Below, in pieces: positions 1 to 64,000 of a stretch of 64,000 nt of DNA. The notes below the pieces were generated by a model that did not search any database, had not been told where the DNA came from, and saw nothing but the letters and a program-made list of their open reading frames with translations. The stretch's first letter is position 1. The number at the start of each line of letters is the position of its first letter. The position numbers and the translations under genes are program-made. This DNA comes from Owenweeksia sp. (GTDB lineage Bacteria > Bacteroidota > Bacteroidia > Flavobacteriales > Schleiferiaceae): positions 186,001 through 250,000 of the forward strand of contig NZNV01000008.1 in NCBI GenBank assembly GCA_002695025.1. The letters run 5' to 3'.

Positions 1-687
1 AATGCATTATCCAGGGCTTATGCCGTTCAGCCCAACCCTGAATGGAAGGATGATATCCTGAGTGCAGCCTTTGCTGCGCGGGAAGGTTCGTCTTCCAGGC
101 AGGAAGAACCAGTTGTACGTACCATTGGTCATACCCAAACCGCTAAGTCCGGAGGGTCTTCCCGCTGGGCCATCGCAGCATCTATAGCGCTGTTGATCAG
201 TCTGGGCATTAATGCTGTGCAGTACTCCAATTTCAATGATCTCCGATCCGAATTACGGGCCACCAACCTGCGTATTGCTGAACTGGAACAAAACCACCAG
301 GTTATGGTGGCCAGTTACAAGGAAGCCAATCAGCAATTGGCGGTATTGACGGATCCTACTACGGCCAGCTTTGTAATGAAGGGTGTGGAAGGTCGCGATC
401 CTGAATATCGGGCCGATGTATTCTGGAATGCCAAAACTGAAATGGTGTACCTGAACGTAAAAAACCTTCCTCATGCTCCTGCGGGTAAGCAATACCAGTT
501 ATGGGCGCTCAAAGACGGGAAACCGATCGATATGGGCGTATTTGACGGCATTGATCCCGACACCACTCTTAAAGAAATGGGAAGTGTTCCCGGGGCGCAG
601 GCTTTTGCCGTAACCCTTGAACCAACCGGAGGATCCGTAAATCCCACGCTGGAGGAAATGTACATTTACGGAGCCCCAGCCACCTAG
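1..687 (+). CDS. Anti-sigma factor, RskA C-terminal domain family (5' truncated by window edge)
   Basis: The frame is open from base 1, so the start lies upstream of the window. A single hydrophobic segment at about visible residues 57-70 (RWAIAASIALLISLG) is followed by a short coiled-coil stretch and a domain typical of RskA-type anti-sigma factors, with YQLWALKDGKPIDMGVF in its core. Family members hold an ECF sigma factor at the inner membrane through an N-terminal zinc-binding region, which is outside this window, and expose the C-terminal domain to the periplasm. By family precedent the cognate sigma-factor gene should lie just upstream. A hairpin at 715-737 could end this transcript. 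Confidence 0.85.
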   Translation, partial: NALSRAYAVQPNPEWKDDILSAAFAAREGSSSRQEEPVVRTIGHTQTAKSGGSSRWAIAASIALLISLGINAVQYSNFNDLRSELRATNLRIAELEQNHQVMVASYKEANQQLAVLTDPTTASFVMKGVEGRDPEYRADVFWNAKTEMVYLNVKNLPHAPAGKQYQLWALKDGKPIDMGVFDGIDPDTTLKEMGSVPGAQAFAVTLEPTGGSVNPTLEEMYIYGAPAT

Positions 688-697
688 AATTTCCTGT

Positions 698-1450
698 TTA
701 TAAGCTTAAAAAGGTATAGAGAATGGTATTCTCTATAAGGTCTTTTTGTGAAGAAGGCGGTTTGTACAAATAAAGGATGTGAAAGGGCGGATCATCGTAT
801 TCGTCCTTGATTTTGGGAGCCGTTACTACATGATCATTGGTGATTACGGCAAACACGCTGGTTTCTCCCCTGAAGATCACAATCATCCTGAAATCCTGCT
901 CCTCAGCGGCCGTTTTATGCTTTTCACGCAGGGCATAAGCCGTAAATTCATCAAACTCTCTTTGTTCAAAATCGTACATATCGAAAAGCTCCTGAAAGCC
1001 AGCTGTCTGAACAGTCCGGTTTTTTTCGGCCAGCAACTCGTTAACCCTATCTTCCGGCACGGTACCATCCTTTATCCTGGTCTTAAACACGTAGCCTTCC
1101 AGGACCACAATAATGCGATCGTCCCCACGATAACCATCTAATTTACGTTTGTCCCTTATTTTAACTTCCTTAAGTACTTCCCCGATCTTTTTACCACCTT
1201 CATCCTTCAGTACCGTTCCGGGATACAGGTATTTTTCGTCCGGAAGATCGGACGGTGTTATGCAGGCCTCCCTGCGGATTTTAAACCAGCCTTCTTCCGG
1301 ATCGTAAGAGTACACCCCTACGTCTGCATTCAACTTGAACAATGCTTCCCCATTGGGTTTGTCCAATACTGTGGTTTCATCCTCTATGATCTGTGCCTGA
1401 AGCAGCGAGCCTGCCAACAGGCTGATAAGAACCATAAGTTTTCGCATCAT
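698..1450 (-). CDS. Secreted protein of unknown function with an SH3-like N-terminal segment
   Basis: This 250-residue protein begins with a clear signal peptide (MRKLMVLISLLAGSLLQAQ, cleavage after residue 20). Residues about 24-60 look like a bacterial SH3-like fold (TTVLDKPNGEALFKLNADVG then GWFKI), often found in envelope proteins. The rest is charged and rich in E, K and D, and I do not recognise it. Two adjacent ATG codons open the gene; the second (1447) is equally possible. It ends 7 bp from the stop of the LuxE-like gene upstream on the same strand, so the two are probably co-transcribed. Its function is unknown. Confidence 0.7.
   Translation of the reverse strand: MMRKLMVLISLLAGSLLQAQIIEDETTVLDKPNGEALFKLNADVGVYSYDPEEGWFKIRREACITPSDLPDEKYLYPGTVLKDEGGKKIGEVLKEVKIRDKRKLDGYRGDDRIIVVLEGYVFKTRIKDGTVPEDRVNELLAEKNRTVQTAGFQELFDMYDFEQREFDEFTAYALREKHKTAAEEQDFRMIVIFRGETSVFAVITNDHVVTAPKIKDEYDDPPFHILYLYKPPSSQKDLIENTILYTFLSL
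715..747 (+). terminator. Probable terminator of the anti-sigma gene, inside the 3' end of the convergent gene
   Basis: A perfect 10-bp inverted repeat (715-724 and 728-737, loop GGT) is followed after AGGTC by TTTTT at 742-746. On the plus strand it would end the anti-sigma transcript 28 bp after its stop. It lies within the last codons of the minus-strand gene that ends at 698. The stem is AT-rich, so its strength is uncertain. Confidence 0.45.
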
Positions 1451-1457
1451 CTACAAA

Positions 1458-2501
1458 TTAGATTACCATTAAATTACAACCCCTGATATCTGAATTATCA
1501 AAGCGGCCCATTACCTCAAAACGGCCGTTGCTGTATACCCTGCCCAGATCCTGGGTTTCAATAAAGGCGCAACTATCCACGTTGGCCAGATCAATAATAT
1601 TAATTCCTCCGGTTTTCCCCAAAGGAGCTTTGGCAAAAGGATCCGTCACCTCTCTTACGGCCACCTTCATCCAAGAGGGGCATTCAAACAATCCATCACC
1701 CCCGGAGTACGCCTGGGAAAGCAACTCGGTCATTCCGTATTCGGAATGGATACGATCCACGTGAAAGGAACTTTTGAGCACACTATGTACTTCTTCACGC
1801 AGCAGTTCCTTGCGCCTGCCCTTCATTCCACCGGTTTCTATTACTATAAGCGACTCCCAGTTCTCCTGGTAGTTTTCGGCCATATCCAGCAGTGCAAAGG
1901 TTACTCCAAAAAGGATCACCTTTTTTCCCTTTGCCAGCTTTTGGGTAATGGTATGTGCCAGGCTGGCGTGGTCATAAAGATAAAAACCACTGTCCTGATC
2001 CTCACTGAGCGCTATTAGACGCTCCACCATTTGAATAAGCGAGGATCCCTCTCTTTCCAGGTAAGAAGGCAAAAGAGCCAGTACACAATAGGCCGCAGGT
2101 AATCCATACACCCGCTCAAAAGCCTTCAAAAAGGTTTTCTCATACCAGCCGCTATCCCTTACGTGATGTTTACTGCTTATGCTGCCGCTGGTCCCGGAAC
2201 TGCTAAAGATCACTTCCGGCTCAAACTTACCCGTCTGTACGCTGAAATTCTTAAAGAATCGTATCGGTAAAAAGGGAATTCCATTAACGCCTTGCACATC
2301 TGCAGCAACTATACCCAGGTTTTGCAGATAATGGGCATACACCGGATTTTCACGGGCCTGGAAATTAAACAGCTCCAAAGCAAGGTGGTTAAACTCCTCC
2401 TCGCTATGAATGTCAAAAATCCTATTTTTGAAATATTGATGTCCGGGCAACGTTTCGGGTTGAATGAGCGTTATATGGTTATATGAGAAACTTCTCTTCA
2501 A
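1458..2501 (-). CDS. LuxE-family acyl-protein synthetase-like protein
   Basis: The protein resembles the LuxE/acyl-protein synthetase family, an offshoot of the adenylate-forming superfamily that activates a fatty acid and passes it to a carrier or reductase. The glycine/serine-rich nucleotide-binding motif FSSSGTSGS is at about residues 99-107, and the C-terminal part keeps IHSEYGMTELLSQAY. No luxC or luxD partner lies nearby, so a light-emission role is not suggested; similar stand-alone copies are common in Bacteroidota. There is no in-frame ATG near the 5' end. The longest frame starts with TTG at 2501 and overlaps the divergent gene; TTG at 2450 (residue 18) is an alternative that avoids the overlap. 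Confidence 0.75.
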   Translation of the reverse strand: MKRSFSYNHITLIQPETLPGHQYFKNRIFDIHSEEEFNHLALELFNFQARENPVYAHYLQNLGIVAADVQGVNGIPFLPIRFFKNFSVQTGKFEPEVIFSSSGTSGSISSKHHVRDSGWYEKTFLKAFERVYGLPAAYCVLALLPSYLEREGSSLIQMVERLIALSEDQDSGFYLYDHASLAHTITQKLAKGKKVILFGVTFALLDMAENYQENWESLIVIETGGMKGRRKELLREEVHSVLKSSFHVDRIHSEYGMTELLSQAYSGGDGLFECPSWMKVAVREVTDPFAKAPLGKTGGINIIDLANVDSCAFIETQDLGRVYSNGRFEVMGRFDNSDIRGCNLMVI

Positions 2502-3001
2502 AAATACTACTCTTCAGTTTCATATTCTCGGCCCTGGCCAGCTGTAAGAATAATGACAGGTTCAGGGACGAACCTTTTTTGGAATATCGTTCCTACCGCT
2601 ACGTATATGACGAGGACAGCACCTCAAACCGCAAAAGCATTGAATTTACGCTTTACTTTACCGATGGTGACGGAGACCTGGGCTCCGATGAGGAACCGAA
2701 AGATACCTGTGACATCTCCATCAATAACTTTTTTATCCGCTATTTTGAAAAAGTGGACGGCACCTATACGGAAGTAGAACCCAGGGATTCCTGTCTACCT
2801 TTTGACAGCCGTATCCCAAGCCTGTCTCCGGGAGGCTCCAACCCTACCCTGGAGGGAGAGATCATCACCTTCTTTGACTACAGCGGCTATCCTTTTAACG
2901 AAGATGTGGATTCAGTACGCTTTGAATTCAAGGTAGTAGACCGTGCCGGACACGAGAGCAATATCAGCGGCTCCCCTTCTATTCCTGTTCCTCAACGGTA
3001 G
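2483..3001 (+). CDS. Small lipoprotein of unknown function
   Basis: This 172-residue protein has a lipoprotein signal peptide ending in the lipobox LASC (Cys about residue 21), so it should be anchored in the envelope. The mature part contains FTDGDGDLGSDEEP, an acidic calcium-loop-like motif often seen in uncharacterised Bacteroidota lipoproteins, and an Ig-like C-terminal half (VDSVRFEFKVVDRAGHES). It is divergent from the LuxE-like gene and its last 23 bp overlap the convergent Na/phosphate cotransporter gene. A TATTTTTG element at 2423-2430 could be its -7 box. No specific function can be assigned. Confidence 0.75.
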   Translation: MRNFSSKILLFSFIFSALASCKNNDRFRDEPFLEYRSYRYVYDEDSTSNRKSIEFTLYFTDGDGDLGSDEEPKDTCDISINNFFIRYFEKVDGTYTEVEPRDSCLPFDSRIPSLSPGGSNPTLEGEIITFFDYSGYPFNEDVDSVRFEFKVVDRAGHESNISGSPSIPVPQR

Positions 3002-4712
3002 AACGTACTTCCTGGGGAAGGAATACCTCACTGATACTCACCACATGGTCAGCAATCCGCTCCATTTCTGAGATCAGATCACTATAATACATACCACTTT
3101 CCAACCGGAAACGGCCTTTCTCGATTTTTTTGATGTACTCTTCCCGCAGCTCCTGATACATTGTATTGATTTCCCTCTCTAATCTTTGGGCCTCCCTGAA
3201 ATTCATCTTATTCTCGCTGGCTTCCAGGTTACTCACCATCAGATCCATGGCCTTTCCTACCAGCTCAGATAGCTTCAACACCCGATCCCGTATTTCCTGG
3301 GTGAAGTAGGCCTTCTTCTTTTTGCGGGCATCCAGATTGCGGCTGATCTCCAGGTAGATGTCACCGATACGTTCCAGGTAGTTGGCCACGCTGAGCATAC
3401 TACGCACCCTGGCGCTGGCTTCTGAACTCAGATCCCCTGCCGAAGCCTTGGTTAGATAGGTAGCGATCTCTATTTCCATACGGTCGGAAATATCCTCGTA
3501 ATTCTCCAGCTTCTCCACGTATTTCTTAAACTTCTTCTCCTCCATTTCAGTAACCAGGCGCGGCACATATTTGTAAGCCCTCCGCATGAGATCGGCAAAC
3601 TTGGCCAGTTCCTTTCGGGCCTCTATGATGGATAATTCGGGCGTTGCCATCAAACCGCTACCGATGTAATCGAGACTAAAGACCTCATCTTCGCCTTTGG
3701 AAGGCACCATACGGGTAACCACCTTGGCAATAATACCCACAAAACCCACCATGATCAATACATTCAGAATATTAAACGAGGTATGGAACAAAGCCAGAGC
3801 CTTGGGAATACTGGTTGCTGTTTCGTAAGGATTACTACCAAATACAGACTCGGTTAAAGAGGCTATGATGTTGAGGAAAAAAGGTAGCAGCAGCAACATC
3901 CACAGTACCCCGAAAACGTTAAAGATAAAATGCGCCCGGGCCGCCCGTTTGGCGTGCACATTGGCAATAAGAGCCGCCAGGTTAGCGGTTATGGTGGTGC
4001 CGATGTTCTCCCCTAATACAATGGAAGCCGCCAACGGAAATGATATCCAACCCTCATTACACATGACCAGGGTAAGCGCCATAGCCGCACTGGACGACTG
4101 CACCACAATGGTAAGCAAGGTCCCTATACCCACAAATATCAGGCTGATGAGAAATTTACCCACCAGACCTTTTTCATCATAGGTAAGATCACTTAAGAAC
4201 TGTAGGACCTCAGGGTGTGATTTCAGATCGGGAACGGCATCTTTCATAAAGGCCAGACCCAGAAAGAGCAGGGCAAAACCTATGAGTACCTCACCCCATA
4301 ATTTGATCTTTTCGCGGCCGGCAAACATCATGGGAAAACCCACCGCCACAATAGGAAGACAAAGCGCACTGATGCTGAATTTACCGAGGCCCAATATGGA
4401 AATAAGCCAGGCTGTAACCGTGGTACCTATATTGGCACCCATAATCACCCCGATGGATTCCACCAGGCTTAATAAGCCGGCATTTACAAAGCTTACCACC
4501 ATTACGGTAGTGGCTGAGGAGGACTGTACCAGGGACGTGATCAGAAGACCCGTGAAGATGCCGAAAAAGCGGTTGGAAGTCATGGCTCCCAATATTTCGC
4601 GCAGCTTGCTGCCGGCCACTTTCTGAATGGCATCGCTCATGACCTTCATTCCATAAATGAAAATGCCCAACGCTCCGATAAGGGTAAGAAAATCGAATAT
4701 CCCGAAACTCAT
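2979..4712 (-). CDS. Na+/phosphate cotransporter family protein (NptA/YjbB-like) with PhoU-like C-terminal domain
   Basis: The protein has 577 residues. Its N-terminal 330 or so form two hydrophobic repeats, each with the signature QSSSA (QSSSATTVMVVSF and QSSSAAMALTLV) and a GxNIGTT motif (GANIGTTVTAW, GENIGTTITAN). These are diagnostic of the SLC34-like Na/Pi cotransporter family in the inner membrane. The C-terminal 220 residues are charged and helical, matching the PhoU-like domain commonly fused in bacteria. Related proteins move phosphate with sodium; bacterial YjbB can act as an exporter, so the direction is not fixed by sequence. I see no TTAA-N7-TTAA motif upstream, unlike the phosphate-response genes farther on. 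Confidence 0.9.
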   Translation of the reverse strand: MSFGIFDFLTLIGALGIFIYGMKVMSDAIQKVAGSKLREILGAMTSNRFFGIFTGLLITSLVQSSSATTVMVVSFVNAGLLSLVESIGVIMGANIGTTVTAWLISILGLGKFSISALCLPIVAVGFPMMFAGREKIKLWGEVLIGFALLFLGLAFMKDAVPDLKSHPEVLQFLSDLTYDEKGLVGKFLISLIFVGIGTLLTIVVQSSSAAMALTLVMCNEGWISFPLAASIVLGENIGTTITANLAALIANVHAKRAARAHFIFNVFGVLWMLLLLPFFLNIIASLTESVFGSNPYETATSIPKALALFHTSFNILNVLIMVGFVGIIAKVVTRMVPSKGEDEVFSLDYIGSGLMATPELSIIEARKELAKFADLMRRAYKYVPRLVTEMEEKKFKKYVEKLENYEDISDRMEIEIATYLTKASAGDLSSEASARVRSMLSVANYLERIGDIYLEISRNLDARKKKKAYFTQEIRDRVLKLSELVGKAMDLMVSNLEASENKMNFREAQRLEREINTMYQELREEYIKKIEKGRFRLESGMYYSDLISEMERIADHVVSISEVFLPQEVRSTVEEQE

Positions 4713-4761
4713 TTTTTGGCTTTAAGTTGCTGCTAATTTAAGGGTTGCGTGACATAAAAAA

Positions 4762-4790
4762 GGTATGCCGCAACTACGTTGCGGCATACC
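4762..4790 (-). terminator. Rho-independent terminator of the 1597-residue secreted protein gene
   Basis: A perfect 13-bp stem (4762-4774 with 4778-4790, loop TAC) lies 41 bp past the stop at 4831. On the minus strand it is followed by a T-rich tract (TTTTTTATG). It ends the upstream gene before the Na/Pi cotransporter gene. Confidence 0.9.
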
Positions 4791-4830
4791 CCGTTTATAC
4801 TGGAAAACCCTCAAGTTTAATTTCCTATAA

Positions 4831-7800
4831 TTACTGAACAATCAGCTTCCTGGAAGCTTTGGCACCGTTCATTTCTACAGAAATAATATACACACCGCGA
4901 GATAAGGATGAAGTATTGAATTCCACCAACTCGTCAGCCGTTTCAAAACCGCTGATCCTCTGACCGGCCAATGATACTATCTCTACTTTCTTCAATTCAT
5001 GGGTTGCAGTGCTGATAAATACCTTCTCCGAAGCAGGGTTGGGGTAAAGGGTAATATCGTTCAGCATAAATTCTTCCAGGCCAATAGGAGCCATATTTCC
5101 AGGGTTACCAAGGTCACCACTGTTGGACAAATAAGCTCCGTCCACACCGTTTACTGAAGAACCCAGTGCAGCACCGGTAGTATCAAACTGCAAGGACACA
5201 CCAAGGCTCACATCACCAGCGCCCCAGCTTACACTGGAGATCTTCTGGCCCTTATCATCATAGAAGTTCACCTCATCGGCTGATTCCTGCAGGCTGGAGA
5301 ACCCGATAATACCTACTTCGTCCTTGGCTATAACCACCAGGTTGGTCTGCAGTTGCCTCCAGGTATAAGCCCAAGTGCTGTCATCAGGTGTAACCTCATC
5401 GAGGAAGATGATGGACTCACCCGGATTGATCACCAGGCTGGTTTTTACTTTACGGGTTCCGGGCACATCATCGCTATCATCCCAGCTGAAGTCCAGCAGG
5501 TCGATAGGGTCTGATCCGTAGTTGGTCAATTCGAACCAATCGCCATCCACCGTTGGGTGTGCACTGTTGGGCATTACTTCGGTAATAGCCACTTTAGGCA
5601 GGATACGGATAATGTCCTGTCCTTTGCGGGGTTGTATCTGGTACTCATCTGTGTAAGGGTTGGATGGGTCATACTGACCACCAATACCGATCACATCAAA
5701 TTTACCCACGGGAGGCTTACCCCAGTTGGTTATGATATCGGCATCCACACGCAGGATAACGGTATCATTGGTAGGCAATACTATGTTAAAGTTACCGAAG
5801 TTGGCGGAAGGCCAGCCGGTAGTATCCACCATTTCCACACCGTTCAGGCGTATAAGACGACCTTCGGTTCCTTCTCCGAGAGAAGTTTCCACAGCCGGGG
5901 CAGGGAGTGTATTTCCTGAAGAGATCAGTTTTACAGAATCGGGTACGATCTCTATAGTACCGTTAAACTGCTCAATATGACCGATAGCACGGATAAGATC
6001 ACCTTCAACCGGGGTATAGAGAAAACCGGAAATATTACTCTTATACACTTTTACACCCGCATCATTATTGGGCGAAGTGATGTAGAAATCATAACGGTTG
6101 AAACCCAGGTTAGAGATAGAAACGATACCTTCCAGTTTACAACGCACATTCAACGAGTCAGATACACCATTGGCGTCTACACCTACAATATCAATGATAT
6201 TATAAAGGGGAATGCTGTCAATAATGGTATATACATGCGTGGAAGGAACCCCGATATTAACACCGGTAGCCTGAGCAAGGGTAAAGGTAATGTCCTCATC
6301 ATCCTCATTAAGACCATCCGAGATCATATTCACATCAAAGCTTACCGCAGTATCACCAGCAGCGATGGGCAGGGTAATAGTGTCATTAACCACCGCAGGA
6401 GTGGTGGTATAATCACCGGAAGTCACGTTCAGTCCGTTGCTTACATATACCTTAACCTGACCGGCAGACGTGGCAGCAGGAACTATAGGCATATCAACAG
6501 CTACAGTGCCCTGGTTTTCCACCCGCGACTGAGCTCCTGATGAGAAAGTAATGGTTGGGGTGGTTACTACCACGGGAATGATATCATTCAGGTCACGCGG
6601 CATGATCTGGTATCCACTGGTAAAAGGGTTAGAGCTGTCAAACTGACCACCGGCACCTATTACGTCAAACTGACCGGTAGGAACTGGTGAGCCATCAATA
6701 TCAGTATCAGAATCAATACGCATGATAACCGTTACAGTACCGTTGGAGATGTTAACGCTTGCGCTGCTTCCGGCAGCAGGCCATGATGAGGGGGTAACCA
6801 CACTAAAACCATTCAGGCGAACATATTCTCCTTCGGTAGATTCATCAACAGTAGGCGCAACAGCCGGAGACTTCAGTGTAATATTGGAATCCAGGCGAGC
6901 CACCGAATCAATAACCAGTTCAATCAAACCGTTAAAATTCTGGATCTCACCGATCACCCGTACAGAGTCTCCACGCTTCACGGTATAACCGCTCACATCC
7001 GTACTGGTAAATACATTTACACCTCCTGTAGCATCGTATATAAAGAAGCTGAAGCCATCGTTACCATCAAAATCATCGGTATATACAATACCATTCAGTT
7101 TACAGTAAACGTTAGCGGAATCAGGAACACCATTCACATCAGATGTGGTAACATCCGCAATATCATAAGTAGGAATTCCTGGGGCAGACGCATCATTATC
7201 CTGAACCACTAACTGGTAATCCAGGTTGGTACCCAATAAAAGACCGGAGGTAACACCAGTGATGCTCACAAATAGGGTTTCGTTACTTTCTACCAGCGCG
7301 TCATCTACAATACTGATATCAAAGCTTACGCTATCCTCATTGGCAGGAACATTCAGTGTAAAAATACCGGTAGTAGGATTGGGTGCAGGGTTTATAGAAC
7401 CATCACCGGGAACGGTAATTCCGGCACCTATAGTCACCTGGAAGGTTATAGTCTCTGAAGTAGAAGCTGTTGGGTTGATCAAGGCATTAACCGTAATGGT
7501 ACCCGCACTTTCACTTACTACCTGAGAGGTAACCGGGAAATTAACCGTTGGGTTAGCGGGAGGAGCCAGCAGAATGTCACTCAGTCGGCTGGGCAGGATC
7601 TGATAACCTTCGTCAAAGGGAGTGGAGCTATCATACTGGCCACCGGCACCTATTACGTCAAACATTCCAACCGGAGCCGTAGTACCGTCAATATCGGTAT
7701 CACGGTCAATGCGAAGAGTAGTGGTATCGGTACCGTTGGTAATCAGAACACTGGCATCACTTCCGGCAGCAGGCCAGGAAGAAGGATTGATCACCCAGTA

Positions 7801-9624
7801 ACCGTTGATCCGGATGTAGTCACTTTCAACCGACTCATCGGGGGCTGTAACCACCGTGGGAGTTTTAAGTGTTTTTCCTGTAGCCCACAGAACCACAGAG
7901 TCTGCAACTATTTCGGTAAGACCATTAAACTGGTCGATATCGCCAAATACACTAATGGAATCTCCAGGGTTTGGAGAGGTATAGGTAGGCACATTATTAA
8001 AGTTGAAAACGTTGATGGCTCCGGTAGCATCATAAATATAAAGGCTATAACCTGCGTTACCGTCAAAATCAATGGAATGCACTATCCCGCGAACTTCGCA
8101 GGTTACATTCAATGAATCCACTTCACCGCTAACATCATTGGTAGTTACCTGGCTGATGGTGTAGTAAGGCACTGTGGAAGCCGGTCTGGCTTCAAAGTCC
8201 AGCAGGCTGCTGGGTAGGATCTGGTAGCCTTCATCGTAAGGCGAGCTATTGTCAAACTGACCACCAGCACCTGTTACGTTAAAAGGAGCGGTAGGAACGG
8301 GGGACCCGTCAATATCCGTATCGCGGTCAATACGCAGGGTGGTAGTGTCTTCACCGTTGGTGATCGAAACACTGGCATCACTTCCGGCAGCGGGCCAGGA
8401 AGAAGGATTGATTACCCAGTAACCACTGAGTTTAATGTAATCTCCTTCGGTAGCTTCGCCAGGAACTGTAACAGAAGCTGGTTGCTTAAGGCTTACACCG
8501 CTAGTAAGTAGCACTATGGAATCGGGCACTATTTCAGTAAGCCCGTTGAACTGGTCAATAGTTCCGATTACACGGATAGAATCACCTACCGCAGGGCTGT
8601 TGTAATTGCTTACATCATTGAATTCAAAAACATTGATACCACCGGTAGCATCGTATATATAAAAGCTATACCCTGCATTACCGTCAAAGTCAATAGAGTG
8701 AACAACACCGTGCAGGCGGCATTCTACACTCATAGAGTCAGGCACGCCATTGGCATCGTTGGTGGATACATTAGCAATATCATAAGTAGGTATACCGCCT
8801 GCTCCTACCTGGGGCGCTTCTACGCGGAAGTTATCCACACCTGCATAATCAGAACCTCCATTTTGTTTAGCGTAAATACGAACGCGAACGTGAGTTGCTG
8901 AAGAAGGAACCGCAATATCAACAGTAGTCCAAGCTTGTGAATCTTTATTCAGTTCAGTAAGAGGTCCCCATGTTGAGCCATTGTCAAATTCCACCACGTA
9001 GGCCAGAGAGTCACTACTATCAAAACCAATGGTGTAATAATCGAACATTAAATGGGCGTTGGGCAAACCGCTTACGTCTACCGCTGCAAAATCAAGAGTA
9101 TGGCCAAAAGCACCTCCACCGTTAGGGTTTTCCAGATCCTGCATTCCCCAGAAGTTAGCTCCGGATGAAGGAGTGATGGATGAGAGTGAAGTAACTGTGC
9201 CCCAAACATCACCTGATACATTGTATGAGGCAGGGTTATTAACGTAAGTCCAGGAACCTCCACCTTCAAAACTCTGCGTTACGGGAGCTGTTACAGCTGG
9301 TAATGGATTAACCGTAATACTGCCTGACATACCAGGCGCATGTGGGTCACATTGATAGCTATAGTTACCAACTTTTCCAAATACGTGCTGGAATGTCCAG
9401 CCGGTACCTACAGAGTTCCCGAAAGATTCAGGGTTTCCAGAGAAAGTACTGGTAGTACCGTTTACGTTATGAGAGCCGGAAGTGTTAGTCCAGATTACCG
9501 TATCACCTTGTGTAATGGTGAGACTGGAGGGGTTGAAGAAATTGCTACCCACGGAAACGTTGTGGACCGTGGCAAATCCTGCCAGGCTCAGCAGGCATAC
9601 CAAAAGGGATAATCTTACTTTCAT
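4831..9624 (-). CDS. Giant T9SS-secreted protein: cupredoxin, four OB-fold-like repeats, two Calx-beta, lamin-tail and sorting domain
   Basis: This 1597-residue protein has a signal peptide (to about residue 18) and then a plastocyanin-like domain at about 20-107 with all four type 1 copper ligand positions visible (H52, C92, H95, M99). A MAM/anchor-like region follows at 115-270. Four OB-fold-like repeats of the DUF5689/nuclease-associated type begin at about 275, 484, 819 and 1135, each with NGVPDS-like and FxGNAGYSxYIYDATG-like motifs. Calx-beta-like segments lie at 690-810 and 1022-1132, a lamin-tail domain at 1342-1470 (EVMPNSAHP...DWFELTNYG), and a T9SS type A sorting domain at 1525-1597 (LYPNPASEK...RKLIVQ). 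Lamin-tail and OB-fold modules often accompany extracellular nucleases, but no catalytic domain is visible here. The gene is monocistronic, with a Pho-box-like motif upstream. Confidence 0.85.
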   Translation of the reverse strand: MKVRLSLLVCLLSLAGFATVHNVSVGSNFFNPSSLTITQGDTVIWTNTSGSHNVNGTTSTFSGNPESFGNSVGTGWTFQHVFGKVGNYSYQCDPHAPGMSGSITVNPLPAVTAPVTQSFEGGGSWTYVNNPASYNVSGDVWGTVTSLSSITPSSGANFWGMQDLENPNGGGAFGHTLDFAAVDVSGLPNAHLMFDYYTIGFDSSDSLAYVVEFDNGSTWGPLTELNKDSQAWTTVDIAVPSSATHVRVRIYAKQNGGSDYAGVDNFRVEAPQVGAGGIPTYDIANVSTNDANGVPDSMSVECRLHGVVHSIDFDGNAGYSFYIYDATGGINVFEFNDVSNYNSPAVGDSIRVIGTIDQFNGLTEIVPDSIVLLTSGVSLKQPASVTVPGEATEGDYIKLSGYWVINPSSWPAAGSDASVSITNGEDTTTLRIDRDTDIDGSPVPTAPFNVTGAGGQFDNSSPYDEGYQILPSSLLDFEARPASTVPYYTISQVTTNDVSGEVDSLNVTCEVRGIVHSIDFDGNAGYSLYIYDATGAINVFNFNNVPTYTSPNPGDSISVFGDIDQFNGLTEIVADSVVLWATGKTLKTPTVVTAPDESVESDYIRINGYWVINPSSWPAAGSDASVLITNGTDTTTLRIDRDTDIDGTTAPVGMFDVIGAGGQYDSSTPFDEGYQILPSRLSDILLAPPANPTVNFPVTSQVVSESAGTITVNALINPTASTSETITFQVTIGAGITVPGDGSINPAPNPTTGIFTLNVPANEDSVSFDISIVDDALVESNETLFVSITGVTSGLLLGTNLDYQLVVQDNDASAPGIPTYDIADVTTSDVNGVPDSANVYCKLNGIVYTDDFDGNDGFSFFIYDATGGVNVFTSTDVSGYTVKRGDSVRVIGEIQNFNGLIELVIDSVARLDSNITLKSPAVAPTVDESTEGEYVRLNGFSVVTPSSWPAAGSSASVNISNGTVTVIMRIDSDTDIDGSPVPTGQFDVIGAGGQFDSSNPFTSGYQIMPRDLNDIIPVVVTTPTITFSSGAQSRVENQGTVAVDMPIVPAATSAGQVKVYVSNGLNVTSGDYTTTPAVVNDTITLPIAAGDTAVSFDVNMISDGLNEDDEDITFTLAQATGVNIGVPSTHVYTIIDSIPLYNIIDIVGVDANGVSDSLNVRCKLEGIVSISNLGFNRYDFYITSPNNDAGVKVYKSNISGFLYTPVEGDLIRAIGHIEQFNGTIEIVPDSVKLISSGNTLPAPAVETSLGEGTEGRLIRLNGVEMVDTTGWPSANFGNFNIVLPTNDTVILRVDADIITNWGKPPVGKFDVIGIGGQYDPSNPYTDEYQIQPRKGQDIIRILPKVAITEVMPNSAHPTVDGDWFELTNYGSDPIDLLDFSWDDSDDVPGTRKVKTSLVINPGESIIFLDEVTPDDSTWAYTWRQLQTNLVVIAKDEVGIIGFSSLQESADEVNFYDDKGQKISSVSWGAGDVSLGVSLQFDTTGAALGSSVNGVDGAYLSNSGDLGNPGNMAPIGLEEFMLNDITLYPNPASEKVFISTATHELKKVEIVSLAGQRISGFETADELVEFNTSSLSRGVYIISVEMNGAKASRKLIVQ
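7560..8800 (-). repeat. Tandem pair of OB-fold-like repeats encoded by recently duplicated DNA
   Basis: Two adjacent copies of a 207-codon unit make up residues about 275-690 of the giant secreted protein. The stretch 8368-8424 matches 7747-7803 with only two visible mismatches, and the offset is exactly 621 bp (207 codons), which keeps the frame. Two further copies, at about 6570-7170 and 5600-6225, are more diverged. Confidence 0.8.
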
Positions 9625-9648
9625 TTATTCAGGTTTTTAAATCCGGTG

Positions 9649-9704
9649 CAAAATTACCAAAGAATGCTGTTAGTATCAGCACCCGAGAGTTAAGCCAATG
9701 TTAA
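9649..9704 (-). promoter_or_regulatory. Promoter with Pho-box-like motif for the giant secreted protein
   Basis: On the minus strand TTAACATTGGCTTAACT (two TTAA half sites 11 bp apart, plus-strand positions 9690-9693 and 9701-9704) lies 37 bp before a perfect TAnnTTTG element, TAATTTTG (9656-9649). The ATG is at 9624. No TTG-type -33 element is visible at the usual spacing, which fits an activator-dependent promoter. The link to a PhoB-type regulator is inferred. Confidence 0.5.
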
Positions 9705-10031
9705 ATGACCTATTTTAAAAGCACTTTTCGGGGCACAAATCCCGCTATAGTAACAGGTTGTGTGAAGCAACGATGACTTTGGAATAATTGCTTCAAATAA
9801 GCACTTTCTTTACACGGATAGCTACTCCAAAAGGTAATTGATGAAAACCAAACCTTAAGAACCTCTGGCCAGGACTCCTATAGACTGCAATAAAATAATG
9901 CATAAGCAACTCACAATCAACACCTGCCTATTAACCATACCAAGCCATCCATAACGCGCCAATTATTCCTGACGATTAGCAAAATGCACTTAATTCCTGG
10001 CCATGCATACAGGTTGGATTAAAAATATAAA

Positions 10032-10054
10032 AACCCACCCTTAAAGGGTGGGTT
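10032..10054 (-). terminator. Rho-independent terminator of the TonB-dependent receptor gene
   Basis: A near-perfect palindrome (AACCCACCCTT and its complement, 10032-10042 and 10044-10054) sits 28 bp past the receptor stop. On the minus strand it is followed by a T-rich tract (TTTTATATTTTT). Confidence 0.9.
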
Positions 10055-10081
10055 GATCATATCGTGTGAATTAAGCCGGAA

Positions 10082-12937
10082 TTACCGGATCTTATAACTG
10101 AAGGAAAGACCAATTACTCTTCCCGGGTTATAGCTGTTGAAGATCCGGTCATCTGAGCCGTATGACTCCACCGTTTCTTCTTTAAGGTCGTCCAGAATGT
10201 TATCTATAGAAAGACCTACTTGAAATTTCTTGTCTTCTCCAAAAGATTTCAATAGGTTAAAATTCAGGCTGTGAAAAGGTTCGGTATACACATCCGGCAC
10301 ACGCGCAATACCCACAATGGCCAGCCTTCTTCCCTGAACGTTGTAATAGATACCCGCTTCAAAAAGATCAGGATCATTATAGCTCAAACCAGCATTTACA
10401 ATGTAGGGAGCCTGGCCCTGCATAGGCCTGAACTCATCAACGGTTTCACCTTCACGGGCCCATTCTACACGACTTTCATACTGACCACCGGGTGTTTTAT
10501 CCAAAGCGATCTGTGAAAATGCGTAGGTAAGGTTGGTATTCAACGAAAGGTTTTCCAGGGATGGAGAAATGAAATCAAAGTTTTTACGCAATTCAAACTC
10601 CAGCCCGTATACCTGGCCATCGCCTACGTTACGCGGCTGAAAGTTACTAGTAGCTGCCGCTGAATACGTTACTCTTTCAATAGGATCGGTAAAGTACTTA
10701 TAGAAGGCGCTGACCGCTACGGTCTGGTTCTTCTCATAGAATATTTCGTACCTCACATCCAGGTTATCAATATATGTTTGGGTAAGATCCAGGTTACCCA
10801 ATTCTGTTTGCCCTTTAAGAACGTCCTGAATTTGTGCAGTCGACTTTTCTTTAAAAGAAGGCCTGGCTGTAGTTCTAAAGTAGCTGAACCGAAGATTGGT
10901 TTTTTCGTTGGCAAAATAAATAAGACTAATGGTGGGAAAAAGGTCCAGCAGGTCCAAAACATTCTCATCATTAAATACCACTCCAGCCTGATCCTGACCG
11001 GTATAATAGTGATCAAATTTTTCCACGCGCAAACCTACCACCGACTTAAACCTTGAGCTGAACTGGAATTCTTCCGAAGCATAGGCCGAAATAATAGTTT
11101 GACGAGCATTAAAAGTATTGCTAGGCTGGTAGTTACCGGCATAAAACATACCATATCGCTTTTGTGGAGTCCAGATAAACTCATCGGTCAGCAATTCATT
11201 GGCATCGCCTGTGTATACCACACCTTGTTCCCCATTAGGCGCAGGTTGTTCCACTAATTGGTAGTTTAATATTTCAAAGTCGCGGTATTTATAGGTATAG
11301 CCTACGCCCATCTTAAGCTTGGCTTCATAACTTAGAAGTTCATGATTGAATGCCGCATCTACCTTGGCAGGCACATTCACTTCATTTAGATAACGCCATA
11401 TTCTCACCGGAGAAGCTCCTTCACTGGGGTCTATGATCATTTGGCCATCTTTGGAAACATAAGGAGTAACCCTCACGTCCTTATCACCCAGGCGGGAAAG
11501 GGTTGGAGACACACGCCAGCTCAGTTCCCAGCTGTTGCGGGATTCTGTATTGGCCAGGAGGTATTCTCCTGCCAACAACACATTGGATAGGGAACGTTCG
11601 TTATACTCCAGGTTATCACGGTAGATTAAAGCGGAGTTATTAATCATCTGGTCATCCCTGAAATAACCAGACAGTTTCTGACCATTCTGCAGGTGCATCA
11701 GGTTCAAACGGTGTTTGGTAGTACCGTTCTTAATGGCCAGGCCCAGCAGACCATTCAGGTATACATTATTCTCACCCAGGGCACCGGTAATAGCACGATC
11801 TGTGCGCAGTTCACCAATACTGGGGTCTGGGTTTTTAAAGTAATAGTTTTGCTGGTATTGATCGTAGTAGTTGGTGGTATTTTTATAGGAAACCGAACCG
11901 ATTAATCCCAATTTGGAATCTCCCATATCATACTGGTTACCCCCGGAAGCACCCAGGCTGAAGTTAGCGGGGCTGGTGGCTTCTTCAACTGCTAAGGTAG
12001 AGTTGAAACTTTTGGTAACCTCCGTGGTTTCGGAGGATTGCAGGGCCGGGTTCGGGATCTGATAATTAGGATCGGTAAGATTATCACTGGGAACCGCACG
12101 TGTACCATCGTCAAAACCCAGAAAATCGGTTCCACCACCGGGGTACGTCTTGTAATTGCTGTTAAAATGCTGCTCAGGATTATATCCTACACTGGCCGAA
12201 ACATTAAAGCTGGGCTTATCCGGAAAATCTTTGGTTTCAATATTTACAATACCCCCTGCCATATCAGCCGGAAGATCGGCTGTAAATGATTTTAATACGG
12301 TAATGTTCTCAATGATGTTGGTTGGGAAAATATCCATCTGGATAGCGTTCCGGTCCGGGTCAAGACCCGGAACATCCATTCCGTTAAGGGTAGTCTTGGT
12401 ATAACGGTCTCCCAAACCCCTTACGTACACGTATTTGCCACCCTGTATGGAAACACCGGGCACACGGGTTACCGCAGCTGCGGCATCACCATCACCTATC
12501 TTTTGGAAGGTTTGCGCTGATATACCGTCCAGAACGTTTACCGATTTTTTCTTAACGGTAAGCATAGCGGCTTCCGTATTCCGGATGGAAGAAGCGGTAA
12601 CTGTCACCTCACCCAGCTCACTGGAGGAAGGTTGGATCTTAATGACTTCAATAACGTTTACCTCTCCGGTTTTTACTTCCACATCTGTAATGGTAAGCGA
12701 GTTGTAACCGATAAAGGACACTACAAGGCTGTAGGTTCCGGGGTCTGCCTTCAATTCAAATTTTCCGTCAAAGTCAGTGGTGGTTCCAATGGTAGTTCCC
12801 TTTAATACCGCGTTGGCACTATACAGGGGTTGGCCGGTTTCATCTATTACTGTTCCCCGGAGGGTTCCTTTTTGGGCAAAAGCCGCTACAGTACAAAACA
12901 GAAACGGCAAAATCTTAATAACACCTGCTATCCTCAT
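10082..12937 (-). CDS. TonB-dependent outer membrane receptor with carboxypeptidase-regulatory-like domain
   Basis: This 951-residue protein has a signal peptide to about residue 21 (ending AAFAQ) and a carboxypeptidase-regulatory-like beta-sandwich at about 24-110 (GTVIDETGQPLYSANAVLKG). A plug domain follows at about 130-250 (VRGLGDRYTKTTLNG, then ADMAGGIVNIETKDFP). The remainder is a beta-barrel ending in an aromatic-rich strand (LSFSYKIR). Such receptors import large or scarce ligands across the outer membrane with energy from TonB. No SusD-type partner is adjacent. The gene lies just downstream of the beta-helix lipoprotein and near the PhoB/PhoR-like pair, which suggests a phosphate-linked substrate. 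Pairing and substrate are inferred. A hairpin 33 bp before the start may attenuate transcription. Confidence 0.9.
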   Translation of the reverse strand: MRIAGVIKILPFLFCTVAAFAQKGTLRGTVIDETGQPLYSANAVLKGTTIGTTTDFDGKFELKADPGTYSLVVSFIGYNSLTITDVEVKTGEVNVIEVIKIQPSSSELGEVTVTASSIRNTEAAMLTVKKKSVNVLDGISAQTFQKIGDGDAAAAVTRVPGVSIQGGKYVYVRGLGDRYTKTTLNGMDVPGLDPDRNAIQMDIFPTNIIENITVLKSFTADLPADMAGGIVNIETKDFPDKPSFNVSASVGYNPEQHFNSNYKTYPGGGTDFLGFDDGTRAVPSDNLTDPNYQIPNPALQSSETTEVTKSFNSTLAVEEATSPANFSLGASGGNQYDMGDSKLGLIGSVSYKNTTNYYDQYQQNYYFKNPDPSIGELRTDRAITGALGENNVYLNGLLGLAIKNGTTKHRLNLMHLQNGQKLSGYFRDDQMINNSALIYRDNLEYNERSLSNVLLAGEYLLANTESRNSWELSWRVSPTLSRLGDKDVRVTPYVSKDGQMIIDPSEGASPVRIWRYLNEVNVPAKVDAAFNHELLSYEAKLKMGVGYTYKYRDFEILNYQLVEQPAPNGEQGVVYTGDANELLTDEFIWTPQKRYGMFYAGNYQPSNTFNARQTIISAYASEEFQFSSRFKSVVGLRVEKFDHYYTGQDQAGVVFNDENVLDLLDLFPTISLIYFANEKTNLRFSYFRTTARPSFKEKSTAQIQDVLKGQTELGNLDLTQTYIDNLDVRYEIFYEKNQTVAVSAFYKYFTDPIERVTYSAAATSNFQPRNVGDGQVYGLEFELRKNFDFISPSLENLSLNTNLTYAFSQIALDKTPGGQYESRVEWAREGETVDEFRPMQGQAPYIVNAGLSYNDPDLFEAGIYYNVQGRRLAIVGIARVPDVYTEPFHSLNFNLLKSFGEDKKFQVGLSIDNILDDLKEETVESYGSDDRIFNSYNPGRVIGLSFSYKIR

Positions 12938-12969
12938 CGTGTCCTTGTTAAATCATTGGGTTAAGAAAA

Positions 12970-13002
12970 AACTCGTCAACCAGAAATTCTGGTTGACGAG
13001 TT
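12970..13002 (-). terminator. Strong hairpin between the lipoprotein and receptor genes (terminator or attenuator)
   Basis: A perfect 16-bp inverted repeat (12970-12985 and 12987-13002) is followed on the minus strand by TTTTCTTAA. It lies 44 bp past the lipoprotein stop and only 33 bp before the receptor ATG, which leaves no room for a promoter between them. It probably lets a fraction of transcripts continue, or protects the upstream mRNA end. Confidence 0.85.
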
Positions 13003-13046
13003 CATGATTGTTAATTATATCTGATTATTTATGACAATCTCAGAAA

Positions 13047-14282
13047 TTAGAATGCTCCGCTGGTTTTAGCGTAAGTCCAGGCAAAAGCACTGGCATCAGC
13101 ACCAGCAGCACCCTGGTTGGTTGAAACTTTAGCGTTAGCTTCAGTAAGGATAGCAAAAGCACCACCTACACTTGACTTATCCAACAGAAGTTTATCAATG
13201 CTCTTGGTAGAGTTGATTACCCATCCGTTAAAAGCAAGGGCTCCTGAAAGGAAGTTAGCAGAGCTCACGTTGTCATCCAATTCGATATCAGCTGAGCTGG
13301 AGAAACCTTCAAAGTACAGGTTGTTCAGTGTACCACGGGCACCATCACGGAAGTCACCCATTTCGCCACCACCAATGTCATTCTTATCTTCGTCACGAAG
13401 GATGTAACCAATCAAGGTACCGTCTTCCATAGTAAAACCGGCTTCGTAGCTTCCTTCCGGACCATCCACTTCCATGCTGTGGTCAGACTCAGAACCGGAG
13501 ATACCCATAAAGTTGCTGATCGTACCTGAGTAAGACTGGTCAATATCAAACAGGTCATCACCTACGTTCCACACCAGGGCGTTGCTTACGTTTACACTAC
13601 CACCGAAGAACTCGATACCGTCATCCAGGTTGTTGATGATCTCAACGTTGGTAATAGTAGTACCGCTACCTACACCACCAAGGGTAAGACCGTTGATCTC
13701 GTTACCTTCACCCAAAAGAGTTCCACCGTAACGGATAGACACGTAGTTGATTTTACCTGAGTTGTCAGCATCATTCTCTCCACCGTAAAGACCTTGAGTA
13801 ACGTTTCCGGGGATACCTTCAATTTGTTTTTCGCTGGCGTTAGCAGAGATCTTGGCTTTTCCAAGAACAATAACACCACCCCAAAGACCGTAGAAAGACT
13901 CATCCAGGTTAGGAGAAACAGTTTCGCCAATAGCAATCTCATCCAGCACTGAAGTGAAGATGATAGGCTTATCAGCAGTACCCTCAGCCATAATGGTAGC
14001 ACCACGGGCAATAACCAGGGCAGAAGCATTAGCTTCGCGACCGCCACGGGCTTTAATAATTGTACCGGGCTCAATTTTAAGAGTAACACCTGCATCAACA
14101 ATCACACGACCGTTCAATTCGTAGATTTTGTCAGCAGACCAGGTTTCATCAGATTTGATAAGACCGGCTTTAACCACGTTTGTGGAAGTGTTGTTGTTGT
14201 TGTCATCATCATCTTTGTCACAAGATGTAAGAGCAAATACAGCCATTACACTGTACAGCATCATTGATTTCAATTTTTTCAT
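13047..14282 (-). CDS. Beta-helix surface lipoprotein linked to the TonB-dependent receptor
   Basis: This 411-residue protein has a lipoprotein signal peptide (lipobox ALTSC, Cys21) followed by an acidic and Asn-rich tether (DKDDDDNNNN), typical of surface-exposed Bacteroidota lipoproteins. The mature part has short repeated strands rich in G, N and I (GVTLKIEPGTIIKA, IEGIPGNVTQG, TITNVEIINNLDDGIEFFGG) that indicate a right-handed parallel beta-helix. Such folds often bind or cleave extended polymers, but no catalytic motif stands out. It lies directly upstream of the receptor gene and divergent from the PhoB-like regulator, with a Pho-box-like motif before it. A ligand-capture partner for the receptor is a reasonable inference. 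Confidence 0.8.
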   Translation of the reverse strand: MKKLKSMMLYSVMAVFALTSCDKDDDDNNNNTSTNVVKAGLIKSDETWSADKIYELNGRVIVDAGVTLKIEPGTIIKARGGREANASALVIARGATIMAEGTADKPIIFTSVLDEIAIGETVSPNLDESFYGLWGGVIVLGKAKISANASEKQIEGIPGNVTQGLYGGENDADNSGKINYVSIRYGGTLLGEGNEINGLTLGGVGSGTTITNVEIINNLDDGIEFFGGSVNVSNALVWNVGDDLFDIDQSYSGTISNFMGISGSESDHSMEVDGPEGSYEAGFTMEDGTLIGYILRDEDKNDIGGGEMGDFRDGARGTLNNLYFEGFSSSADIELDDNVSSANFLSGALAFNGWVINSTKSIDKLLLDKSSVGGAFAILTEANAKVSTNQGAAGADASAFAWTYAKTSGAF

Positions 14283-14308
14283 CGGAATTCTGTTTTTAAG
14301 ATTTGCCG

Positions 14309-14342
14309 CAAAGGAAAGTTGGTTATGTTAAGTCTGCATTAA
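14309..14342 (-). promoter_or_regulatory. Pho-box-like motif and possible -7 element for the beta-helix lipoprotein
   Basis: On the minus strand TTAATGCAGACTTAACAT carries two TTAA half sites 11 bp apart (plus positions 14328-14331 and 14339-14342). Fifteen bases downstream is TTCCTTTG (14316-14309), one mismatch from TAnnTTTG. The ATG is at 14282. The motif assignment rests on resemblance and on the neighbouring regulator. Confidence 0.45.
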
Positions 14343-14421
14343 CTCAACTTCAACTTTTATCCAAGCCTTTAAAACCGCTGTTCCCCGGTAAAAAACACAC
14401 TATTCATCCTTTATCTGTAAA

Positions 14422-14502
14422 TTAACCTGGGTTTAATACTGGTAATACTGCATTAAAGATTTGTTAAGACGGGAGACCGGCTGGTGAATATGGTTACTTT
14501 TG
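14422..14502 (+). promoter_or_regulatory. Promoter of the PhoB/PhoR-like operon with two Pho-box-like pairs
   Basis: Two TTAA pairs, each with 11-bp spacing, lie at 14422/14433 and 14453/14464. A perfect -7 element TACTTTTG is at 14495-14502, and the ATG is at 14525. No TTG -33 element is visible at normal spacing. The position of the second pair, upstream of the -7 element, resembles that of activator sites in autoregulated PhoB-type operons. Confidence 0.55.
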
Positions 14503-14524
14503 ACCCGTATTTTTCTGAAAACGT

Positions 14525-15208
14525 ATGAAAAACAGCGATTACAAGATCCTTTTGGTGGATGATGAACCGGATATTATCGAGTTCGTAAGCTATAACCTTA
14601 AGAAGGAAGGTTTTGACGTTTTAACCGCCAGTAATGGTGAAGACGGTCTGGCTATGGCCAAGAAGAGTCATCCCCATCTTATACTGCTTGACGTGATGAT
14701 GCCCGGCATGGATGGGATTGAAACCTGCGACCAGATACGGCATACGCCAAACCTGGAGGATACGCTTATTGCCTTTCTTACCGCCAGAGGTGAAGACTAC
14801 AGCCAGGTAGCCGGCTTTGATGCCGGTGCGGATGACTACATCACCAAACCCATAAAGCCCAAAGTACTGATCAGCCGCATTAAAGCATTGCTGAGACGTT
14901 ACGGCCAAACGGAAAAGAAATCCAACCTGCAGGAATTCGGCAAGATCATTATCGATCTGGACAAATACCAGGTAAAGTATAAGGATAAGAAGCTGGATCT
15001 TCCCCGTAAGGAATTTGAATTGCTTACCCTGCTTACTTCACGCCCCGGAAAAGTCTTTCATCGCGATGAGATACTGGATAAGATATGGGGTAACGAGGTA
15101 GTGGTAGGCGGCCGCACTATTGATGTACACATCCGCAAGCTCCGTGAAAAGATTGGTGAAAAGTATATCAAAACCGTTAAGGGCGTAGGTTACAAATTCG
15201 AAGTATAA
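14525..15208 (+). CDS. OmpR/PhoB-family response regulator
   Basis: The protein has 227 residues with a receiver domain at 6-120 and a winged-helix DNA-binding domain at about 130-227. The phosphoacceptor is D56 (LILLDVMMPG), with the acidic pair at 12-13, T86 and K108 (YITKP) all present. The C-terminal domain has the OmpR-type recognition region (VVGGRTIDVHIRKLREK) and ends GVGYKFEV. The kinase gene follows after 27 bp, and the pair resembles the PhoB/PhoR pairs of Bacteroidota. The adjacent outer-membrane genes and the Pho-box-like repeats support a role in phosphate sensing, but the signal cannot be read from the protein itself. Confidence 0.9.
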   Translation: MKNSDYKILLVDDEPDIIEFVSYNLKKEGFDVLTASNGEDGLAMAKKSHPHLILLDVMMPGMDGIETCDQIRHTPNLEDTLIAFLTARGEDYSQVAGFDAGADDYITKPIKPKVLISRIKALLRRYGQTEKKSNLQEFGKIIIDLDKYQVKYKDKKLDLPRKEFELLTLLTSRPGKVFHRDEILDKIWGNEVVVGGRTIDVHIRKLREKIGEKYIKTVKGVGYKFEV

Positions 15209-15235
15209 ACGTCCTTTAGTGTATCTTTCGGGAAT

Positions 15236-16282
15236 ATGAGAATGGATCAGCCGGGTTTCCTGGCTTTAACGATATCTCTGGTACTGGGGTGTATCGTTTT
15301 TGTTATCGGGATCTCCTTAGGTTTATGGATAAATAAGGACCTGCACTGGCAGGAGATACTCCTTTTTTCTATAATTACCGTTTTCATCGCCTACCTGCTC
15401 TTCCGTTTTGCGGTTCACCAGTTTATCTACAGCAAGGTAAAGATCATTTACAAGAACATCCATGACCTTAAGGTGGGTAACGATGCCGATGAGGATGAAG
15501 TGGTACGCACTACAGACCTGGACATGGTAACCCGTGAAGTTTCCGAATGGGCAGAGCAACGCAGGAACGAGATCCAGGAACTCAAGGCTCGGGAACAGTT
15601 CCGCAGGGAGTTTATCGGTAACATCTCCCACGAATTAAAAACACCTATTTTCAACATACAGGGCTATCTGCTCACCTTGCTGGATGGTGCCCTCGATGAT
15701 CCCGAGATCAACCGCAAATACCTTAAAAGGGCCAATAAGTCCGTAGACCGGATGATCAATATTATTGATGACCTCGAAACCATCAGCAACCTGGAAGCCA
15801 ACCGCGTTCATCTTGCCTACAGCGATTTTGACATTATCAGCCTGGTAAAGGAAACGTTTGAGCTGTTGGAGGAAAATGCCAAGGAACGGCAGGTAGAGCT
15901 CCGCCTTAAAAAGGACTATGACAAACCTCTTAAGGTAAATGCAGACCGCCAGAAGATAGAACAGGTACTCATTAACCTGATCATTAATGCTATAAAGTAC
16001 GGCAAAGTAAAAGGCAAGGTTGAAGTGCGGTTCTACGATATGCACAACAACATCCTCATAGAAATTTCTGACGATGGTATCGGCATCCCGCAGGAAGATA
16101 TTCCCCGCATATTTGAGCGTTTCTACCGTGTGGACAAAAGCCGCTCAAGGGAAGCCGGGGGCACCGGGCTGGGCCTTTCCATTGTAAAACACATCATTGA
16201 GGTTCATAAGCAGACCATCAACGTGCGCAGCAGTGAGAATGCCGGCTCAACTTTTTCGTTCACCCTTAAAAAGTCCAAATAG
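15236..16282 (+). CDS. Sensor histidine kinase, PhoR-like
   Basis: This 348-residue kinase has two membrane segments (about 8-31 and 40-58) with almost no periplasmic loop between them, then a HAMP-like linker. A HisKA domain follows with H132 (FIGNISHELKTP), and an HATPase domain with N box (NLIINAIKYG), G1 (DDGIGIP), F box (FERFYRVDKS) and G2 (GGTGLGLSIV). The short sensor region resembles PhoR, which senses phosphate through the transporter and PhoU rather than by binding a ligand itself. It forms an operon with the PhoB-like regulator. Its last 36 bp overlap the convergent glycosyltransferase gene. Confidence 0.9.
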   Translation: MRMDQPGFLALTISLVLGCIVFVIGISLGLWINKDLHWQEILLFSIITVFIAYLLFRFAVHQFIYSKVKIIYKNIHDLKVGNDADEDEVVRTTDLDMVTREVSEWAEQRRNEIQELKAREQFRREFIGNISHELKTPIFNIQGYLLTLLDGALDDPEINRKYLKRANKSVDRMINIIDDLETISNLEANRVHLAYSDFDIISLVKETFELLEENAKERQVELRLKKDYDKPLKVNADRQKIEQVLINLIINAIKYGKVKGKVEVRFYDMHNNILIEISDDGIGIPQEDIPRIFERFYRVDKSRSREAGGTGLGLSIVKHIIEVHKQTINVRSSENAGSTFSFTLKKSK

Positions 16283-17305
16283 AGCGGTTCGGTCAACTGC
16301 TATACCGGTATTAGTATGGAACCCGGGGTACTCCAATGCCCTGGGAATATCTTCGGCCAGACTTACCTTTTTTTGAGACACCGCGTAGAACAATTTCTTT
16401 TCCATTAAACTTTCAGCCAGGTATTCCTGCTCCACCTGCCCGGGCGTAGGTATGAGTAAAGCCTTGTTCCGTAAAACGTGATAGTCCATTAAAGAAGAAT
16501 AACCCGAACGGCTGATGATCAGGCGTGACCGGTTGATCACCTGCGCTATTTCCTCACCCACCATCAAATTCTTAAAGGGGATCTTAGTTTTCAGATCAGG
16601 CTTGCTTAATGTGCCCCGTACCAATAGAAAGTTTCCTTTCAATTGCTCCAGTTGGTTGAGCAGCTTTTTTTCCAGAAGGCTTCTTTGCGGTTCCGGTCCA
16701 CTTAAAATTACCACCGCATCGTATTCCACTTGGGCCTCCTTTTGCTCCTCAAGCTGGGAAAGCGCACCAATAAACTTTAGCGGCACCTCTGGCTTCAAGG
16801 TATGCGTAAGTGCCCCCCCTATTGTATTCTCTCCCTCAAAATCGGGCACCCAACATTCTGAAAACCGGTTGATATAACGATGATGAAGCGTGTTTACCAA
16901 AGGGTAAGACACGGGTATGTTAAGCTGGTGCGTAATATAGGCCGAAGGCACAGAAGAGTTACTAAATCCCAGACGGTTATCTGAGACCATACCTTTAGCA
17001 TCATACTTTCTCAGCAGCTTAGCAGCAAGAGCCCTCTCCTTATACACAGCTAAGCCTATACGGGGTAATTGCATCATCATGTTGAGAAAAAAAGCTCCAT
17101 TTGAATAGCGCACACCATAAGCCGGTAACTCTTCGGTAGGTAATTCCGGGAAAAGCTCTTGCAAGTACTCCAGAGCCACGCCATCCGAGGCTATAACAGG
17201 CTTAAAGCCTGCATCCTTGAGGGCACGAATCAACGGAACCGAGCGTGTAGCATGGCCCAGGCCCCAATTCAGTACTCCGAATAATATGTGATCTTGCCTG
17301 GCCAT
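16247..17305 (-). CDS. Glycosyltransferase-like protein (GT28/MurG-like fold)
   Basis: This 352-residue protein begins with ILFGVLNWGLGHATRSVPLI, the N-terminal glycine-rich loop of GT-B fold glycosyltransferases, and has a C-terminal domain with SGPEPQRS and IISRSGYSSLMDY, the latter being the nucleotide-sugar binding region typical of the GT28 C-terminal family. It probably moves a sugar from a UDP-sugar to a cell-surface or lipid acceptor, but neither donor nor acceptor can be named. It is convergent with the kinase gene (36-bp overlap) and divergent from trmB, with 59 bp between the start codons. Confidence 0.75.
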   Translation of the reverse strand: MARQDHILFGVLNWGLGHATRSVPLIRALKDAGFKPVIASDGVALEYLQELFPELPTEELPAYGVRYSNGAFFLNMMMQLPRIGLAVYKERALAAKLLRKYDAKGMVSDNRLGFSNSSVPSAYITHQLNIPVSYPLVNTLHHRYINRFSECWVPDFEGENTIGGALTHTLKPEVPLKFIGALSQLEEQKEAQVEYDAVVILSGPEPQRSLLEKKLLNQLEQLKGNFLLVRGTLSKPDLKTKIPFKNLMVGEEIAQVINRSRLIISRSGYSSLMDYHVLRNKALLIPTPGQVEQEYLAESLMEKKLFYAVSQKKVSLAEDIPRALEYPGFHTNTGIAVDRTALFGLFKGERKS

Positions 17306-17352
17306 AACTACCCGGCAATATCCGAAAATTGCCGATTGTAGTTGGGTTAAGC

Positions 17353-17360
17353 TATTTTTG
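17353..17360 (+). promoter_or_regulatory. -7 promoter element of trmB, nearly at the start codon
   Basis: TATTTTTG is a perfect TAnnTTTG match with its last base only 5 bp before the ATG at 17365. A TTG at 17329-17331, 21 bp upstream, could be the -33 element. Transcription would begin at or beside the A of the ATG, so the message may be leaderless. Confidence 0.6.
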
Positions 17361-17364
17361 CGCC

Positions 17365-18051
17365 ATGGCCAGAAAAAAATTACAGCGCTTTGCTGAAAAC
17401 CAGGAGTTCAGTCACGTGGTAGAACCCAGCCGGAAGGAAGTTGTTAACGGTTTGGAACTACGAGGCAAGTGGAAAACCGGCTTTTTTAAGAATGACAACC
17501 CTATCATCCTGGAGCTGGGTTGTGGCAAAGGAGAGTATACCGTGGCTATGGCCCAACGTTTTCCGGATCACAACTTTGTAGGAGTTGATATCAAGGGCGC
17601 CCGTATCTGGTATGGCGCCAGTGAAATCCATAAAAAAGGCCTGACCAATGCCGGGTTTTTACGTACTCAGATCGAATTGATTGATCAATGCTTTGCACCG
17701 GGTGAGGTTAGTGAAATATGGATCACCTTTCCTGATCCCCAGATCAAACACAAACGCGCCAAACACCGCCTTACCAATCCGGCTATGCTCAGGCGCTATC
17801 AAGACATTTTACACAAAGAAGGGCTGGTACACCTGAAAACCGACAGTGAATTCCTGCACGGTTACACCATCGGTTTGCTGGAAATACTGGGCCATCCTAT
17901 CCTTGAGGCATGGTATGACATTGATCACCAGGTTATGAACCGTAAGAACTTACTACACGAGGTAAGCACACATTACGAGCAACTTTTCCGGGACAAAGGC
18001 AAGGCTATCTCCTACCTTCGTTTTAGCTTTAGGGAAGAAAATGGAAACTAA
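17365..18051 (+). CDS. trmB: tRNA (guanine-N7-)-methyltransferase
   Basis: TrmB transfers a methyl group from S-adenosylmethionine to G46 in the variable loop of tRNAs. The SAM-binding motif ILELGCGKGEYTVAMA is at about residues 50-65, followed by FVGVDIKGARIW and the family motif ITFPDPQIKHKRAKHRL. The start is placed at ATG 17365 (228 residues, MARKKLQRF) rather than at an upstream TTG, because the family begins this way and a -7 element lies immediately before it. Its last 11 bp overlap the next gene, so trmB, the alkyltransferase-like gene and rsmI form one operon. Confidence 0.95.
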   Translation: MARKKLQRFAENQEFSHVVEPSRKEVVNGLELRGKWKTGFFKNDNPIILELGCGKGEYTVAMAQRFPDHNFVGVDIKGARIWYGASEIHKKGLTNAGFLRTQIELIDQCFAPGEVSEIWITFPDPQIKHKRAKHRLTNPAMLRRYQDILHKEGLVHLKTDSEFLHGYTIGLLEILGHPILEAWYDIDHQVMNRKNLLHEVSTHYEQLFRDKGKAISYLRFSFREENGN

Positions 18052-18385
18052 CTTCTTTGATCGTGTCTATGCCGTGGCAGCTCAAATTCCCTATGGAAAA
18101 GTAACTAATTACGGAGCCATAGCCCGCTTTATAGGAGCCCCCAAAAGTGCCCGCATGGTAGGTTACGCCATGAATACCAGCGGCACCATGCCGGATATTC
18201 CCGCCCACCGGGTGGTAAACCGCAACGGACTGCTTACCGGCAAACACCATTTTGGAGGCACCCGTGTAATGGCAGACCTGTTGATCTCTGAAGGAATAAA
18301 GGTAAGGGACAACCAGATTCAGGACTTTGAGAAGGTATACTGGGACCCCAACGAAGAACTGGACCGAAACGATTTTATGATATGA
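18041..18385 (+). CDS. Alkyltransferase-like (ATL) protein of the MGMT family
   Basis: This 114-residue protein is the DNA-binding domain of the O6-alkylguanine alkyltransferase family (IPYGKVTNYGAIA, ARMVGYAMN). The catalytic PCHRV motif reads PAHRV, so the acceptor cysteine is replaced by Ala55. Proteins of this kind bind alkylated guanine without repairing it and hand it to nucleotide excision repair; a Thermus homologue also carries alanine. It cannot perform suicidal methyl transfer. It overlaps trmB by 11 bp and rsmI by 4 bp (ATGA), showing translational coupling. Confidence 0.9.
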   Translation: METNFFDRVYAVAAQIPYGKVTNYGAIARFIGAPKSARMVGYAMNTSGTMPDIPAHRVVNRNGLLTGKHHFGGTRVMADLLISEGIKVRDNQIQDFEKVYWDPNEELDRNDFMI

Positions 18386-19056
18386 GCGGAAAACTGTACC
18401 TGATACCCACCCCTATCGGGAACCTGGAAGATATCACCCTACGGGCTATTCGGATTTTGAAGGAGGTTGATTTTATACTGGCGGAAGATACCCGCACCAG
18501 TGGCAAGCTGTTGCAGCACTATGAGATTGGCACTCCGCTACGTTCGTACCACATGCACAATGAGCATAAGATCACAGAATCATTGGTTGCCGAGTTGCAG
18601 AACGGCCGTATAATGGCGTTGATTACGGATGCCGGCACGCCTGCCATTTCCGATCCGGGTTTCCTCCTGTCGCGCGAAGCAATTCGAAATGATATAGAAG
18701 TGGAAACATTACCCGGTGCTACCGCCTTTGTCCCCGCCTTGGTTAATTCCGGGCTACCCGCTCACAATTTTGCCTTTGAAGGATTTCTTCCCGCCAAAAA
18801 AGGAAGAAAAACAAAACTGGAAGAACTGGCTTCTGAAAAACGCACCCTTATTTTTTACGAATCACCTTACCGCATAGTCAAAACCCTGGAGGACCTTCTC
18901 CACACCTTTGGTGAAGACCGCCCGGCTTCGGTTTCCCGCGAGATCAGTAAGAAATTTGAGGAAACCCGCAGAGGCACTTTGAGTGAACTGGCGGAATACT
19001 TCAAAAAAAATTCCCCAAAAGGGGAATTTGTAATGTGTGTAGCCGGAAAAGCTTAA
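18382..19056 (+). CDS. rsmI: 16S rRNA (cytidine(1402)-2'-O)-methyltransferase
   Basis: RsmI methylates the 2'-OH of C1402 in the ribosomal decoding centre. The 224-residue protein shows the family signatures LYLIPTPIGNLEDITLRA at the N-terminus, AEDTRTSGKLL, and LITDAGTPAISDPGF, which form the tetrapyrrole-methylase-like SAM site. It begins within the stop codon of the alkyltransferase-like gene (ATGA) and its final 4 bp overlap the stop of convergent frr. Confidence 0.95.
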   Translation: MSGKLYLIPTPIGNLEDITLRAIRILKEVDFILAEDTRTSGKLLQHYEIGTPLRSYHMHNEHKITESLVAELQNGRIMALITDAGTPAISDPGFLLSREAIRNDIEVETLPGATAFVPALVNSGLPAHNFAFEGFLPAKKGRKTKLEELASEKRTLIFYESPYRIVKTLEDLLHTFGEDRPASVSREISKKFEETRRGTLSELAEYFKKNSPKGEFVMCVAGKA

Positions 19057-19607
19057 ACGTGCATAATTTCGCCTTCCTTCTTTTCCAGTATATCGTCAAC
19101 TTTTTTAGTGTACTTGTTGGTCAGTGACTGAACCCGTTCCTCAGCATCCTTGATCAGGTCTTCGGAAATACCGTCCAGGGCCTTGATCTCATCGTTGGCC
19201 TCTTTGCGGACACTGCGGATACCAATCCTGGCATCCTCACCTTCAGCTCTTGCCGCTTTCACCAGATCTCTCCTGCGCTCTTCGGTAAGAGGCGGAATGT
19301 TGATGATCACTAGCTCACCATTGTTCTGTGGGTTTAAACCCAGGTCTGAATTAAGGATGGCTTTTTCAATTTCCGGGATCATCGTCTTTTCCCAGGGCTG
19401 CACAGAGATGGTACGGGCATCCGGTGTGTTTACGTTAGCCACCTGATTGATAGGCGTTTGGTTACCATAGTACTCTACGCGTACTGAGTCCAACATGGAT
19501 GGGTTAGCACGTCCGGCCCGGATCTTCAGGAGGTTCTTTTCCAGGTGTGAAATGGATTTATCCATTTGCTCACGGGCCATATCCAGGATCATAGTAATGT
19601 CTTCCAT
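19053..19607 (-). CDS. frr: Ribosome recycling factor
   Basis: The protein has 184 residues, the usual family length. It splits post-termination ribosomes together with EF-G. The sequence shows KNLLKIRAGRANPSMLD near the N-terminus and LTEERRRDLVKAARAEGEDARIGIRSVRKEAND in the coiled-coil domain. It lies 23 bp downstream of pyrH on the same strand, the conserved bacterial pyrH-frr operon. Confidence 0.97.
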   Translation of the reverse strand: MEDITMILDMAREQMDKSISHLEKNLLKIRAGRANPSMLDSVRVEYYGNQTPINQVANVNTPDARTISVQPWEKTMIPEIEKAILNSDLGLNPQNNGELVIINIPPLTEERRRDLVKAARAEGEDARIGIRSVRKEANDEIKALDGISEDLIKDAEERVQSLTNKYTKKVDDILEKKEGEIMHV

Positions 19608-19630
19608 AATGTGGTAAAGATATAAGAAGA

Positions 19631-20338
19631 TTAATTTTTTACCAGGGTTCCTACCGCTTCACCGGTAACAACCTTCTTGAGGTTACCGGGGGTATTCATA
19701 TCAAATACAAGAATAGGTAATTTGTTTTCCTTGCTCAGGGTAAAGGCGGTCATATCCATTACGTTCAGTCCTTTCTCGTATACTTCCTTGAAGGATAGCG
19801 TTTCGTACTTCACGGCATTTTCATCCTTCTCAGGGTCTGCACTGTAGATACCATCTACGCGGGTACCTTTTAATATCACATCTGCATTGATCTCTATAGC
19901 GCGAAGCGTGGCGGCCGTATCCGTGGTAAAATAGGGATTACCGGTACCGGCACCAAAGATCACCACCCGGTGTTTTTCAAGGTGACGCACCGCTCTCCTG
20001 CGGATAAAAGGTTCAGCGATCTTATCCATCTCAATGGCGCTTTGCAGACGAGTCATTACCCCCACCTCTTCTAAGGCCGATTGCAGTGCCAAACCGTTAA
20101 TCATAGTGGCCAGCATGCCCATGTGATCGCCCTGAACACGATCCATTCCTTCACTGGCACCGGTAAGACCTCGAAATATATTACCGCCACCGATCACAAT
20201 AGCCACTTCCACTCCTTCTTCCACTACCTCCTTTATTTCGCGGGCGTAGTCTTTCAAACGTTCACCGCTGATACCAAATTGCTGATCACCCATCAGGGCT
20301 TCGCCACTAAGCTTTAAAAGGATCCTTTTGTATTTCAT
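19631..20338 (-). CDS. pyrH: UMP kinase
   Basis: UMP kinase phosphorylates UMP to UDP in pyrimidine nucleotide synthesis. The start is placed at ATG 20338 (235 residues, [17 protein letters not shown]), where family homology begins; a longer frame would run through the promoter. Visible motifs are the glycine-rich [21 protein letters not shown], and [17 protein letters not shown] -7 element at 20357-20364 lies just upstream, and frr follows. Confidence 0.97.
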
Positions 20339-20356
20339 GAAGAGAAGTTGTGGGCG

Positions 20357-20364
20357 CAAATATA
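20357..20364 (-). promoter_or_regulatory. -7 promoter element of pyrH-frr
   Basis: TATATTTG on the minus strand is a perfect TAnnTTTG match, 18 bp from the pyrH ATG, giving a short leader. It supports the shorter pyrH start. Confidence 0.6.
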
Positions 20365-20420
20365 GGAAGGATGATGGCTTTGAATTACTACACCTCATAA
20401 ATTCGTTCTGGTTTAATCAA

Positions 20421-20447
20421 AAGAGCCCCCGCATAGCGGGGGCTCTT
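20421..20447 (-). terminator. Rho-independent terminator of the PKD-domain secreted protein gene
   Basis: A perfect 12-bp GC-rich stem (20421-20432 and 20436-20447, loop ATA) lies 23 bp past the stop at 20470 and is followed on the minus strand by TTGATTAAA. Confidence 0.9.
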
Positions 20448-20469
20448 AGCCTTTCAGGTATACTGATCC

Positions 20470-21936
20470 TTACTTACGGATCATTATTTTCTGGCTGTCC
20501 AGTTTATCTCCGTATTTAATACTAATTATATACAACCCATCGGCAAGTTCCGACCCGTCAATATCCAGAGTGTGTTTACCCCTGGCCATTTGCTCAGTAT
20601 CCTGAATGGTTTGGGCTACCTGACCATCCATATTGATTAGAAAGACCTGTACCTGTTCATCATTTTTGAGCGTATAGTTTACGGTAACATTTCCACTGCT
20701 CGGGTTTGGAAACACCTCTAGCATACTACTCCTAGAAGATATCTTCTGATTATTGGAAGACGGGGCAACTCTCCCAGGATCAGGACCCGCTTCACAATCC
20801 ACATCCACTGTCTCACAAAATGTTTCCATGCAACAAGCCCCTTCACCGGTATAATCCTTTCCAATTACAGTGAGACAAACTTCGTAAGAACCAGGGCCAG
20901 GGAAAGTATGACTGGGATCTTCGTTTGTTCCGGTAGTACCATCACCAAAATCCCAGTAATAAGCCACTACGGTAGTGTTATATACAGTTCCTATACTATT
21001 AAAGAAAACATCACATCCGTTCTGAGAATATTCAAACTCGGTATTTATATCACATGGCTCCGGATTGCAGTCAACATCTACCTGTTGACAAACGTCCGTA
21101 TAACAGCATTCGTCCCCGTTAAATGCCCATACCTTAAGACACACCTCGTAAGAACCACTATTAGTGTAATAATGTGTTGGGGTGGCATCAGTAGAAGAGT
21201 ACCCGTCACCAAAAGTCCATTCATAACCCACTATGGTATTACCTATGGCAGAAACATCACTTAGGAAAGTATACAGGCAATTCTCATCATTTAAAATGCT
21301 AAACTCGGCCGCAATATCGCAGGGGCAGGTTTCCACTTCGGTAAAACTTACATCATCAATACCATAGTCCCAACCAATGGAACCTGAATTTGTCTGTCTG
21401 ATTTCAATAACAATGTTTCCCGAAGTAGTTGCTGTATAGGTTCCACATATACGGTTCCATTGCAAGCTATAATCGTCTCCGTCAATGCTTCTGATCACGG
21501 TACCATTGGCACGAAGATCTAATTGACTGCGAATTGCGTCATAAGGCGGTTTTGAAATAGACGGGTATAACCAATAAGCAAACTCGTAGGTTTTACCAGC
21601 CGTTACGGATACTGTTTCATACCAAACATCCCGGTTGGCCGTAGTAGAACCATCGATAACAAGAAAGTTACCACTACCTCCATGGGCTGTTATGTTTGCA
21701 AAAGTTGGGCAAGGAGTATTAGCATTGGGAAAAACCCCATAGCGGTTATTATTACATGAACCATAAAGGGTCAAATCACTATTAAAACCGCTGGTGCCAG
21801 ATGAAAAATTTCCATTGATTACCAAATCTTCCCCATATGAACACGAGGGATTACAGGAGGTTTGGGCCTGAATTGCAAAGCCCATTACCGACAACCCTGA
21901 GAGTAGCAGGGTTTTTAAGTAGAGTTTAATTTTCAT
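20470..21936 (-). CDS. T9SS-secreted protein with two PKD domains
   Basis: This 488-residue protein has a signal peptide (to about 24). A cysteine-rich jelly-roll-like domain at about 30-205 (LVINGNFSSGTSGF, then GWDYGIDDVSF) resembles carbohydrate-binding or anchor domains. Two PKD domains follow at about 210-290 and 295-378, each with YxWxFGDG and a terminal GSYEVCL motif. A T9SS type A sorting domain covers about 415-488 (FPNPSSGNVTVNYTL). No catalytic domain is present, so an adhesive or matrix role is plausible but unproved. It is monocistronic with its own terminator and lies next to a LytTR regulator gene. Confidence 0.85.
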   Translation of the reverse strand: MKIKLYLKTLLLSGLSVMGFAIQAQTSCNPSCSYGEDLVINGNFSSGTSGFNSDLTLYGSCNNNRYGVFPNANTPCPTFANITAHGGSGNFLVIDGSTTANRDVWYETVSVTAGKTYEFAYWLYPSISKPPYDAIRSQLDLRANGTVIRSIDGDDYSLQWNRICGTYTATTSGNIVIEIRQTNSGSIGWDYGIDDVSFTEVETCPCDIAAEFSILNDENCLYTFLSDVSAIGNTIVGYEWTFGDGYSSTDATPTHYYTNSGSYEVCLKVWAFNGDECCYTDVCQQVDVDCNPEPCDINTEFEYSQNGCDVFFNSIGTVYNTTVVAYYWDFGDGTTGTNEDPSHTFPGPGSYEVCLTVIGKDYTGEGACCMETFCETVDVDCEAGPDPGRVAPSSNNQKISSRSSMLEVFPNPSSGNVTVNYTLKNDEQVQVFLINMDGQVAQTIQDTEQMARGKHTLDIDGSELADGLYIISIKYGDKLDSQKIMIRK

Positions 21937-22056
21937 GATATAGAGTTTATAATTAATACCATGAAAACTACAATTATTCCTGGTTGAACTTTACACCCGA
22001 TTTACAACTAATGCATTCTACTTCACGGGCTATGCTCATGAAATCACACTTGATTT

Positions 22057-22776
22057 TTACTGTAGAAACCTTCCTAAATATTGTTCTAAGTAATGTTTTC
22101 TACCCGCAGATACAGATATTCGTTCCTGATCCTTTAGAATAACATAACCTCCCCCCGACCGCATGTATTTATCCACATAATTAATGTTAATGAGGTGAGA
22201 ATGGTGAACCCGCACGAACTGGTCAGGCGACAAAATATCCTCATAAACACCTAGCCTTTTTGAAACGATAAGTTTAGGACGATTACTGAACCTGAATATC
22301 GAATAACTTCCTGAGGCTTCCACCCTAACAATGTTGATTGGGTCAATCAGTAGTATTCCACCTTTAATGGCCAAAGAGAGTCGATCGGTAAGTGGGCTTA
22401 AAGAGCTATTAAGTCTCCCCTCTACTCTTTGTATTACGTCCAGGATATCTTTCTCAGCAACCGGTTTGTACAGAATATCAAAAGCACCTTTCTTCAGGTT
22501 CTTTTGCAGGGACTTATGATGAGTTTTAGAAGACATATATACCGGTAATATGTGAGGAAAACCCTGCAGTTCTTTGCAAAGACGAGCAATCTCATAGTCA
22601 TTCTCCCAAGCTAAATCAATAATAACCAGGTCAATCTGTGAATATTTAAGGTAAAGACGGAACTCTTTCAAGTTTTCGCCCCGGTAAACATTATGCCTAT
22701 TCCCGTAGAAACGGAGTAAAAGCAGTTCCAACTCCTGCACGGATTTCAGGTTGGGGTCAGCTAGCAGAATTTTCAT
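22057..22776 (-). CDS. LytTR-family response regulator
   Basis: This 239-residue protein has a receiver domain at 1-120, with D54 in LVIIDLAWEND as the likely phosphoacceptor and K103 in LYKPV. A LytTR DNA-binding domain follows at about 140-239 (IVRVEASGSYSIFRF, then FVRVHHSHLININYVDKY). The N-terminus has a single D (LLADPN) where most receivers have an acidic pair, so phosphorylation may differ from the standard. No histidine kinase gene is adjacent. Targets are unknown; the neighbouring secreted PKD protein is one candidate by position only. Confidence 0.85.
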   Translation of the reverse strand: MKILLADPNLKSVQELELLLLRFYGNRHNVYRGENLKEFRLYLKYSQIDLVIIDLAWENDYEIARLCKELQGFPHILPVYMSSKTHHKSLQKNLKKGAFDILYKPVAEKDILDVIQRVEGRLNSSLSPLTDRLSLAIKGGILLIDPINIVRVEASGSYSIFRFSNRPKLIVSKRLGVYEDILSPDQFVRVHHSHLININYVDKYMRSGGGYVILKDQERISVSAGRKHYLEQYLGRFLQ

Positions 22777-22869
22777 AACTCAGGATTTGTGCTTCCCCCC
22801 ATAGGTGAGCTTGGCCATGCTACTTCCTGTTATATACCAGAAATATTATGGTATTATCTAAAAATAAAA

Positions 22870-22898
22870 AAAACCCGTACGATAATCGCACGGGTTTT
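22870..22898 (-). terminator. Rho-independent terminator of tsf
   Basis: Arms AAAACCCGT (22870-22878) and ACGGGTTTT (22890-22898) enclose a shorter inner stem (CGAT/ATCG). The minus strand continues with TTTTTTATTTT. It ends the ribosomal protein/tsf transcript 22 bp after the tsf stop. Confidence 0.85.
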
Positions 22899-22919
22899 GT
22901 GAATCAGGTCAATTACTTT

Positions 22920-23744
22920 TTAAACGCCCAGTCCTACTCTCTTAAATTCCGTCACGGTCAATCCGTTTTTCACGGAAGAAAGATATTTGGTAATGTTCAG
23001 TTTACCGTCACGGATGTAATCCTGTTCCAAAAGCGTGTTCTCTTTGTAGAACTTGTTCAAACGGCCTTCAGCGATCTTATCCAGCATTTCCTCCGGCTTA
23101 CCTTCCTGACGAGCCTGATCACGACCAATTTCCAGTTCGCGTTCAATAACATCCTGGGGTACCTCATCACGGTTCAAAGCCACAGGGTTCATGGCGGCAG
23201 CCTGCATAGCTACGTTACGACCAGCTTCTTCAGCTTCCTCGTTAAGAGCAACCAGGGTAGCCAGTTTGTTACCAGCATGGATGTAACCGGTTACATAATC
23301 TCCGGAAACGGTTTCATAAGCACCGATCTCCAGTTTTTCACCAATAACACCGGTTTGCTCAGTAAGCTTTTCAGCTACGGTAAGCTCACCCAAAGAAAGA
23401 GCCAGTAAAGCATCTTTATCGGCAGCTTTCTCAGCCAGGGCTTTATCCAAGATGCTCTGAGTAAGTTCTACAAAGCTTTCGTTCTTGGCCACAAAGTCGG
23501 TTTCACAGTTCAGGCTCACGATAGCGCCAAAAGTATTGTCAGCAGTAGTACCGGATAAAACACAACCTTCGGTAGCATCACGGTCGGCACGCTTAGCGGC
23601 AATCTTCTGACCTTTTTTACGAAGGATATCTATCGCTTTTTCAAAATCACCGTCAGCTTCCTGAAGGGCCTTTTTACAGTCCATCATACCGGCACCGGTT
23701 TGTTTCCTCAGTTTGTTTACATCTGCTGCAGTTATTGTAGCCAT
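22920..23744 (-). CDS. tsf: Elongation factor Ts
   Basis: EF-Ts exchanges GDP for GTP on EF-Tu. The 274-residue protein has the N-terminal UBA-like region NKLRKQTGAGMMDCKKALQEA and the core motif LNCETDFVAKNESF followed by the dimerisation region. It is downstream of rpsB with a 106-bp gap, in the usual rplM-rpsI-rpsB-tsf order for Bacteroidota. Confidence 0.97.
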   Translation of the reverse strand: MATITAADVNKLRKQTGAGMMDCKKALQEADGDFEKAIDILRKKGQKIAAKRADRDATEGCVLSGTTADNTFGAIVSLNCETDFVAKNESFVELTQSILDKALAEKAADKDALLALSLGELTVAEKLTEQTGVIGEKLEIGAYETVSGDYVTGYIHAGNKLATLVALNEEAEEAGRNVAMQAAAMNPVALNRDEVPQDVIERELEIGRDQARQEGKPEEMLDKIAEGRLNKFYKENTLLEQDYIRDGKLNITKYLSSVKNGLTVTEFKRVGLGV

Positions 23745-23850
23745 TGTATTTGTTTATTTAAAGTATTGCGGTTTAAAATCAAGAAAGGGATAAAAATCGC
23801 TTTTCACCCCTTTCCGTATATCATTATAGTGTTAAGAAAAGCTTAGATGA

Positions 23851-24630
23851 TCAATTGGCTTCCTCAGCTTCAGCTTCTTCAGCCTGTCCGGCTTTCTTAG
23901 CGGCTTTCTTGATCTTTTCGTTGGATGATTTATCCTTGTCAGCCTTACGCTCAGCCAGACCTCCTTTGATATAGTCGGTAGCCTTTCTTACCATCACCTC
24001 GATAGACTTGGTAGCGTCATCATTGGCAGGAATAGCAAAATCCACCGCCTGAGGATCAGAATTGGTATCCACGATAGCAAAGGTGGGAATACCCAGTTTT
24101 TGGGCTTCGGCCACAGCAATGTGCTCCTTGTTGATATCCACGATGAAAAGCGCTCCTGGAAGGCGGGTCATTTCAGAGATGGAACCCAATTGTTTTTCCA
24201 GTTTGGCACGCTGACGGTCTACCTGCAGCCTTTCCTTTTTAGAAAGGGTATTAAAGGTTCCGTCCTCTTTCATCTTGTCAATACCCTGCATCTTTTTTAC
24301 CGCCTTACGGATGGTAACAAAGTTGGTGAGCATACCACCAGGCCAGCGCTCCGTAATGTAAGGCATGTTTACGCCACCTGCAGCTTCGGCTACAATTTCC
24401 TTAGCTTGCTTTTTGGTAGCTACATAAAGAATCTTACGTCCTGAAGCGGCTATCTTGGCCAGGGCTTCGCCAGCTCTTTCGAGTTTGGCCTGTGTTTTAT
24501 AAAGATCAATGATGTGAATCCCGTTGCGCTCCATAAAGATGTAGGGAGCCATGTTGGGATTCCATTTGCGGGTAAGATGGCCGAAGTGTACTCCGGCATC
24601 CAGCATTTCCTTAATGTTGTCGTTTGCCAT
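23851..24630 (-). CDS. rpsB: 30S ribosomal protein S2
   Basis: S2 binds late in 30S assembly near the platform. The 259-residue protein shows GVHFGHLTRKWNPNMAPYIF, GIHIIDLYKT and PGALFIVDINKEHIAVAEA, all family signatures. The C-terminus carries a charged extension of lysines and then glutamates (KKAGQAEEAEAEEAN) as in other Bacteroidota. Confidence 0.97.
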   Translation of the reverse strand: MANDNIKEMLDAGVHFGHLTRKWNPNMAPYIFMERNGIHIIDLYKTQAKLERAGEALAKIAASGRKILYVATKKQAKEIVAEAAGGVNMPYITERWPGGMLTNFVTIRKAVKKMQGIDKMKEDGTFNTLSKKERLQVDRQRAKLEKQLGSISEMTRLPGALFIVDINKEHIAVAEAQKLGIPTFAIVDTNSDPQAVDFAIPANDDATKSIEVMVRKATDYIKGGLAERKADKDKSSNEKIKKAAKKAGQAEEAEAEEAN

Positions 24631-24723
24631 TTTAATAATTGTTTACTTTCTCTAAAATCAATCTACCGGTGGTTAATACGTACGTAAAGCGCCCGGCAAA
24701 TTTGGATACTAAACCAAATGATA

Positions 24724-25110
24724 TTAACGCTTGGAGAATTGGAACTTCTTACGTGCCTTCTTCTGACCGAACTTTTTACGCTCAACCATACGGGGGTCAC
24801 GGGTAAGAAGACCTTCAGGCTTCAATTCACCTCTCCACTCAGGGTTGATCTCACACAGGGCGCGTGAAATTCCCAGACGGATGGCTTCAGCCTGACCGGT
24901 AATACCGCCACCTTCAACGTTTACCTTTACATCGTAATTACCGAAAGTATCGGTAAGACGGAAAGGCTGCTCCACTTTGTAATGAAGAGGAGTAGTGCTG
25001 AAGTAGCTCTTGTAATCCTTCTCGTTAATGGTAATACCACCTTTTCCTTCCTGCACAAAAACACGTGCAATGGAAGTTTTTCTTCTACCAATGGTGTGGG
25101 TTACTGCCAT
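24724..25110 (-). CDS. rpsI: 30S ribosomal protein S9
   Basis: The 128-residue protein begins with the family motif [13 protein letters not shown] and ends with the conserved basic tail KKFQFSKR, which reaches the P-site tRNA. It lies only 5 bp downstream of rplM, so the two are co-transcribed and probably co-translated. Confidence 0.97.
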
Positions 25111-25115
25111 CTTTA

Positions 25116-25574
25116 TTATTTAATAATAGTATTTAAATCGATTGTTTTGGGTTTCTGCGCCTCTTGCTTATGCTCAGCTCCTTCGTATACATGAAGGTTA
25201 CGGAACAATTCACGGCCTAAGCGATTTTTAGGTAACATGCCCTTCACAGCGTTTTCAACGATCTTGATAGGCTGCTTCTGCAACAACTCCTTAGGAGTGC
25301 TGAAGCGCTGACCACCAGGAAAACCGGTGTGAGTAATGTACTCTTTAGACTCTTCCTTGCTTCCGCTCAGTTTTACAGAACCGGCATTGATCACCACAAC
25401 ATTATCTCCACAATCTACGTGTGGGGTAAAATTGGGCTTGTGCTTTCCTCTTAACATATAAGCTACTTTAGAAGCCAATCTTCCCAAAGTCTGTCCTTCG
25501 GCATCAACCAATACCCAGTTTTTTTCTGCGGTTTGTTTGTTTGCGGATACAGTTTTATAACTGATAGTATTCAC
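25116..25574 (-). CDS. rplM: 50S ribosomal protein L13
   Basis: The 152-residue L13 protein shows [19 protein letters not shown] near residue 20, [10 protein letters not shown], and [14 protein letters not shown]13 is an early-assembling 50S protein. It is the first gene of the rplM-rpsI-rpsB-tsf series. The 214-bp region upstream, shared with a divergent metalloprotease gene, has no perfect TAnnTTTG on this strand. Confidence 0.97.
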
Positions 25575-25758
25575 AACTGTTTTATTTTAAGCCTGTTACA
25601 ATTAGCGTATTACCTCCCCCAAAAAGGGGCTGCGAATTTACAACTAAATTTCTGAATTACCCAAACATCTTGTTCTATAAAATATTGAAAACTACAACCT
25701 AAGCTCTCAAACCACCAAACGCATAGCGCATTTGCTTCGTAAATAAATGTAGAAGGCT

Positions 25759-25766
25759 TACTTTTG
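25759..25766 (+). promoter_or_regulatory. -7 promoter element of the M43 metalloprotease gene
   Basis: TACTTTTG is a perfect TAnnTTTG match, 22 bp before the ATG at 25789. A TTTG at 25731-25734 is a possible -33 element, with a slightly long 24-bp gap. Confidence 0.6.
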
Positions 25767-25788
25767 GCTTCCTTTTAGAAAACTGGAA

Positions 25789-27852
25789 ATGAAAAAGATT
25801 ACCCTATTTTTTGCCGCATTACTTATTACAACTATGGCCTTCGGCCAACATAAACATGGTAACTGGTGTATCACAGACCAGATCACTCAGGATCTGATGC
25901 AGAACGATCCTGATTTTGCCCAGAAATACCAGGAGAGCCGTAACCTTATAAACGAAACGGTGGCTGCTCAGAACAAGCAGAAGAAGCAAGCCATTACCTA
26001 CATCATACCGGTGGTATTCCACGTAATTTACAACGATTACCGCGACAATATCTCCCGGGCCCAGATCGAAGACGGGTTGCGAGTACTCAACGAAGACTTC
26101 CGCAGGATGAACGCAGATACCAGTAATACGCGTGCCATCTTTAAAGGTGTTGCCGCTGATATAGAAGTGGAATTCCGCCTGGCCAAAAAGGACCCCCAGG
26201 GTAATTGTACAGATGGTATCACCCGCACACAGTCCGCACTATCCATCAATGCCCGCGATAATGTAAAAGGCCTGGTGAGCTGGGATAACAGCAAATACTT
26301 TAATATTTGGGTAGTAAACAGTATTAATCCTCAGGGTAACCCCGGAATGGTATTGGGTTACGCTTACCTGCCCCAGGCAGGCCAATCGGGCTCAAGGGAC
26401 GGAATGGTCATCCGTCATGATCGGGTAGGTACCATAGGGACTTCTACCGGTGAGGGCCGCACTATTTCTCACGAATCCGGCCACTACCTGGGCCTGCTTC
26501 ACCCTTTTAACGGTAATTCCTGTACCATTGGTGACGGAGTTAGTGACACTCCTCCCGTGGCTGCCGCCAACTTCGGTTGCGACCTGACCTCCAACTCTTG
26601 CCATAATGACAATCCTGACCTTCCCGATATGATCGAGAACTACATGGACTATGCTGACGACAACTGCCAGAACATCTTCACTCTTGGTCAGAAATCCATT
26701 ATGCGGGCTACCCTCCAGAATAGCAGCCTTCGCCTGAACCTCAGGAGTACATCAAACCTTACGGCTACCGGAGTGAACAGTCCTCCCCCCTGCCAGCCTA
26801 CTGCCATTTTTGAAGCGGAACGCAAAGTTATTTGTGCCGGTGAATCCATCGATTTTACGGATATGACCGAAGACGGAGATCCTACTATCTGGAGCTGGAG
26901 TTTCCCCGGAGGTTCTCCTGCTACCTCCAGCCAGCCCAATCCCACCGTAACTTACGCCAATCCAGGCTTGTATGATGTTACTTTAACCGTGGGCAATTCT
27001 GCCGGACAAGACTCTGTAACTTATTCCAAACTTATTTATGTAAAAGGGGTGGGATCATCCGTACACTATCCCAACTGGAGTGAAAGCTTTGAAGGAGCTT
27101 CGCTGCCCACACCTGATGTAACGGTAGTAGATGGTGGTGACGGTATTGCATTTGAGATCACTCCGGATGCTGCCAGTGCAGGAAGCCAGTCCCTTAAGCT
27201 CAATAATTTCACTTCTACCGTTATGGGTGAAATTGATGAAGTTATATCACCCGCCATCACCACTATATTTACTGAAAACCTTTCGCTCAGTTTTGATTAT
27301 GCCTTTGCAGCCAGGCAGACTTCCAATGAAGATGAGCTGAACGTTTATGCTTCACTGGACTGTGGGGAAACCTGGATATTGAGACGTTTTTACCGTGGCG
27401 GGCAGTTGCGCACAGGCGCCAATACTACCCAGCCCTACGTTCCTGCAGCCAACGAATGGACCACGCAAACCATCAACTTTAACGCCTACGTGGGACCAGA
27501 CCCTCTGCTTATTAAGTTTGAATTTATAAACGGTGGCGGAAACAACTTCTATCTGGATAACATCAACTTCACTGGTACTATTGGTACGGAAGAGTATTTC
27601 AGCGATCGGTTGCAGGTATTTCCTAACCCTGCCAGTAATCGCTTCACCATTCAATCCGAACAGTTTGAGTTGAACGGCTCCGTTCTTACGCTGAGCGATA
27701 TGACCGGCAAGCAGATCCTGCAAACCACCCTGGAAACCAATAACCGTAGCTATTCCGTGGACGCTGCTGCTTTTGGTCTTACACCGGGTGTGTACCTGCT
27801 TACCCTTGAAAACGAAGGCCGGATAGCCAATAAAAAACTTATTCTGGAATAA
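25789..27852 (+). CDS. T9SS-secreted M43-family zinc metalloprotease with PKD domain
   Basis: This 687-residue protein has a signal peptide to about residue 19 and a short propeptide. A pappalysin-type M43 protease domain covers about 70-310. The extended zinc motif HESGHYLGLLH (228-238) includes catalytic E229, and the Met-turn sits at M286 in ENYMDYADD. A PKD domain follows at about 338-425 (WSWSFPGG, then GLYDVTLTV), then a jelly-roll-like module at about 430-600 (NWSESFEGASLP...FYLDNINF), and a T9SS type A sorting domain at about 612-687. It should digest extracellular protein at or beyond the cell surface. Two small envelope genes follow on the same strand. Confidence 0.93.
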   Translation: MKKITLFFAALLITTMAFGQHKHGNWCITDQITQDLMQNDPDFAQKYQESRNLINETVAAQNKQKKQAITYIIPVVFHVIYNDYRDNISRAQIEDGLRVLNEDFRRMNADTSNTRAIFKGVAADIEVEFRLAKKDPQGNCTDGITRTQSALSINARDNVKGLVSWDNSKYFNIWVVNSINPQGNPGMVLGYAYLPQAGQSGSRDGMVIRHDRVGTIGTSTGEGRTISHESGHYLGLLHPFNGNSCTIGDGVSDTPPVAAANFGCDLTSNSCHNDNPDLPDMIENYMDYADDNCQNIFTLGQKSIMRATLQNSSLRLNLRSTSNLTATGVNSPPPCQPTAIFEAERKVICAGESIDFTDMTEDGDPTIWSWSFPGGSPATSSQPNPTVTYANPGLYDVTLTVGNSAGQDSVTYSKLIYVKGVGSSVHYPNWSESFEGASLPTPDVTVVDGGDGIAFEITPDAASAGSQSLKLNNFTSTVMGEIDEVISPAITTIFTENLSLSFDYAFAARQTSNEDELNVYASLDCGETWILRRFYRGGQLRTGANTTQPYVPAANEWTTQTINFNAYVGPDPLLIKFEFINGGGNNFYLDNINFTGTIGTEEYFSDRLQVFPNPASNRFTIQSEQFELNGSVLTLSDMTGKQILQTTLETNNRSYSVDAAAFGLTPGVYLLTLENEGRIANKKLILE

Positions 27853-27878
27853 TTCATCGCAGACCTTAACCTTTTTTA

Positions 27879-28607
27879 ATGAAACACCTTATTCAGTGCG
27901 CCTTACTGCTTATCCTGAGCAGTAAGGTTGCCTTTGCTCAAATCGATAGTACCCGCACAACGGTAAGTTTTTTCATATCTCCGACTCCTCAAACTTTTAT
28001 GGTAGGTGACTCTCTACTGGTTACCGGTAATAAAATGAAGCTGGAACCTGGTACCTATCCTATTAAAGCATGGATTCCCACTTATGAATTGATTGACACT
28101 TCTTTGACCGTTAAAACCGGGGCTAAGCCATTTAAATTCATGTTAAGGGCGGAAAAACGGTCTCCCGCTTATCTTGAATATCTGGCAAAATCAAGTGAAT
28201 ATCAGACACAGAAGACACTAAATTTTACTTTACCGGTGATTGCCACGAGTATTTTGGCCGGAACCGCCACCTATACTTATTTCAAGGCACAATCCCAATA
28301 TGAAGATGCTAATAAAGCATTGAAGCTATACCGCAATGAGAACCGGCCCGATAAGCTTGATGAAGGATATACAGAATTTGACAATACAAGAGAGGCTTAT
28401 CGCCAAAACATAATCAGCTTTTACTCCCAGGTGGGAGCTCTGGCTATTAGCAGCTATTTTCTTTACCGCGGTATAAAATGGTTAAGACAAAATAAAGCTC
28501 CTCAGTATAAGGAAGAGAAAAACCCCCTGGCTCTTACTTCCATGTCGGCATCACCAACTATAGGAAATACCAATGGGCTTGTACTAGGATTAACCTTTAG
28601 CTTTTAA
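27879..28607 (+). CDS. Membrane protein with PEGA-like N-terminal domain, unknown function
   Basis: This 242-residue protein has a signal peptide (ending KVAFAQ) and a PEGA-like beta-domain at about 30-95 (KLEPGTYPIKAWIPTYELID). Two hydrophobic segments at about 117-133 and 180-195 flank a charged helical stretch. It lies 26 bp after the metalloprotease gene and 4 bp before the next lipoprotein gene, so the three probably form an operon. PEGA domains are usually found in surface or envelope proteins. No catalytic motif is visible and I cannot name a function. Confidence 0.7.
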   Translation: MKHLIQCALLLILSSKVAFAQIDSTRTTVSFFISPTPQTFMVGDSLLVTGNKMKLEPGTYPIKAWIPTYELIDTSLTVKTGAKPFKFMLRAEKRSPAYLEYLAKSSEYQTQKTLNFTLPVIATSILAGTATYTYFKAQSQYEDANKALKLYRNENRPDKLDEGYTEFDNTREAYRQNIISFYSQVGALAISSYFLYRGIKWLRQNKAPQYKEEKNPLALTSMSASPTIGNTNGLVLGLTFSF

Positions 28608-28611
28608 CAAT

Positions 28612-29094
28612 ATGGCACGAAGAATCACCAGCTTATTCATGGCAATACTTCTTGCCACTGGCTGTTTTAAGACCGACATATTTGATTACGATGAAAAGGA
28701 GAATTTCCTTACTTCGGATTTTTACCAAAGTAAGTTAGATGATTTCGAATTGGTCATACAGGATATTCAACTGTTCGATCCCCAACCCTCTCCCTTTGGA
28801 GGCACCTCCTATGCCTACAGCATCACCTATGGTATAGAGGAGGATTTTTATCAGGACCTCAGGCAAAACTGGGATGGAGAAATACTACTCAGCCGTACAG
28901 TAAATACTCAATTAAAACTCTACCAGGAACACATAGTGGATGATAGTGCCCGCCTGTTTTTCACCGATACCATTGGCCGGAAAACTTTCCCTTTTACATC
29001 CACCATCAAAGTAGACCTTATTCTTAAAACTATTGCCAATAATGCTGTTATGGCGCGTGTGCCCAGCCAGGGTACCGTAGAAGCCAAACTTTAA
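28612..29094 (+). CDS. Small lipoprotein of unknown function
   Basis: This 160-residue protein has a lipoprotein signal peptide with lipobox LATGC (Cys about 19), followed by an acidic segment (TDIFDYDEKENF). The rest is predicted beta-strands with no family I recognise. It lies 4 bp after the PEGA-like gene and ends 2 bp from the stop of convergent polA. Confidence 0.65.
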   Translation: MARRITSLFMAILLATGCFKTDIFDYDEKENFLTSDFYQSKLDDFELVIQDIQLFDPQPSPFGGTSYAYSITYGIEEDFYQDLRQNWDGEILLSRTVNTQLKLYQEHIVDDSARLFFTDTIGRKTFPFTSTIKVDLILKTIANNAVMARVPSQGTVEAKL

Positions 29095-29096
29095 AC

Positions 29097-31889
29097 TTAA
29101 TGCGCTTCCAGCCAGTTGCCTCCCTGGCCAAAATCCACCAATAAAGGCACTTTGGTTTCCACCGCACTTTCCATAGCCTCTTTAATAAGGGGCTTTATTT
29201 TTTCCACTTCGGTTTTGGGTGCATCAAATACCAGTTCGTCATGCACCTGCAATACCATTTTGGACTCAAAGCCTTGTGCTTTCAATTCATCATGGATGCG
29301 TATCATGGCGATCTTGATAATATCCGCAGCGCTTCCCTGGATAGGAGCATTTACAGCATTTCGTTCTGCATGGCCGCGCACCACTGCATTCCTTGAATTG
29401 ATATCCTTAAGGTACCGCTTACGGCCCATCATGGTTTCTACGTAACCATGTTTACGGGCAAACTCCTTTTGCGTTTCAATATATTCATGGATGCCAGGGT
29501 AGGTCTGAAAATAAGACTTGATGATCTCCGCAGCTTCAGAACGCGACAAGGTGGTCTGCTGGCTCAGACCAAAGGCACTTACTCCATAAATAATACCGAA
29601 GTTCACTGTTTTGGCATTGCTCCGCTGTTCGCGAGTAACCTCTTCCAGAGAAACCCCAAAAACCTTGGCTGCCGTGGCAGCATGGATATCTTCACCTTTA
29701 ATAAAGGCCTCCATCATACTTTCATCTTTGCTCAGCTCCGCTATAAGCCGCAATTCTATCTGCGAATAGTCAGCTGCAAGGATAAGGTGGTCATCGTTAC
29801 GGGGAATGAATGCTTTACGTACTTCACGGCCACGTTCGGTACGGATGGGAATATTCTGCAGGTTGGGATTATTGGAACTTAGCCTTCCCGTAGCCGCCAC
29901 TGCCTGGTTAAAGGAGGTATGGATCCGATTGGTAGTTGGACTAACCAATCCTGGCAAGGCATCCACGTAGGTGGACTTGAGTTTTACCGCCTGGCGGTAA
30001 TCCAGTATGGTTTGTGCTATCTCATGCTCTTTGGCCAGCTCCAGCAATACATCTTCAGAAGTGGAATACTGCCCGCTCTTGGTCTTTTTAGGTTTGGCCA
30101 GGAGCTTCATCTTATCAAAAAGTACTTCGCCCAGCTGCCGGGGTGAACCGATGTTAAAATCAGCCCCGCTCAACTCGTATATCTTTTTCTCATACAACGC
30201 AACATCCTGCTCCAGTTCTGAGGAAAGCCGGGCCAAAGCATCACAATCCAGGTTGATCCCTTCAGTTTCCATATCCGCCAGAACCGGCACCAGGGGTACT
30301 TCAATATCCCGGAATACCTTCATGGTTTCAGCTTCTTCCAGCCGGGGTTCAAATACCTGCTTCAGCTGAAAGGTGATATCCGCATCCTCACCCGCATATT
30401 CCTTTATTTTTTCGGGATCCACATCCCGCATGGTGCCCTGGTTCTTTCCTTTTTTACCGATCAGGCTCTCAATGCTCACCGGGCGGTAATTGAGATACGT
30501 TTCGGCCAGTACATCCATATTGTGACGCATATCCGGCTGTATGAGGTAATGCGCCAGCATGGTATCAAAGAAGGGTCCCTTTACCTCTACTCCATAATTC
30601 TTGAGAATGGAAATATCGTATTTCAGGTTCTGGCCGATCTTTTCAATGTCTTCCCCTTCAAAAAAGGGCTGGAACTCTTTGGCAATAGCCTCTTCTTCTC
30701 CTGCCGGCACATTTACATAATAGGCCACTCCCGGACTATAGCTGAACGCTATACCTACCAGGTCAGCATCCGAAACTTCAATGTCCGTGGTTTCAGTGTC
30801 AAAACACACGGATTTTTGCTCCAGCAATTTTTTGAGCAAAAGCCTGCGCTCCACCGGATGATGGATCAGTTGGTACCAATGATCATGGGTTTCTATGGTC
30901 ATGAAACCGGCTGGGCTTTCCTCTTCTGGCGCTTCGCTTTCCATCGCCTGACCAAAAAGATCGGTCTGGCCGTTCTTTAAGGGAGCAGCCGCTGCGGGCT
31001 TTTCCATTTTCTCACCGGTTACTCTCTTGAGGAGGGTGCGAAATTCCAGTTCGGAAAACACCTCGTTGATCTTCTCTTCATCCGGATCATTCTTCTCAAA
31101 AAGTTCAGCGTCAAATTCTATGGGTGCATCGGTAAGTATACGGGCCAGTTTTTTGGACAATCGCCCCTGGGCTTCATTATCACGGATCTTTTCACCCAGT
31201 TTGCCTTTGATCTCATCGGCATTTTCGAGCATCGTTTCCATATCCCCGTATTCGGCCAGCAGCTTTTGTGCGGTTTTAGGTCCTACACCCGGGAAACCAG
31301 GAATATTATCCACGGCATCGCCCATCATACCGAGGTAGTCCACCACCTGCTCCACGCGTTCAATGCCAAATTTCTTTTTTACCTCTTCTACACCCCATAT
31401 CTCCGGTGGATTACCCATACGTCCTGGGCGGTACATCTTCACATGCTCTGTTACCAGCTGTCCGAAATCCTTATCCGGGGTCATCATAAACACCTCAAAC
31501 CCTTCCTTTTCCGCCTGGCAGGCCAGGGTTCCGATCACGTCATCCGCCTCGTAGCCATCCACTCCCAGGAAGGGAATGTTAAAGGCGTCCAGTATACGAC
31601 TGATGTAGGGAATGGATATTTTAATGGCCTCCGGGGTTTCATCCCGGTTGGCTTTATACGCTTCAAATTCCAGGTGCCTCACGGTGGGTTTGTCCGTATC
31701 GTATACTACGGCAATATGGGAAGGCTGCTGTTTCTCCAACACTTCCAGCATGGTGGTGGTAAAACCGAATATAGCGGAGGTATCCAATCCTTTGGAAGTG
31801 ACCCTTGGGTTACTGATAAAGGCAAAATAGGCCCTGTAGATCAGGGCATAGGCATCAAGAAGAAAAAGTTTCCTGGGGTTTTCAGACAT
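29097..31889 (-). CDS. polA: DNA polymerase I
   Basis: The 930-residue enzyme has the standard three parts. The 5'-nuclease domain covers about 1-290 (LLDAYALIYRAYFAF; DGYEADDVIGTLA; GFPGVGPKTAQKLL). The 3'-5' exonuclease covers about 335-520 with the DEDD-type acidic motif CFDTETTDIE near 363, so proofreading is probably retained. The polymerase domain fills the rest, with motif A LAADYSQIELRL, the O-helix KTVNFGIIYG, and motif C LQVHDELVFD. It fills repair gaps and removes Okazaki primers. Confidence 0.98.
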   Translation of the reverse strand: MSENPRKLFLLDAYALIYRAYFAFISNPRVTSKGLDTSAIFGFTTTMLEVLEKQQPSHIAVVYDTDKPTVRHLEFEAYKANRDETPEAIKISIPYISRILDAFNIPFLGVDGYEADDVIGTLACQAEKEGFEVFMMTPDKDFGQLVTEHVKMYRPGRMGNPPEIWGVEEVKKKFGIERVEQVVDYLGMMGDAVDNIPGFPGVGPKTAQKLLAEYGDMETMLENADEIKGKLGEKIRDNEAQGRLSKKLARILTDAPIEFDAELFEKNDPDEEKINEVFSELEFRTLLKRVTGEKMEKPAAAAPLKNGQTDLFGQAMESEAPEEESPAGFMTIETHDHWYQLIHHPVERRLLLKKLLEQKSVCFDTETTDIEVSDADLVGIAFSYSPGVAYYVNVPAGEEEAIAKEFQPFFEGEDIEKIGQNLKYDISILKNYGVEVKGPFFDTMLAHYLIQPDMRHNMDVLAETYLNYRPVSIESLIGKKGKNQGTMRDVDPEKIKEYAGEDADITFQLKQVFEPRLEEAETMKVFRDIEVPLVPVLADMETEGINLDCDALARLSSELEQDVALYEKKIYELSGADFNIGSPRQLGEVLFDKMKLLAKPKKTKSGQYSTSEDVLLELAKEHEIAQTILDYRQAVKLKSTYVDALPGLVSPTTNRIHTSFNQAVAATGRLSSNNPNLQNIPIRTERGREVRKAFIPRNDDHLILAADYSQIELRLIAELSKDESMMEAFIKGEDIHAATAAKVFGVSLEEVTREQRSNAKTVNFGIIYGVSAFGLSQQTTLSRSEAAEIIKSYFQTYPGIHEYIETQKEFARKHGYVETMMGRKRYLKDINSRNAVVRGHAERNAVNAPIQGSAADIIKIAMIRIHDELKAQGFESKMVLQVHDELVFDAPKTEVEKIKPLIKEAMESAVETKVPLLVDFGQGGNWLEAH

Positions 31890-31971
31890 TTGTACGAGAT
31901 ATTTCCGCTAAAATTAGCATTATTATCAGAGGCTAAGCAATAATGTACCTTTCAATTCGGTTGCACCATCC

Positions 31972-33207
31972 ATGAACTTATCCATACTCATAAGGCTGCT
32001 CATCGTAACAGTCATTCTCCTGATCATTGACCTGTATGCCTATCAGGCTGTGCGTACAGCTTTCCGGGAAAGCGCCTGGGCACGGTGGGTCTACTGGGGG
32101 ATTTCAGTGGGTGTACTGTTCTTTATTGCCTACGGCTTTTTCTCCTTCAGCCGCCAGGACGGACCGGGAGGGATGTTCCAGCTACTGGCGGGCACGGTGA
32201 TCCTCTTCCTGATCCCCAAACTTATACTCCTGGCTATTATGCTGGGGGAAGACGTTTGGAGGCTGCTGTCCGGCACTATGCGCAAGGTGGTCTACGGTAG
32301 CGAAACGGAATTCATAGTGGACCGCAGGAAATTCATCAGCCAGACAGCCTTGGTACTGGCCGCCATTCCTTTTGCAGGGATACTCCACGGCATCTGGAAG
32401 GGAAAGTACAATTACAACGTCATCCGAAAAACGCTGGGCTTTAAAGATCTTCCACCCGAATTTGACGGGCTTACCATCACCCAAATATCGGACATTCACT
32501 CCGGGAGTTTTGACAATGCGGAGAAGATCAGCTACGGAATAGACCTTATTAATGCCCAGCAATCGGACCTTATTCTTTTTACCGGTGACCTCGTCAATAA
32601 CAAGGCAGATGAAATGGACCCCTGGATAGATCACTTTGCACGCCTGGAAGCGCCAATGGGTAAATTCTCCATCCTGGGGAACCATGATTATGGCGACTAC
32701 ATTAACTGGCGCAGCAGTGAAGCGAAGGAGGAGAATATGCAAAAGCTATATCGAACGCATGAAAAACTGGGCTTTAAGCTACTCCGTAATGAACACGTAA
32801 AACTCCAGAAGGAAAACAATTCCATTAATATTGTGGGGGTGGAAAACTGGGGTGATCACTTTGTGAAGCATGGCGACCTGGATAAAGCCACCCATGGAGT
32901 AGGCGAGCAGGATTTTAATATTCTCATGTCACATGACCCTTCGCATTTTGATTCCGTGGTGAAGAAGTTCAACAAGTGGATGCACCTAACCTTGAGTGGA
33001 CATACACACGGTATGCAATTCGGGATTGAAATACCCGGTCTCATCAAATGGAGCCCGGTAAAATACCGCTACCCAAAATGGGCCGGGCTTTATGAGGATC
33101 TGGGGCGTTACCTCTATGTAAACCGTGGCTTTGGCTTCCTGGCCTTCCCCGGAAGGGTGGGAATATGGCCCGAAATTACCGTATTAACGCTTAAGAGAAA
33201 AGTTTAA
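31972..33207 (+). CDS. Membrane-anchored metallophosphoesterase
   Basis: This 411-residue protein has about four N-terminal hydrophobic segments (residues 5-120) and then a calcineurin-like phosphoesterase domain. The metal ligands are all visible: D and H in ITQISDIHSG, D and N in FTGDLVNN, N and H in LGNHDYGDY, and two histidines in LSGHTHGMQFG. This matches the YkuE/YaeI subfamily, of which some members act on lipid A precursors or phospholipids. The substrate here is not known. It converges with the S41 peptidase gene (4-bp overlap). Confidence 0.88.
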   Translation: MNLSILIRLLIVTVILLIIDLYAYQAVRTAFRESAWARWVYWGISVGVLFFIAYGFFSFSRQDGPGGMFQLLAGTVILFLIPKLILLAIMLGEDVWRLLSGTMRKVVYGSETEFIVDRRKFISQTALVLAAIPFAGILHGIWKGKYNYNVIRKTLGFKDLPPEFDGLTITQISDIHSGSFDNAEKISYGIDLINAQQSDLILFTGDLVNNKADEMDPWIDHFARLEAPMGKFSILGNHDYGDYINWRSSEAKEENMQKLYRTHEKLGFKLLRNEHVKLQKENNSINIVGVENWGDHFVKHGDLDKATHGVGEQDFNILMSHDPSHFDSVVKKFNKWMHLTLSGHTHGMQFGIEIPGLIKWSPVKYRYPKWAGLYEDLGRYLYVNRGFGFLAFPGRVGIWPEITVLTLKRKV

Positions 33208-34202
33208 CGCAACAGGTTAAGGGCTCTTTGCAATATCTGATCAACCCCCTGGGCATTGGTAGTGGGATTGTTGTTGAGGGCAATATCGGGTGGAATACCC
33301 AGCTCTATGTTGTAACCATCCGGAGTAAAGGAGGCGGTAGCTGAAAAGCGGTAACGCCAACCGTTGGGAAGCTCCTGGTCAATGGGAATGCCTCCACCAC
33401 CACCAGTCTGATCGCCCACTATACGCACATTAGCATAGTTACTGAGTATAGCCACAAAGGTGTTGGTAGCGGAGTAACAACTGCGGTTGGTGAGTACCAC
33501 TACCTCTCCTTCATAATGCCCGAAGGAGGAAGGACCGAAACTATAGGAAAGCCCATTGCCGAAGTCATCGAGGGCCGGCCCGGTTTTCTCAAAGGTGATC
33601 AGCGCGTTTTTCTTTTCGCTAATAAAGGTCTGGGCCAGCACAAAAGCATTGTTCAGGCTGCCGCCCCCATTGTCACGCACATCCACTATCACACCTTTGG
33701 TACCTTTAAAATAATCCAGCATTGCCTTTAGGTTCTTCTCTGAAAAACCGCTGGAAAAGCTGCCGTAATACAGGTAGCCTATGGAATCGATAAGGGTGTA
33801 TTTGAGGCCTCCGGCAATGCGATGATCCGGACCCAGGTAGTTGCGTTCCACCACATCGTAATTGAAATTTACCGGATAGCCCAGGTACCATTGCCAGTTG
33901 CGGCTGGTATTAAAAGGGGCCACCAGGTTAACATGACCATCCTCCAGATCGTACAACATACTATCCAAAATAGCGAATAGCTCTTCATCGGTGGTTTGGT
34001 CATCCACCATAGGGTCATAATGAACGCGTACCGAATCCCAGTTAATATCCTTCAGGCCAAAAAAGGAGTACTTATCCCGCACGGTTTCCCACAGTATATC
34101 AAAATTGGATTGAGGATCATTCTCCGGGTTTTTATCGATAAGTGCCTTTTCACAGGAAACTGTTAAAAGCAGGGCTAGTAGTATTAGAAGGATGTTTTTC
34201 AA
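33204..34202 (-). CDS. S41-family peptidase lipoprotein
   Basis: This 332-residue protein has a lipoprotein signal peptide (lipobox TVSC) and a C-terminal-processing-like S41 fold. The core shows GVIVDVRDNGGGSLNNAF and the nucleophile region VVLTNRSCYSATNTF, with the last Ser as candidate nucleophile. The lysine normally found in the GEKTxGKG loop is absent (GDQTGGGGG), so a lysine dyad is not evident; some S41 subgroups use other residues. Translation starts at TTG, which overlaps the stop of the upstream barrel gene (TTGA). It is the last of four coupled genes. Confidence 0.8.
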   Translation of the reverse strand: MKNILLILLALLLTVSCEKALIDKNPENDPQSNFDILWETVRDKYSFFGLKDINWDSVRVHYDPMVDDQTTDEELFAILDSMLYDLEDGHVNLVAPFNTSRNWQWYLGYPVNFNYDVVERNYLGPDHRIAGGLKYTLIDSIGYLYYGSFSSGFSEKNLKAMLDYFKGTKGVIVDVRDNGGGSLNNAFVLAQTFISEKKNALITFEKTGPALDDFGNGLSYSFGPSSFGHYEGEVVVLTNRSCYSATNTFVAILSNYANVRIVGDQTGGGGGIPIDQELPNGWRYRFSATASFTPDGYNIELGIPPDIALNNNPTTNAQGVDQILQRALNLLR

Positions 34203-34966
34203 AACTTGAAGATGGTGCTTACGGATAGTAAATGGGTGGCCGTCTGTATCTTATTAGAAATATCCAGCTGGGTATACTCCCATTGATACGTGAGCTTCAG
34301 CCAATTGCTCTGGCTGACTTGCCAATACAGATCGGTGCGGGAATCCAGGGCAAAATAATCTCCCCAAAAGGCAAGATCGCGGGCGGCAATCTCATCCGCA
34401 AAAAAGGGTTTTACGTAGCCCGGGCGCATGTAATAGCAGCCTATGGGTAGGCCCAGGCCATATTGCACGCCAAAGGTGTCTCCAAACCAGTTGAATTGCT
34501 TTTGGGCCGTAAGCTGCACTCCTGCTGCAAACATCCCGTTAAAATTAGCTTCACTATTGGAGTAAAGGCGTACCTCCCGGTAATCCCATACATTATGGGA
34601 AAGGATACCCGCCAATAAGGCCCATTGCTGAACTTCACCCAGCTTATAGGACAAGCTATAATGGGCACGTCCTGCAAAAAGGGTGGTCCGGTTGGGATTG
34701 TTCTCCGGGTTGACATCCGGATACTGGAAACCTCCGAAGCCACTAATATCGAGCTGGCTTAGCCATTTTTCATCCTGGAAATAATAACCGGACTGTATAA
34801 GCCCCAGATTACCGGAATAACTTACCGGTGACAGGGCTGCATCCTTTACCGTTTGAAAAGCATAACCCAAACCAAAGGGCATATAATCCCCCTCCAGGAA
34901 TTGCGCCTGGCTTGCCCCGGTGAAAAGCAAGCCCAATAGTACCATAATCCTTATTCGTTTGACCAT
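34199..34966 (-). CDS. Outer membrane beta-barrel protein of unknown function
   Basis: This 255-residue protein has a signal peptide ending SQAQ. The mature part consists of alternating polar and aromatic strands with glycine turns (YSGNLGLIQSGYYF, WALLAGILSHNVWDY, GVQYGLGLPIGCYY) and ends in a terminal Phe (VSTIFKF), the typical recognition signal for BAM-assembled barrels. No enzyme motif is recognised. It overlaps the retropepsin gene by 16 bp and the S41 gene by 4 bp. Confidence 0.7.
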   Translation of the reverse strand: MVKRIRIMVLLGLLFTGASQAQFLEGDYMPFGLGYAFQTVKDAALSPVSYSGNLGLIQSGYYFQDEKWLSQLDISGFGGFQYPDVNPENNPNRTTLFAGRAHYSLSYKLGEVQQWALLAGILSHNVWDYREVRLYSNSEANFNGMFAAGVQLTAQKQFNWFGDTFGVQYGLGLPIGCYYMRPGYVKPFFADEIAARDLAFWGDYFALDSRTDLYWQVSQSNWLKLTYQWEYTQLDISNKIQTATHLLSVSTIFKF

Positions 34967-36162
34967 AAGTACTCCTTGCCTACAATAATCTCATTTTGAG
35001 GGTCATTTTCCATAACCAGGGTAAATTCTTGGGGCCTGTTCTCTTTATCCAGCAACCATTCCACAAACTCACAAAATCCACCGAAATCTGCTGGCTGCTT
35101 GCCATTCAAGCTCTTTACGCGGTCTCCATAACGCACTCCTCTTTGCCAGAGGGCGGCATCCTCCGTAATGGAACTTATATAAAAACCACTGCTATCCATC
35201 AGCACCGCAAAACCTCCCTCTTTAAGATGACCGTAGGTGGGAATGCTGTCATAAGGTAAAAAACCGACCCGACTATTGGAGTAATCCAGGTTTAAGATGG
35301 ATTGCTCCAATACTTTAGTACCAATCTTGGAACCGGATTTTTTTTCAATGTCCACAACCGTTTCATAGAGGGTATAACCACCAATGGATAGGCTATCGAT
35401 CTTCACGTTAATGGTAGTATCCAGTTTTGAACCGAAAAGGCCCTCGGAAGAACCATCAATATCCCGGGTATATGGGTATTTTTTCCAGTTCCAGTCTTCC
35501 GCCATTTCACGGCTAAGGTCCAGGCTCCCCCCGGAGCCCAGGTCTAGCAAACAATGTGCGATCTCCAGGCTATCCGCTTTCAGACTTATAAAGGGTCTTC
35601 CTTCCGGGGATTGCATTTCCACGTAGTGCATTCCGTCTATATGTAGTGAACTATCACTCACCACCAGTTGATGATTTTTGTAGTCTACTCGCCAGTTGGC
35701 ATGACGGATCAGGTTGTTACCGATAATACCGGCCGGGCTTACACAGGATATAACGGAATTCTCTGACCAATCTACCACTACAGCAGCAATATCTATGAAT
35801 TGCACCCCCGCAATGTCAATGGTATCTATTAAGCTTACAATAAGCTCCTGGTTGTGGCCCTTCGAGTCATGGATCATTACATCAGCTTCTTCCTCCAGGC
35901 CCAACTCACCAGCCAGCTCTTTGGAAATAACCGAAACGGCTGCCCCGGTATCAAAAATGAAGTTGTAGGTCCTGCCTCCTATCTCAACCGGGATCAGGAT
36001 TACGGGGCGGTTCTTAAGGAAACTCATTTCCTTGTAAAAGTCCTTGGTCACAATGTCTGATTTCTCACGGACCTTGTAGTAATCAAGGCTATTGAATATT
36101 CCACAGGCTGTAGTCAGGGCAAAAAGCAGGATCAGGCTAAGGGTTGATCTCATTGCGATCAT
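34951..36162 (-). CDS. Retropepsin-like aspartyl protease lipoprotein with C-terminal PDZ domain
   Basis: This 403-residue protein has a lipoprotein signal peptide (lipobox TTAC, Cys20). It has two retropepsin-like halves: the first has FIFDTGAAVSVIS (D71), the second CLLDLGSGGSLDLS near residue 205, where DTG is DLG. A PDZ domain covers about 305-395 (FYISSITEDAALWQRGVRYGDRVKSLNGK). Single-chain pepsin-like proteases of this layout occur in Bacteroidota and may process envelope proteins. The altered second motif makes activity uncertain. It is coupled by ATGA to the DUF2141 gene upstream. Confidence 0.82.
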   Translation of the reverse strand: MIAMRSTLSLILLFALTTACGIFNSLDYYKVREKSDIVTKDFYKEMSFLKNRPVILIPVEIGGRTYNFIFDTGAAVSVISKELAGELGLEEEADVMIHDSKGHNQELIVSLIDTIDIAGVQFIDIAAVVVDWSENSVISCVSPAGIIGNNLIRHANWRVDYKNHQLVVSDSSLHIDGMHYVEMQSPEGRPFISLKADSLEIAHCLLDLGSGGSLDLSREMAEDWNWKKYPYTRDIDGSSEGLFGSKLDTTINVKIDSLSIGGYTLYETVVDIEKKSGSKIGTKVLEQSILNLDYSNSRVGFLPYDSIPTYGHLKEGGFAVLMDSSGFYISSITEDAALWQRGVRYGDRVKSLNGKQPADFGGFCEFVEWLLDKENRPQEFTLVMENDPQNEIIVGKEYLWSNE

Positions 36163-36551
36163 TTGAGTGTAATTGAAAGGGATTTGTCCGATCTCACTTC
36201 TACCAGCTGATCTTTAAGATCCGGAGGGCCAAAGGTTCCCCGGGCGTTATTGCTGAAGCCATATTTCTCTTTAGGGATACCCATCCAGTTGGTGTCCAGC
36301 TCCTTATTATCATTGACATCATGAAAAGCGGATATGGCATATTGGCCTTCTTTCAGCTTGAGGCTAAAGGTAGCCTTACCCCCACTAACCGGGATTTCCT
36401 GACCGGCCACCTGCTCGTTTTTTTCATTGACCACTTTTACCAGAACATGGCCCTCATCCGAAGACATTCCGGTAAACTGAACGGTTAAAAGATGTTGGGC
36501 TGATATACCTGATGCCATGGCCAGAAACAATGCAATGAGCACTTTCTTCAA
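36159..36551 (-). CDS. DUF2141 domain secreted protein
   Basis: This 130-residue protein has a signal peptide (MKKVLIALFLAMASGISAQ) and the hallmark DUF2141 motifs: AISAFHDVNDNKELDTNWMG with an EF-hand-like D-N-D loop, then PKEKYGFSNNARG. It is probably periplasmic or surface exposed; the family has no firm function. The start is TTG at 36551, since no ATG occurs before the signal peptide. It is the first of four overlapping genes running to 33204. Confidence 0.85.
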   Translation of the reverse strand: MKKVLIALFLAMASGISAQHLLTVQFTGMSSDEGHVLVKVVNEKNEQVAGQEIPVSGGKATFSLKLKEGQYAISAFHDVNDNKELDTNWMGIPKEKYGFSNNARGTFGPPDLKDQLVEVRSDKSLSITLK

Positions 36552-36605
36552 AACAAAACAATTAAAACGGAAAAATACGGAGAAAAAGGAGAATGTAAAG
36601 AGACA

Positions 36606-37031
36606 CTAGCGGATAAGCACCACGGAGCCCTGCTTGTTTACCAGCTGCACCTCGTAATTCTTGGCAGGATCTACCAACTTGGCAAAGACCCTCCACATAT
36701 AAACACCTTCCTTGAGTTCACGACCTTCGGACTTGCCATCCCAGGCACGCGAAGGATCTGCCTCTTCAGTTTCAAACACCAGGCGTCCCCAGCGATCAAA
36801 TACCTTCATGGAGAACTCTGCCATAATACAATCTCCGTTGTATTTAATGACAAATTGATCATTGGTATTATCGCCATTGGGTGTAAAGGCATTGGGGACA
36901 AACAACTGGCAGGTGTTCACCGAATTCAAACCAGAATTCTGCGAATTACCACCACCCTTCTGGGCCATAGCTTCGATACCGCAAAGCGCAAAACACGCTG
37001 TGAAAAATATGGTAAGTACTAGTTGTTTCAT
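36606..37031 (-). CDS. Stand-alone T9SS type B (gliding-motility CHU_C) sorting domain protein
   Basis: The 141-residue product consists of a signal peptide (to about 23), a short G/N/S-rich linker, and one CHU_C-type C-terminal domain (FVPNAFTPNGDNTNDQFVI, FDRWGRLVFETEE, EGVYMWRVFA). That domain normally sits at the end of large type B T9SS cargo such as SprB. Here there is almost no passenger. It could be a minimal cargo or a remnant of a longer gene, but the intact signal peptide and its own -7 element (37045-37052) argue that it is expressed. Confidence 0.88.
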   Translation of the reverse strand: MKQLVLTIFFTACFALCGIEAMAQKGGGNSQNSGLNSVNTCQLFVPNAFTPNGDNTNDQFVIKYNGDCIMAEFSMKVFDRWGRLVFETEEADPSRAWDGKSEGRELKEGVYMWRVFAKLVDPAKNYEVQLVNKQGSVVLIR

Positions 37032-37044
37032 TATACCGTAAAGA

Positions 37045-37052
37045 CAAATATA
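37045..37052 (-). promoter_or_regulatory. -7 promoter element before the stand-alone CHU_C gene
   Basis: TATATTTG on the minus strand is a perfect TAnnTTTG match 13 bp before the ATG at 37031. It marks a new transcription start inside the long minus-strand series and would give a very short leader. Confidence 0.55.
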
Positions 37053-37137
37053 AATAAATCCCCTTCACTTCCGGGCTGTAACAGGAAGAGATGGCCCCAT
37101 CACTTATTCTGTGCTATCTAAGACCGAATTAACGGTA

Positions 37138-38361
37138 TCAGTCAAAATCCGTAGTGAGCTTAAATCGCAATATGCGGCCATTACCTTCATCCGCCACGTA
37201 AACGATCTGGTTGAAATACGCTACGGCTCGTGGTTGTTTAAATTGCGTAATACCTGTTCCGGTTCCTCCAAAACTGGATTTTTGGTACTTGGTGATGCCT
37301 GTGGCTGCGGGGGGAAGCACTCCTTCCAGGCCTGTAGCCGTAAACTGGTAGAGGGAATCCGTTTCGGCATCCACCACAAAAATGAAGTTGCTGGCATCTC
37401 CGGCCACCGTTACATCATAAGGCTGTGTAAAACGGCCGGGAGTATTGATAAAACCATCCGCCTGGCTGGTATCACCACCTGAAGCGAGTATCCTGGGACG
37501 GAACTCCGCCCCGAATTCGGATTCATTGAATTCAATGTATTGCACCTTCAGGGCATTGGTTTCGTCCAGCGAGGTGAAAATAAAATCGCCTCCGGTTTGT
37601 GCAGTAAGCTGTGGTGGCTGTGCCAGGGTGGTAATTCCATTGGGATCTTCAAAATAATCACGGAACAGACCGCTGGAAGTGTTCACCGATATGTTGGAGA
37701 TCCATTTATCGTTATTATCAAACCACACTATAGCATCATCCGGGTTTAAGGAGTTGGTAGCCGGGCCGGTACGGGTAACGTAGTAGCGGTTATTCCGGGC
37801 CGCATTCGCATCGGCAATTACAGCAATACGGTTGAATTCCACCTGTTTGTCACCAGTAGAAAAACTGCTTTTGGCGTAAAAGGGGTGTACGATCTTATTG
37901 ACCACGGTGGCATTGTTAAGGCCATAACCGCTGTTACCGATAAGCCTTAAGCGGTAAATGCTGGCAAAAGAAACGGAATTACCCTGGATCACGGTATCGG
38001 TACGGCCAATAACCAAAAGGTCGAACCTGCGATCCTGCGCTACGGATTTTGCGCCCGGAATAAATTTCCGGCCAATAATTCGGCCAGCCTCGTCCATGGC
38101 AATAACTTCTTCTGTGGCTTCATCCACCACGTAGATCAGTTCGTCAAAACCGATACAAACATCCACGGGACGGTCAAAATCATCGAGTACCGGCAGAATG
38201 GGAACATAGGCCACCTGGCGGTAATCCACTTCGGGAACTTCAATAAAATCCAGGTCGGTCTTATTACCCAGGTAATCTTCACAACTGCTCAACCCTACCA
38301 AGCCCAGCAGCAACATTCCCATCGGTATAAAAATGCTTCTCATCATCCTAGCGACTCTCAT
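37138..38361 (-). CDS. NHL-repeat-like beta-propeller lipoprotein
   Basis: This 407-residue protein has a lipoprotein signal peptide (lipobox LSSC). The mature part has repeated strands of NHL/beta-propeller type (PVDVCIGFDELIYVVDEATEEVIAMDEAG, PYDVTVAGDASNFIFVVDAETDSLYQF, PRAVAYFNQIVYVADEGNGRILRF). It probably forms a surface or periplasmic binding propeller. Two later ATGs (38346 and 38343) would remove the 14-bp overlap with the PorV-like gene and leave the signal peptide intact. It is downstream of the PorV-like and TonB-dependent receptor genes and is probably co-transcribed with them. Confidence 0.8.
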   Translation of the reverse strand: MRVARMMRSIFIPMGMLLLGLVGLSSCEDYLGNKTDLDFIEVPEVDYRQVAYVPILPVLDDFDRPVDVCIGFDELIYVVDEATEEVIAMDEAGRIIGRKFIPGAKSVAQDRRFDLLVIGRTDTVIQGNSVSFASIYRLRLIGNSGYGLNNATVVNKIVHPFYAKSSFSTGDKQVEFNRIAVIADANAARNNRYYVTRTGPATNSLNPDDAIVWFDNNDKWISNISVNTSSGLFRDYFEDPNGITTLAQPPQLTAQTGGDFIFTSLDETNALKVQYIEFNESEFGAEFRPRILASGGDTSQADGFINTPGRFTQPYDVTVAGDASNFIFVVDAETDSLYQFTATGLEGVLPPAATGITKYQKSSFGGTGTGITQFKQPRAVAYFNQIVYVADEGNGRILRFKLTTDFD

Positions 38362-39361
38362 TATTGATGTGTACCCGAAGGCCTATATTATGCTGAAAAC
38401 CCAAAAAATCCGTGGGGTTTATGGAGTAATCGATGTAAAAGGGATTGGTTCCCATGCGGGTACGCAACCCTACACCAAAGGTAGGCCAGGTCTGGCCTTT
38501 TACACTGACCTTATACCCCAGGCGGGCAAAGAAAAGATCGTAAGTCTGGTACTCCAGCCCGAAGCGGAAATTCTCTGCATTATCATTGGGGTGGTTCAAC
38601 TGGATGGCGGCCATCAGGCTTTGGTTTTCTTCCTTCCAGGGAATCATACTCACTCCCAGGCTGAAAACCGTGGGCACAGTATTCGCATCCAGGCTAATCC
38701 CCTCAGAACGGTTGAATACTACGGGTATATCCTTATCCTCATTGCCCAGAGATGAGTTACCTCCAAAGTTCTGCACCATCACCGCAAATTTCAGGTCTTT
38801 ATAATCGGTTTTATAGAGGAAGGCTACATCCACCGTAGCATTGTGGTTACTGTAGTTGGCAATACCCTCGTAAATGTATTTTACGGTAACCCCTGCACTA
38901 AACAAAGAGGATAGCTGACGGGCGTAGGTAAGTCCTACCGCCAGGTTGGTCACGTAAACTTCCCGCCCGGTTCCGTTGGGCTGAAACTCCGTGCGCTCTT
39001 CCATGGAACCTGAGTTAAGGGCGTTAACACTGAAAGCCAATTTGCTCACCTCATCCTTAAGCCCGAAGGAAGAAGAAAGAAAAGATTGATTGATGCCGGC
39101 ACCGATAAACTGGTGGGATAAGGCATAGGTTATGCTTTCCAGGTCGGTAAGTGCAGCCGGGTTATTCAAAGCGGAATAACCATCACCGGAAAGGGCCACA
39201 CTGGCACCTCCCAAACCCACGGAACGAGGGTTGAGATCATTCTTAAGAAAGCTCAAGGCGGAAAGCCCCGCTCTTTCGCCCCCGAAGTTGGGCAACACCT
39301 GTGCCTTAAGGCCCGTAGCCGTAAGTATGGTCAGTCCGATATAGATCCAGGTATTCTTCAT
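38348..39361 (-). CDS. PorV/PorQ-like outer membrane beta-barrel protein
   Basis: The protein has a signal peptide and the N-terminal signature of the PorV/PorQ family (ALSFLKNDLNPRSVGLGGASVAL, then GYSALNNPAALTDL), with a barrel to the C-terminus. PorV carries T9SS cargo to the attachment complex, and PorQ is its companion. This copy is embedded in a receptor cluster rather than with core T9SS genes and may serve the nearby secreted proteins. The start is set at ATG 39361 (337 residues); a TTG at 39367 would couple to the upstream stop by TTGA. Confidence 0.8.
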   Translation of the reverse strand: MKNTWIYIGLTILTATGLKAQVLPNFGGERAGLSALSFLKNDLNPRSVGLGGASVALSGDGYSALNNPAALTDLESITYALSHQFIGAGINQSFLSSSFGLKDEVSKLAFSVNALNSGSMEERTEFQPNGTGREVYVTNLAVGLTYARQLSSLFSAGVTVKYIYEGIANYSNHNATVDVAFLYKTDYKDLKFAVMVQNFGGNSSLGNEDKDIPVVFNRSEGISLDANTVPTVFSLGVSMIPWKEENQSLMAAIQLNHPNDNAENFRFGLEYQTYDLFFARLGYKVSVKGQTWPTFGVGLRTRMGTNPFYIDYSINPTDFLGFQHNIGLRVHINNESR

Positions 39362-39363
39362 GC

Positions 39364-42210
39364 TCAAAATCTAAATGCTAAACCATATAAAACCTGGCGT
39401 GGGGCAAGGTAACGGGCCGGATTACGCGGGTCGGTACCAGTTTCCTGGGGACCGTTGTACTCAGGCCTTGGATCACGCCATGTAAGGGGAACATCATCTC
39501 CGTATTGATAGGCGCGGCCGGTAACCGGGTTAATGATCTGTGAATTCTTGTTGTTAAGCAGGTTACGTATTTCCACACTCAGGGAAATGCCTTTACCGTT
39601 CTTAAGACCCAGCGGAATGGTGTAGGTGAGTTTCAGGTCGAAATTATGCCAGTTATCCGCGGTTTCCTCCAAGTAACGATCGGTCTGTTCTTCGTACTCC
39701 GGACGGTTCAGATCATTGGACCCAACTTTTACCTGGGGCGTATAACGGTAGCCGGAGGTAAACTGGTACGAAAGGTAGGCACTGAAACCCGTGAGGTTCA
39801 TCCCCATAATGGGCAAAGTACTGTCCGGGCTGAACACCACACCCAGGTTGATATTCCAGGGACGGTCAAAGGCCAGGAACTGCTCACGGGTAAGTGGTAC
39901 CTCCCCGTTCTGTTCTATCTGAAGAGCTGATTCACGTGCAGAATTGGACTTTCCCCGGGCCACCTGGTAGGCGATGTTGGAGAAAGTGCGGAAATACTTT
40001 CCAACGCGGTAATTCAAACCAAATTCCACCCCGTAGATCTTGGCGTAATCCTGATTGATGTAAAAGGTCTTGGTTACCGTTCTACCGGTTTGATCCTGTA
40101 CCAATGCACTGCGGGATACGATATAGTCGAAACGGTTGTTGTTAAAAGCTGTAAAAGTCATGGCCAGGTCACGCGTCAGTTTGGATTTCAAACCTACTTC
40201 GTAGGATACGTTCACTTCGGGGTCCAGATCCGGGTTACCGAGATTGGAGAGAAAAGAACGGTCCTGGTATACAGGATCGAGACCGGCATACAAAAAACGT
40301 GGGTGCGGTAAACGCATGCTGTGCCCGTAGTTGAAGTACAATACGTTGTTCTCGGTTACCGGGAAGGACACATTGATCTTAGGCAACAGGCGGGCTTTCC
40401 AGCGTAAACCAAAAATACTGGCGGTTTTACGTTCGTAATCTTCCCGAACCTGGTCAATTACCGGGGCTTCAGGGTTCGCCACAGCATCATCCGCAAACTT
40501 TCCGGGAGCCCAAAACGCAAAGCGGGCACCTAAAGTGGCGATAATACCTTTATACGTGATCTTATCCTGGAAGAAGAGGCCTCCTTCAATAGGGTTCACT
40601 TTCCAGATATCGTTGCTGGAACCAATACTTACAGCCGGTGTGGTTACGGAATCGTTAATACGGATAGGCGCTCCCACCCAGGGACGGTTTACGTCCACCC
40701 ATTGGTACTCTTTAAAGGTTTGCTGCAGCCCGAAGCTTATCTCGTGCGTTTTACCAGGTATGTAGGTAGCCTTGGCGTTTACGGTATATTCCTGGGCATA
40801 ATGATCATGCCAGGTAGGGCTGATACCTCCGTTGTTATACAAGCCATTGCCAGGCAGCACATAATAGGTTCCATCCTGTGAATTGGGGTTAAAAACCGCC
40901 ACGGGATCAGTAATGATATTTTCTTCATCCATGATCTGGTCAACGGTGGCGGAGCGGAAGGGACGGCCATTAGCATCGGCCCGGAGATTGGTAAACAACC
41001 TTCCCAGCGAAAGGGAAAGGCCCCAGTTCTTATTGATCAGGTGATTGACATTTAAGGCGGTAAGATTGGAGTGATGGGTATAGGTAGTGGCATTATCCAG
41101 GTTCAGGCTGCGCTGGTACTGGAAACCGGGGGTAAGTATGGCATCAAAACCCACGATCTGCAAACTCCTGGTATTCTGGTTGACATTCAGGGAGTGCTGG
41201 TTGGTAAGGGTAATTTTGGTACCCGAACGTATTTTGTAGGCGAGCTTAAGGGTATGCGTATAGGAATTTGTTTGGCGTGGCGCCCAGAATTCAGAAGTAT
41301 TGGGCAGCAAGGAGCTTTTCAGCTGATCAGCCGTGGAACCAAAATACTCATCGGTTAAAAAGGCGCTTACGTTGGTAAAGAAGGTAAGTTTATTATCGGT
41401 AAAGGGAACCGCAGAACCCAGGGAGGCTTCCACCCGGTCTGTATTAAAAGACGTGGCAACATCGCTATTGGTGATGTAATCGCGTTGCCAGCTGCCGGCA
41501 ATTTCAAACTTCTGGCTTCCTTCACGGATGGTGGTATTCACCACCCCGGACGACCCACCTCCGTATTCGGCACCAGCTCCACCGGTGATCAGGTCGATAT
41601 TGGCTATGGAGGCGCTGGAAACATCCACCCCAAAGCCGGTTCCGGCCAGCGGATCCTGTGCGCTGATACCATCCACGATATAGGAGGTTTCGTATACCCG
41701 GGCACCCCTGATCTGCAAACCGTCCTGGGTTTTTACCACCCCGGCCTGCATTTCCAGTACTTCCTTCACATCGCGAACGTTCATCTGGGCAATATCTTCC
41801 TGCTTGATGCTCACCTCTGAAGCCGCAGCTTCCAGGTTTACCTGGCTGGAGCGGCCTACAATAGTAACCTCGTTCAAGGATTCGGACTGCTCCTTCAATT
41901 GAATGTCCAGGGTTTTGTTTTCGCCCGGTTCAAAGGAAATACCGTTGTAGATCTTGGTCTCAAAACCAATGAACTGCACTTTTACCTGGTAATCATTGGG
42001 CTTGATATTGTTGATCACATACTCCCCATCCATATTGGCAGCCGTTCCCAGATACGTACCTACAATGGTAATAGAGGCTTGGTAGAGAGGCTCCCCATTG
42101 AGGTCGGTTATCCTTCCAGTAAGGGAGGCCGGAGCATTTTGCTGCGCCATGGCACTGACCATCAGCAGACAAAGACCTAAAAGGGTGTATAGTAATTTCT
42201 TAAAACTCAT
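39364..42210 (-). CDS. TonB-dependent outer membrane receptor with carboxypeptidase-regulatory-like domain
   Basis: This 948-residue protein has a signal peptide (to about 22) and a regulatory-like domain at about 28-112 (LTGRITDLNGEPLYQASITIVGTYLG). A plug domain at about 120-235 contains IRGARVYETSYIVDGISAQDPL and GAGAEYGGGSSGVVNTTIREG, followed by a barrel with Phe at the end (YGLAFRF). It differs clearly from the receptor at 10082. It overlaps the upstream lipoprotein by 11 bp, which suggests a SusC/lipoprotein-like pairing, although the partner is not SusD-like. The substrate is unknown; the neighbours point to something released from secreted enzymes. Confidence 0.9.
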   Translation of the reverse strand: MSFKKLLYTLLGLCLLMVSAMAQQNAPASLTGRITDLNGEPLYQASITIVGTYLGTAANMDGEYVINNIKPNDYQVKVQFIGFETKIYNGISFEPGENKTLDIQLKEQSESLNEVTIVGRSSQVNLEAAASEVSIKQEDIAQMNVRDVKEVLEMQAGVVKTQDGLQIRGARVYETSYIVDGISAQDPLAGTGFGVDVSSASIANIDLITGGAGAEYGGGSSGVVNTTIREGSQKFEIAGSWQRDYITNSDVATSFNTDRVEASLGSAVPFTDNKLTFFTNVSAFLTDEYFGSTADQLKSSLLPNTSEFWAPRQTNSYTHTLKLAYKIRSGTKITLTNQHSLNVNQNTRSLQIVGFDAILTPGFQYQRSLNLDNATTYTHHSNLTALNVNHLINKNWGLSLSLGRLFTNLRADANGRPFRSATVDQIMDEENIITDPVAVFNPNSQDGTYYVLPGNGLYNNGGISPTWHDHYAQEYTVNAKATYIPGKTHEISFGLQQTFKEYQWVDVNRPWVGAPIRINDSVTTPAVSIGSSNDIWKVNPIEGGLFFQDKITYKGIIATLGARFAFWAPGKFADDAVANPEAPVIDQVREDYERKTASIFGLRWKARLLPKINVSFPVTENNVLYFNYGHSMRLPHPRFLYAGLDPVYQDRSFLSNLGNPDLDPEVNVSYEVGLKSKLTRDLAMTFTAFNNNRFDYIVSRSALVQDQTGRTVTKTFYINQDYAKIYGVEFGLNYRVGKYFRTFSNIAYQVARGKSNSARESALQIEQNGEVPLTREQFLAFDRPWNINLGVVFSPDSTLPIMGMNLTGFSAYLSYQFTSGYRYTPQVKVGSNDLNRPEYEEQTDRYLEETADNWHNFDLKLTYTIPLGLKNGKGISLSVEIRNLLNNKNSQIINPVTGRAYQYGDDVPLTWRDPRPEYNGPQETGTDPRNPARYLAPRQVLYGLAFRF

Positions 42211-43651
42211 CCTTCAGTATCCTTCCAATTAGTTGTTCTACGGGCTGGGGATTACCATCCTTATGGAAATAATGCAGTTCAATAGCAAAAAATACCTGGA
42301 TGAGATCACCGTTGCCATTCTTACGGGCGGTAGCTACGAGGTTATCGCCCATCCACCCACGGTTAGGGTCAAACTGGGCGCGGTAAAAGTCATCCGCATC
42401 CGCGGAGGCAATTATGGGAGTCAATATCTGGGTGTTCTGAGGCACCAACTCAGGATAGGCGACATAATCACCCTGAGGTTGAACGGTATCGTTGGAACGC
42501 GTCCGGAACACTCCGCTGGCGCGGTCAATATCCTCAATGGCAAAAGCGTTGGCAAAAACGGCCACTTCCTCTATTGCCAGGGCCTTGTCCAGCTTGGCCG
42601 TGATCAGGCTTTTACCGCCATTGCTCTGGTAGTCCTGGATAATATTGGCCATATAGTCCAGTATCACGGCATCCTGCCCGGTAACTGCATTCGGAAAGGT
42701 GGATGCCGGGGCGTCCATAAAGAATTTAGGGTACAGGCTAAGGATCAACTTGAAAGTAGGATCCCAGTAAACAGGTTGCTTCCTTCCGAAATCGGAGCCG
42801 TAATCCAGGAAATCGTACGCTATGGACTGATTATCCAGGAAGCTGCGGTAATCAGCGGCAATAGATAGTGAATGGGCGCTCACCCACAGGGTATTGGTAC
42901 CGCGTGTTTTATTCTTCAGAAAAAACACATCTGAAGTATCCACCGCACTTTCCGTACCGGCCAGGTCCACTGACTTCAGGTACAACACATTGTCTTCCCC
43001 TACCTTTAAACCGTCTATCTCCAGGTTTTCAGGCTGGTCGTTACGGCCATAGTACAGTTTAGCGGTAGCTGGGCCGCTGCTCACTGCCGTATCCACTAAA
43101 AAGGAGATCAGGTTCTCGCGGGTGGATATCTCGGTCCAGTTACCATCATTAAAGCGGATATACACTTGCTGGATGGTCTGATCTCCGTCCGGATCAGAAG
43201 CGGTCCAGTAAAAAGTACTCACACAAAAGGCCGTATCCCTGGGACCGCGATCATTATTAAAGCTGGCGCTGGGCGGGGAGTTTTTCAGAGGCACTTTCAG
43301 GTAGGCCGGTGTAGGGTCAATATTGTTGTCATTATCAATAGCACGGACATAAAAATCAACGTCTGTAGTATCCGAACCCGCTTCCAGGTCAAAAATGAAA
43401 ACCGAATCCTGAACGGTGGTAAATTCCCAGTTCTGGTTATCGGTAGATATCTCAAAACCCTGAATGTAACCATCCACATCAGTACCGTACCAGCTCAGGC
43501 GCACCTCGGAATTCAGGCGGTTTTCGCCCGTGAGGTTTATCGCCTCGATGGAGAGGTGAGTTTCCGGTAACTCCCCGGGTTTTATATCACCCTTGCGGCA
43601 ACCTGCCAGAAGAATGAATACGGAAAAAATGATAACCTGATAATGACGCAA
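42200..43651 (-). CDS. Surface lipoprotein paired with the TonB-dependent receptor, FN3-like plus unknown C-terminal domain
   Basis: This 483-residue protein has a lipoprotein signal peptide (lipobox LAGC, Cys18). Two Ig/FN3-like domains lie at about 33-130 (VRLSWYGTDVDGYIQGFEIS) and 130-240 (STFYWTASDPDGDQTIQ). A C-terminal alpha/beta-looking region covers about 250-483 (LWVSAHSLSIAADYRSFL, LILSLYPKFF, GGKSLITAKL), with no family I can name. The start is TTG at 43651, needed to keep the signal peptide. It ends 11 bp inside the receptor gene, so the pair is translationally coupled and the lipoprotein may cap the receptor. Confidence 0.75.
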   Translation of the reverse strand: MRHYQVIIFSVFILLAGCRKGDIKPGELPETHLSIEAINLTGENRLNSEVRLSWYGTDVDGYIQGFEISTDNQNWEFTTVQDSVFIFDLEAGSDTTDVDFYVRAIDNDNNIDPTPAYLKVPLKNSPPSASFNNDRGPRDTAFCVSTFYWTASDPDGDQTIQQVYIRFNDGNWTEISTRENLISFLVDTAVSSGPATAKLYYGRNDQPENLEIDGLKVGEDNVLYLKSVDLAGTESAVDTSDVFFLKNKTRGTNTLWVSAHSLSIAADYRSFLDNQSIAYDFLDYGSDFGRKQPVYWDPTFKLILSLYPKFFMDAPASTFPNAVTGQDAVILDYMANIIQDYQSNGGKSLITAKLDKALAIEEVAVFANAFAIEDIDRASGVFRTRSNDTVQPQGDYVAYPELVPQNTQILTPIIASADADDFYRAQFDPNRGWMGDNLVATARKNGNGDLIQVFFAIELHYFHKDGNPQPVEQLIGRILKDEF

Positions 43652-43666
43652 AGCAAACAGTAAAAG

Positions 43667-43691
43667 AGGTTGCCGGCTTGGCCGGCAACCT
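43667..43691 (-). terminator. Hairpin terminator between the OB-fold secreted protein and the lipoprotein-receptor pair
   Basis: A perfect 11-bp GC-rich stem (43667-43677 and 43681-43691, loop TTG) lies 11 bp past the stop at 43702, followed on the minus strand by CTTTTACTG. The short T tract suggests partial termination. The next gene starts only 16 bp further on, which again leaves little room for a promoter. Confidence 0.75.
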
Positions 43692-43701
43692 GATCATTAA
43701 T

Positions 43702-45930
43702 TTATTTACGGACAATTACTTTTTGGGTACTCAATACGTTACCGTCCCTATCCAGGATACGCATCAGGTAGATGCCATTGGTAAGACCGGAAACGTTCAC
43801 TTCAAGCTCTTCACCATTACTGCTGTTGGAAGACAGAATCACCCTTCCGTTCAGGTCATAAATGTCAGCAGACATATTAGTATGACCCGCAGAGGTTACT
43901 TTGAACCATTCAGAAGCAGGATTAGGATATACTTCCACACGCGCCACAGAAACTACTTCTTCCACGCTGAAAGGATTAGCACGGGCCGCACTATCCAGCT
44001 CAACGTTCAGACCGATAAAATCATCGTTGGCACGGGGCAGCAAGCGATAGTTGGAGAAACCGTAGGAAAGCACGCCTACCACGGCATCCATATTCATGGT
44101 ATCACTGGTTTCGATAGGACCAACAAACATGGCTCCATCGGTAGTTTCATATACACTGTCGGTAACCAGCTGCACCCAGAGAGAAGAAGCTGCACTGCTG
44201 GACTGCCTTCCGGCCAGTACACGAGCTGATTTATTGATACCGAAGTTGGGATCAGTACCTACCATGTAATCGCCAAAGTTCACATCAGGATTGGTAATGT
44301 AGATCTTACCACCGTTGGGGTTTTCGAACTTCACCAACATACTTTCATACTTTTCCCATTCTCCGTTGGCATAGGCCGCACTGTCTGATGGGTCAATGCT
44401 TAAAGGCTGGATCGTATTGTAAGTGTTCAGGCGGGTTACATTGGATACTGCAATTTGAGTAAAGCCAAAGTTCTCCTGTACATCACCGGAAACCTCGATC
44501 CACTCGTTGCGGAAAAGGTTGGCGAGGTTAGGGTTACCCACGAGTGAGATACCGGTATAAGGTCCGCTGGCGGTATCCTGGATATATACGTAGCCCAGGT
44601 CATGAGGCTTGGTGCTGGCGGTTACCACACCTTTTACGGTTACAGTCTTTCCGAGGTAAGGAGACTCTCCGTTACCGGCCAGGCTGAATTGTACATCCGC
44701 AATGGTCAAACCGTTGTTACGAACGGTATAGAACTCGTAGTTAGGCTCGGGCTGGCTAAAAGGTTTATTGGGATAGTACGAAACGTTTCCTTCGTTATCC
44801 TCAGCATAGATATAATAGCGTACAATAGTACCATTGGCTTGTTTGGGGATGGAAAATTCATACTCATCCACAGAACCAAGAGCCAGAGGCATGTTGAATA
44901 CGGGGAAAGCCAAAGTGGAAAGGGAAGTATCTGCAGACCAGCCGATAGCCACAGAGTCCACAGAACCGTCCAGGTCAGTGATGGTGGCAACGATATCCAC
45001 ATCCTGGTTAGCATTGGGAACCACCGGGTCACGATCTACCTCTGAGATAAAGGGAGGCGCAAAACCTACGTTGTAATGGGAATCATCAAAGGGGTTGATC
45101 TCAAAACCGCGACCACCGCCACCGGTGCAGCCGTTACCGCTCTGGCGGATCACACCTTTAAGGGAATTGTAGAAGGTTCCAGGAACAGGTGCCACAAAAC
45201 TTCCGGTTCCGTTGGCTCCGGCCGGAGAGTTGGGGTTAACCACCTGGTGTGCGCTGGTTTTTTGAGCTAAAAAGCGATCACTTACGTTCAATACGTTTCC
45301 GGAACCGTCAGCCACGTCAAAGCTAACCCGCCCGTTACCAAAGGGTATTACGTTGGTTACCGTTACATTCTGCAACTCTACAAAAGAGCCTTCCCACTGG
45401 TTACCGTCCTGTACATTGTTCACACGATTCTGATCATTCAGATCAGACACCGGCACTACCGTGGAATTGGGAGCGGAAGCCGAACCTACAATAACAATAG
45501 AGTTGGCATCCAGGGTAGTGAGCTGATTGGAGTTTTCAAAGGCACTGATATAACCTGTTACCTCAATGATATCACCGGCAAAAAGCTGGGTAGCCAATGA
45601 ATTGGCCTGGAAGGCGCCCTGGGCGTTTTCATAAATAGCCATCATCTCTAATCCTTTGTATGGACCGGGGGCTCCACCGTTAGCAGTATCCACCAAGAAG
45701 ATAAAAGGACGCAGTCCTCCGATCACGGAGCCGGAAGCTACCTCGCTTAAACCTCCATCGGTTACAACTACCCCTACGGTCTTTACAGTATCACCGTATA
45801 CCATGGAGGTGTCGTTACAATTGGCCAGGTCAATGGGTTGGTTGATCTGGGTAATACTCACAAAAGGATATTGTGCATGGGCTACCATGGCAAAACCTAA
45901 TGCAAGTGCTAGAAGTACCAGTTTTTTCAT
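43702..45930 (-). CDS. T9SS-secreted protein with two OB-fold-like (DUF5689/nuclease-associated) domains
   Basis: This 742-residue protein has a signal peptide ending VAHAQ. The first OB-fold-like region at about 22-290 contains YGDTVKTVGVVVTDGG, FAGDIIEVTGYISAF and WEGSFVELQNVTVTN. An Ig-like stretch lies at about 290-405, and a second OB-fold-like region at about 408-520 (LGKTVTVKGVVTAST...GYVYIQDTASGPYTGIS...EWIEVSGDV). It ends with a T9SS type A sorting domain (VEVYPNPASEWFKV) at about 668-742. Domains of this kind often accompany extracellular nucleases, and the enzyme gene lies two genes upstream. No catalytic residues are evident in this protein. Confidence 0.82.
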   Translation of the reverse strand: MKKLVLLALALGFAMVAHAQYPFVSITQINQPIDLANCNDTSMVYGDTVKTVGVVVTDGGLSEVASGSVIGGLRPFIFLVDTANGGAPGPYKGLEMMAIYENAQGAFQANSLATQLFAGDIIEVTGYISAFENSNQLTTLDANSIVIVGSASAPNSTVVPVSDLNDQNRVNNVQDGNQWEGSFVELQNVTVTNVIPFGNGRVSFDVADGSGNVLNVSDRFLAQKTSAHQVVNPNSPAGANGTGSFVAPVPGTFYNSLKGVIRQSGNGCTGGGGRGFEINPFDDSHYNVGFAPPFISEVDRDPVVPNANQDVDIVATITDLDGSVDSVAIGWSADTSLSTLAFPVFNMPLALGSVDEYEFSIPKQANGTIVRYYIYAEDNEGNVSYYPNKPFSQPEPNYEFYTVRNNGLTIADVQFSLAGNGESPYLGKTVTVKGVVTASTKPHDLGYVYIQDTASGPYTGISLVGNPNLANLFRNEWIEVSGDVQENFGFTQIAVSNVTRLNTYNTIQPLSIDPSDSAAYANGEWEKYESMLVKFENPNGGKIYITNPDVNFGDYMVGTDPNFGINKSARVLAGRQSSSAASSLWVQLVTDSVYETTDGAMFVGPIETSDTMNMDAVVGVLSYGFSNYRLLPRANDDFIGLNVELDSAARANPFSVEEVVSVARVEVYPNPASEWFKVTSAGHTNMSADIYDLNGRVILSSNSSNGEELEVNVSGLTNGIYLMRILDRDGNVLSTQKVIVRK

Positions 45931-45959
45931 GATTTCTGAATTATAGTTTCTGTTAGCGT

Positions 45960-48128
45960 TTATTTAATAATTACAAATTTCCCTACGGTTTCCTTACCGG
46001 TATCCAGGTCCTCTACCGAGAACATATAGAGTCCACGGCTAATGATCTGGCTGTCTAACGAAAGGAGGTCCCAGGCGTGTTCACCACCGGAAAAGCGGTT
46101 TTCTTCCACATTTTCCGCTCCGAAAGTCTTATACCAGCGGATATCGGACCCGCTGTAATTCTCATCGTGGTATATCTCGTCAATAAAATCGCCAGCCACC
46201 GTAAAAATGCGGATGCGGCAACGTTTGGGCAGGTTGGCAAAGATCATTTTACGGCTCTCTTCCTGGAAGTTGGAACGCCCTTCCCAAGCTGCTCCGTAAT
46301 AGTAAGGGTTAGGATACGCAAAGGGAGCCTCTGTCTCTATATCATCATTGGCCTGCGTGCCGGGAAAAGCCCGAAAATTATTGGCCAGGAAACTACTTTC
46401 CAGGGACTCCAGCCCCGCTTCACTGTCACCACGGTCAAAAGAAGTTACCGCCACGGCATACTGCCAGCCATTGGGAATATTATCGATCACATAGCGGTAA
46501 TAATAGGTCACCGTATCGTCTTCGAAAGTTTTAGGCTGAGCCAGTTCAATAGGTCCAAAACCGGTTTCCTTGAAAATGTTGTTTCCAGGAACGTCATATT
46601 CCGCCACCAGGTTAAAATCACGGGCAAGGTCTGGCACCCCGGTTACATCAAAGCCCAATTTGGAAAGGTATACACGGTAGCCTTCAAAATCCTGCTCATT
46701 ACTGATAGGATCAACGGAATAACGGGAATTGTCCGACCAGTAGATCTCAATGCGGTTTTCCAGCGCCACTATTTTAGTACGGGGAATGGCGGGCGGACTG
46801 GGAAGTATAAAGCGGGTGATCTCATCATCATCGTCATTGTCTTCACCCGGATCAAGGATACCGTTAAAATTCTTATCCTCGCCATTATACGCTTGTTGCG
46901 CCCAACCTGCATTTTCAATGAGGTTAGCGCGTTGCTCTTCATTATTGGCTGTGTTGGGATTGCCGTCTTCCTTCTTTTTGGCCAGTACGTAGGCAAAGGC
47001 TACGTTCACCTCATCACCAGGCCCAAAATCGGCAAAGGGTCCAGCTGAAATAAGATCGGAACGGTTGCCAGGTTGATTGAGCTGGGCCTGCAGATCTATC
47101 CCAAATCCTGACTGGCAGGGCCCTCCTGTAGGGTTATCCCAGCAGGGGTTATAATTCAGCCCTTCGGTCATTTTTTTGAAGCGGGCCTGGTCACTTTGCG
47201 GGAAAAAGAAGATAGGCTCACTGGTACCCTGGAAGGTCCAGGCATTATAATGTAGTTTAAAATCATCCGGTTCCCATTGTTGGGTATTCACGTTGTAGGT
47301 GGAATCCAGCCGGGGATGATGAAAGCCGTTCTTATCCTCTGCCCCCAGGAACATCTGGCCAATATAACTTTCTGTAAAACCTACGTCACCGGCAGCATCA
47401 TAGCAATAAGCCATGTTAAGGGAATCCATAAAACCATTGCCTCCCTTACTGTAAAAGGCTGCTCCACCGGAACCGGCCGGGGTGATATTCACGTTGCGCA
47501 CCACGGTATTATTCCAAAGGGCTACGTGAAAATTGCTGAAGGTTTGTACTCCGGTGTTCCTGATCTTCAGGTTTACGATCACCATAAAATCACTGAAGTT
47601 GAAATTCCAGTTATAGGTCTGCATTTCAATCTCCACGTTCATGGGGTTGTTATGATCCTGGATGTTGATATCCGTGCCGGGCACCTTCACATTCTTATCT
47701 GAACATATAGCCACATAATCCTGGTGCGATACGGCCCGGGGATCATAGTATTTACTATCAAACAGCGAACTGCGCTCCATCAGGGTGCTTCCCACATCAG
47801 CTGTGATCTCAAAACCGGAACGGCCGGGAGCATAGCCCTGTGGCGCATCGTAGGCGGAAGTACTCACTACCTGTTGCCCTCCACCGGTTACGCCACCAAT
47901 CCAGATGCCGCCCTCAAAGAGGTGCTCTATACCCGAGCCGGCAGGATACTCACAGGAGGGGTCACCGCTACCATCTTTATAGCCACGCCAGGCGTTGCCA
48001 AAAGTGGCATAGTTGGATACATTCAGGCGCACATTGGAGGCACTGGTCACCTTATCATCAAAACTCTGCTGTGCATGCAGAGCTATGCCGGTAATTAAAA
48101 AAGCTGCTGTAAGTAGGCTCTTGTACAT
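45960..48128 (-). CDS. Large secreted protein with FlgD-like C-terminal domain, unknown function
   Basis: This 722-residue protein has a signal peptide ending ALHAQ. A Gly- and Asp-rich N-terminal part (GGIWIGGVTGGGQQVVS) is followed by Ig-like strands. A C-terminal FlgD/T9SS-type module opens with AYPNPYYYG at about residue 610 and ends in VGKFVIIK. I see no enzyme motif. Proteins of this layout are frequent secreted cargo in Bacteroidota. Its ATG shares one base with the stop of the nuclease-fold gene upstream (TGATG), so the two are co-translated. Confidence 0.75.
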   Translation of the reverse strand: MYKSLLTAAFLITGIALHAQQSFDDKVTSASNVRLNVSNYATFGNAWRGYKDGSGDPSCEYPAGSGIEHLFEGGIWIGGVTGGGQQVVSTSAYDAPQGYAPGRSGFEITADVGSTLMERSSLFDSKYYDPRAVSHQDYVAICSDKNVKVPGTDINIQDHNNPMNVEIEMQTYNWNFNFSDFMVIVNLKIRNTGVQTFSNFHVALWNNTVVRNVNITPAGSGGAAFYSKGGNGFMDSLNMAYCYDAAGDVGFTESYIGQMFLGAEDKNGFHHPRLDSTYNVNTQQWEPDDFKLHYNAWTFQGTSEPIFFFPQSDQARFKKMTEGLNYNPCWDNPTGGPCQSGFGIDLQAQLNQPGNRSDLISAGPFADFGPGDEVNVAFAYVLAKKKEDGNPNTANNEEQRANLIENAGWAQQAYNGEDKNFNGILDPGEDNDDDDEITRFILPSPPAIPRTKIVALENRIEIYWSDNSRYSVDPISNEQDFEGYRVYLSKLGFDVTGVPDLARDFNLVAEYDVPGNNIFKETGFGPIELAQPKTFEDDTVTYYYRYVIDNIPNGWQYAVAVTSFDRGDSEAGLESLESSFLANNFRAFPGTQANDDIETEAPFAYPNPYYYGAAWEGRSNFQEESRKMIFANLPKRCRIRIFTVAGDFIDEIYHDENYSGSDIRWYKTFGAENVEENRFSGGEHAWDLLSLDSQIISRGLYMFSVEDLDTGKETVGKFVIIK

Positions 48129-49417
48129 CAGTTCTTAATAATCTTTTTGGTGATGGTTTCCCCGTTGGGAATGCTTACGTTCACCAGGTACACCCCGTTG
48201 GGCAGGGTTTCCATATTAATGGTTTTCTCCACGGCACCCTTCATCCAGTTATCGGTAAACACGGTTTTACCGGTAAGGTCCAGTAAACGCACCTTCATAC
48301 TGCTGCCGCTGGTATAGGTTAGGCGCAGCTTAAGCTGGTCGTGCACGGGATTGTTATAAGACAGGTTACCTTTAAGAGGCAGGCTTTCCGCTGTATGGAG
48401 GTCCGAAAGTTCAATACCTATCCTCATAAAAATAGGAAGGTGATCACTGAAGTTGTACAAGGCTCCGGCAATATTGGCCGGGACGGAAGAATTGGTCCCG
48501 GAGTTTACGGATTGATTGAAGTGGCTGCCATCCTGGCCAATGGCCTGGTAAGAACCCGGCACATAGGAAACCCCTTCGGTACCATTCAATATCTCATCGG
48601 AAACCAGGAAAAAATCAAAGCGATCATCCAGACCTCCGCTCGAAAAACAACCGGAACCGGAGCTGTGTGTGCTTTGGGTATGGATACCGGCAAAAGCATT
48701 GTTGTTGCTCCAGGAACCACTTTGATTCAACGGGTCAAAAAACCGCTCGGACACGTTGGAGTAGTTGATGAGTTTCTGGTAGGCCGGCTCGCTGCTTGTA
48801 TACAGGTTAAAGTCACCACAAACGATTACATTATTCTCACTTTCACCCGTCTCCAGCCAATCCATCAAGGCATCAGCAGCCTCGCTGCGCTCCAGCGCAT
48901 CAGCTGAGCTATTGCCGGCTTTGAGATGCGCTACCGCCACCACAAAAGTCACGGTATCGGCTCCGATATCCAGCTTGGGGTCTTTGTAATAAAGGCGGTA
49001 CAGGTCAATAACGCGAACCAGGTTACCCCCGTTCTTGTCGGAAACAATGGCCGTTTGCCCCAACAAGCCCAACTTCTCCGAATTATAATACAGCATGTTA
49101 ACGATGCTGGAAGAATTGTTGTTGGAATACAGGGCACTGGCATATTTAGTTACCCCATCTGAGTTCAGCACAAAATCACGCACAAAACCGTAATTGGCAG
49201 GCGAGGCTCCCATCTCATTGACTGTGAAAATATCCGGGTCAACGTACTTTACGATAGTCTTAAGGTGTTGGTCGCGCTGGGAAGGAGACACATTATGTGT
49301 ACAGGGTGCCGAACTGGCACGGTAGTACATCAGATTGTAGTTTAAAAGCTTAAGCTCCTCATTCTGAGCTAAAAGAAAAGATGGGAGAACCGCTAATAAA
49401 AGTAAAAATCTATTCAT
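48128..49417 (-). CDS. T9SS-secreted endonuclease/exonuclease/phosphatase-family enzyme
   Basis: This 429-residue protein has a signal peptide (MNRFLLLLAVLPSFLLAQ) and an EEP-fold domain at about 20-340. Catalytic motifs are visible: KLLNYNLMYY with the first Asn, FTVNEMG with the metal-binding Glu, VVAVAHLKAG, VCGDFNLY with Asp and Asn, and SDHLPIFMR with the terminal Asp-His. A T9SS type A sorting domain covers about 345-429. EEP enzymes cut DNA, RNA or phosphate esters; an extracellular nuclease is most likely. The start is set at ATG 49417 rather than the adjacent TTG at 49420. A Pho-box-like motif lies upstream. Confidence 0.88.
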   Translation of the reverse strand: MNRFLLLLAVLPSFLLAQNEELKLLNYNLMYYRASSAPCTHNVSPSQRDQHLKTIVKYVDPDIFTVNEMGASPANYGFVRDFVLNSDGVTKYASALYSNNNSSSIVNMLYYNSEKLGLLGQTAIVSDKNGGNLVRVIDLYRLYYKDPKLDIGADTVTFVVAVAHLKAGNSSADALERSEAADALMDWLETGESENNVIVCGDFNLYTSSEPAYQKLINYSNVSERFFDPLNQSGSWSNNNAFAGIHTQSTHSSGSGCFSSGGLDDRFDFFLVSDEILNGTEGVSYVPGSYQAIGQDGSHFNQSVNSGTNSSVPANIAGALYNFSDHLPIFMRIGIELSDLHTAESLPLKGNLSYNNPVHDQLKLRLTYTSGSSMKVRLLDLTGKTVFTDNWMKGAVEKTINMETLPNGVYLVNVSIPNGETITKKIIKN

Positions 49418-49442
49418 CAATCTGCCGCTTCAAAATCCGCGG

Positions 49443-49497
49443 CAAAGATAACTAGTTTCATTCCACCTATTACCCCTTTATGTTAAGGGAATTTTAA
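49443..49497 (-). promoter_or_regulatory. Promoter with Pho-box-like motif for the secreted nuclease-fold gene
   Basis: On the minus strand TTAAAATTCCCTTAACAT has two TTAA half sites 11 bp apart (plus positions 49483-49486 and 49494-49497). A perfect TATCTTTG -7 element (49450-49443) begins 36 bp downstream, and the ATG is at 49417. No -33 TTG is visible. The distal half site overlaps the stop codon of the upstream AsmA-like gene. Confidence 0.5.
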
Positions 49498-51965
49498 TTT
49501 TGGTTTTTCTTCGGCTCTTCCTCCTCCCATTCAAAGATGATCCCAGGGTCTTCTTTTTTCTCCGGCTCTTTTTTCTTGAATATTTCACGGATCTCTTTTC
49601 CCTGCTCCTTCAAGTCCCTGGATATAGATTCCCCCAATGATTTCCGGTCCAGTGAAATTTCGGGATCACTGGCCTTACCGGTCATTTTCACATATATATA
49701 AGGATCATCATTGTTCTTCACTTCCACCAGGTGCTCGTCAAACTCTGATTTACCGGACTTGCGTGCGCGGTTATTGAACAATACGTCATCCAGCTTGAGG
49801 CGCATGGTATAATTGACCCTGTTGTCAAAATCATGTATTCCGCTGATCTGTAAGCTCAGTACATTACTTTCCACATCCATGCGGGGAATGATCACCTGTG
49901 ATTCTTTTATAGAAATAGTATTGTTGAGTGAGTTGAAACGAACATCCTCCAGTTCCTTTATATCCGCAAAGCGGGAAAGGGCCTGCATGGGTTCGTAGTT
50001 TTTGAGGTTGCCGTCACGAATGCGGATATTGGCCGTCATCTCCACGGTTTCGGTAAGAACGGTGAGATCCGGCAGCATAAAGGAGGTAAAATCAATATCT
50101 GCGGTAGCCCGTCCATAAATATGATCGGCCGCAATAGCTTCCTGGCCGAAATCACCGAAACTCACAAAAAGGTCATGGATCTCAATGTTATCAGCCCCCA
50201 GGCGGGCATCCACCTTGTAGCGTTCACCGGTATTGAGGTCTACCGAAAAATATCCCTTATAACTGCCCTGGTCCGCCTTAAGCGAGAGGTCACTAACTTT
50301 TATCAGGCCATCGTGTATGCTGAGGTTCCCGGTAATCCCCGAGGCCTGGAATTTTTTGAACCCAAAACGGTCGACCCCTACGCGCAGATCAAGATCCAGG
50401 GAACGGGCCACATTAAGGTTGTAACTGTCATTACCTTTTTTACTGCTACCCACAAAATCCGAAAGGTCTATTTCCTGAGATCGCACGCTACAGTCCACCA
50501 AAAGCTTTTCATCTTCCAGCAGTATATAATTGAGCACATTCTCAAAGCGACCCTCCAGGTAGATATCGCTTTGGCCAGTTTTCAGGTACAGCCTCTTTAC
50601 CTTGAGGTCATTACCCATAAAGGCCAACTCACCATTAATATCCTTTACGGACTTATCAGACCCCAGAAATTGAAAGGATGCCTCCTGAATGCTGAGGCTT
50701 CCTTCGGTACGTGCCTTTCGTAGCTCTGCTGCCTTTACCGTTTTCAATGACCCGAACTGGTTCTCAAAATGCACATCCATAACGATCTTGCCACGAGGTT
50801 CTTCAACGGTATCCAGGGGAAGTACTACCAACCACTCCGCCAGCTCCAGGTCAGAACGCATATTAAGTTTTACAAAAGGCGAGGAAAGCTCACGGATGAG
50901 CAGGTCGCCTTCAATGCTGCCAGTTTCGCCTTTGCCACGGAAGCGGTTCACATGAAGTTCATCGGAACCTGCTTTATAGGTATACCGGCCCGAACAATCA
51001 ATAGCATGGATACGGGCACCTTTATAGCCGGACACAGAAGCACCTGTGGTACTGAAGTCCAGCTGAAAGCGCGCATCCTGCCCGGAGGCAAAGGTTCCTG
51101 AAAATCGAGCATTGCCTTTTCCCTTCAGTTCCGCATCCTTAAGAGTGTACCAACCCTGCTCGTGGAGCAATTGCTGCACATGGTTAAGATCCATTGAAGC
51201 TGAAGATGCCTGTACGGAGGTTTGGCCACGGGCCGTGGTGGTACTCACCTCAAAGCTCAGGTCCTTCCACTGAAGGCTTGCCGGCTTTACCACCACTGAA
51301 TCCTCCCCGTAACCGGCAAGGGTAAAGACAACTTCCAGTGGAACGGCATGCAGGTAGCGGTTTTCGTTCACCCACAGGTTTTGCACCTGCAGGCTGCCCT
51401 TATTCTCCAGGCGATAATCGGATTCCTCAAAATTTCCTTTAAAAGTAAGATCGTTAATAAAGAATGCGGAGCGAAAACCAGAGCCCTGATCCTCAGTAGT
51501 GGCATGTATATCCTCCAGGTCCACCCTTTCCAGGGTAAAAAGCCCTTGCGAAGAGGACGTATCTTCTTTCCATATCCGGTAGTTGTCGCGACCATCAGAA
51601 CGCAGACGGATGTTCACCACTGCCTTTTCAACGTCAATTTCCTTGATGGAAACGGAAGAAAAAAGCACCTCCCACACGCTAAACTGCAGGTATATGCGCT
51701 GAGCATAAACAAGGGTATCCCCTGGGCTGCTGTAAGCACCCGAGGAAAAAACATCTGTAAATACAAAGGAAGCATTGGGGAATTTTCGCAGGCTTATGTT
51801 AACACCGCTTACATCAACAGGAACCGCCAATTGTTTATTGATCTCTTTGATCAGGACACCCGAAAGCTTATCACGGTTGACGTACAGAATGGCAAAAGCC
51901 ACCAGGAACAAAGCCAGCAAAATTGAAAATGCCCAAAGTCCGAACTTTATGATCTTCTTCCCCAT
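49494..51965 (-). CDS. AsmA-family membrane-anchored protein
   Basis: This 823-residue protein has one N-terminal membrane helix (FGLWAFSILLALFLVAFAILYV, residues 8-29). A long beta-rich periplasmic part follows, starting with the AsmA-type segment LIKEINKQLAVPVDVSGVNISLRKFPNASF and ending with VLSLQISGIHDFDNRVNYTMRLKLDD. AsmA relatives bridge inner and outer membranes and move phospholipid. The C-terminus is unusually charged, with K/E runs (FKKKEPEKKEDP, EWEEEEPKKNQN) that may lie outside the fold. It is likely a separate transcription unit ending just before the nuclease gene. Confidence 0.82.
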   Translation of the reverse strand: MGKKIIKFGLWAFSILLALFLVAFAILYVNRDKLSGVLIKEINKQLAVPVDVSGVNISLRKFPNASFVFTDVFSSGAYSSPGDTLVYAQRIYLQFSVWEVLFSSVSIKEIDVEKAVVNIRLRSDGRDNYRIWKEDTSSSQGLFTLERVDLEDIHATTEDQGSGFRSAFFINDLTFKGNFEESDYRLENKGSLQVQNLWVNENRYLHAVPLEVVFTLAGYGEDSVVVKPASLQWKDLSFEVSTTTARGQTSVQASSASMDLNHVQQLLHEQGWYTLKDAELKGKGNARFSGTFASGQDARFQLDFSTTGASVSGYKGARIHAIDCSGRYTYKAGSDELHVNRFRGKGETGSIEGDLLIRELSSPFVKLNMRSDLELAEWLVVLPLDTVEEPRGKIVMDVHFENQFGSLKTVKAAELRKARTEGSLSIQEASFQFLGSDKSVKDINGELAFMGNDLKVKRLYLKTGQSDIYLEGRFENVLNYILLEDEKLLVDCSVRSQEIDLSDFVGSSKKGNDSYNLNVARSLDLDLRVGVDRFGFKKFQASGITGNLSIHDGLIKVSDLSLKADQGSYKGYFSVDLNTGERYKVDARLGADNIEIHDLFVSFGDFGQEAIAADHIYGRATADIDFTSFMLPDLTVLTETVEMTANIRIRDGNLKNYEPMQALSRFADIKELEDVRFNSLNNTISIKESQVIIPRMDVESNVLSLQISGIHDFDNRVNYTMRLKLDDVLFNNRARKSGKSEFDEHLVEVKNNDDPYIYVKMTGKASDPEISLDRKSLGESISRDLKEQGKEIREIFKKKEPEKKEDPGIIFEWEEEEPKKNQN

Positions 51966-52024
51966 ACCCAGACTAGCAAACGTTTAACCTAGGGTAAAAA
52001 GTTTGCACGAAGGCTCAAAATTAA

Positions 52025-52053
52025 AAAAGCCCACTTCAGTGAAGCGGGCTTTT
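52025..52053 (-). terminator. Rho-independent terminator after the 79-residue protein gene
   Basis: A 13-bp stem (52025-52037 and 52041-52053, one G-U pair on the minus strand, loop ACT) lies 24 bp past the stop at 52077 and is followed on the minus strand by TTAATTTTG. That tail also contains a TAATTTTG element (52023-52016) that could act as a -7 box for the AsmA-like gene. Confidence 0.85.
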
Positions 52054-52076
52054 ACCTGATTTTTTGATTTCCTCCC

Positions 52077-52316
52077 TCAGGATTTTTTTTGAACTTTAAA
52101 ACCGTATTTTTCAAGAAATTCAATTTTTTCCTGAATTACACGACCTTCTCTTTTCTTAAGTTCCTTATCAATGCTCTTCTTAAGAGCTTCGAGTTCTTCA
52201 ACAGAAAGTTTACCCAGAAACTGAGAAGCAAAGAGGGCTTTCAGAGTTTTATTGTTATTCTGGTTTTCACGCAAGGTGTGAACCAGAACACCGGGTGTTA
52301 TTTTTCTTTTTGCCAT
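52077..52316 (-). CDS. Small conserved basic protein of unknown function
   Basis: This 79-residue protein has no signal peptide. It is rich in lysine and glutamate, with a predicted helical C-terminal half (EELEALKKSIDKELKKREGRV). It is cytosolic and may form a coiled coil. It has its own perfect -7 element (52341-52348) and its own terminator, so it is a genuine monocistronic gene. I do not recognise a family with known function. Confidence 0.65.
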   Translation of the reverse strand: MAKRKITPGVLVHTLRENQNNNKTLKALFASQFLGKLSVEELEALKKSIDKELKKREGRVIQEKIEFLEKYGFKVQKKS

Positions 52317-52340
52317 AATGTTGAATTAATTAATTTGTTT

Positions 52341-52348
52341 CAAAAGTA
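52341..52348 (-). promoter_or_regulatory. -7 promoter element of the 79-residue protein gene
   Basis: TACTTTTG on the minus strand is a perfect TAnnTTTG match 24 bp before the ATG at 52316. Confidence 0.55.
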
Positions 52349-52383
52349 ATATCTAAAAGTTAATACACCTAATCCAAAAAACT

Positions 52384-53199
52384 TTAGTTATTGATCTTTA
52401 AAAACTGCACTTCTTTTTCCGAAAGATAACGCCATTGTCCCCGGTTGAGATTCTTCTTGGTAATACCAGCAAAAAATACTCGATCCAGTTTGGTAACCTC
52501 GTATTCCAGGCTCTCAAATATCCTTCGTACAATGCGATTCCTACCGCTGTGTATCACTATTCCTATGTTGTTTTTGGACTTACCTTCAATGTATTGGATC
52601 TCGTCTACTTTTATAGGACCATCTTCCAGCTCCAGCCCATCCTGTATCTTATGAAAATCGGTTTTAGTGAGATTTTTGTCCAAACCCACCTCGTATATCT
52701 TACGGGCTCCATGAGAGGGGTGGGTCAGCTTTTTGGCCAGATCACCATCATTGGTAAACAATAATACTCCGGTGGTTTTACGATCCAGGCGACCTACCGG
52801 GTAAAAGCGTTCGGAACCTGCATTACCTACCAGTTCCATTACGGTTTTTCGAGCCTTAGGATCATCGGTGGTTGTGATAAAACCCTTAGGCTTATTCAAT
52901 ACCAGGTATACCTTTTTTTCTTTCCGTATTTCAGAACCATTGAACCTCACCTCATCGGCAGGCTTTACTTTAAAACCCATTTCTGTAATGGTCTTGCCGT
53001 TGACCTCTACCAAACCGGCTTTAATAAGATCATCTGCCTCACGCCTGGAGGCTATCCCTGAGTGAGCCAGGAACTTATTGAGGCGCATTGTTCCATCATT
53101 GGATGGGGATGGTTTGGGGCCACTTCCGGCAGGTTTCTTTTTACCGATGGGTTTTTGAGGCCTTCCCCCGGGGCTTTTTTTCGGTCCTCGCTTTTGCAT
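52384..53199 (-). CDS. RsuA/RluB-family pseudouridine synthase
   Basis: This 271-residue protein begins with a basic, Pro/Gly-rich tail (about 1-36). An S4 RNA-binding domain follows (MRLNKFLAHSGIASRREADDLIKAGLVEVNG), then the catalytic domain with YPVGRLDRKTTGVLLFTNDGDLA, where the Asp of GRLD is the catalytic residue, and IHSGRNRIVRRIFE. It isomerises a uridine in rRNA; by its S4 domain and tail it is nearest to RluB/RluF types, but the exact site is not fixed by sequence. A -7 element lies 13 bp upstream. Confidence 0.9.
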   Translation of the reverse strand: MQKRGPKKSPGGRPQKPIGKKKPAGSGPKPSPSNDGTMRLNKFLAHSGIASRREADDLIKAGLVEVNGKTITEMGFKVKPADEVRFNGSEIRKEKKVYLVLNKPKGFITTTDDPKARKTVMELVGNAGSERFYPVGRLDRKTTGVLLFTNDGDLAKKLTHPSHGARKIYEVGLDKNLTKTDFHKIQDGLELEDGPIKVDEIQYIEGKSKNNIGIVIHSGRNRIVRRIFESLEYEVTKLDRVFFAGITKKNLNRGQWRYLSEKEVQFLKINN

Positions 53200-53212
53200 A
53201 AAAAAATTTTTG

Positions 53213-53220
53213 CAAAGCTA
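53213..53220 (-). promoter_or_regulatory. -7 promoter element of the pseudouridine synthase gene
   Basis: TAGCTTTG on the minus strand is a perfect TAnnTTTG match that ends 13 bp before the ATG at 53199, giving a leader of only a few bases. Confidence 0.55.
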
Positions 53221-53338
53221 GAGATATTTAAACCTTTGAAGAAAGCCCGTTCAGGTTTCTGTGATCGCACTACGCTATCCTAATATCCTGGGTATATACA
53301 GGAGGTTCAACCCAGTAGAGGGTATTCTCATAAGTTTC

Positions 53339-53692
53339 CTAGGGAAAAAAGGCTTCACGAATATGATCCAGGCGGAATTGAGGGTTAAAAGTAATGCTGA
53401 TAACGTCAAACTGAACATCCTTTTCCACACCATATTTTTCTACATAGGCATTAGCCGCACTGATCAGGTGTTTTTGCTTGCTTTTGGTAATAAACTCTGA
53501 GGGTGAACCGTAGCTGGAACTACTGCGTGTTTTGACTTCTACAAAAGCAAGGTGATCGGCAGTTTCGGCAATAATATCGATCTCCTCGTGCCGGTATCGC
53601 CAGTTGCGTTTTATAATGGTGTAGCCGTGTTGAATGAGATATGCCACAGCTGCCGCCTCTCCTTGTTCACCTAGTGTATTATGCTCAGCCAT
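53339..53692 (-). CDS. YraN/UPF0102-family nuclease-like protein
   Basis: This 117-residue protein matches the YraN family, a restriction-endonuclease-like fold. It shows LGEQGEAAAVAYLIQHGYTI, RYRHEEIDIIAE, and LAFVEVKTRSSSSYGSP, with the Asp, Glu and Lys of a PD-(D/E)xK active site (EIDIIA, FVEVK). The biological role is unsettled. It overlaps the LD-carboxypeptidase gene upstream by 8 bp. Confidence 0.88.
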   Translation of the reverse strand: MAEHNTLGEQGEAAAVAYLIQHGYTIIKRNWRYRHEEIDIIAETADHLAFVEVKTRSSSSYGSPSEFITKSKQKHLISAANAYVEKYGVEKDVQFDVISITFNPQFRLDHIREAFFP

Positions 53693-54584
53693 TCTCGAAT
53701 ACCAGTTCTACGGAATCACCAACCTTCAAAGAGGCTCTCCGCCCAAAGATCAGGGAACGATTGTCATCTATATGGCCGGCAGGAAAACCGAAACACACCG
53801 GGAAATTGTACGGCCTTACCACCGTGGCAATAATTTCCTCGGCACTCTGACCAAAAGGGATCTTATTATCATTCATAGCATTCATACCCCCTACAATAAG
53901 CCCGGCTATACCTTCAAAATAACCGTTCCTCTTCAGGTTTTGCATCATCCGGTCAATATGGTACAGGTATTCATCCAGATCCTCGATAAACAGAATATCA
54001 CCTTCCGGCTGAATGGCCGTTCCTGAACCAGTCTGACTATATAAAACCGAGAGGTTCCCTCCGGTTACCCGGCCTTTAGCCTGTCCATTGCGGTTCAACG
54101 GATGGGCCGCACAGCTAATTACCAGTTCCTCACCAAACAGAGCCTTCCGTAAGCTCTCCAGGCTTTCCGGGGTATTGCTGGTAAAATTCACGGGCATCGT
54201 ACTATGCAGGCATTCCACTCCTACCTTGCGGAGTTTATTGAGCAAAACGGTTATGTCACTGTAACCGCATATCCATTTGGGCTTTTCAATAAGGGGAAAA
54301 AAGTTGAGTTCATCAATGATACGCACCGTACCATAACCTCCACGCACACAAATTATTGCATCTATATCGATACTGTCTATAAAGCCCTGCAGATCAGCCA
54401 GGCGTTGTTCATCCGTGCCGGCAAACTGGTGGTGACTTTTAAAGAGGTTGGGAGCCAACTCCACTTTAAGACCCCATGACTCCAGAATTTCTATGGCCGG
54501 CTGGAGTTCATCCCGTGAAATTTTACGGGCGGTTGCCACCAACCCCACTGTATCTCCTTTTCTTAATGTTTTAGGAGTAATCAA
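53685..54584 (-). CDS. LD-carboxypeptidase (S66 family)
   Basis: This 299-residue protein has the S66 signatures: [18 protein letters not shown] at the N-terminus, [18 protein letters not shown], and [12 protein letters not shown], whose Ser is the nucleophile; [16 protein letters not shown] lies farther on. It removes the terminal D-alanine from recycled muropeptide tetrapeptides in the cytosol. It starts with TTG at 54584, sharing bases with the pdxJ stop (TTGA). It is downstream of pdxJ and upstream of the YraN-like gene. Confidence 0.9.
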
Positions 54585-55306
54585 CGGGCGGCATTTTCCA
54601 GTTTACGCAAATACATCTGTATGGTGTTTTCCAGGCCATAATATAAGGCATCTGAGATCAGCGCATGTCCTATGGAAACTTCCTGCAGGTTGGGAACCAT
54701 ACGAGCAAAATACTCCAGATTATCCAGGTTCAGGTCATGACCGGCATTTACCCCCAGGCCGTATTTACCGGCAAGCTCAGCCGCCACTGTATAAGGCGCT
54801 ACCGCATTTTCAGGATCCCTTTCAAAGCCCCGGGCATACTCCTCGGTATACAATTCAATACGATCAGCCCCGGTTTTCCCGGCTGCCTCGATAAAGTCCT
54901 CGTTACACTCCATAAAAAGAGACACCCTGATACCCGCCTCCTTAAAGCGGCCAACTACCTCCTTCAGTAAAACCTCATTTTCCACTGTATCCCAGCCAGC
55001 GTTGGAGGTGAGTACATCCGGGGGATCCGGCACCAGGGTAACCTGTTCCGGCTTCACTTCCAACACCAGGTCTATAAAATCTTCTGAAGGATAGCCTTCA
55101 ATATTGAACTCGGTGTTCAGCCGGGGTCTTATATCCCGCACATCCTGGTAACGGATATGGCGCTCGTCCGGCCTGGGGTGTACGGTTATTCCTTCGGCTC
55201 CGAATTTTTCACAGTTCAGGGCAGCTTCCAGCACGTTGGGAACGGAACCTCCCCGGGCATTCCGGAGAGTGGCTATTTTATTGATATTTACACTAAGTCG
55301 GGTCAC
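54581..55306 (-). CDS. pdxJ: Pyridoxine 5'-phosphate synthase
   Basis: PdxJ condenses 1-deoxyxylulose 5-phosphate with 3-amino-2-oxopropyl phosphate to pyridoxine phosphate. The start is set at GTG 55306, which gives 241 residues and the family start [19 protein letters not shown]; a longer frame would run through the divergent promoter. Visible motifs are [45 protein letters not shown], and [15 protein letters not shown]. The LD-carboxypeptidase and YraN-like genes follow with overlaps. Confidence 0.96.
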
Positions 55307-55335
55307 TGAATTTACGTTTAATGAGGCAATTGAAG

Positions 55336-55358
55336 CAAAGATAAAAACCTTAAGTTTG
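55336..55358. promoter_or_regulatory. Back-to-back -7 elements of divergent pdxJ and CBS-domain genes
   Basis: TATCTTTG on the minus strand (55343-55336) faces pdxJ, with GTG at 55306. TAAGTTTG on the plus strand (55351-55358) faces the CBS gene, with ATG at 55368. Both match TAnnTTTG fully. They are only 7 bp apart in a 61-bp gap, so polymerase binding in one direction should exclude the other. Confidence 0.6.
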
Positions 55359-55367
55359 CTTTTACCT

Positions 55368-56033
55368 ATGAACGTTGCAAAACACCTTTTAAACGACATA
55401 AAGCCGCTGCAATCTTCAGAACGGGTGCGGGATATCCTGGACCTGATGGAGGAGCTGAAATTTACCCACCTGCCGGTTATTGAAGAATCCCATCACTACC
55501 TTGGCCTTATAGACGAGGACGACTTGCTGGAGCTTGAGGACGATACGCAGCGCCTGCAATCGTATCACAGACTGCTCAAACCCTACTCCGTACCGTTGGA
55601 AGCCGATATTTTCAAGGCTGTGCAAATGATCGGTGCCGGACAACTAAGCATGTTACCGGTAGTGGATAAAGAAGGTAATTACAAGGGCTACATCTGCACC
55701 CGTGAATTGTTACAGGAAATAGGCCGGCAACCCACTTTTACCGAGAGTGGAAGTACATTGGTTTTGGAGATTCCCTCCAGGGATTACCAGATGTCGCAGG
55801 TAGCCCACATCGTAGAGAGTGAAGATGCACGCATCCTCGGCTTCTTTATTGATAATTCTGAAGAGCTGGACCATATTGAGATCAACCTTAAGATCAACCA
55901 GCAGGACATTACCCGTATCCTGAAATCACTGGAACGGTATAATTATAAGATTAAGGAAGTACACCATACCAGCCTTTTTGACGACACCCTGGATCAGCGT
56001 TACGAAGCGCTGATGAAATACCTTAATATGTGA
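55368..56033 (+). CDS. CBS-domain protein
   Basis: The start is set at ATG 55368 (221 residues, [11 protein letters not shown]), because the longer frame runs back through pdxJ and its promoter. Two CBS motifs lie at about 5-125 ([52 protein letters not shown]), and an ACT-like C-terminal half covers about 135-221. CBS pairs bind adenine nucleotides and act as sensors. It lies 3 bp before nadK, a common arrangement in Bacteroidota, which suggests a link to NAD metabolism that is not proved. Confidence 0.85.
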
Positions 56034-56036
56034 TTT

Positions 56037-56915
56037 ATGAAGGTAGCCGTTTTCGGAAAGCTGATCACCCTTGAATCCCGGCCCTTCATTGAGAAACTCC
56101 ACCGGGACCTGCTCAATATCGGGGCGGAGATCATAGTATACAAACGGCTCAATCGTTTTATTGAAGAGCATTGCGAACTGGGGCTGAACTTCAAGGAATT
56201 TGCCTCTCACGATCAGCTGCTTGAAGCCTCACCGGACTTTCTTATTACCATGGGTGGTGATGGCACCATATTGGACGCAGTAACGCTTATCCGTGATTCC
56301 GGCATCCCCATACTGGGTATCAATACCGGAAGACTGGGTTTTCTCTCCAACGTAAGTAAGGAAAAGATCACCGAGGCCATTCAGGCTTTAAAGGATACCA
56401 ATTTCACCATTGATGAACGCATGGTACTGGCATTGGATACCCCTGAGCTGGAACTGGAAATGCCTTTTGCGCTTAACGAAGTAACGGTAAGCCGCAAGGA
56501 CACCACCGCTATGGTTACAGTACATACGTGGATCAACGATGAATACCTCAATAGCTATTGGGCGGACGGGCTGATCATTGCCACACCCACCGGAAGTACA
56601 GGGTATTCACTAAGTTGCGGGGGACCTATTATTATGCCGGGCTCGGACAGTTTTGTGATAACTCCCATTGCTCCGCACAATCTGAACGTAAGACCGGTCG
56701 TTATTCCCAACAAGTATACGATCAAGCTGAAAGTAGAAGGACGCGAAAAGCAATTCCTGGTATCCCTGGACTCCAGGATATATGCCCTGGATTCTGGATC
56801 AGAATTGAAAGTAAGCCTTAGCACTTTCCGTATACGACTGATAAAGACAGAAATACAAAACTTTGCAGAGACATTACGAAATAAATTACTCTGGGGCCTT
56901 GACCGAAGGAATTAA
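56037..56915 (+). CDS. nadK: NAD kinase
   Basis: The 292-residue enzyme phosphorylates NAD to NADP. It has the signature GGDGT in FLITMGGDGTILDAVT, then GINTGRLGFLSN, and the substrate-binding loop GLIIATPTGSTGYSLSCGGPI. It forms an operon with the CBS gene (3-bp gap). Confidence 0.97.
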   Translation: MKVAVFGKLITLESRPFIEKLHRDLLNIGAEIIVYKRLNRFIEEHCELGLNFKEFASHDQLLEASPDFLITMGGDGTILDAVTLIRDSGIPILGINTGRLGFLSNVSKEKITEAIQALKDTNFTIDERMVLALDTPELELEMPFALNEVTVSRKDTTAMVTVHTWINDEYLNSYWADGLIIATPTGSTGYSLSCGGPIIMPGSDSFVITPIAPHNLNVRPVVIPNKYTIKLKVEGREKQFLVSLDSRIYALDSGSELKVSLSTFRIRLIKTEIQNFAETLRNKLLWGLDRRN

Positions 56916-56949
56916 CAACCTTTAACCAAGGGCCTTCACGCTAAATGGT

Positions 56950-56957
56950 TATATTTG
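56950..56957 (+). promoter_or_regulatory. -7 promoter element before the envelope biogenesis series
   Basis: TATATTTG is a perfect TAnnTTTG match 16 bp before the ATG at 56974. It probably drives the DUF6089-uppS-bamA-skp-skp series. Confidence 0.6.
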
Positions 56958-56973
56958 CCCTCATTTTTGCGAA

Positions 56974-57795
56974 ATGAAGATCAAACTACTCATTTTCAAA
57001 ATATTATTAGCCTCTCTATGGCTTCCGGCATACGGTCAGTATACCGAAGTAGGCCTGTTTGGAGGCGGAAGCAATTTTATTGGCGATGTAGGTGACTACG
57101 GTATCCACATCCCCAAAGGATACGCTGTTGGCGGTTTTGTTCGCTATAATTTCAACGAACGCTGGGCCTTAAGGTTACAATTCAACTATGGTTATATTGC
57201 CAATGAGGACAGCTCCTCCAGCTTTGGTTACCGCCTTAACCGCAACCTGCACTTCCGTTCACATATCCTGGAAGGAAGTTTAATGGGTGAGTTCAATTTT
57301 CTGGACTTCGAACCGGGCACCAAGCATTTCCACACCCCTTATGTGATGGGTGGTTTCGGAATTTTTAAATTCAACCCTACAGCCGTTTACCAGGGAGAGG
57401 AATACGAGCTTCAACCCCTGGGCACGGAAGGTCAGGGTACACGCGCCAACGCAAGCGGCCCCTACCCATTGGCCTCTACCTTTTTTGTATTTGGTCTGGG
57501 CTACAAATTCTCAATCGGTGAATTCACCTCTATAGCTATTGAAAGTAATTTCAGAAGCACCCGCACGGATTACCTGGATGACGTTAGTGGATATTATGCA
57601 GACCCGGAGATCATAGAAGAGGAAAACGGGCCCGTTGCAGCAGCACTCTCTGACCGTAGTATATTGGGTGGGGATAAGGAAAACCTGCTTAGAGGTAATC
57701 CTCAGAATAATGACTGGTATATATTCACCGGTATCACCCTTCAGTTCAAGTTTGGGGAACTGTATGAGAAATGCGCAAGCTTTGTGGGAAGATGA
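56974..57795 (+). CDS. DUF6089-like outer membrane beta-barrel protein
   Basis: This 273-residue protein has a signal peptide ending PAYGQ. It opens with the strand YTEVGLFGGGSNFIGDVGDY typical of this Bacteroidota family, and has barrel-like strands (YAVGGFVRYNFNERWALRL, STFFVFGLGYKFSIGEF, TGITLQFKFG). It lies directly before uppS and bamA, its conserved place in many members of the phylum. The function is unknown; an envelope role is inferred from context. It overlaps uppS by 4 bp. Confidence 0.85.
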   Translation: MKIKLLIFKILLASLWLPAYGQYTEVGLFGGGSNFIGDVGDYGIHIPKGYAVGGFVRYNFNERWALRLQFNYGYIANEDSSSSFGYRLNRNLHFRSHILEGSLMGEFNFLDFEPGTKHFHTPYVMGGFGIFKFNPTAVYQGEEYELQPLGTEGQGTRANASGPYPLASTFFVFGLGYKFSIGEFTSIAIESNFRSTRTDYLDDVSGYYADPEIIEEENGPVAAALSDRSILGGDKENLLRGNPQNNDWYIFTGITLQFKFGELYEKCASFVGR

Positions 57796-58535
57796 GCCTG
57801 AAGGAAGAAATCAAACACAACCCCCTACCTCAACACGTTGCTATAATTATGGATGGCAACGGCCGCTGGGCCAAGAAAAAAGGTTTCCTGCGTGCCATAG
57901 GCCATGAAAACGGTGTGGACGCCTTGCGTAATATTGCTACCGCTTCTGCAGAAGTGGGTATAAAATACCTCACGGTATACGCTTTTTCCAGTGAAAACTG
58001 GAACCGTCCCCGCGCAGAGGTCAATGCCCTGATGGCCCTTTTGGTCTCCAGCCTTCGCAAAGAGCTCAAGACCTTAACCAAGAATAATATCAGCCTGAAT
58101 ACTATCGGCAAGACTGATTCACTACCGCTAAAGTGCCAGCGGGAACTGCAGGAAGTGATCGAAAAAACCAGCAAACTGGATCACATGACCCTTACCCTGG
58201 CCTTGAGCTATGGCAGCAGGGAGGAAATAACAGAAGCCACGCGCACGCTGGCCCGTGATGTGAAAGCTGGTAAGCTGGATCCTGAGGATATAAGCGAAGA
58301 ACATATTAGCCATAACCTTTTTACCCGGGGCCTTCCAGACCCTGATCTGCTGATACGCACTAGCGGTGAGTACCGGATAAGCAACTATATGCTTTGGCAG
58401 ATCGCCTACTCGGAATTGTATTTTACCGACAAGCTTTGGCCTGATTTCGGGGCTGAAGATCTATTTAAGGCCATCCTGGATTACCAGAGAAGAGAGAGAA
58501 GATTTGGTAAAATCAGTGAGCAATTAAATTCCTGA
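57792..58535 (+). CDS. uppS: Isoprenyl transferase (undecaprenyl pyrophosphate synthase family)
   Basis: UppS adds isoprenyl units to farnesyl pyrophosphate to make the carrier lipid for peptidoglycan and O-antigen. The start is set at ATG 57792 (247 residues), overlapping the previous gene by ATGA. It has IIMDGNGRWAKKKG with the catalytic Asp, YAFSSENWNRP, and LLIRTSGEYRISNYMLWQ followed by ELYFTDKLWPDF. Confidence 0.96.
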   Translation: MSLKEEIKHNPLPQHVAIIMDGNGRWAKKKGFLRAIGHENGVDALRNIATASAEVGIKYLTVYAFSSENWNRPRAEVNALMALLVSSLRKELKTLTKNNISLNTIGKTDSLPLKCQRELQEVIEKTSKLDHMTLTLALSYGSREEITEATRTLARDVKAGKLDPEDISEEHISHNLFTRGLPDPDLLIRTSGEYRISNYMLWQIAYSELYFTDKLWPDFGAEDLFKAILDYQRRERRFGKISEQLNS

Positions 58536-58542
58536 ACCAATA

Positions 58543-61041
58543 ATGCGAAGAGTACTGTTGTGCCTGAGTGCACTTTTTATATTTTCCCTATCCCATGCGC
58601 AGATCTCCACTACCAAAAGCCTTCAGCAACTGGCTTTGGAAGGAGGCGGAACGTATGAGATAGGCGGTATTACCATTACCGGTTCAGACAACCTGGACCA
58701 CCAGGTTATTCTTTTGATTTCAGGTTTAAAAGTGGGGCAAAAGATAGAACTGCCTGGGGAAGAAACTACACGCGCCATCAAGAACCTCTGGAACCAGCGT
58801 CTCTTTGACGATATTGGCATTTTCATTACCGAGATCAAAGGCAATGTGGCTTTCCTGGAAATCCGCCTGAAGGAGTTGCCCAAGCTCAGTAAGTACTATA
58901 TCAAAGGTATCCGCAAGTCCAAACAAGACAACCTTCGGGAAGAGATCAACCTCTCCAGTGGTACCATCGTAACCGAAAACCTCATCGTAAACACGGAGAA
59001 CATTGCCCGTGAATACTTTGTGGAAAAGGGATATCTCAATGCCGAAGTGGACGTGGTGAAACGTATTGATACCACCTCCAACAATGCGGTTATCCTGGGG
59101 GTAATTGTAGACCGTGGCGAAAAGGTAAAGATCAAGGAAATAGAGTTTGAGGGCAATGAAAACCTCTCTGACCGCAAGCTGCGCAAGGCCATGAAGGAAA
59201 CCAAGCGCAAACGCATCTGGAACATCTTCAAATCCTCCAAGTTCATTCGTGATGATTACGAGGAAGACAAGCACAAGATCATTGAAAAGTACAACCAGAA
59301 TGGTTACCGTGATGCCCGCATCGTGCATGACACCATCTATAAGATCAAGGATGATCGGATAGAAATTGACATGACCATTGAAGAGGGCCATAAGTATTAC
59401 TTCCGGGATATAACCTGGCTGGGGAATACCAAGTACAGCAATGAAACCCTTTCCAAGATCCTCAACATTCAGAAAGGTGATGTGTACGATGCGGCCTACC
59501 TGCAGGAAAGATTATTCCTGGACCCTCAGGGTGGTGATGTAAGCTCGCTTTACCTGGACAATGGGTACCTCTTCTTTGACCTCAACCCGGTGGAAGTACT
59601 GGTGGAAAATGATTCCATTGACATTGAAATGCGGATACGCGAAGGCCGTCAGGCTACTATTAGCAAGGTTACCGTGGTGGGTAATGACCGTACCAATGAT
59701 CACGTTATCATGCGCGAATTGCGCACCAAGCCGGGAGAGCTTTTCCGCAGATCAGACATCCAGCGTAGTATGCGTGAACTGCAGCAGCTTGGGTATTTTG
59801 AGCCTACCGAACTGAACGTAAACCCGAGGCCCAATGCCGAAACCGGAACGGTGGATATTGAATATTCTGTAGTAGAACGTTCTACCAGTCAGCTGGAATT
59901 ACAGGGTGGTTACGGTGCCGGACGCATTGTTGGTACACTGGGCCTGAACTTCAATAACTTCTCCGCCCGTAACATATTCAACAAAAGAGCCTGGAAACCG
60001 CTACCTTCCGGTGACGGACAAACCATCAACCTGAGAGCCCAGAGCAACGGCTTGTTCTACCAGTCGTACAGCGCCTCCTTTACCGAGCCCTGGCTGGGCG
60101 GTAAAAAACCGAACTCATTAACTGTTTCACTATACCACAATATCCAGAACCTGAACGGGCGCTCCAAGGACGATCCTTTAAGACAATCCCTTACCATTAC
60201 CGGGGTTACCGTAGGATTGGGACAACGCCTCAAGTGGCCGGATGATTATTTTACCCTGTACAATGCGGTGGACTACCAGGTATATAACCTCCGGAGATAC
60301 CCGCTGGCCGGGATACAGTTTACCGAGGGCCAGGTACACAACCTGGCGTTGCGCTCCACCTTTGGACGTAATAGCACCGATTATCCGATCTACCCGCGCA
60401 GGGGTTCCCTTTTTAATGTTACAGTAGAGGCTACACCTCCTTATTCTTTGCTCAACGGACGCGACTACAGCTCACTGAGCGATCCCGAGAAATACGAATT
60501 GCTGGAATACTACAAACTGAAAGTGAACAGCAGCTGGTTTACCGAAATATTCAATAAGGCGGTGATTAAAACGGCCGGGGAGTTCGGTTACCTGGGAGCT
60601 TATAATGATGACGTGGGCCTTCCTCCCTTTGAGCGTTTTTACGTAGGTGGTGACGGTTTACAGAACTTTGTACTGGATGGCCGTGAGATCATCGGCTTGA
60701 GAGGTTACCCCAACAACCAGATCGTTCCCAACGGGGGCGGTTCTTCCAACCTGGGGGGAGCACTCTACAATAAGTTTACTTTAGAATTGCGTTACCTTAT
60801 CACTGAAAACCCTAGTGCCCAGATATTTATGCTTTCATTCCTGGAAGCCGGTAACAACTATGATACTTTCGAGAACTATCAGCCGTTTAGATTAAAACGA
60901 TCGGCTGGTGCCGGGGTGCGTATTTTTATGCCCATGTTCGGACTTCTGGGAATTGACTTTGGTTACGGATTTGACGCCATTCCCGGGCAGCTCCAACCCT
61001 CTGGGTGGAACACGCACTTCATAATTGGCCAGCAATTTTAA
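58543..61041 (+). CDS. bamA: Outer membrane protein assembly factor BamA
   Basis: The 832-residue protein has a signal peptide to about 20, POTRA repeats at about 38-450 (GGITITGSDNLDHQVIL, KIKEIEFEGNENLSDRKL, ISKVTVVGNDRTNDHVIMREL), and a barrel at about 460-832 ending in a terminal Phe (FIIGQQF). The barrel includes the conserved lid motif IIGLRGYPN (VRGF-type). BamA inserts barrels into the outer membrane. It lies 7 bp after uppS. Confidence 0.96.
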   Translation: MRRVLLCLSALFIFSLSHAQISTTKSLQQLALEGGGTYEIGGITITGSDNLDHQVILLISGLKVGQKIELPGEETTRAIKNLWNQRLFDDIGIFITEIKGNVAFLEIRLKELPKLSKYYIKGIRKSKQDNLREEINLSSGTIVTENLIVNTENIAREYFVEKGYLNAEVDVVKRIDTTSNNAVILGVIVDRGEKVKIKEIEFEGNENLSDRKLRKAMKETKRKRIWNIFKSSKFIRDDYEEDKHKIIEKYNQNGYRDARIVHDTIYKIKDDRIEIDMTIEEGHKYYFRDITWLGNTKYSNETLSKILNIQKGDVYDAAYLQERLFLDPQGGDVSSLYLDNGYLFFDLNPVEVLVENDSIDIEMRIREGRQATISKVTVVGNDRTNDHVIMRELRTKPGELFRRSDIQRSMRELQQLGYFEPTELNVNPRPNAETGTVDIEYSVVERSTSQLELQGGYGAGRIVGTLGLNFNNFSARNIFNKRAWKPLPSGDGQTINLRAQSNGLFYQSYSASFTEPWLGGKKPNSLTVSLYHNIQNLNGRSKDDPLRQSLTITGVTVGLGQRLKWPDDYFTLYNAVDYQVYNLRRYPLAGIQFTEGQVHNLALRSTFGRNSTDYPIYPRRGSLFNVTVEATPPYSLLNGRDYSSLSDPEKYELLEYYKLKVNSSWFTEIFNKAVIKTAGEFGYLGAYNDDVGLPPFERFYVGGDGLQNFVLDGREIIGLRGYPNNQIVPNGGGSSNLGGALYNKFTLELRYLITENPSAQIFMLSFLEAGNNYDTFENYQPFRLKRSAGAGVRIFMPMFGLLGIDFGYGFDAIPGQLQPSGWNTHFIIGQQF

Positions 61042-61063
61042 TTTAATTAATTTCGCCCGGCTT

Positions 61064-61570
61064 ATGAGGAATTTACTCATTTTACTAATTGGTCTGGTTT
61101 TTGGAACTCAGGGTTTTGCACAGCGTTTTGCTATAGTAGACAGTGAGTTGATCCTTACCAAAATGCCTGAACATAAACAGGCTCAAAACCAACTGGATCA
61201 ATTGTCACAACGTTGGCAAGGAGAAGTGGAAGCACTTCAGTCAGAAGTAGCTGCTTTACAAAAAGCCTACAATGCTGAAAAAGTTCTTTTAACAGAGGAA
61301 ATGCAACAGGAACGCCTGGATGCCATTAAGGTAAAGGAACAGGAAGTTAAAGACCTGCAACATAAGTACTTTGGCCCTACCGGTGAAATTTTCAAAAAGC
61401 GCCAGGAACTGATCCGTCCTATACAGGATCAGATCTACAACGCGGTACAGGAAGTGGCCCGCAGGCGTAAACTGGACGTTGTGTTTGACAAGAGTAGTGA
61501 CCTGATTACCCTTTACAGTAACCAGCAGGTAGACATCAGCGATGAGGTGCTGGAAAAATTAGGTTACTGA
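61064..61570 (+). CDS. OmpH/Skp-family periplasmic chaperone, first copy
   Basis: The start is set at ATG 61064 (168 residues), since the longer frame begins inside bamA. A signal peptide ends GFAQ. The mature part opens FAIVDSELILTKMPEHKQAQNQL, and a long coiled coil with heptad-like E, Q and K residues follows. Skp-type trimers hold unfolded barrels in the periplasm for BamA, which is encoded just upstream. Confidence 0.9.
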   Translation: MRNLLILLIGLVFGTQGFAQRFAIVDSELILTKMPEHKQAQNQLDQLSQRWQGEVEALQSEVAALQKAYNAEKVLLTEEMQQERLDAIKVKEQEVKDLQHKYFGPTGEIFKKRQELIRPIQDQIYNAVQEVARRRKLDVVFDKSSDLITLYSNQQVDISDEVLEKLGY

Positions 61571-61597
61571 TTAAATTAAAATTGAAATAACAGTACG

Positions 61598-62116
61598 ATG
61601 AAAAAACAATTAGCGATTTTGGTATTAGCCCTGGGGTTAATGACAAGTTTCAGTGCCGTGGCCCAACAAAAGATCGGTCATATCAATGCAGACGAGTTAT
61701 TACAGATGATGCCGGAAACCAAAACTGCACAGCAGCAACTGGAAACCTATGGACGCCAGCTTGAAAAAGATCTCAAGGATATGGAAACCGAGCTACAGAC
61801 CAAGGTTCAAAGCTTCCGCGAAAACCAAAAAGTGATGACTGAACTGGCCCGCGAAAATAAATCGCGTGAGATACAGGAATTGCAACTTCGCATACAGGAG
61901 TACAGCCAAAAGGCCCAGGAAGACCTTCAGCAAAAGCAGGTGGAATTACTTACTCCCATCATTGAAAAAGCTACCAATGCCGTTCAGGACGTGGCCAAGG
62001 AAAACGGTTTCACTTACATCCTGGACAGCTCACCCAGCAAAGCTGTAGTAATATTTGCAGCCGATAAAAGCGAGGACCTTATGCCTAAGGTAAAAGCTAA
62101 ACTGGCCATCCAGTAA
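61598..62116 (+). CDS. OmpH/Skp-family periplasmic chaperone, second copy
   Basis: This 172-residue paralogue has a signal peptide ending AVAQ and opens KIGHINADELLQMMPETKTAQQQL, the same layout as the copy 27 bp upstream. It again has a coiled coil and a C-terminal beta-segment (GFTYILDSSPSKAVVIFA). It is the last gene before a clear terminator. Confidence 0.92.
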   Translation: MKKQLAILVLALGLMTSFSAVAQQKIGHINADELLQMMPETKTAQQQLETYGRQLEKDLKDMETELQTKVQSFRENQKVMTELARENKSREIQELQLRIQEYSQKAQEDLQQKQVELLTPIIEKATNAVQDVAKENGFTYILDSSPSKAVVIFAADKSEDLMPKVKAKLAIQ

Positions 62117-62150
62117 TAACCGCTACACGCATTTAAAGAGTATATTAGTG

Positions 62151-62186
62151 CCGCTGTTCCTTCAATGGAGCAGCGGTTTTTTATTT
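62151..62186 (+). terminator. Rho-independent terminator after the second skp-like gene
   Basis: A 10-bp stem with one G-U pair (62151-62160 and 62167-62176, loop TTCAAT) is followed by TTTTTTATTT. It ends the envelope series, 35 bp past the stop, and lies just before murI. Confidence 0.9.
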
Positions 62187-62193
62187 CCAGACC

Positions 62194-62994
62194 ATGACCA
62201 ACAGACCCATAGGTATTTTTGACAGTGGGGTAGGCGGACTCACTGTTGCAGCCGCTATCAAAAAACATCTTCCGGATGAATCTTTCATCTATTTCGGTGA
62301 TACCCGTCACACACCCTATGGTGATAAATCAAGGGATACCGTACAAACTTACTCGCGCGAAATAACCGAGTTTCTCCTGAGCCAGGATTGCAAAGCCATT
62401 GTGATAGCCTGTAATACTGCTTCGGCACTGGCTTATCAGAAACTGGTAAAGAAATTCCCGGATGTTCCTATTATCAATGTGGTGGATCCCGTGGTAAACT
62501 ACGTAGCCGAGCATGCCAAAGGCAAAGTGGGGATTATAGCCACCCGAGCCACTACCCAGTCCGGGATCTACAAGAAAAGCCTGCTGGCCAAAAAACCTAA
62601 ACTCCAGGTAGTTTCAGCCGCAACTCCTCTTTTGGTAGGTATTGCCGAAGAAGACTTTACCCATACGGACATTAGTCGTGGTGCCATTAAAGCCTATCTC
62701 AACAATGATGACTTCAGTAAGCTTTCCCTGCTCATATTAGGATGTACCCACTTTCCTTTATTCCAAACGGAGATCGAGAGTTTTTATGAAGGTAAAACGG
62801 AGGTTGTAGACTCTCCGGAGCTGGTGGCCCATCACCTTAAATCGGTATTGGTAGAACACAAAATCCTTAATGAGAAAGAGAGAGAAAAGGCTTCGTACCG
62901 CTTTTATGTATCGGAAAAAACCAAGGCTTTTTCACGCATTGCCCGTAATTTTTTTGGGGAGAATATTACCCTTACTGAAAAGGTACTTTCCTGA
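62194..62994 (+). CDS. murI: Glutamate racemase
   Basis: The 266-residue enzyme makes D-glutamate for peptidoglycan. It has IGIFDSGVGGLTVAAAIK, the first catalytic Cys in VIACNTASALAY, and the second in LILGCTHFPLF. It ends against the convergent hydrolase gene with no spare bases. It lies 8 bp after the terminator tail, so its promoter may overlap that hairpin, or it may depend on read-through. Confidence 0.97.
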   Translation: MTNRPIGIFDSGVGGLTVAAAIKKHLPDESFIYFGDTRHTPYGDKSRDTVQTYSREITEFLLSQDCKAIVIACNTASALAYQKLVKKFPDVPIINVVDPVVNYVAEHAKGKVGIIATRATTQSGIYKKSLLAKKPKLQVVSAATPLLVGIAEEDFTHTDISRGAIKAYLNNDDFSKLSLLILGCTHFPLFQTEIESFYEGKTEVVDSPELVAHHLKSVLVEHKILNEKEREKASYRFYVSEKTKAFSRIARNFFGENITLTEKVLS

Positions 62995-63762
62995 TCAGGA
63001 TTCCAGGAAAGAGCTTACCAGCTCAAAGAATTCCTTTGGCTTTTCAGCGTGCAGCCAGTGCCCTGCTCCATCAATAGCTTCCAGCCTGGCACCGGGAAAA
63101 TGATCCAGGATCATCTCTTCGTCCTCATCCTGTATATACCAGGACTTGCCTCCCCGCACAAATAGGGTTTCCCCACTATAAATAGCATTAGGAGGCAGGG
63201 CATCTCCCACTTTTTTGATCTCGCGGGCAATTACAGGCACATTAAAACGCCAATCCAGCTTCCCCTTTTCTTTCCAGTAAAGACTCTTTAGCAAAAACTG
63301 ACGGGTTCCCTCCTCTTCTATCTCCGGACCAAAAGCCTCCTCTGCGTCCCCACGTGAATTTATAGTTTCCAGATCCAGCGATTGAAGGGCGGCAATGATC
63401 TTTTGGTGGTGGGGCTTATACGGTTTGGGAGCGATATCAGCCACTACCAGCTTTTCCACTCGCTCAGGGTTAAGCACCGCAAACAGCATCCCTACTTTGC
63501 CCCCCATACTATGGCCTAATATCAAGGCCTTTTCAATATGGTGTGCCTCCATATATTCCTGCAGGTCATCACTCATCAGTTCATAGGAGAATGCATCGCT
63601 GTGGGGACTTTTACCGTGGTTACGCATATCCAGGAGGTGCACACAATAGGTTTCCGACCATTTGCGCCCCAGGGTTTGCCAGTTGTCGCCACTACCAAAC
63701 ACCCCGTGCATAATGATCAGATGTTGATCTCCTTCACCTAATATTTTTGAATATAACTGCAT
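62995..63762 (-). CDS. Alpha/beta-hydrolase esterase, YbfF-like
   Basis: This 255-residue hydrolase has the oxyanion loop LIIMHGVFGSGDNWQTLGR, LDMRNHGKSPHS, and the nucleophile elbow LGHSMGGKVGM (Ser). The catalytic His lies in IDGAGHWLHAEKP near the C-terminus. YbfF-type enzymes cleave short acyl esters. No signal peptide is present, so it is cytosolic. Confidence 0.9.
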   Translation of the reverse strand: MQLYSKILGEGDQHLIIMHGVFGSGDNWQTLGRKWSETYCVHLLDMRNHGKSPHSDAFSYELMSDDLQEYMEAHHIEKALILGHSMGGKVGMLFAVLNPERVEKLVVADIAPKPYKPHHQKIIAALQSLDLETINSRGDAEEAFGPEIEEEGTRQFLLKSLYWKEKGKLDWRFNVPVIAREIKKVGDALPPNAIYSGETLFVRGGKSWYIQDEDEEMILDHFPGARLEAIDGAGHWLHAEKPKEFFELVSSFLES

Positions 63763-63835
63763 CTCTAATTCTCCTTTGATTCTTCAACCCTGTCAAATGG
63801 CGTAAGTTCAGACTTCGGCAGCCCTCTTAATTTGC

Positions 63836-63843
63836 TACTTTTG
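63836..63843 (+). promoter_or_regulatory. -7 promoter element of metG
   Basis: TACTTTTG is a perfect TAnnTTTG match 22 bp before the ATG at 63866. I see no riboswitch-like structure in the short leader. Confidence 0.55.
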
Positions 63844-63865
63844 CGGGCAAAGCGCAAAAATACGA

Positions 63866-64000
63866 ATGTCAGCACCAAAACGATATACAGTTACTGCCGC
63901 CCTGCCTTATGCTAACGGCCCCGTACACATTGGCCACCTGGCCGGATGCTACCTGCCTGCAGATATTTATGTGCGTTACCTGCGTCAGAATGAAAAGGAT
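63866..64000 (+). CDS. metG: Methionyl-tRNA synthetase (3' truncated by window edge)
   Basis: The first 45 codons are visible and open [27 protein letters not shown], the class I synthetase HIGH motif in its MetG-specific setting. The frame is open to the last base, so the gene continues past the window. Confidence 0.93.

Follow-up and report, generated by a model that had tools for sequence, protein, structure and literature searches.

TTAA repeats with an 11-bp period as putative Pho boxes of a PhoB-like regulator in Owenweeksia sp. and related Flavobacteriales

The Pho boxes of Bacillus, built of TTAACA-like repeats, and those of cyanobacteria share an 11-bp period. According to a review, a Pho box consists of two or more direct repeats, each 11 nt long, that lie in front of PhoB and of phosphate genes, and the consensus differs among species (PMC4415409). 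In Bacteroidota, sets of phosphate-induced genes are known from transcriptomics and proteomics, and most genes of the PhoBR cluster of Flavobacterium johnsoniae (Fjoh_0541-0549) are induced by phosphate depletion (Lidbury et al., PMC8115612), with fold changes of 3.06 for PhoB, 8.02 for the TonB receptor, 9.91 for the lipoprotein FII, 5.42 for the PF04101 glycosyltransferase, and 0.76 for PhoR (FDR 0.056). The same article places MauG together with PhoX in this species and describes the phosphate-induced PlcP, whose Pfam family is Metallophos_2; the terms "motif", "promoter" and "Pho box" do not occur in its main text. PhoB of Bacteroides fragilis binds the pstC promoter in EMSA (PMC3547664), and the text of that report contains none of the terms "motif", "consensus" or "binding site". 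For marine bacteria, putative Pho boxes close to plcP are mentioned in a passage that gives no sequence (PMC4796936). In our searches of open-licence papers we found no stated sequence of a Bacteroidota Pho box, although one may exist elsewhere.

The locus described here lies in a window of 64,000 nucleotides from the Owenweeksia sp. assembly GCA_002695025.1 (contig NZNV01000008.1, positions 186,001 to 250,000); its features are collected in Table 1. It has in common with the F. johnsoniae cluster, as the latter is presented in PMC8115612, the PF04101 glycosyltransferase, PhoR, PhoB, the TonB-dependent receptor and the FII lipoprotein, and differs from it by an extra Na/Pi-PhoU gene and a large T9SS protein. 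The Na+/Pi cotransporter of this locus is the only protein in the genome with PhoU-domain matches. The regulator is the genome's best match to NF053854 (the Bacteroides PhoB model), but it scores below the curated PhoB cut-offs (TIGR02154, 223.1 vs 296.2 bits; NF053854, 218.5 vs 270), and we therefore refer to it as PhoB-like; the kinase falls below the curated PhoR cut-offs (TIGR02966, 245.6 vs 334.2; NF053855, 161 vs 500). No match to the lipoprotein was found in Pfam or NCBIfam. In 61 Bacteroidota phoB loci, tblastn detected PhoR-like proteins in 52, TonB receptors in 28, glycosyltransferases in 28, and lipoproteins in 24, where a match anywhere in the locus was counted and loci cut by contig ends were included.

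Table 1. Genes and putative regulatory sites at the PhoB-like locus (positions in the window)
Feature	Position	Strand	Evidence
Na+/Pi cotransporter, C-terminal PhoU domains	2979..4712	-	profile matches
T9SS-sorted protein, 1597 aa; DUF5689, LTD, OB-fold and plastocyanin-like domains	4831..9624	-	profile matches
TAATTTTG box, 33 bp (three 11-bp turns) downstream of the 9690 pair	9656-9649	-	sequence
TTAA-N7-TTAA pair upstream of the T9SS gene, at 66 bp	9690..9704	-	sequence
TonB-dependent receptor	10082..12937	-	profile matches
FII-type lipoprotein	13047..14282	-	relatives at phoB loci and at exact TTAA triplets
Putative -7 box TTCCTTTG of the lipoprotein gene, 11 bp from the nearest TTAA	14309..14316	-	sequence
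TTAA-N7-TTAA-N7-TCAA array beside the lipoprotein promoter	14328..14353		sequence; pair also present in several relatives
TTAT-N7-TTAA-N7-TTAA, distal half of the putative phoB operator	14411..14436		sequence, relatives
Putative core operator ATTAA-N6-GTTAA before phoB	14452..14467	+	(nearly) invariant columns, 10 relatives
-7 box TACTTTTG of phoB, 27 bp downstream of the core operator	14495..14502	+	sequence, alignment
PhoB-like OmpR-family response regulator	14525..15208	+	PF00072, PF00486
PhoR/PnpS-like sensor kinase	15236..16282	+	profile matches
PF04101 glycosyltransferase, convergent with phoR	16247..17305	-	Pfam

The ORFs 13047-14282(-) and 14525-15208(+) diverge from a region of 242 bp (14283-14524), which carries TTAA-N7-TTAA pairs at 14328/14339, 14422/14433 and 14453/14464. 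These three pairs, the length of the divergent region, and a perfect -7 box without a -33 TTG had all been reported in a preliminary description of the sequence, which also labelled the lipoprotein a beta-helix protein, and we found each of these sequence features as described: TACTTTTG occupies 14495-14502, and TTG is absent from the 27 bp upstream of it (14468-14494). One-mismatch half-sites (TCAA at 14350, TTAT at 14411, GTAA at 14442) stand in 11-bp phase with the pairs. The period of 11 nt is like that of Pho boxes from other phyla; the core, TTAA preceded by A or G, differs from their CTGTCAT or GTTCACC, and CTGTCAT repeats of the E. coli-type Pho box are absent from both strands of 14283-14524. 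In a PhoB-type operator the units run head to tail and have about seven conserved bases each; here TTAA is palindromic and hides the orientation of the half-sites, whose conserved flanks consist of A/G before and weak preferences after. The whole window contains 8 TTAA-N7-TTAA sites, compared to a mean of 2.61 in 100 shuffles, none of which reached 8. Of the eight, those at 9690, 14328, 14422 and 14453 are not inside any listed ORF, and the one at 49483 overlaps the 3' end of an ORF (49494-51965); these five agree with the five non-coding pairs counted previously. Shuffling of the 242-bp region yielded 0.061 pairs on average and three pairs in none of 20,000 trials, while at least three pairs at any single spacing of 4-30 bp arose in 6 of 5,000. 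Scaled from these shuffles, about 0.76 pairs are expected per 3 kb at the composition of this region, so the earlier chance estimate of 0.2 was too low, although the local excess it pointed to is real.

Analysis of the DNA upstream of phoB reveals that the 11-bp spacing is conserved. The first set, drawn from the own genome and relatives of the family and order, gave 35 matches, of which 30 with loci were used; the second comprises 59 of 80 loci, following the removal of 19 from outside Bacteroidota, of L162 (too little upstream DNA), and of L186, taken as the same contig as the relative G017. The 30 regions contain 32 TTAA-TTAA pairs at 11 bp and at most 7 at other distances up to 45 bp, with the exception of 20, 31 and 42 bp, where the excess arises because the layout is repeated. 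In the 59 regions there are 37 pairs at 11 bp, vs 6.0 +/- 2.6 in 200 shuffles (largest value 13), and no other distance has more than 14. Pooled into 89 regions, in which members common to both sets are possible, the 11-bp pair occurs in 48, vs 6-15 for the spacings of 8-10 and 12-17, and the strict form ATTAA-N6-GTTAA in 30; the exact pair is absent from 41. An alignment of 10 regions from Schleiferiaceae, the family of the window (mean column identity 53%), has 25 invariant columns; 16 of these belong to TTAA 14453, to TTGTTAA 14461-14467 or, within the -7 box, to TA..TTT. The core at 14453 is more widely kept than the pairs at 14328 and 14422, the former of which is retained in relatives such as L050, L053, L055, L058, L062, L064 and L075. 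The flavobacterial operator reads ATTAAATTACCGTTAAC and similar. The motif is unevenly found across the phylum: Bacteroidales regions of the 59-region set are mixed, some with the 11-bp pair and several without, and B. fragilis belongs to this order, where the phoB regions examined here carry the pair only in part. Conservation in related species, which the preliminary description had named as a check of its prediction, is borne out by the 48 of 89 regions and the ten-genome alignment.

Bare pairs are not enriched genome-wide (146 vs 134 for the reversed pattern), and with counts so near the control we rejected them as a genome-wide predictor. In the own genome, exact N7 triplets give 5 overlapping matches at 4 places. 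Three of these places precede genes: one for a PhoD-like phosphatase, where there are four half-sites, one for a PhoX sorted by the T9SS, and one for a T9SS protein with DUF5689 and LTD. The fourth is intergenic within a cluster that encodes thioredoxin-like and AcrB proteins. Allowing one mismatch raises the N7 count to 43; the reversed pattern then gives 24, N10 gives 28 and N8 gives 45. Across 60 genomes of the family, exact N7 triplets (91) do not exceed N8 (98) and N10 (98), and the N10 count drops to 46 only after omission of two repeat-rich genomes. These genomes, G004 (C24, C52, C74, C165) and G051 (C62), contain TTAATGG-like tandem repeats with a 7- or 14-bp period, which inflate the N10 control. 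In the own genome 40 of 43 N7 triplets are intergenic, vs 13 of 41 N8 triplets (41 of the 45 N8 sites were used), and a stricter gene call leaves 33 of the 40 N7 triplets outside the window intergenic. The N8 control was rejected as unfair, because its 12-bp period keeps codon phase while in an 11-bp triplet TAA falls in all frames. N10 was run in its place; 11-bp triplets cannot sit intact in reading frames, and their intergenic position is therefore partly forced.

Analysis of the genes beside the triplets delineates a candidate regulon. Eleven of the 43 one-mismatch triplets lie at phoB, PhoX, PhoD, MauG or DUF5689 genes, and arrays of three half-sites were found at PhoX, PhoD, MauG and phoB; the 20 genes beside own-genome triplets that were scanned against Pfam include some without a known link to phosphate (AcrB, gyrA, subtilase). 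In relatives, 60 places with exact triplets were taken from the matches listed (G054:C205:157 was left out), and among these matches 73 genes start within 400 bp of a triplet. Twenty-one of the 73 match the query set from the own genome (PhoB 6, lipoprotein 6, MauG 2, TonB 2, fasciclin 2, and PhoX, DUF5689 and choice-of-anchor I 1 each). None of 18 control genes does; a nineteenth, the N8 gene L276, was left out. The query set was drawn from genes flanking arrays and 5 of the 6 PhoB matches come from one genus, so these figures reflect retention of the sites at orthologs and not blind enrichment. Family scans of the 73 genes add two Metallophos_2 and two GT2 proteins, alongside many unrelated families. 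Upstream of PhoX in the own genome and relatives, the 11-bp pair is present in 13 of 18 regions, while the next spacings, 22 and 6 bp, occur in 9 and 5 of them; the 18 come from 24 matches, of which 6 were set aside because their frames ran open to the end of the locus. A set of 24 genomes that underlie named loci provided 8 with a PhoX match and 7 analysed loci, too few to count, with the 11-bp pair in 4 vs at most 3 pairs at any other spacing. The association with phosphate genes that had been anticipated is seen where an array has three half-sites and where a pair precedes PhoX, and fails for bare pairs genome-wide. We also found genes for MauG-type di-haem peroxidases beside a PhoD-like gene (L028, C10) and beside a PhoX gene (L083, C7), each with its own TTAA array, and a PhoX domain in a 3275-aa open frame (G000:C10:24643-25512) a few kb from the PhoD-like gene.

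The sites in the 242-bp region lie between two divergent promoters, and the distance to the -7 box differs per side; the arrays often have three or four half-sites when degenerate ones are counted. On the lipoprotein side, the last TTAA is exactly 11 bp from the NNNNTTTG box in seven regions, including that of the window, and the next commonest gap is 22 bp (four regions). A gap of 11 bp to a -7-like box recurs at PhoX in three genomes, one of 22 bp at a second DUF5689 gene and one MauG gene (measured from the last, partly degenerate half-site), and one of 12 bp at a HAD gene; at PhoD, PhoX2, MauG2 and one TonB gene no TTTG box stands in phase with the array. The strict phoB operator is separated from TA..TTT[AG] by 26-28 bp in 20 of 37 listed gaps and by 36-37 bp in 8. 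From these distances we infer that the sites at effector genes extend across the -33 region or border on it and would activate from there. The phoB site would stand half a turn off the effector phase, in keeping with the modest rise of phoB in F. johnsoniae.

The TTAA pairs are, with good confidence, the operators (Pho boxes) of the adjacent PhoB-like regulator. This reading is based on the absence of three pairs from all 20,000 shuffles, the conserved 11-bp spacing, the footprint of operator and -7 box in the alignment, the match of the gene families to the phosphate-induced F. johnsoniae cluster together with the Na/Pi cotransporter with PhoU in the cluster, the arrays preceding PhoD, PhoX, MauG and DUF5689 genes, the pairs upstream of PhoX, and the 21 of 73 genes at exact triplets in relatives that match the query set. 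Counted against it are the unenriched bare pairs, the family-wide N7 triplets that do not outnumber N8 and N10, the regulator and kinase below cut-off, the arrays at the AcrB gene, the genes whose arrays have no TTTG box in phase, and the 41 phoB regions lacking an exact pair. The Bacteroidota Pho box predicted in the preliminary description is supported, as far as conservation and arrays at phosphate genes can indicate. In the mechanism that we envisage, phosphate limitation would lead the PhoR-like kinase to phosphorylate the regulator, and the DNA-binding domains of the latter would occupy successive TTAA half-sites, spaced by one helical turn (11 bp). At the putative lipoprotein-TonB promoter and some phosphatase promoters, where the array appears to end 11 (or 22, 33) bp before a -7-like box, the bound regulator would cover the missing -33 region, or sit close to it, and recruit RNA polymerase; at the phoB promoter the operator would be about half a turn off this phase, which could suit weaker autoactivation. 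We tentatively propose, as a possibility somewhat short of an even chance, that Flavobacteriales employ a two-phase code for phosphate starvation on the Bacteroidota -7/-33 promoter, with effector arrays in phase (11/22/33 bp) and the phoB operator kept about half a turn out (26-28/36-37 bp) across families, by which one regulator would combine strong effector induction with modest autoinduction. A TTAA-N7-TTAA code with -7-box distances would make Pho regulons predictable from sequence and open to testing at each promoter; with it, the response to phosphate starvation could be examined through a DNA code in a phylum for which we found no published one.

A different pattern of genes is associated with arrays in L079 (G000:C13:15000-30000). 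Here, arrays at 4583 and 7552-7588 precede genes for an AcrB-type efflux protein and a thioredoxin-like protein and adjoin a second OmpR-type regulator (C13:23950-24597). Their common form, TTAAG(A/G)TTTGCTTAA, is unlike the phoB core, and they possibly represent another regulon that uses 11-bp TTAA repeats. Their position beside a second response regulator cautions against ascribing TTAA arrays to PhoB alone.

As an alternative, the adjacent PhoB-like regulator might bind the sites of the 242-bp region and sense a signal other than phosphate (e.g. envelope or metal stress), the phosphate genes being incidental, as the scores of regulator and kinase below the PhoB and PhoR family cut-offs and the similar arrays at the second OmpR-type regulator and the AcrB efflux gene would allow; we regard this as improbable, given the Na/Pi-PhoU gene within the cluster, the arrays at PhoX and PhoD, and the response to phosphate depletion reported in PMC8115612 for the F. 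johnsoniae cluster of the same families. Even less credit is due to the proposal that a different regulator, such as the second OmpR-type protein on C13, binds the TTAA sites and that the PhoB-like gene is merely one of its targets: exact and near-exact arrays do adjoin that regulator's own gene cluster, but the core operator is tied to phoB orthologs across genera and the C13 arrays have the dissimilar form given above. Chance occurrence in A+T-rich intergenic DNA, to which genome-wide pair counts near the reversed-pattern control would conform, is very hard to credit and was rejected for the three pairs on the basis of the 20,000 shuffles, and it is contradicted by the core operator conserved across genera.

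Besides the families discussed above, a family of proteins of about 220 aa has exact TTAA triplets upstream of its genes in six genomes, all from a single genus; one member was scanned and gave no Pfam match. Judged by the position of its genes (L338, L342, L347, L350, L353 and L360), this family is a candidate member of the Pho regulon.
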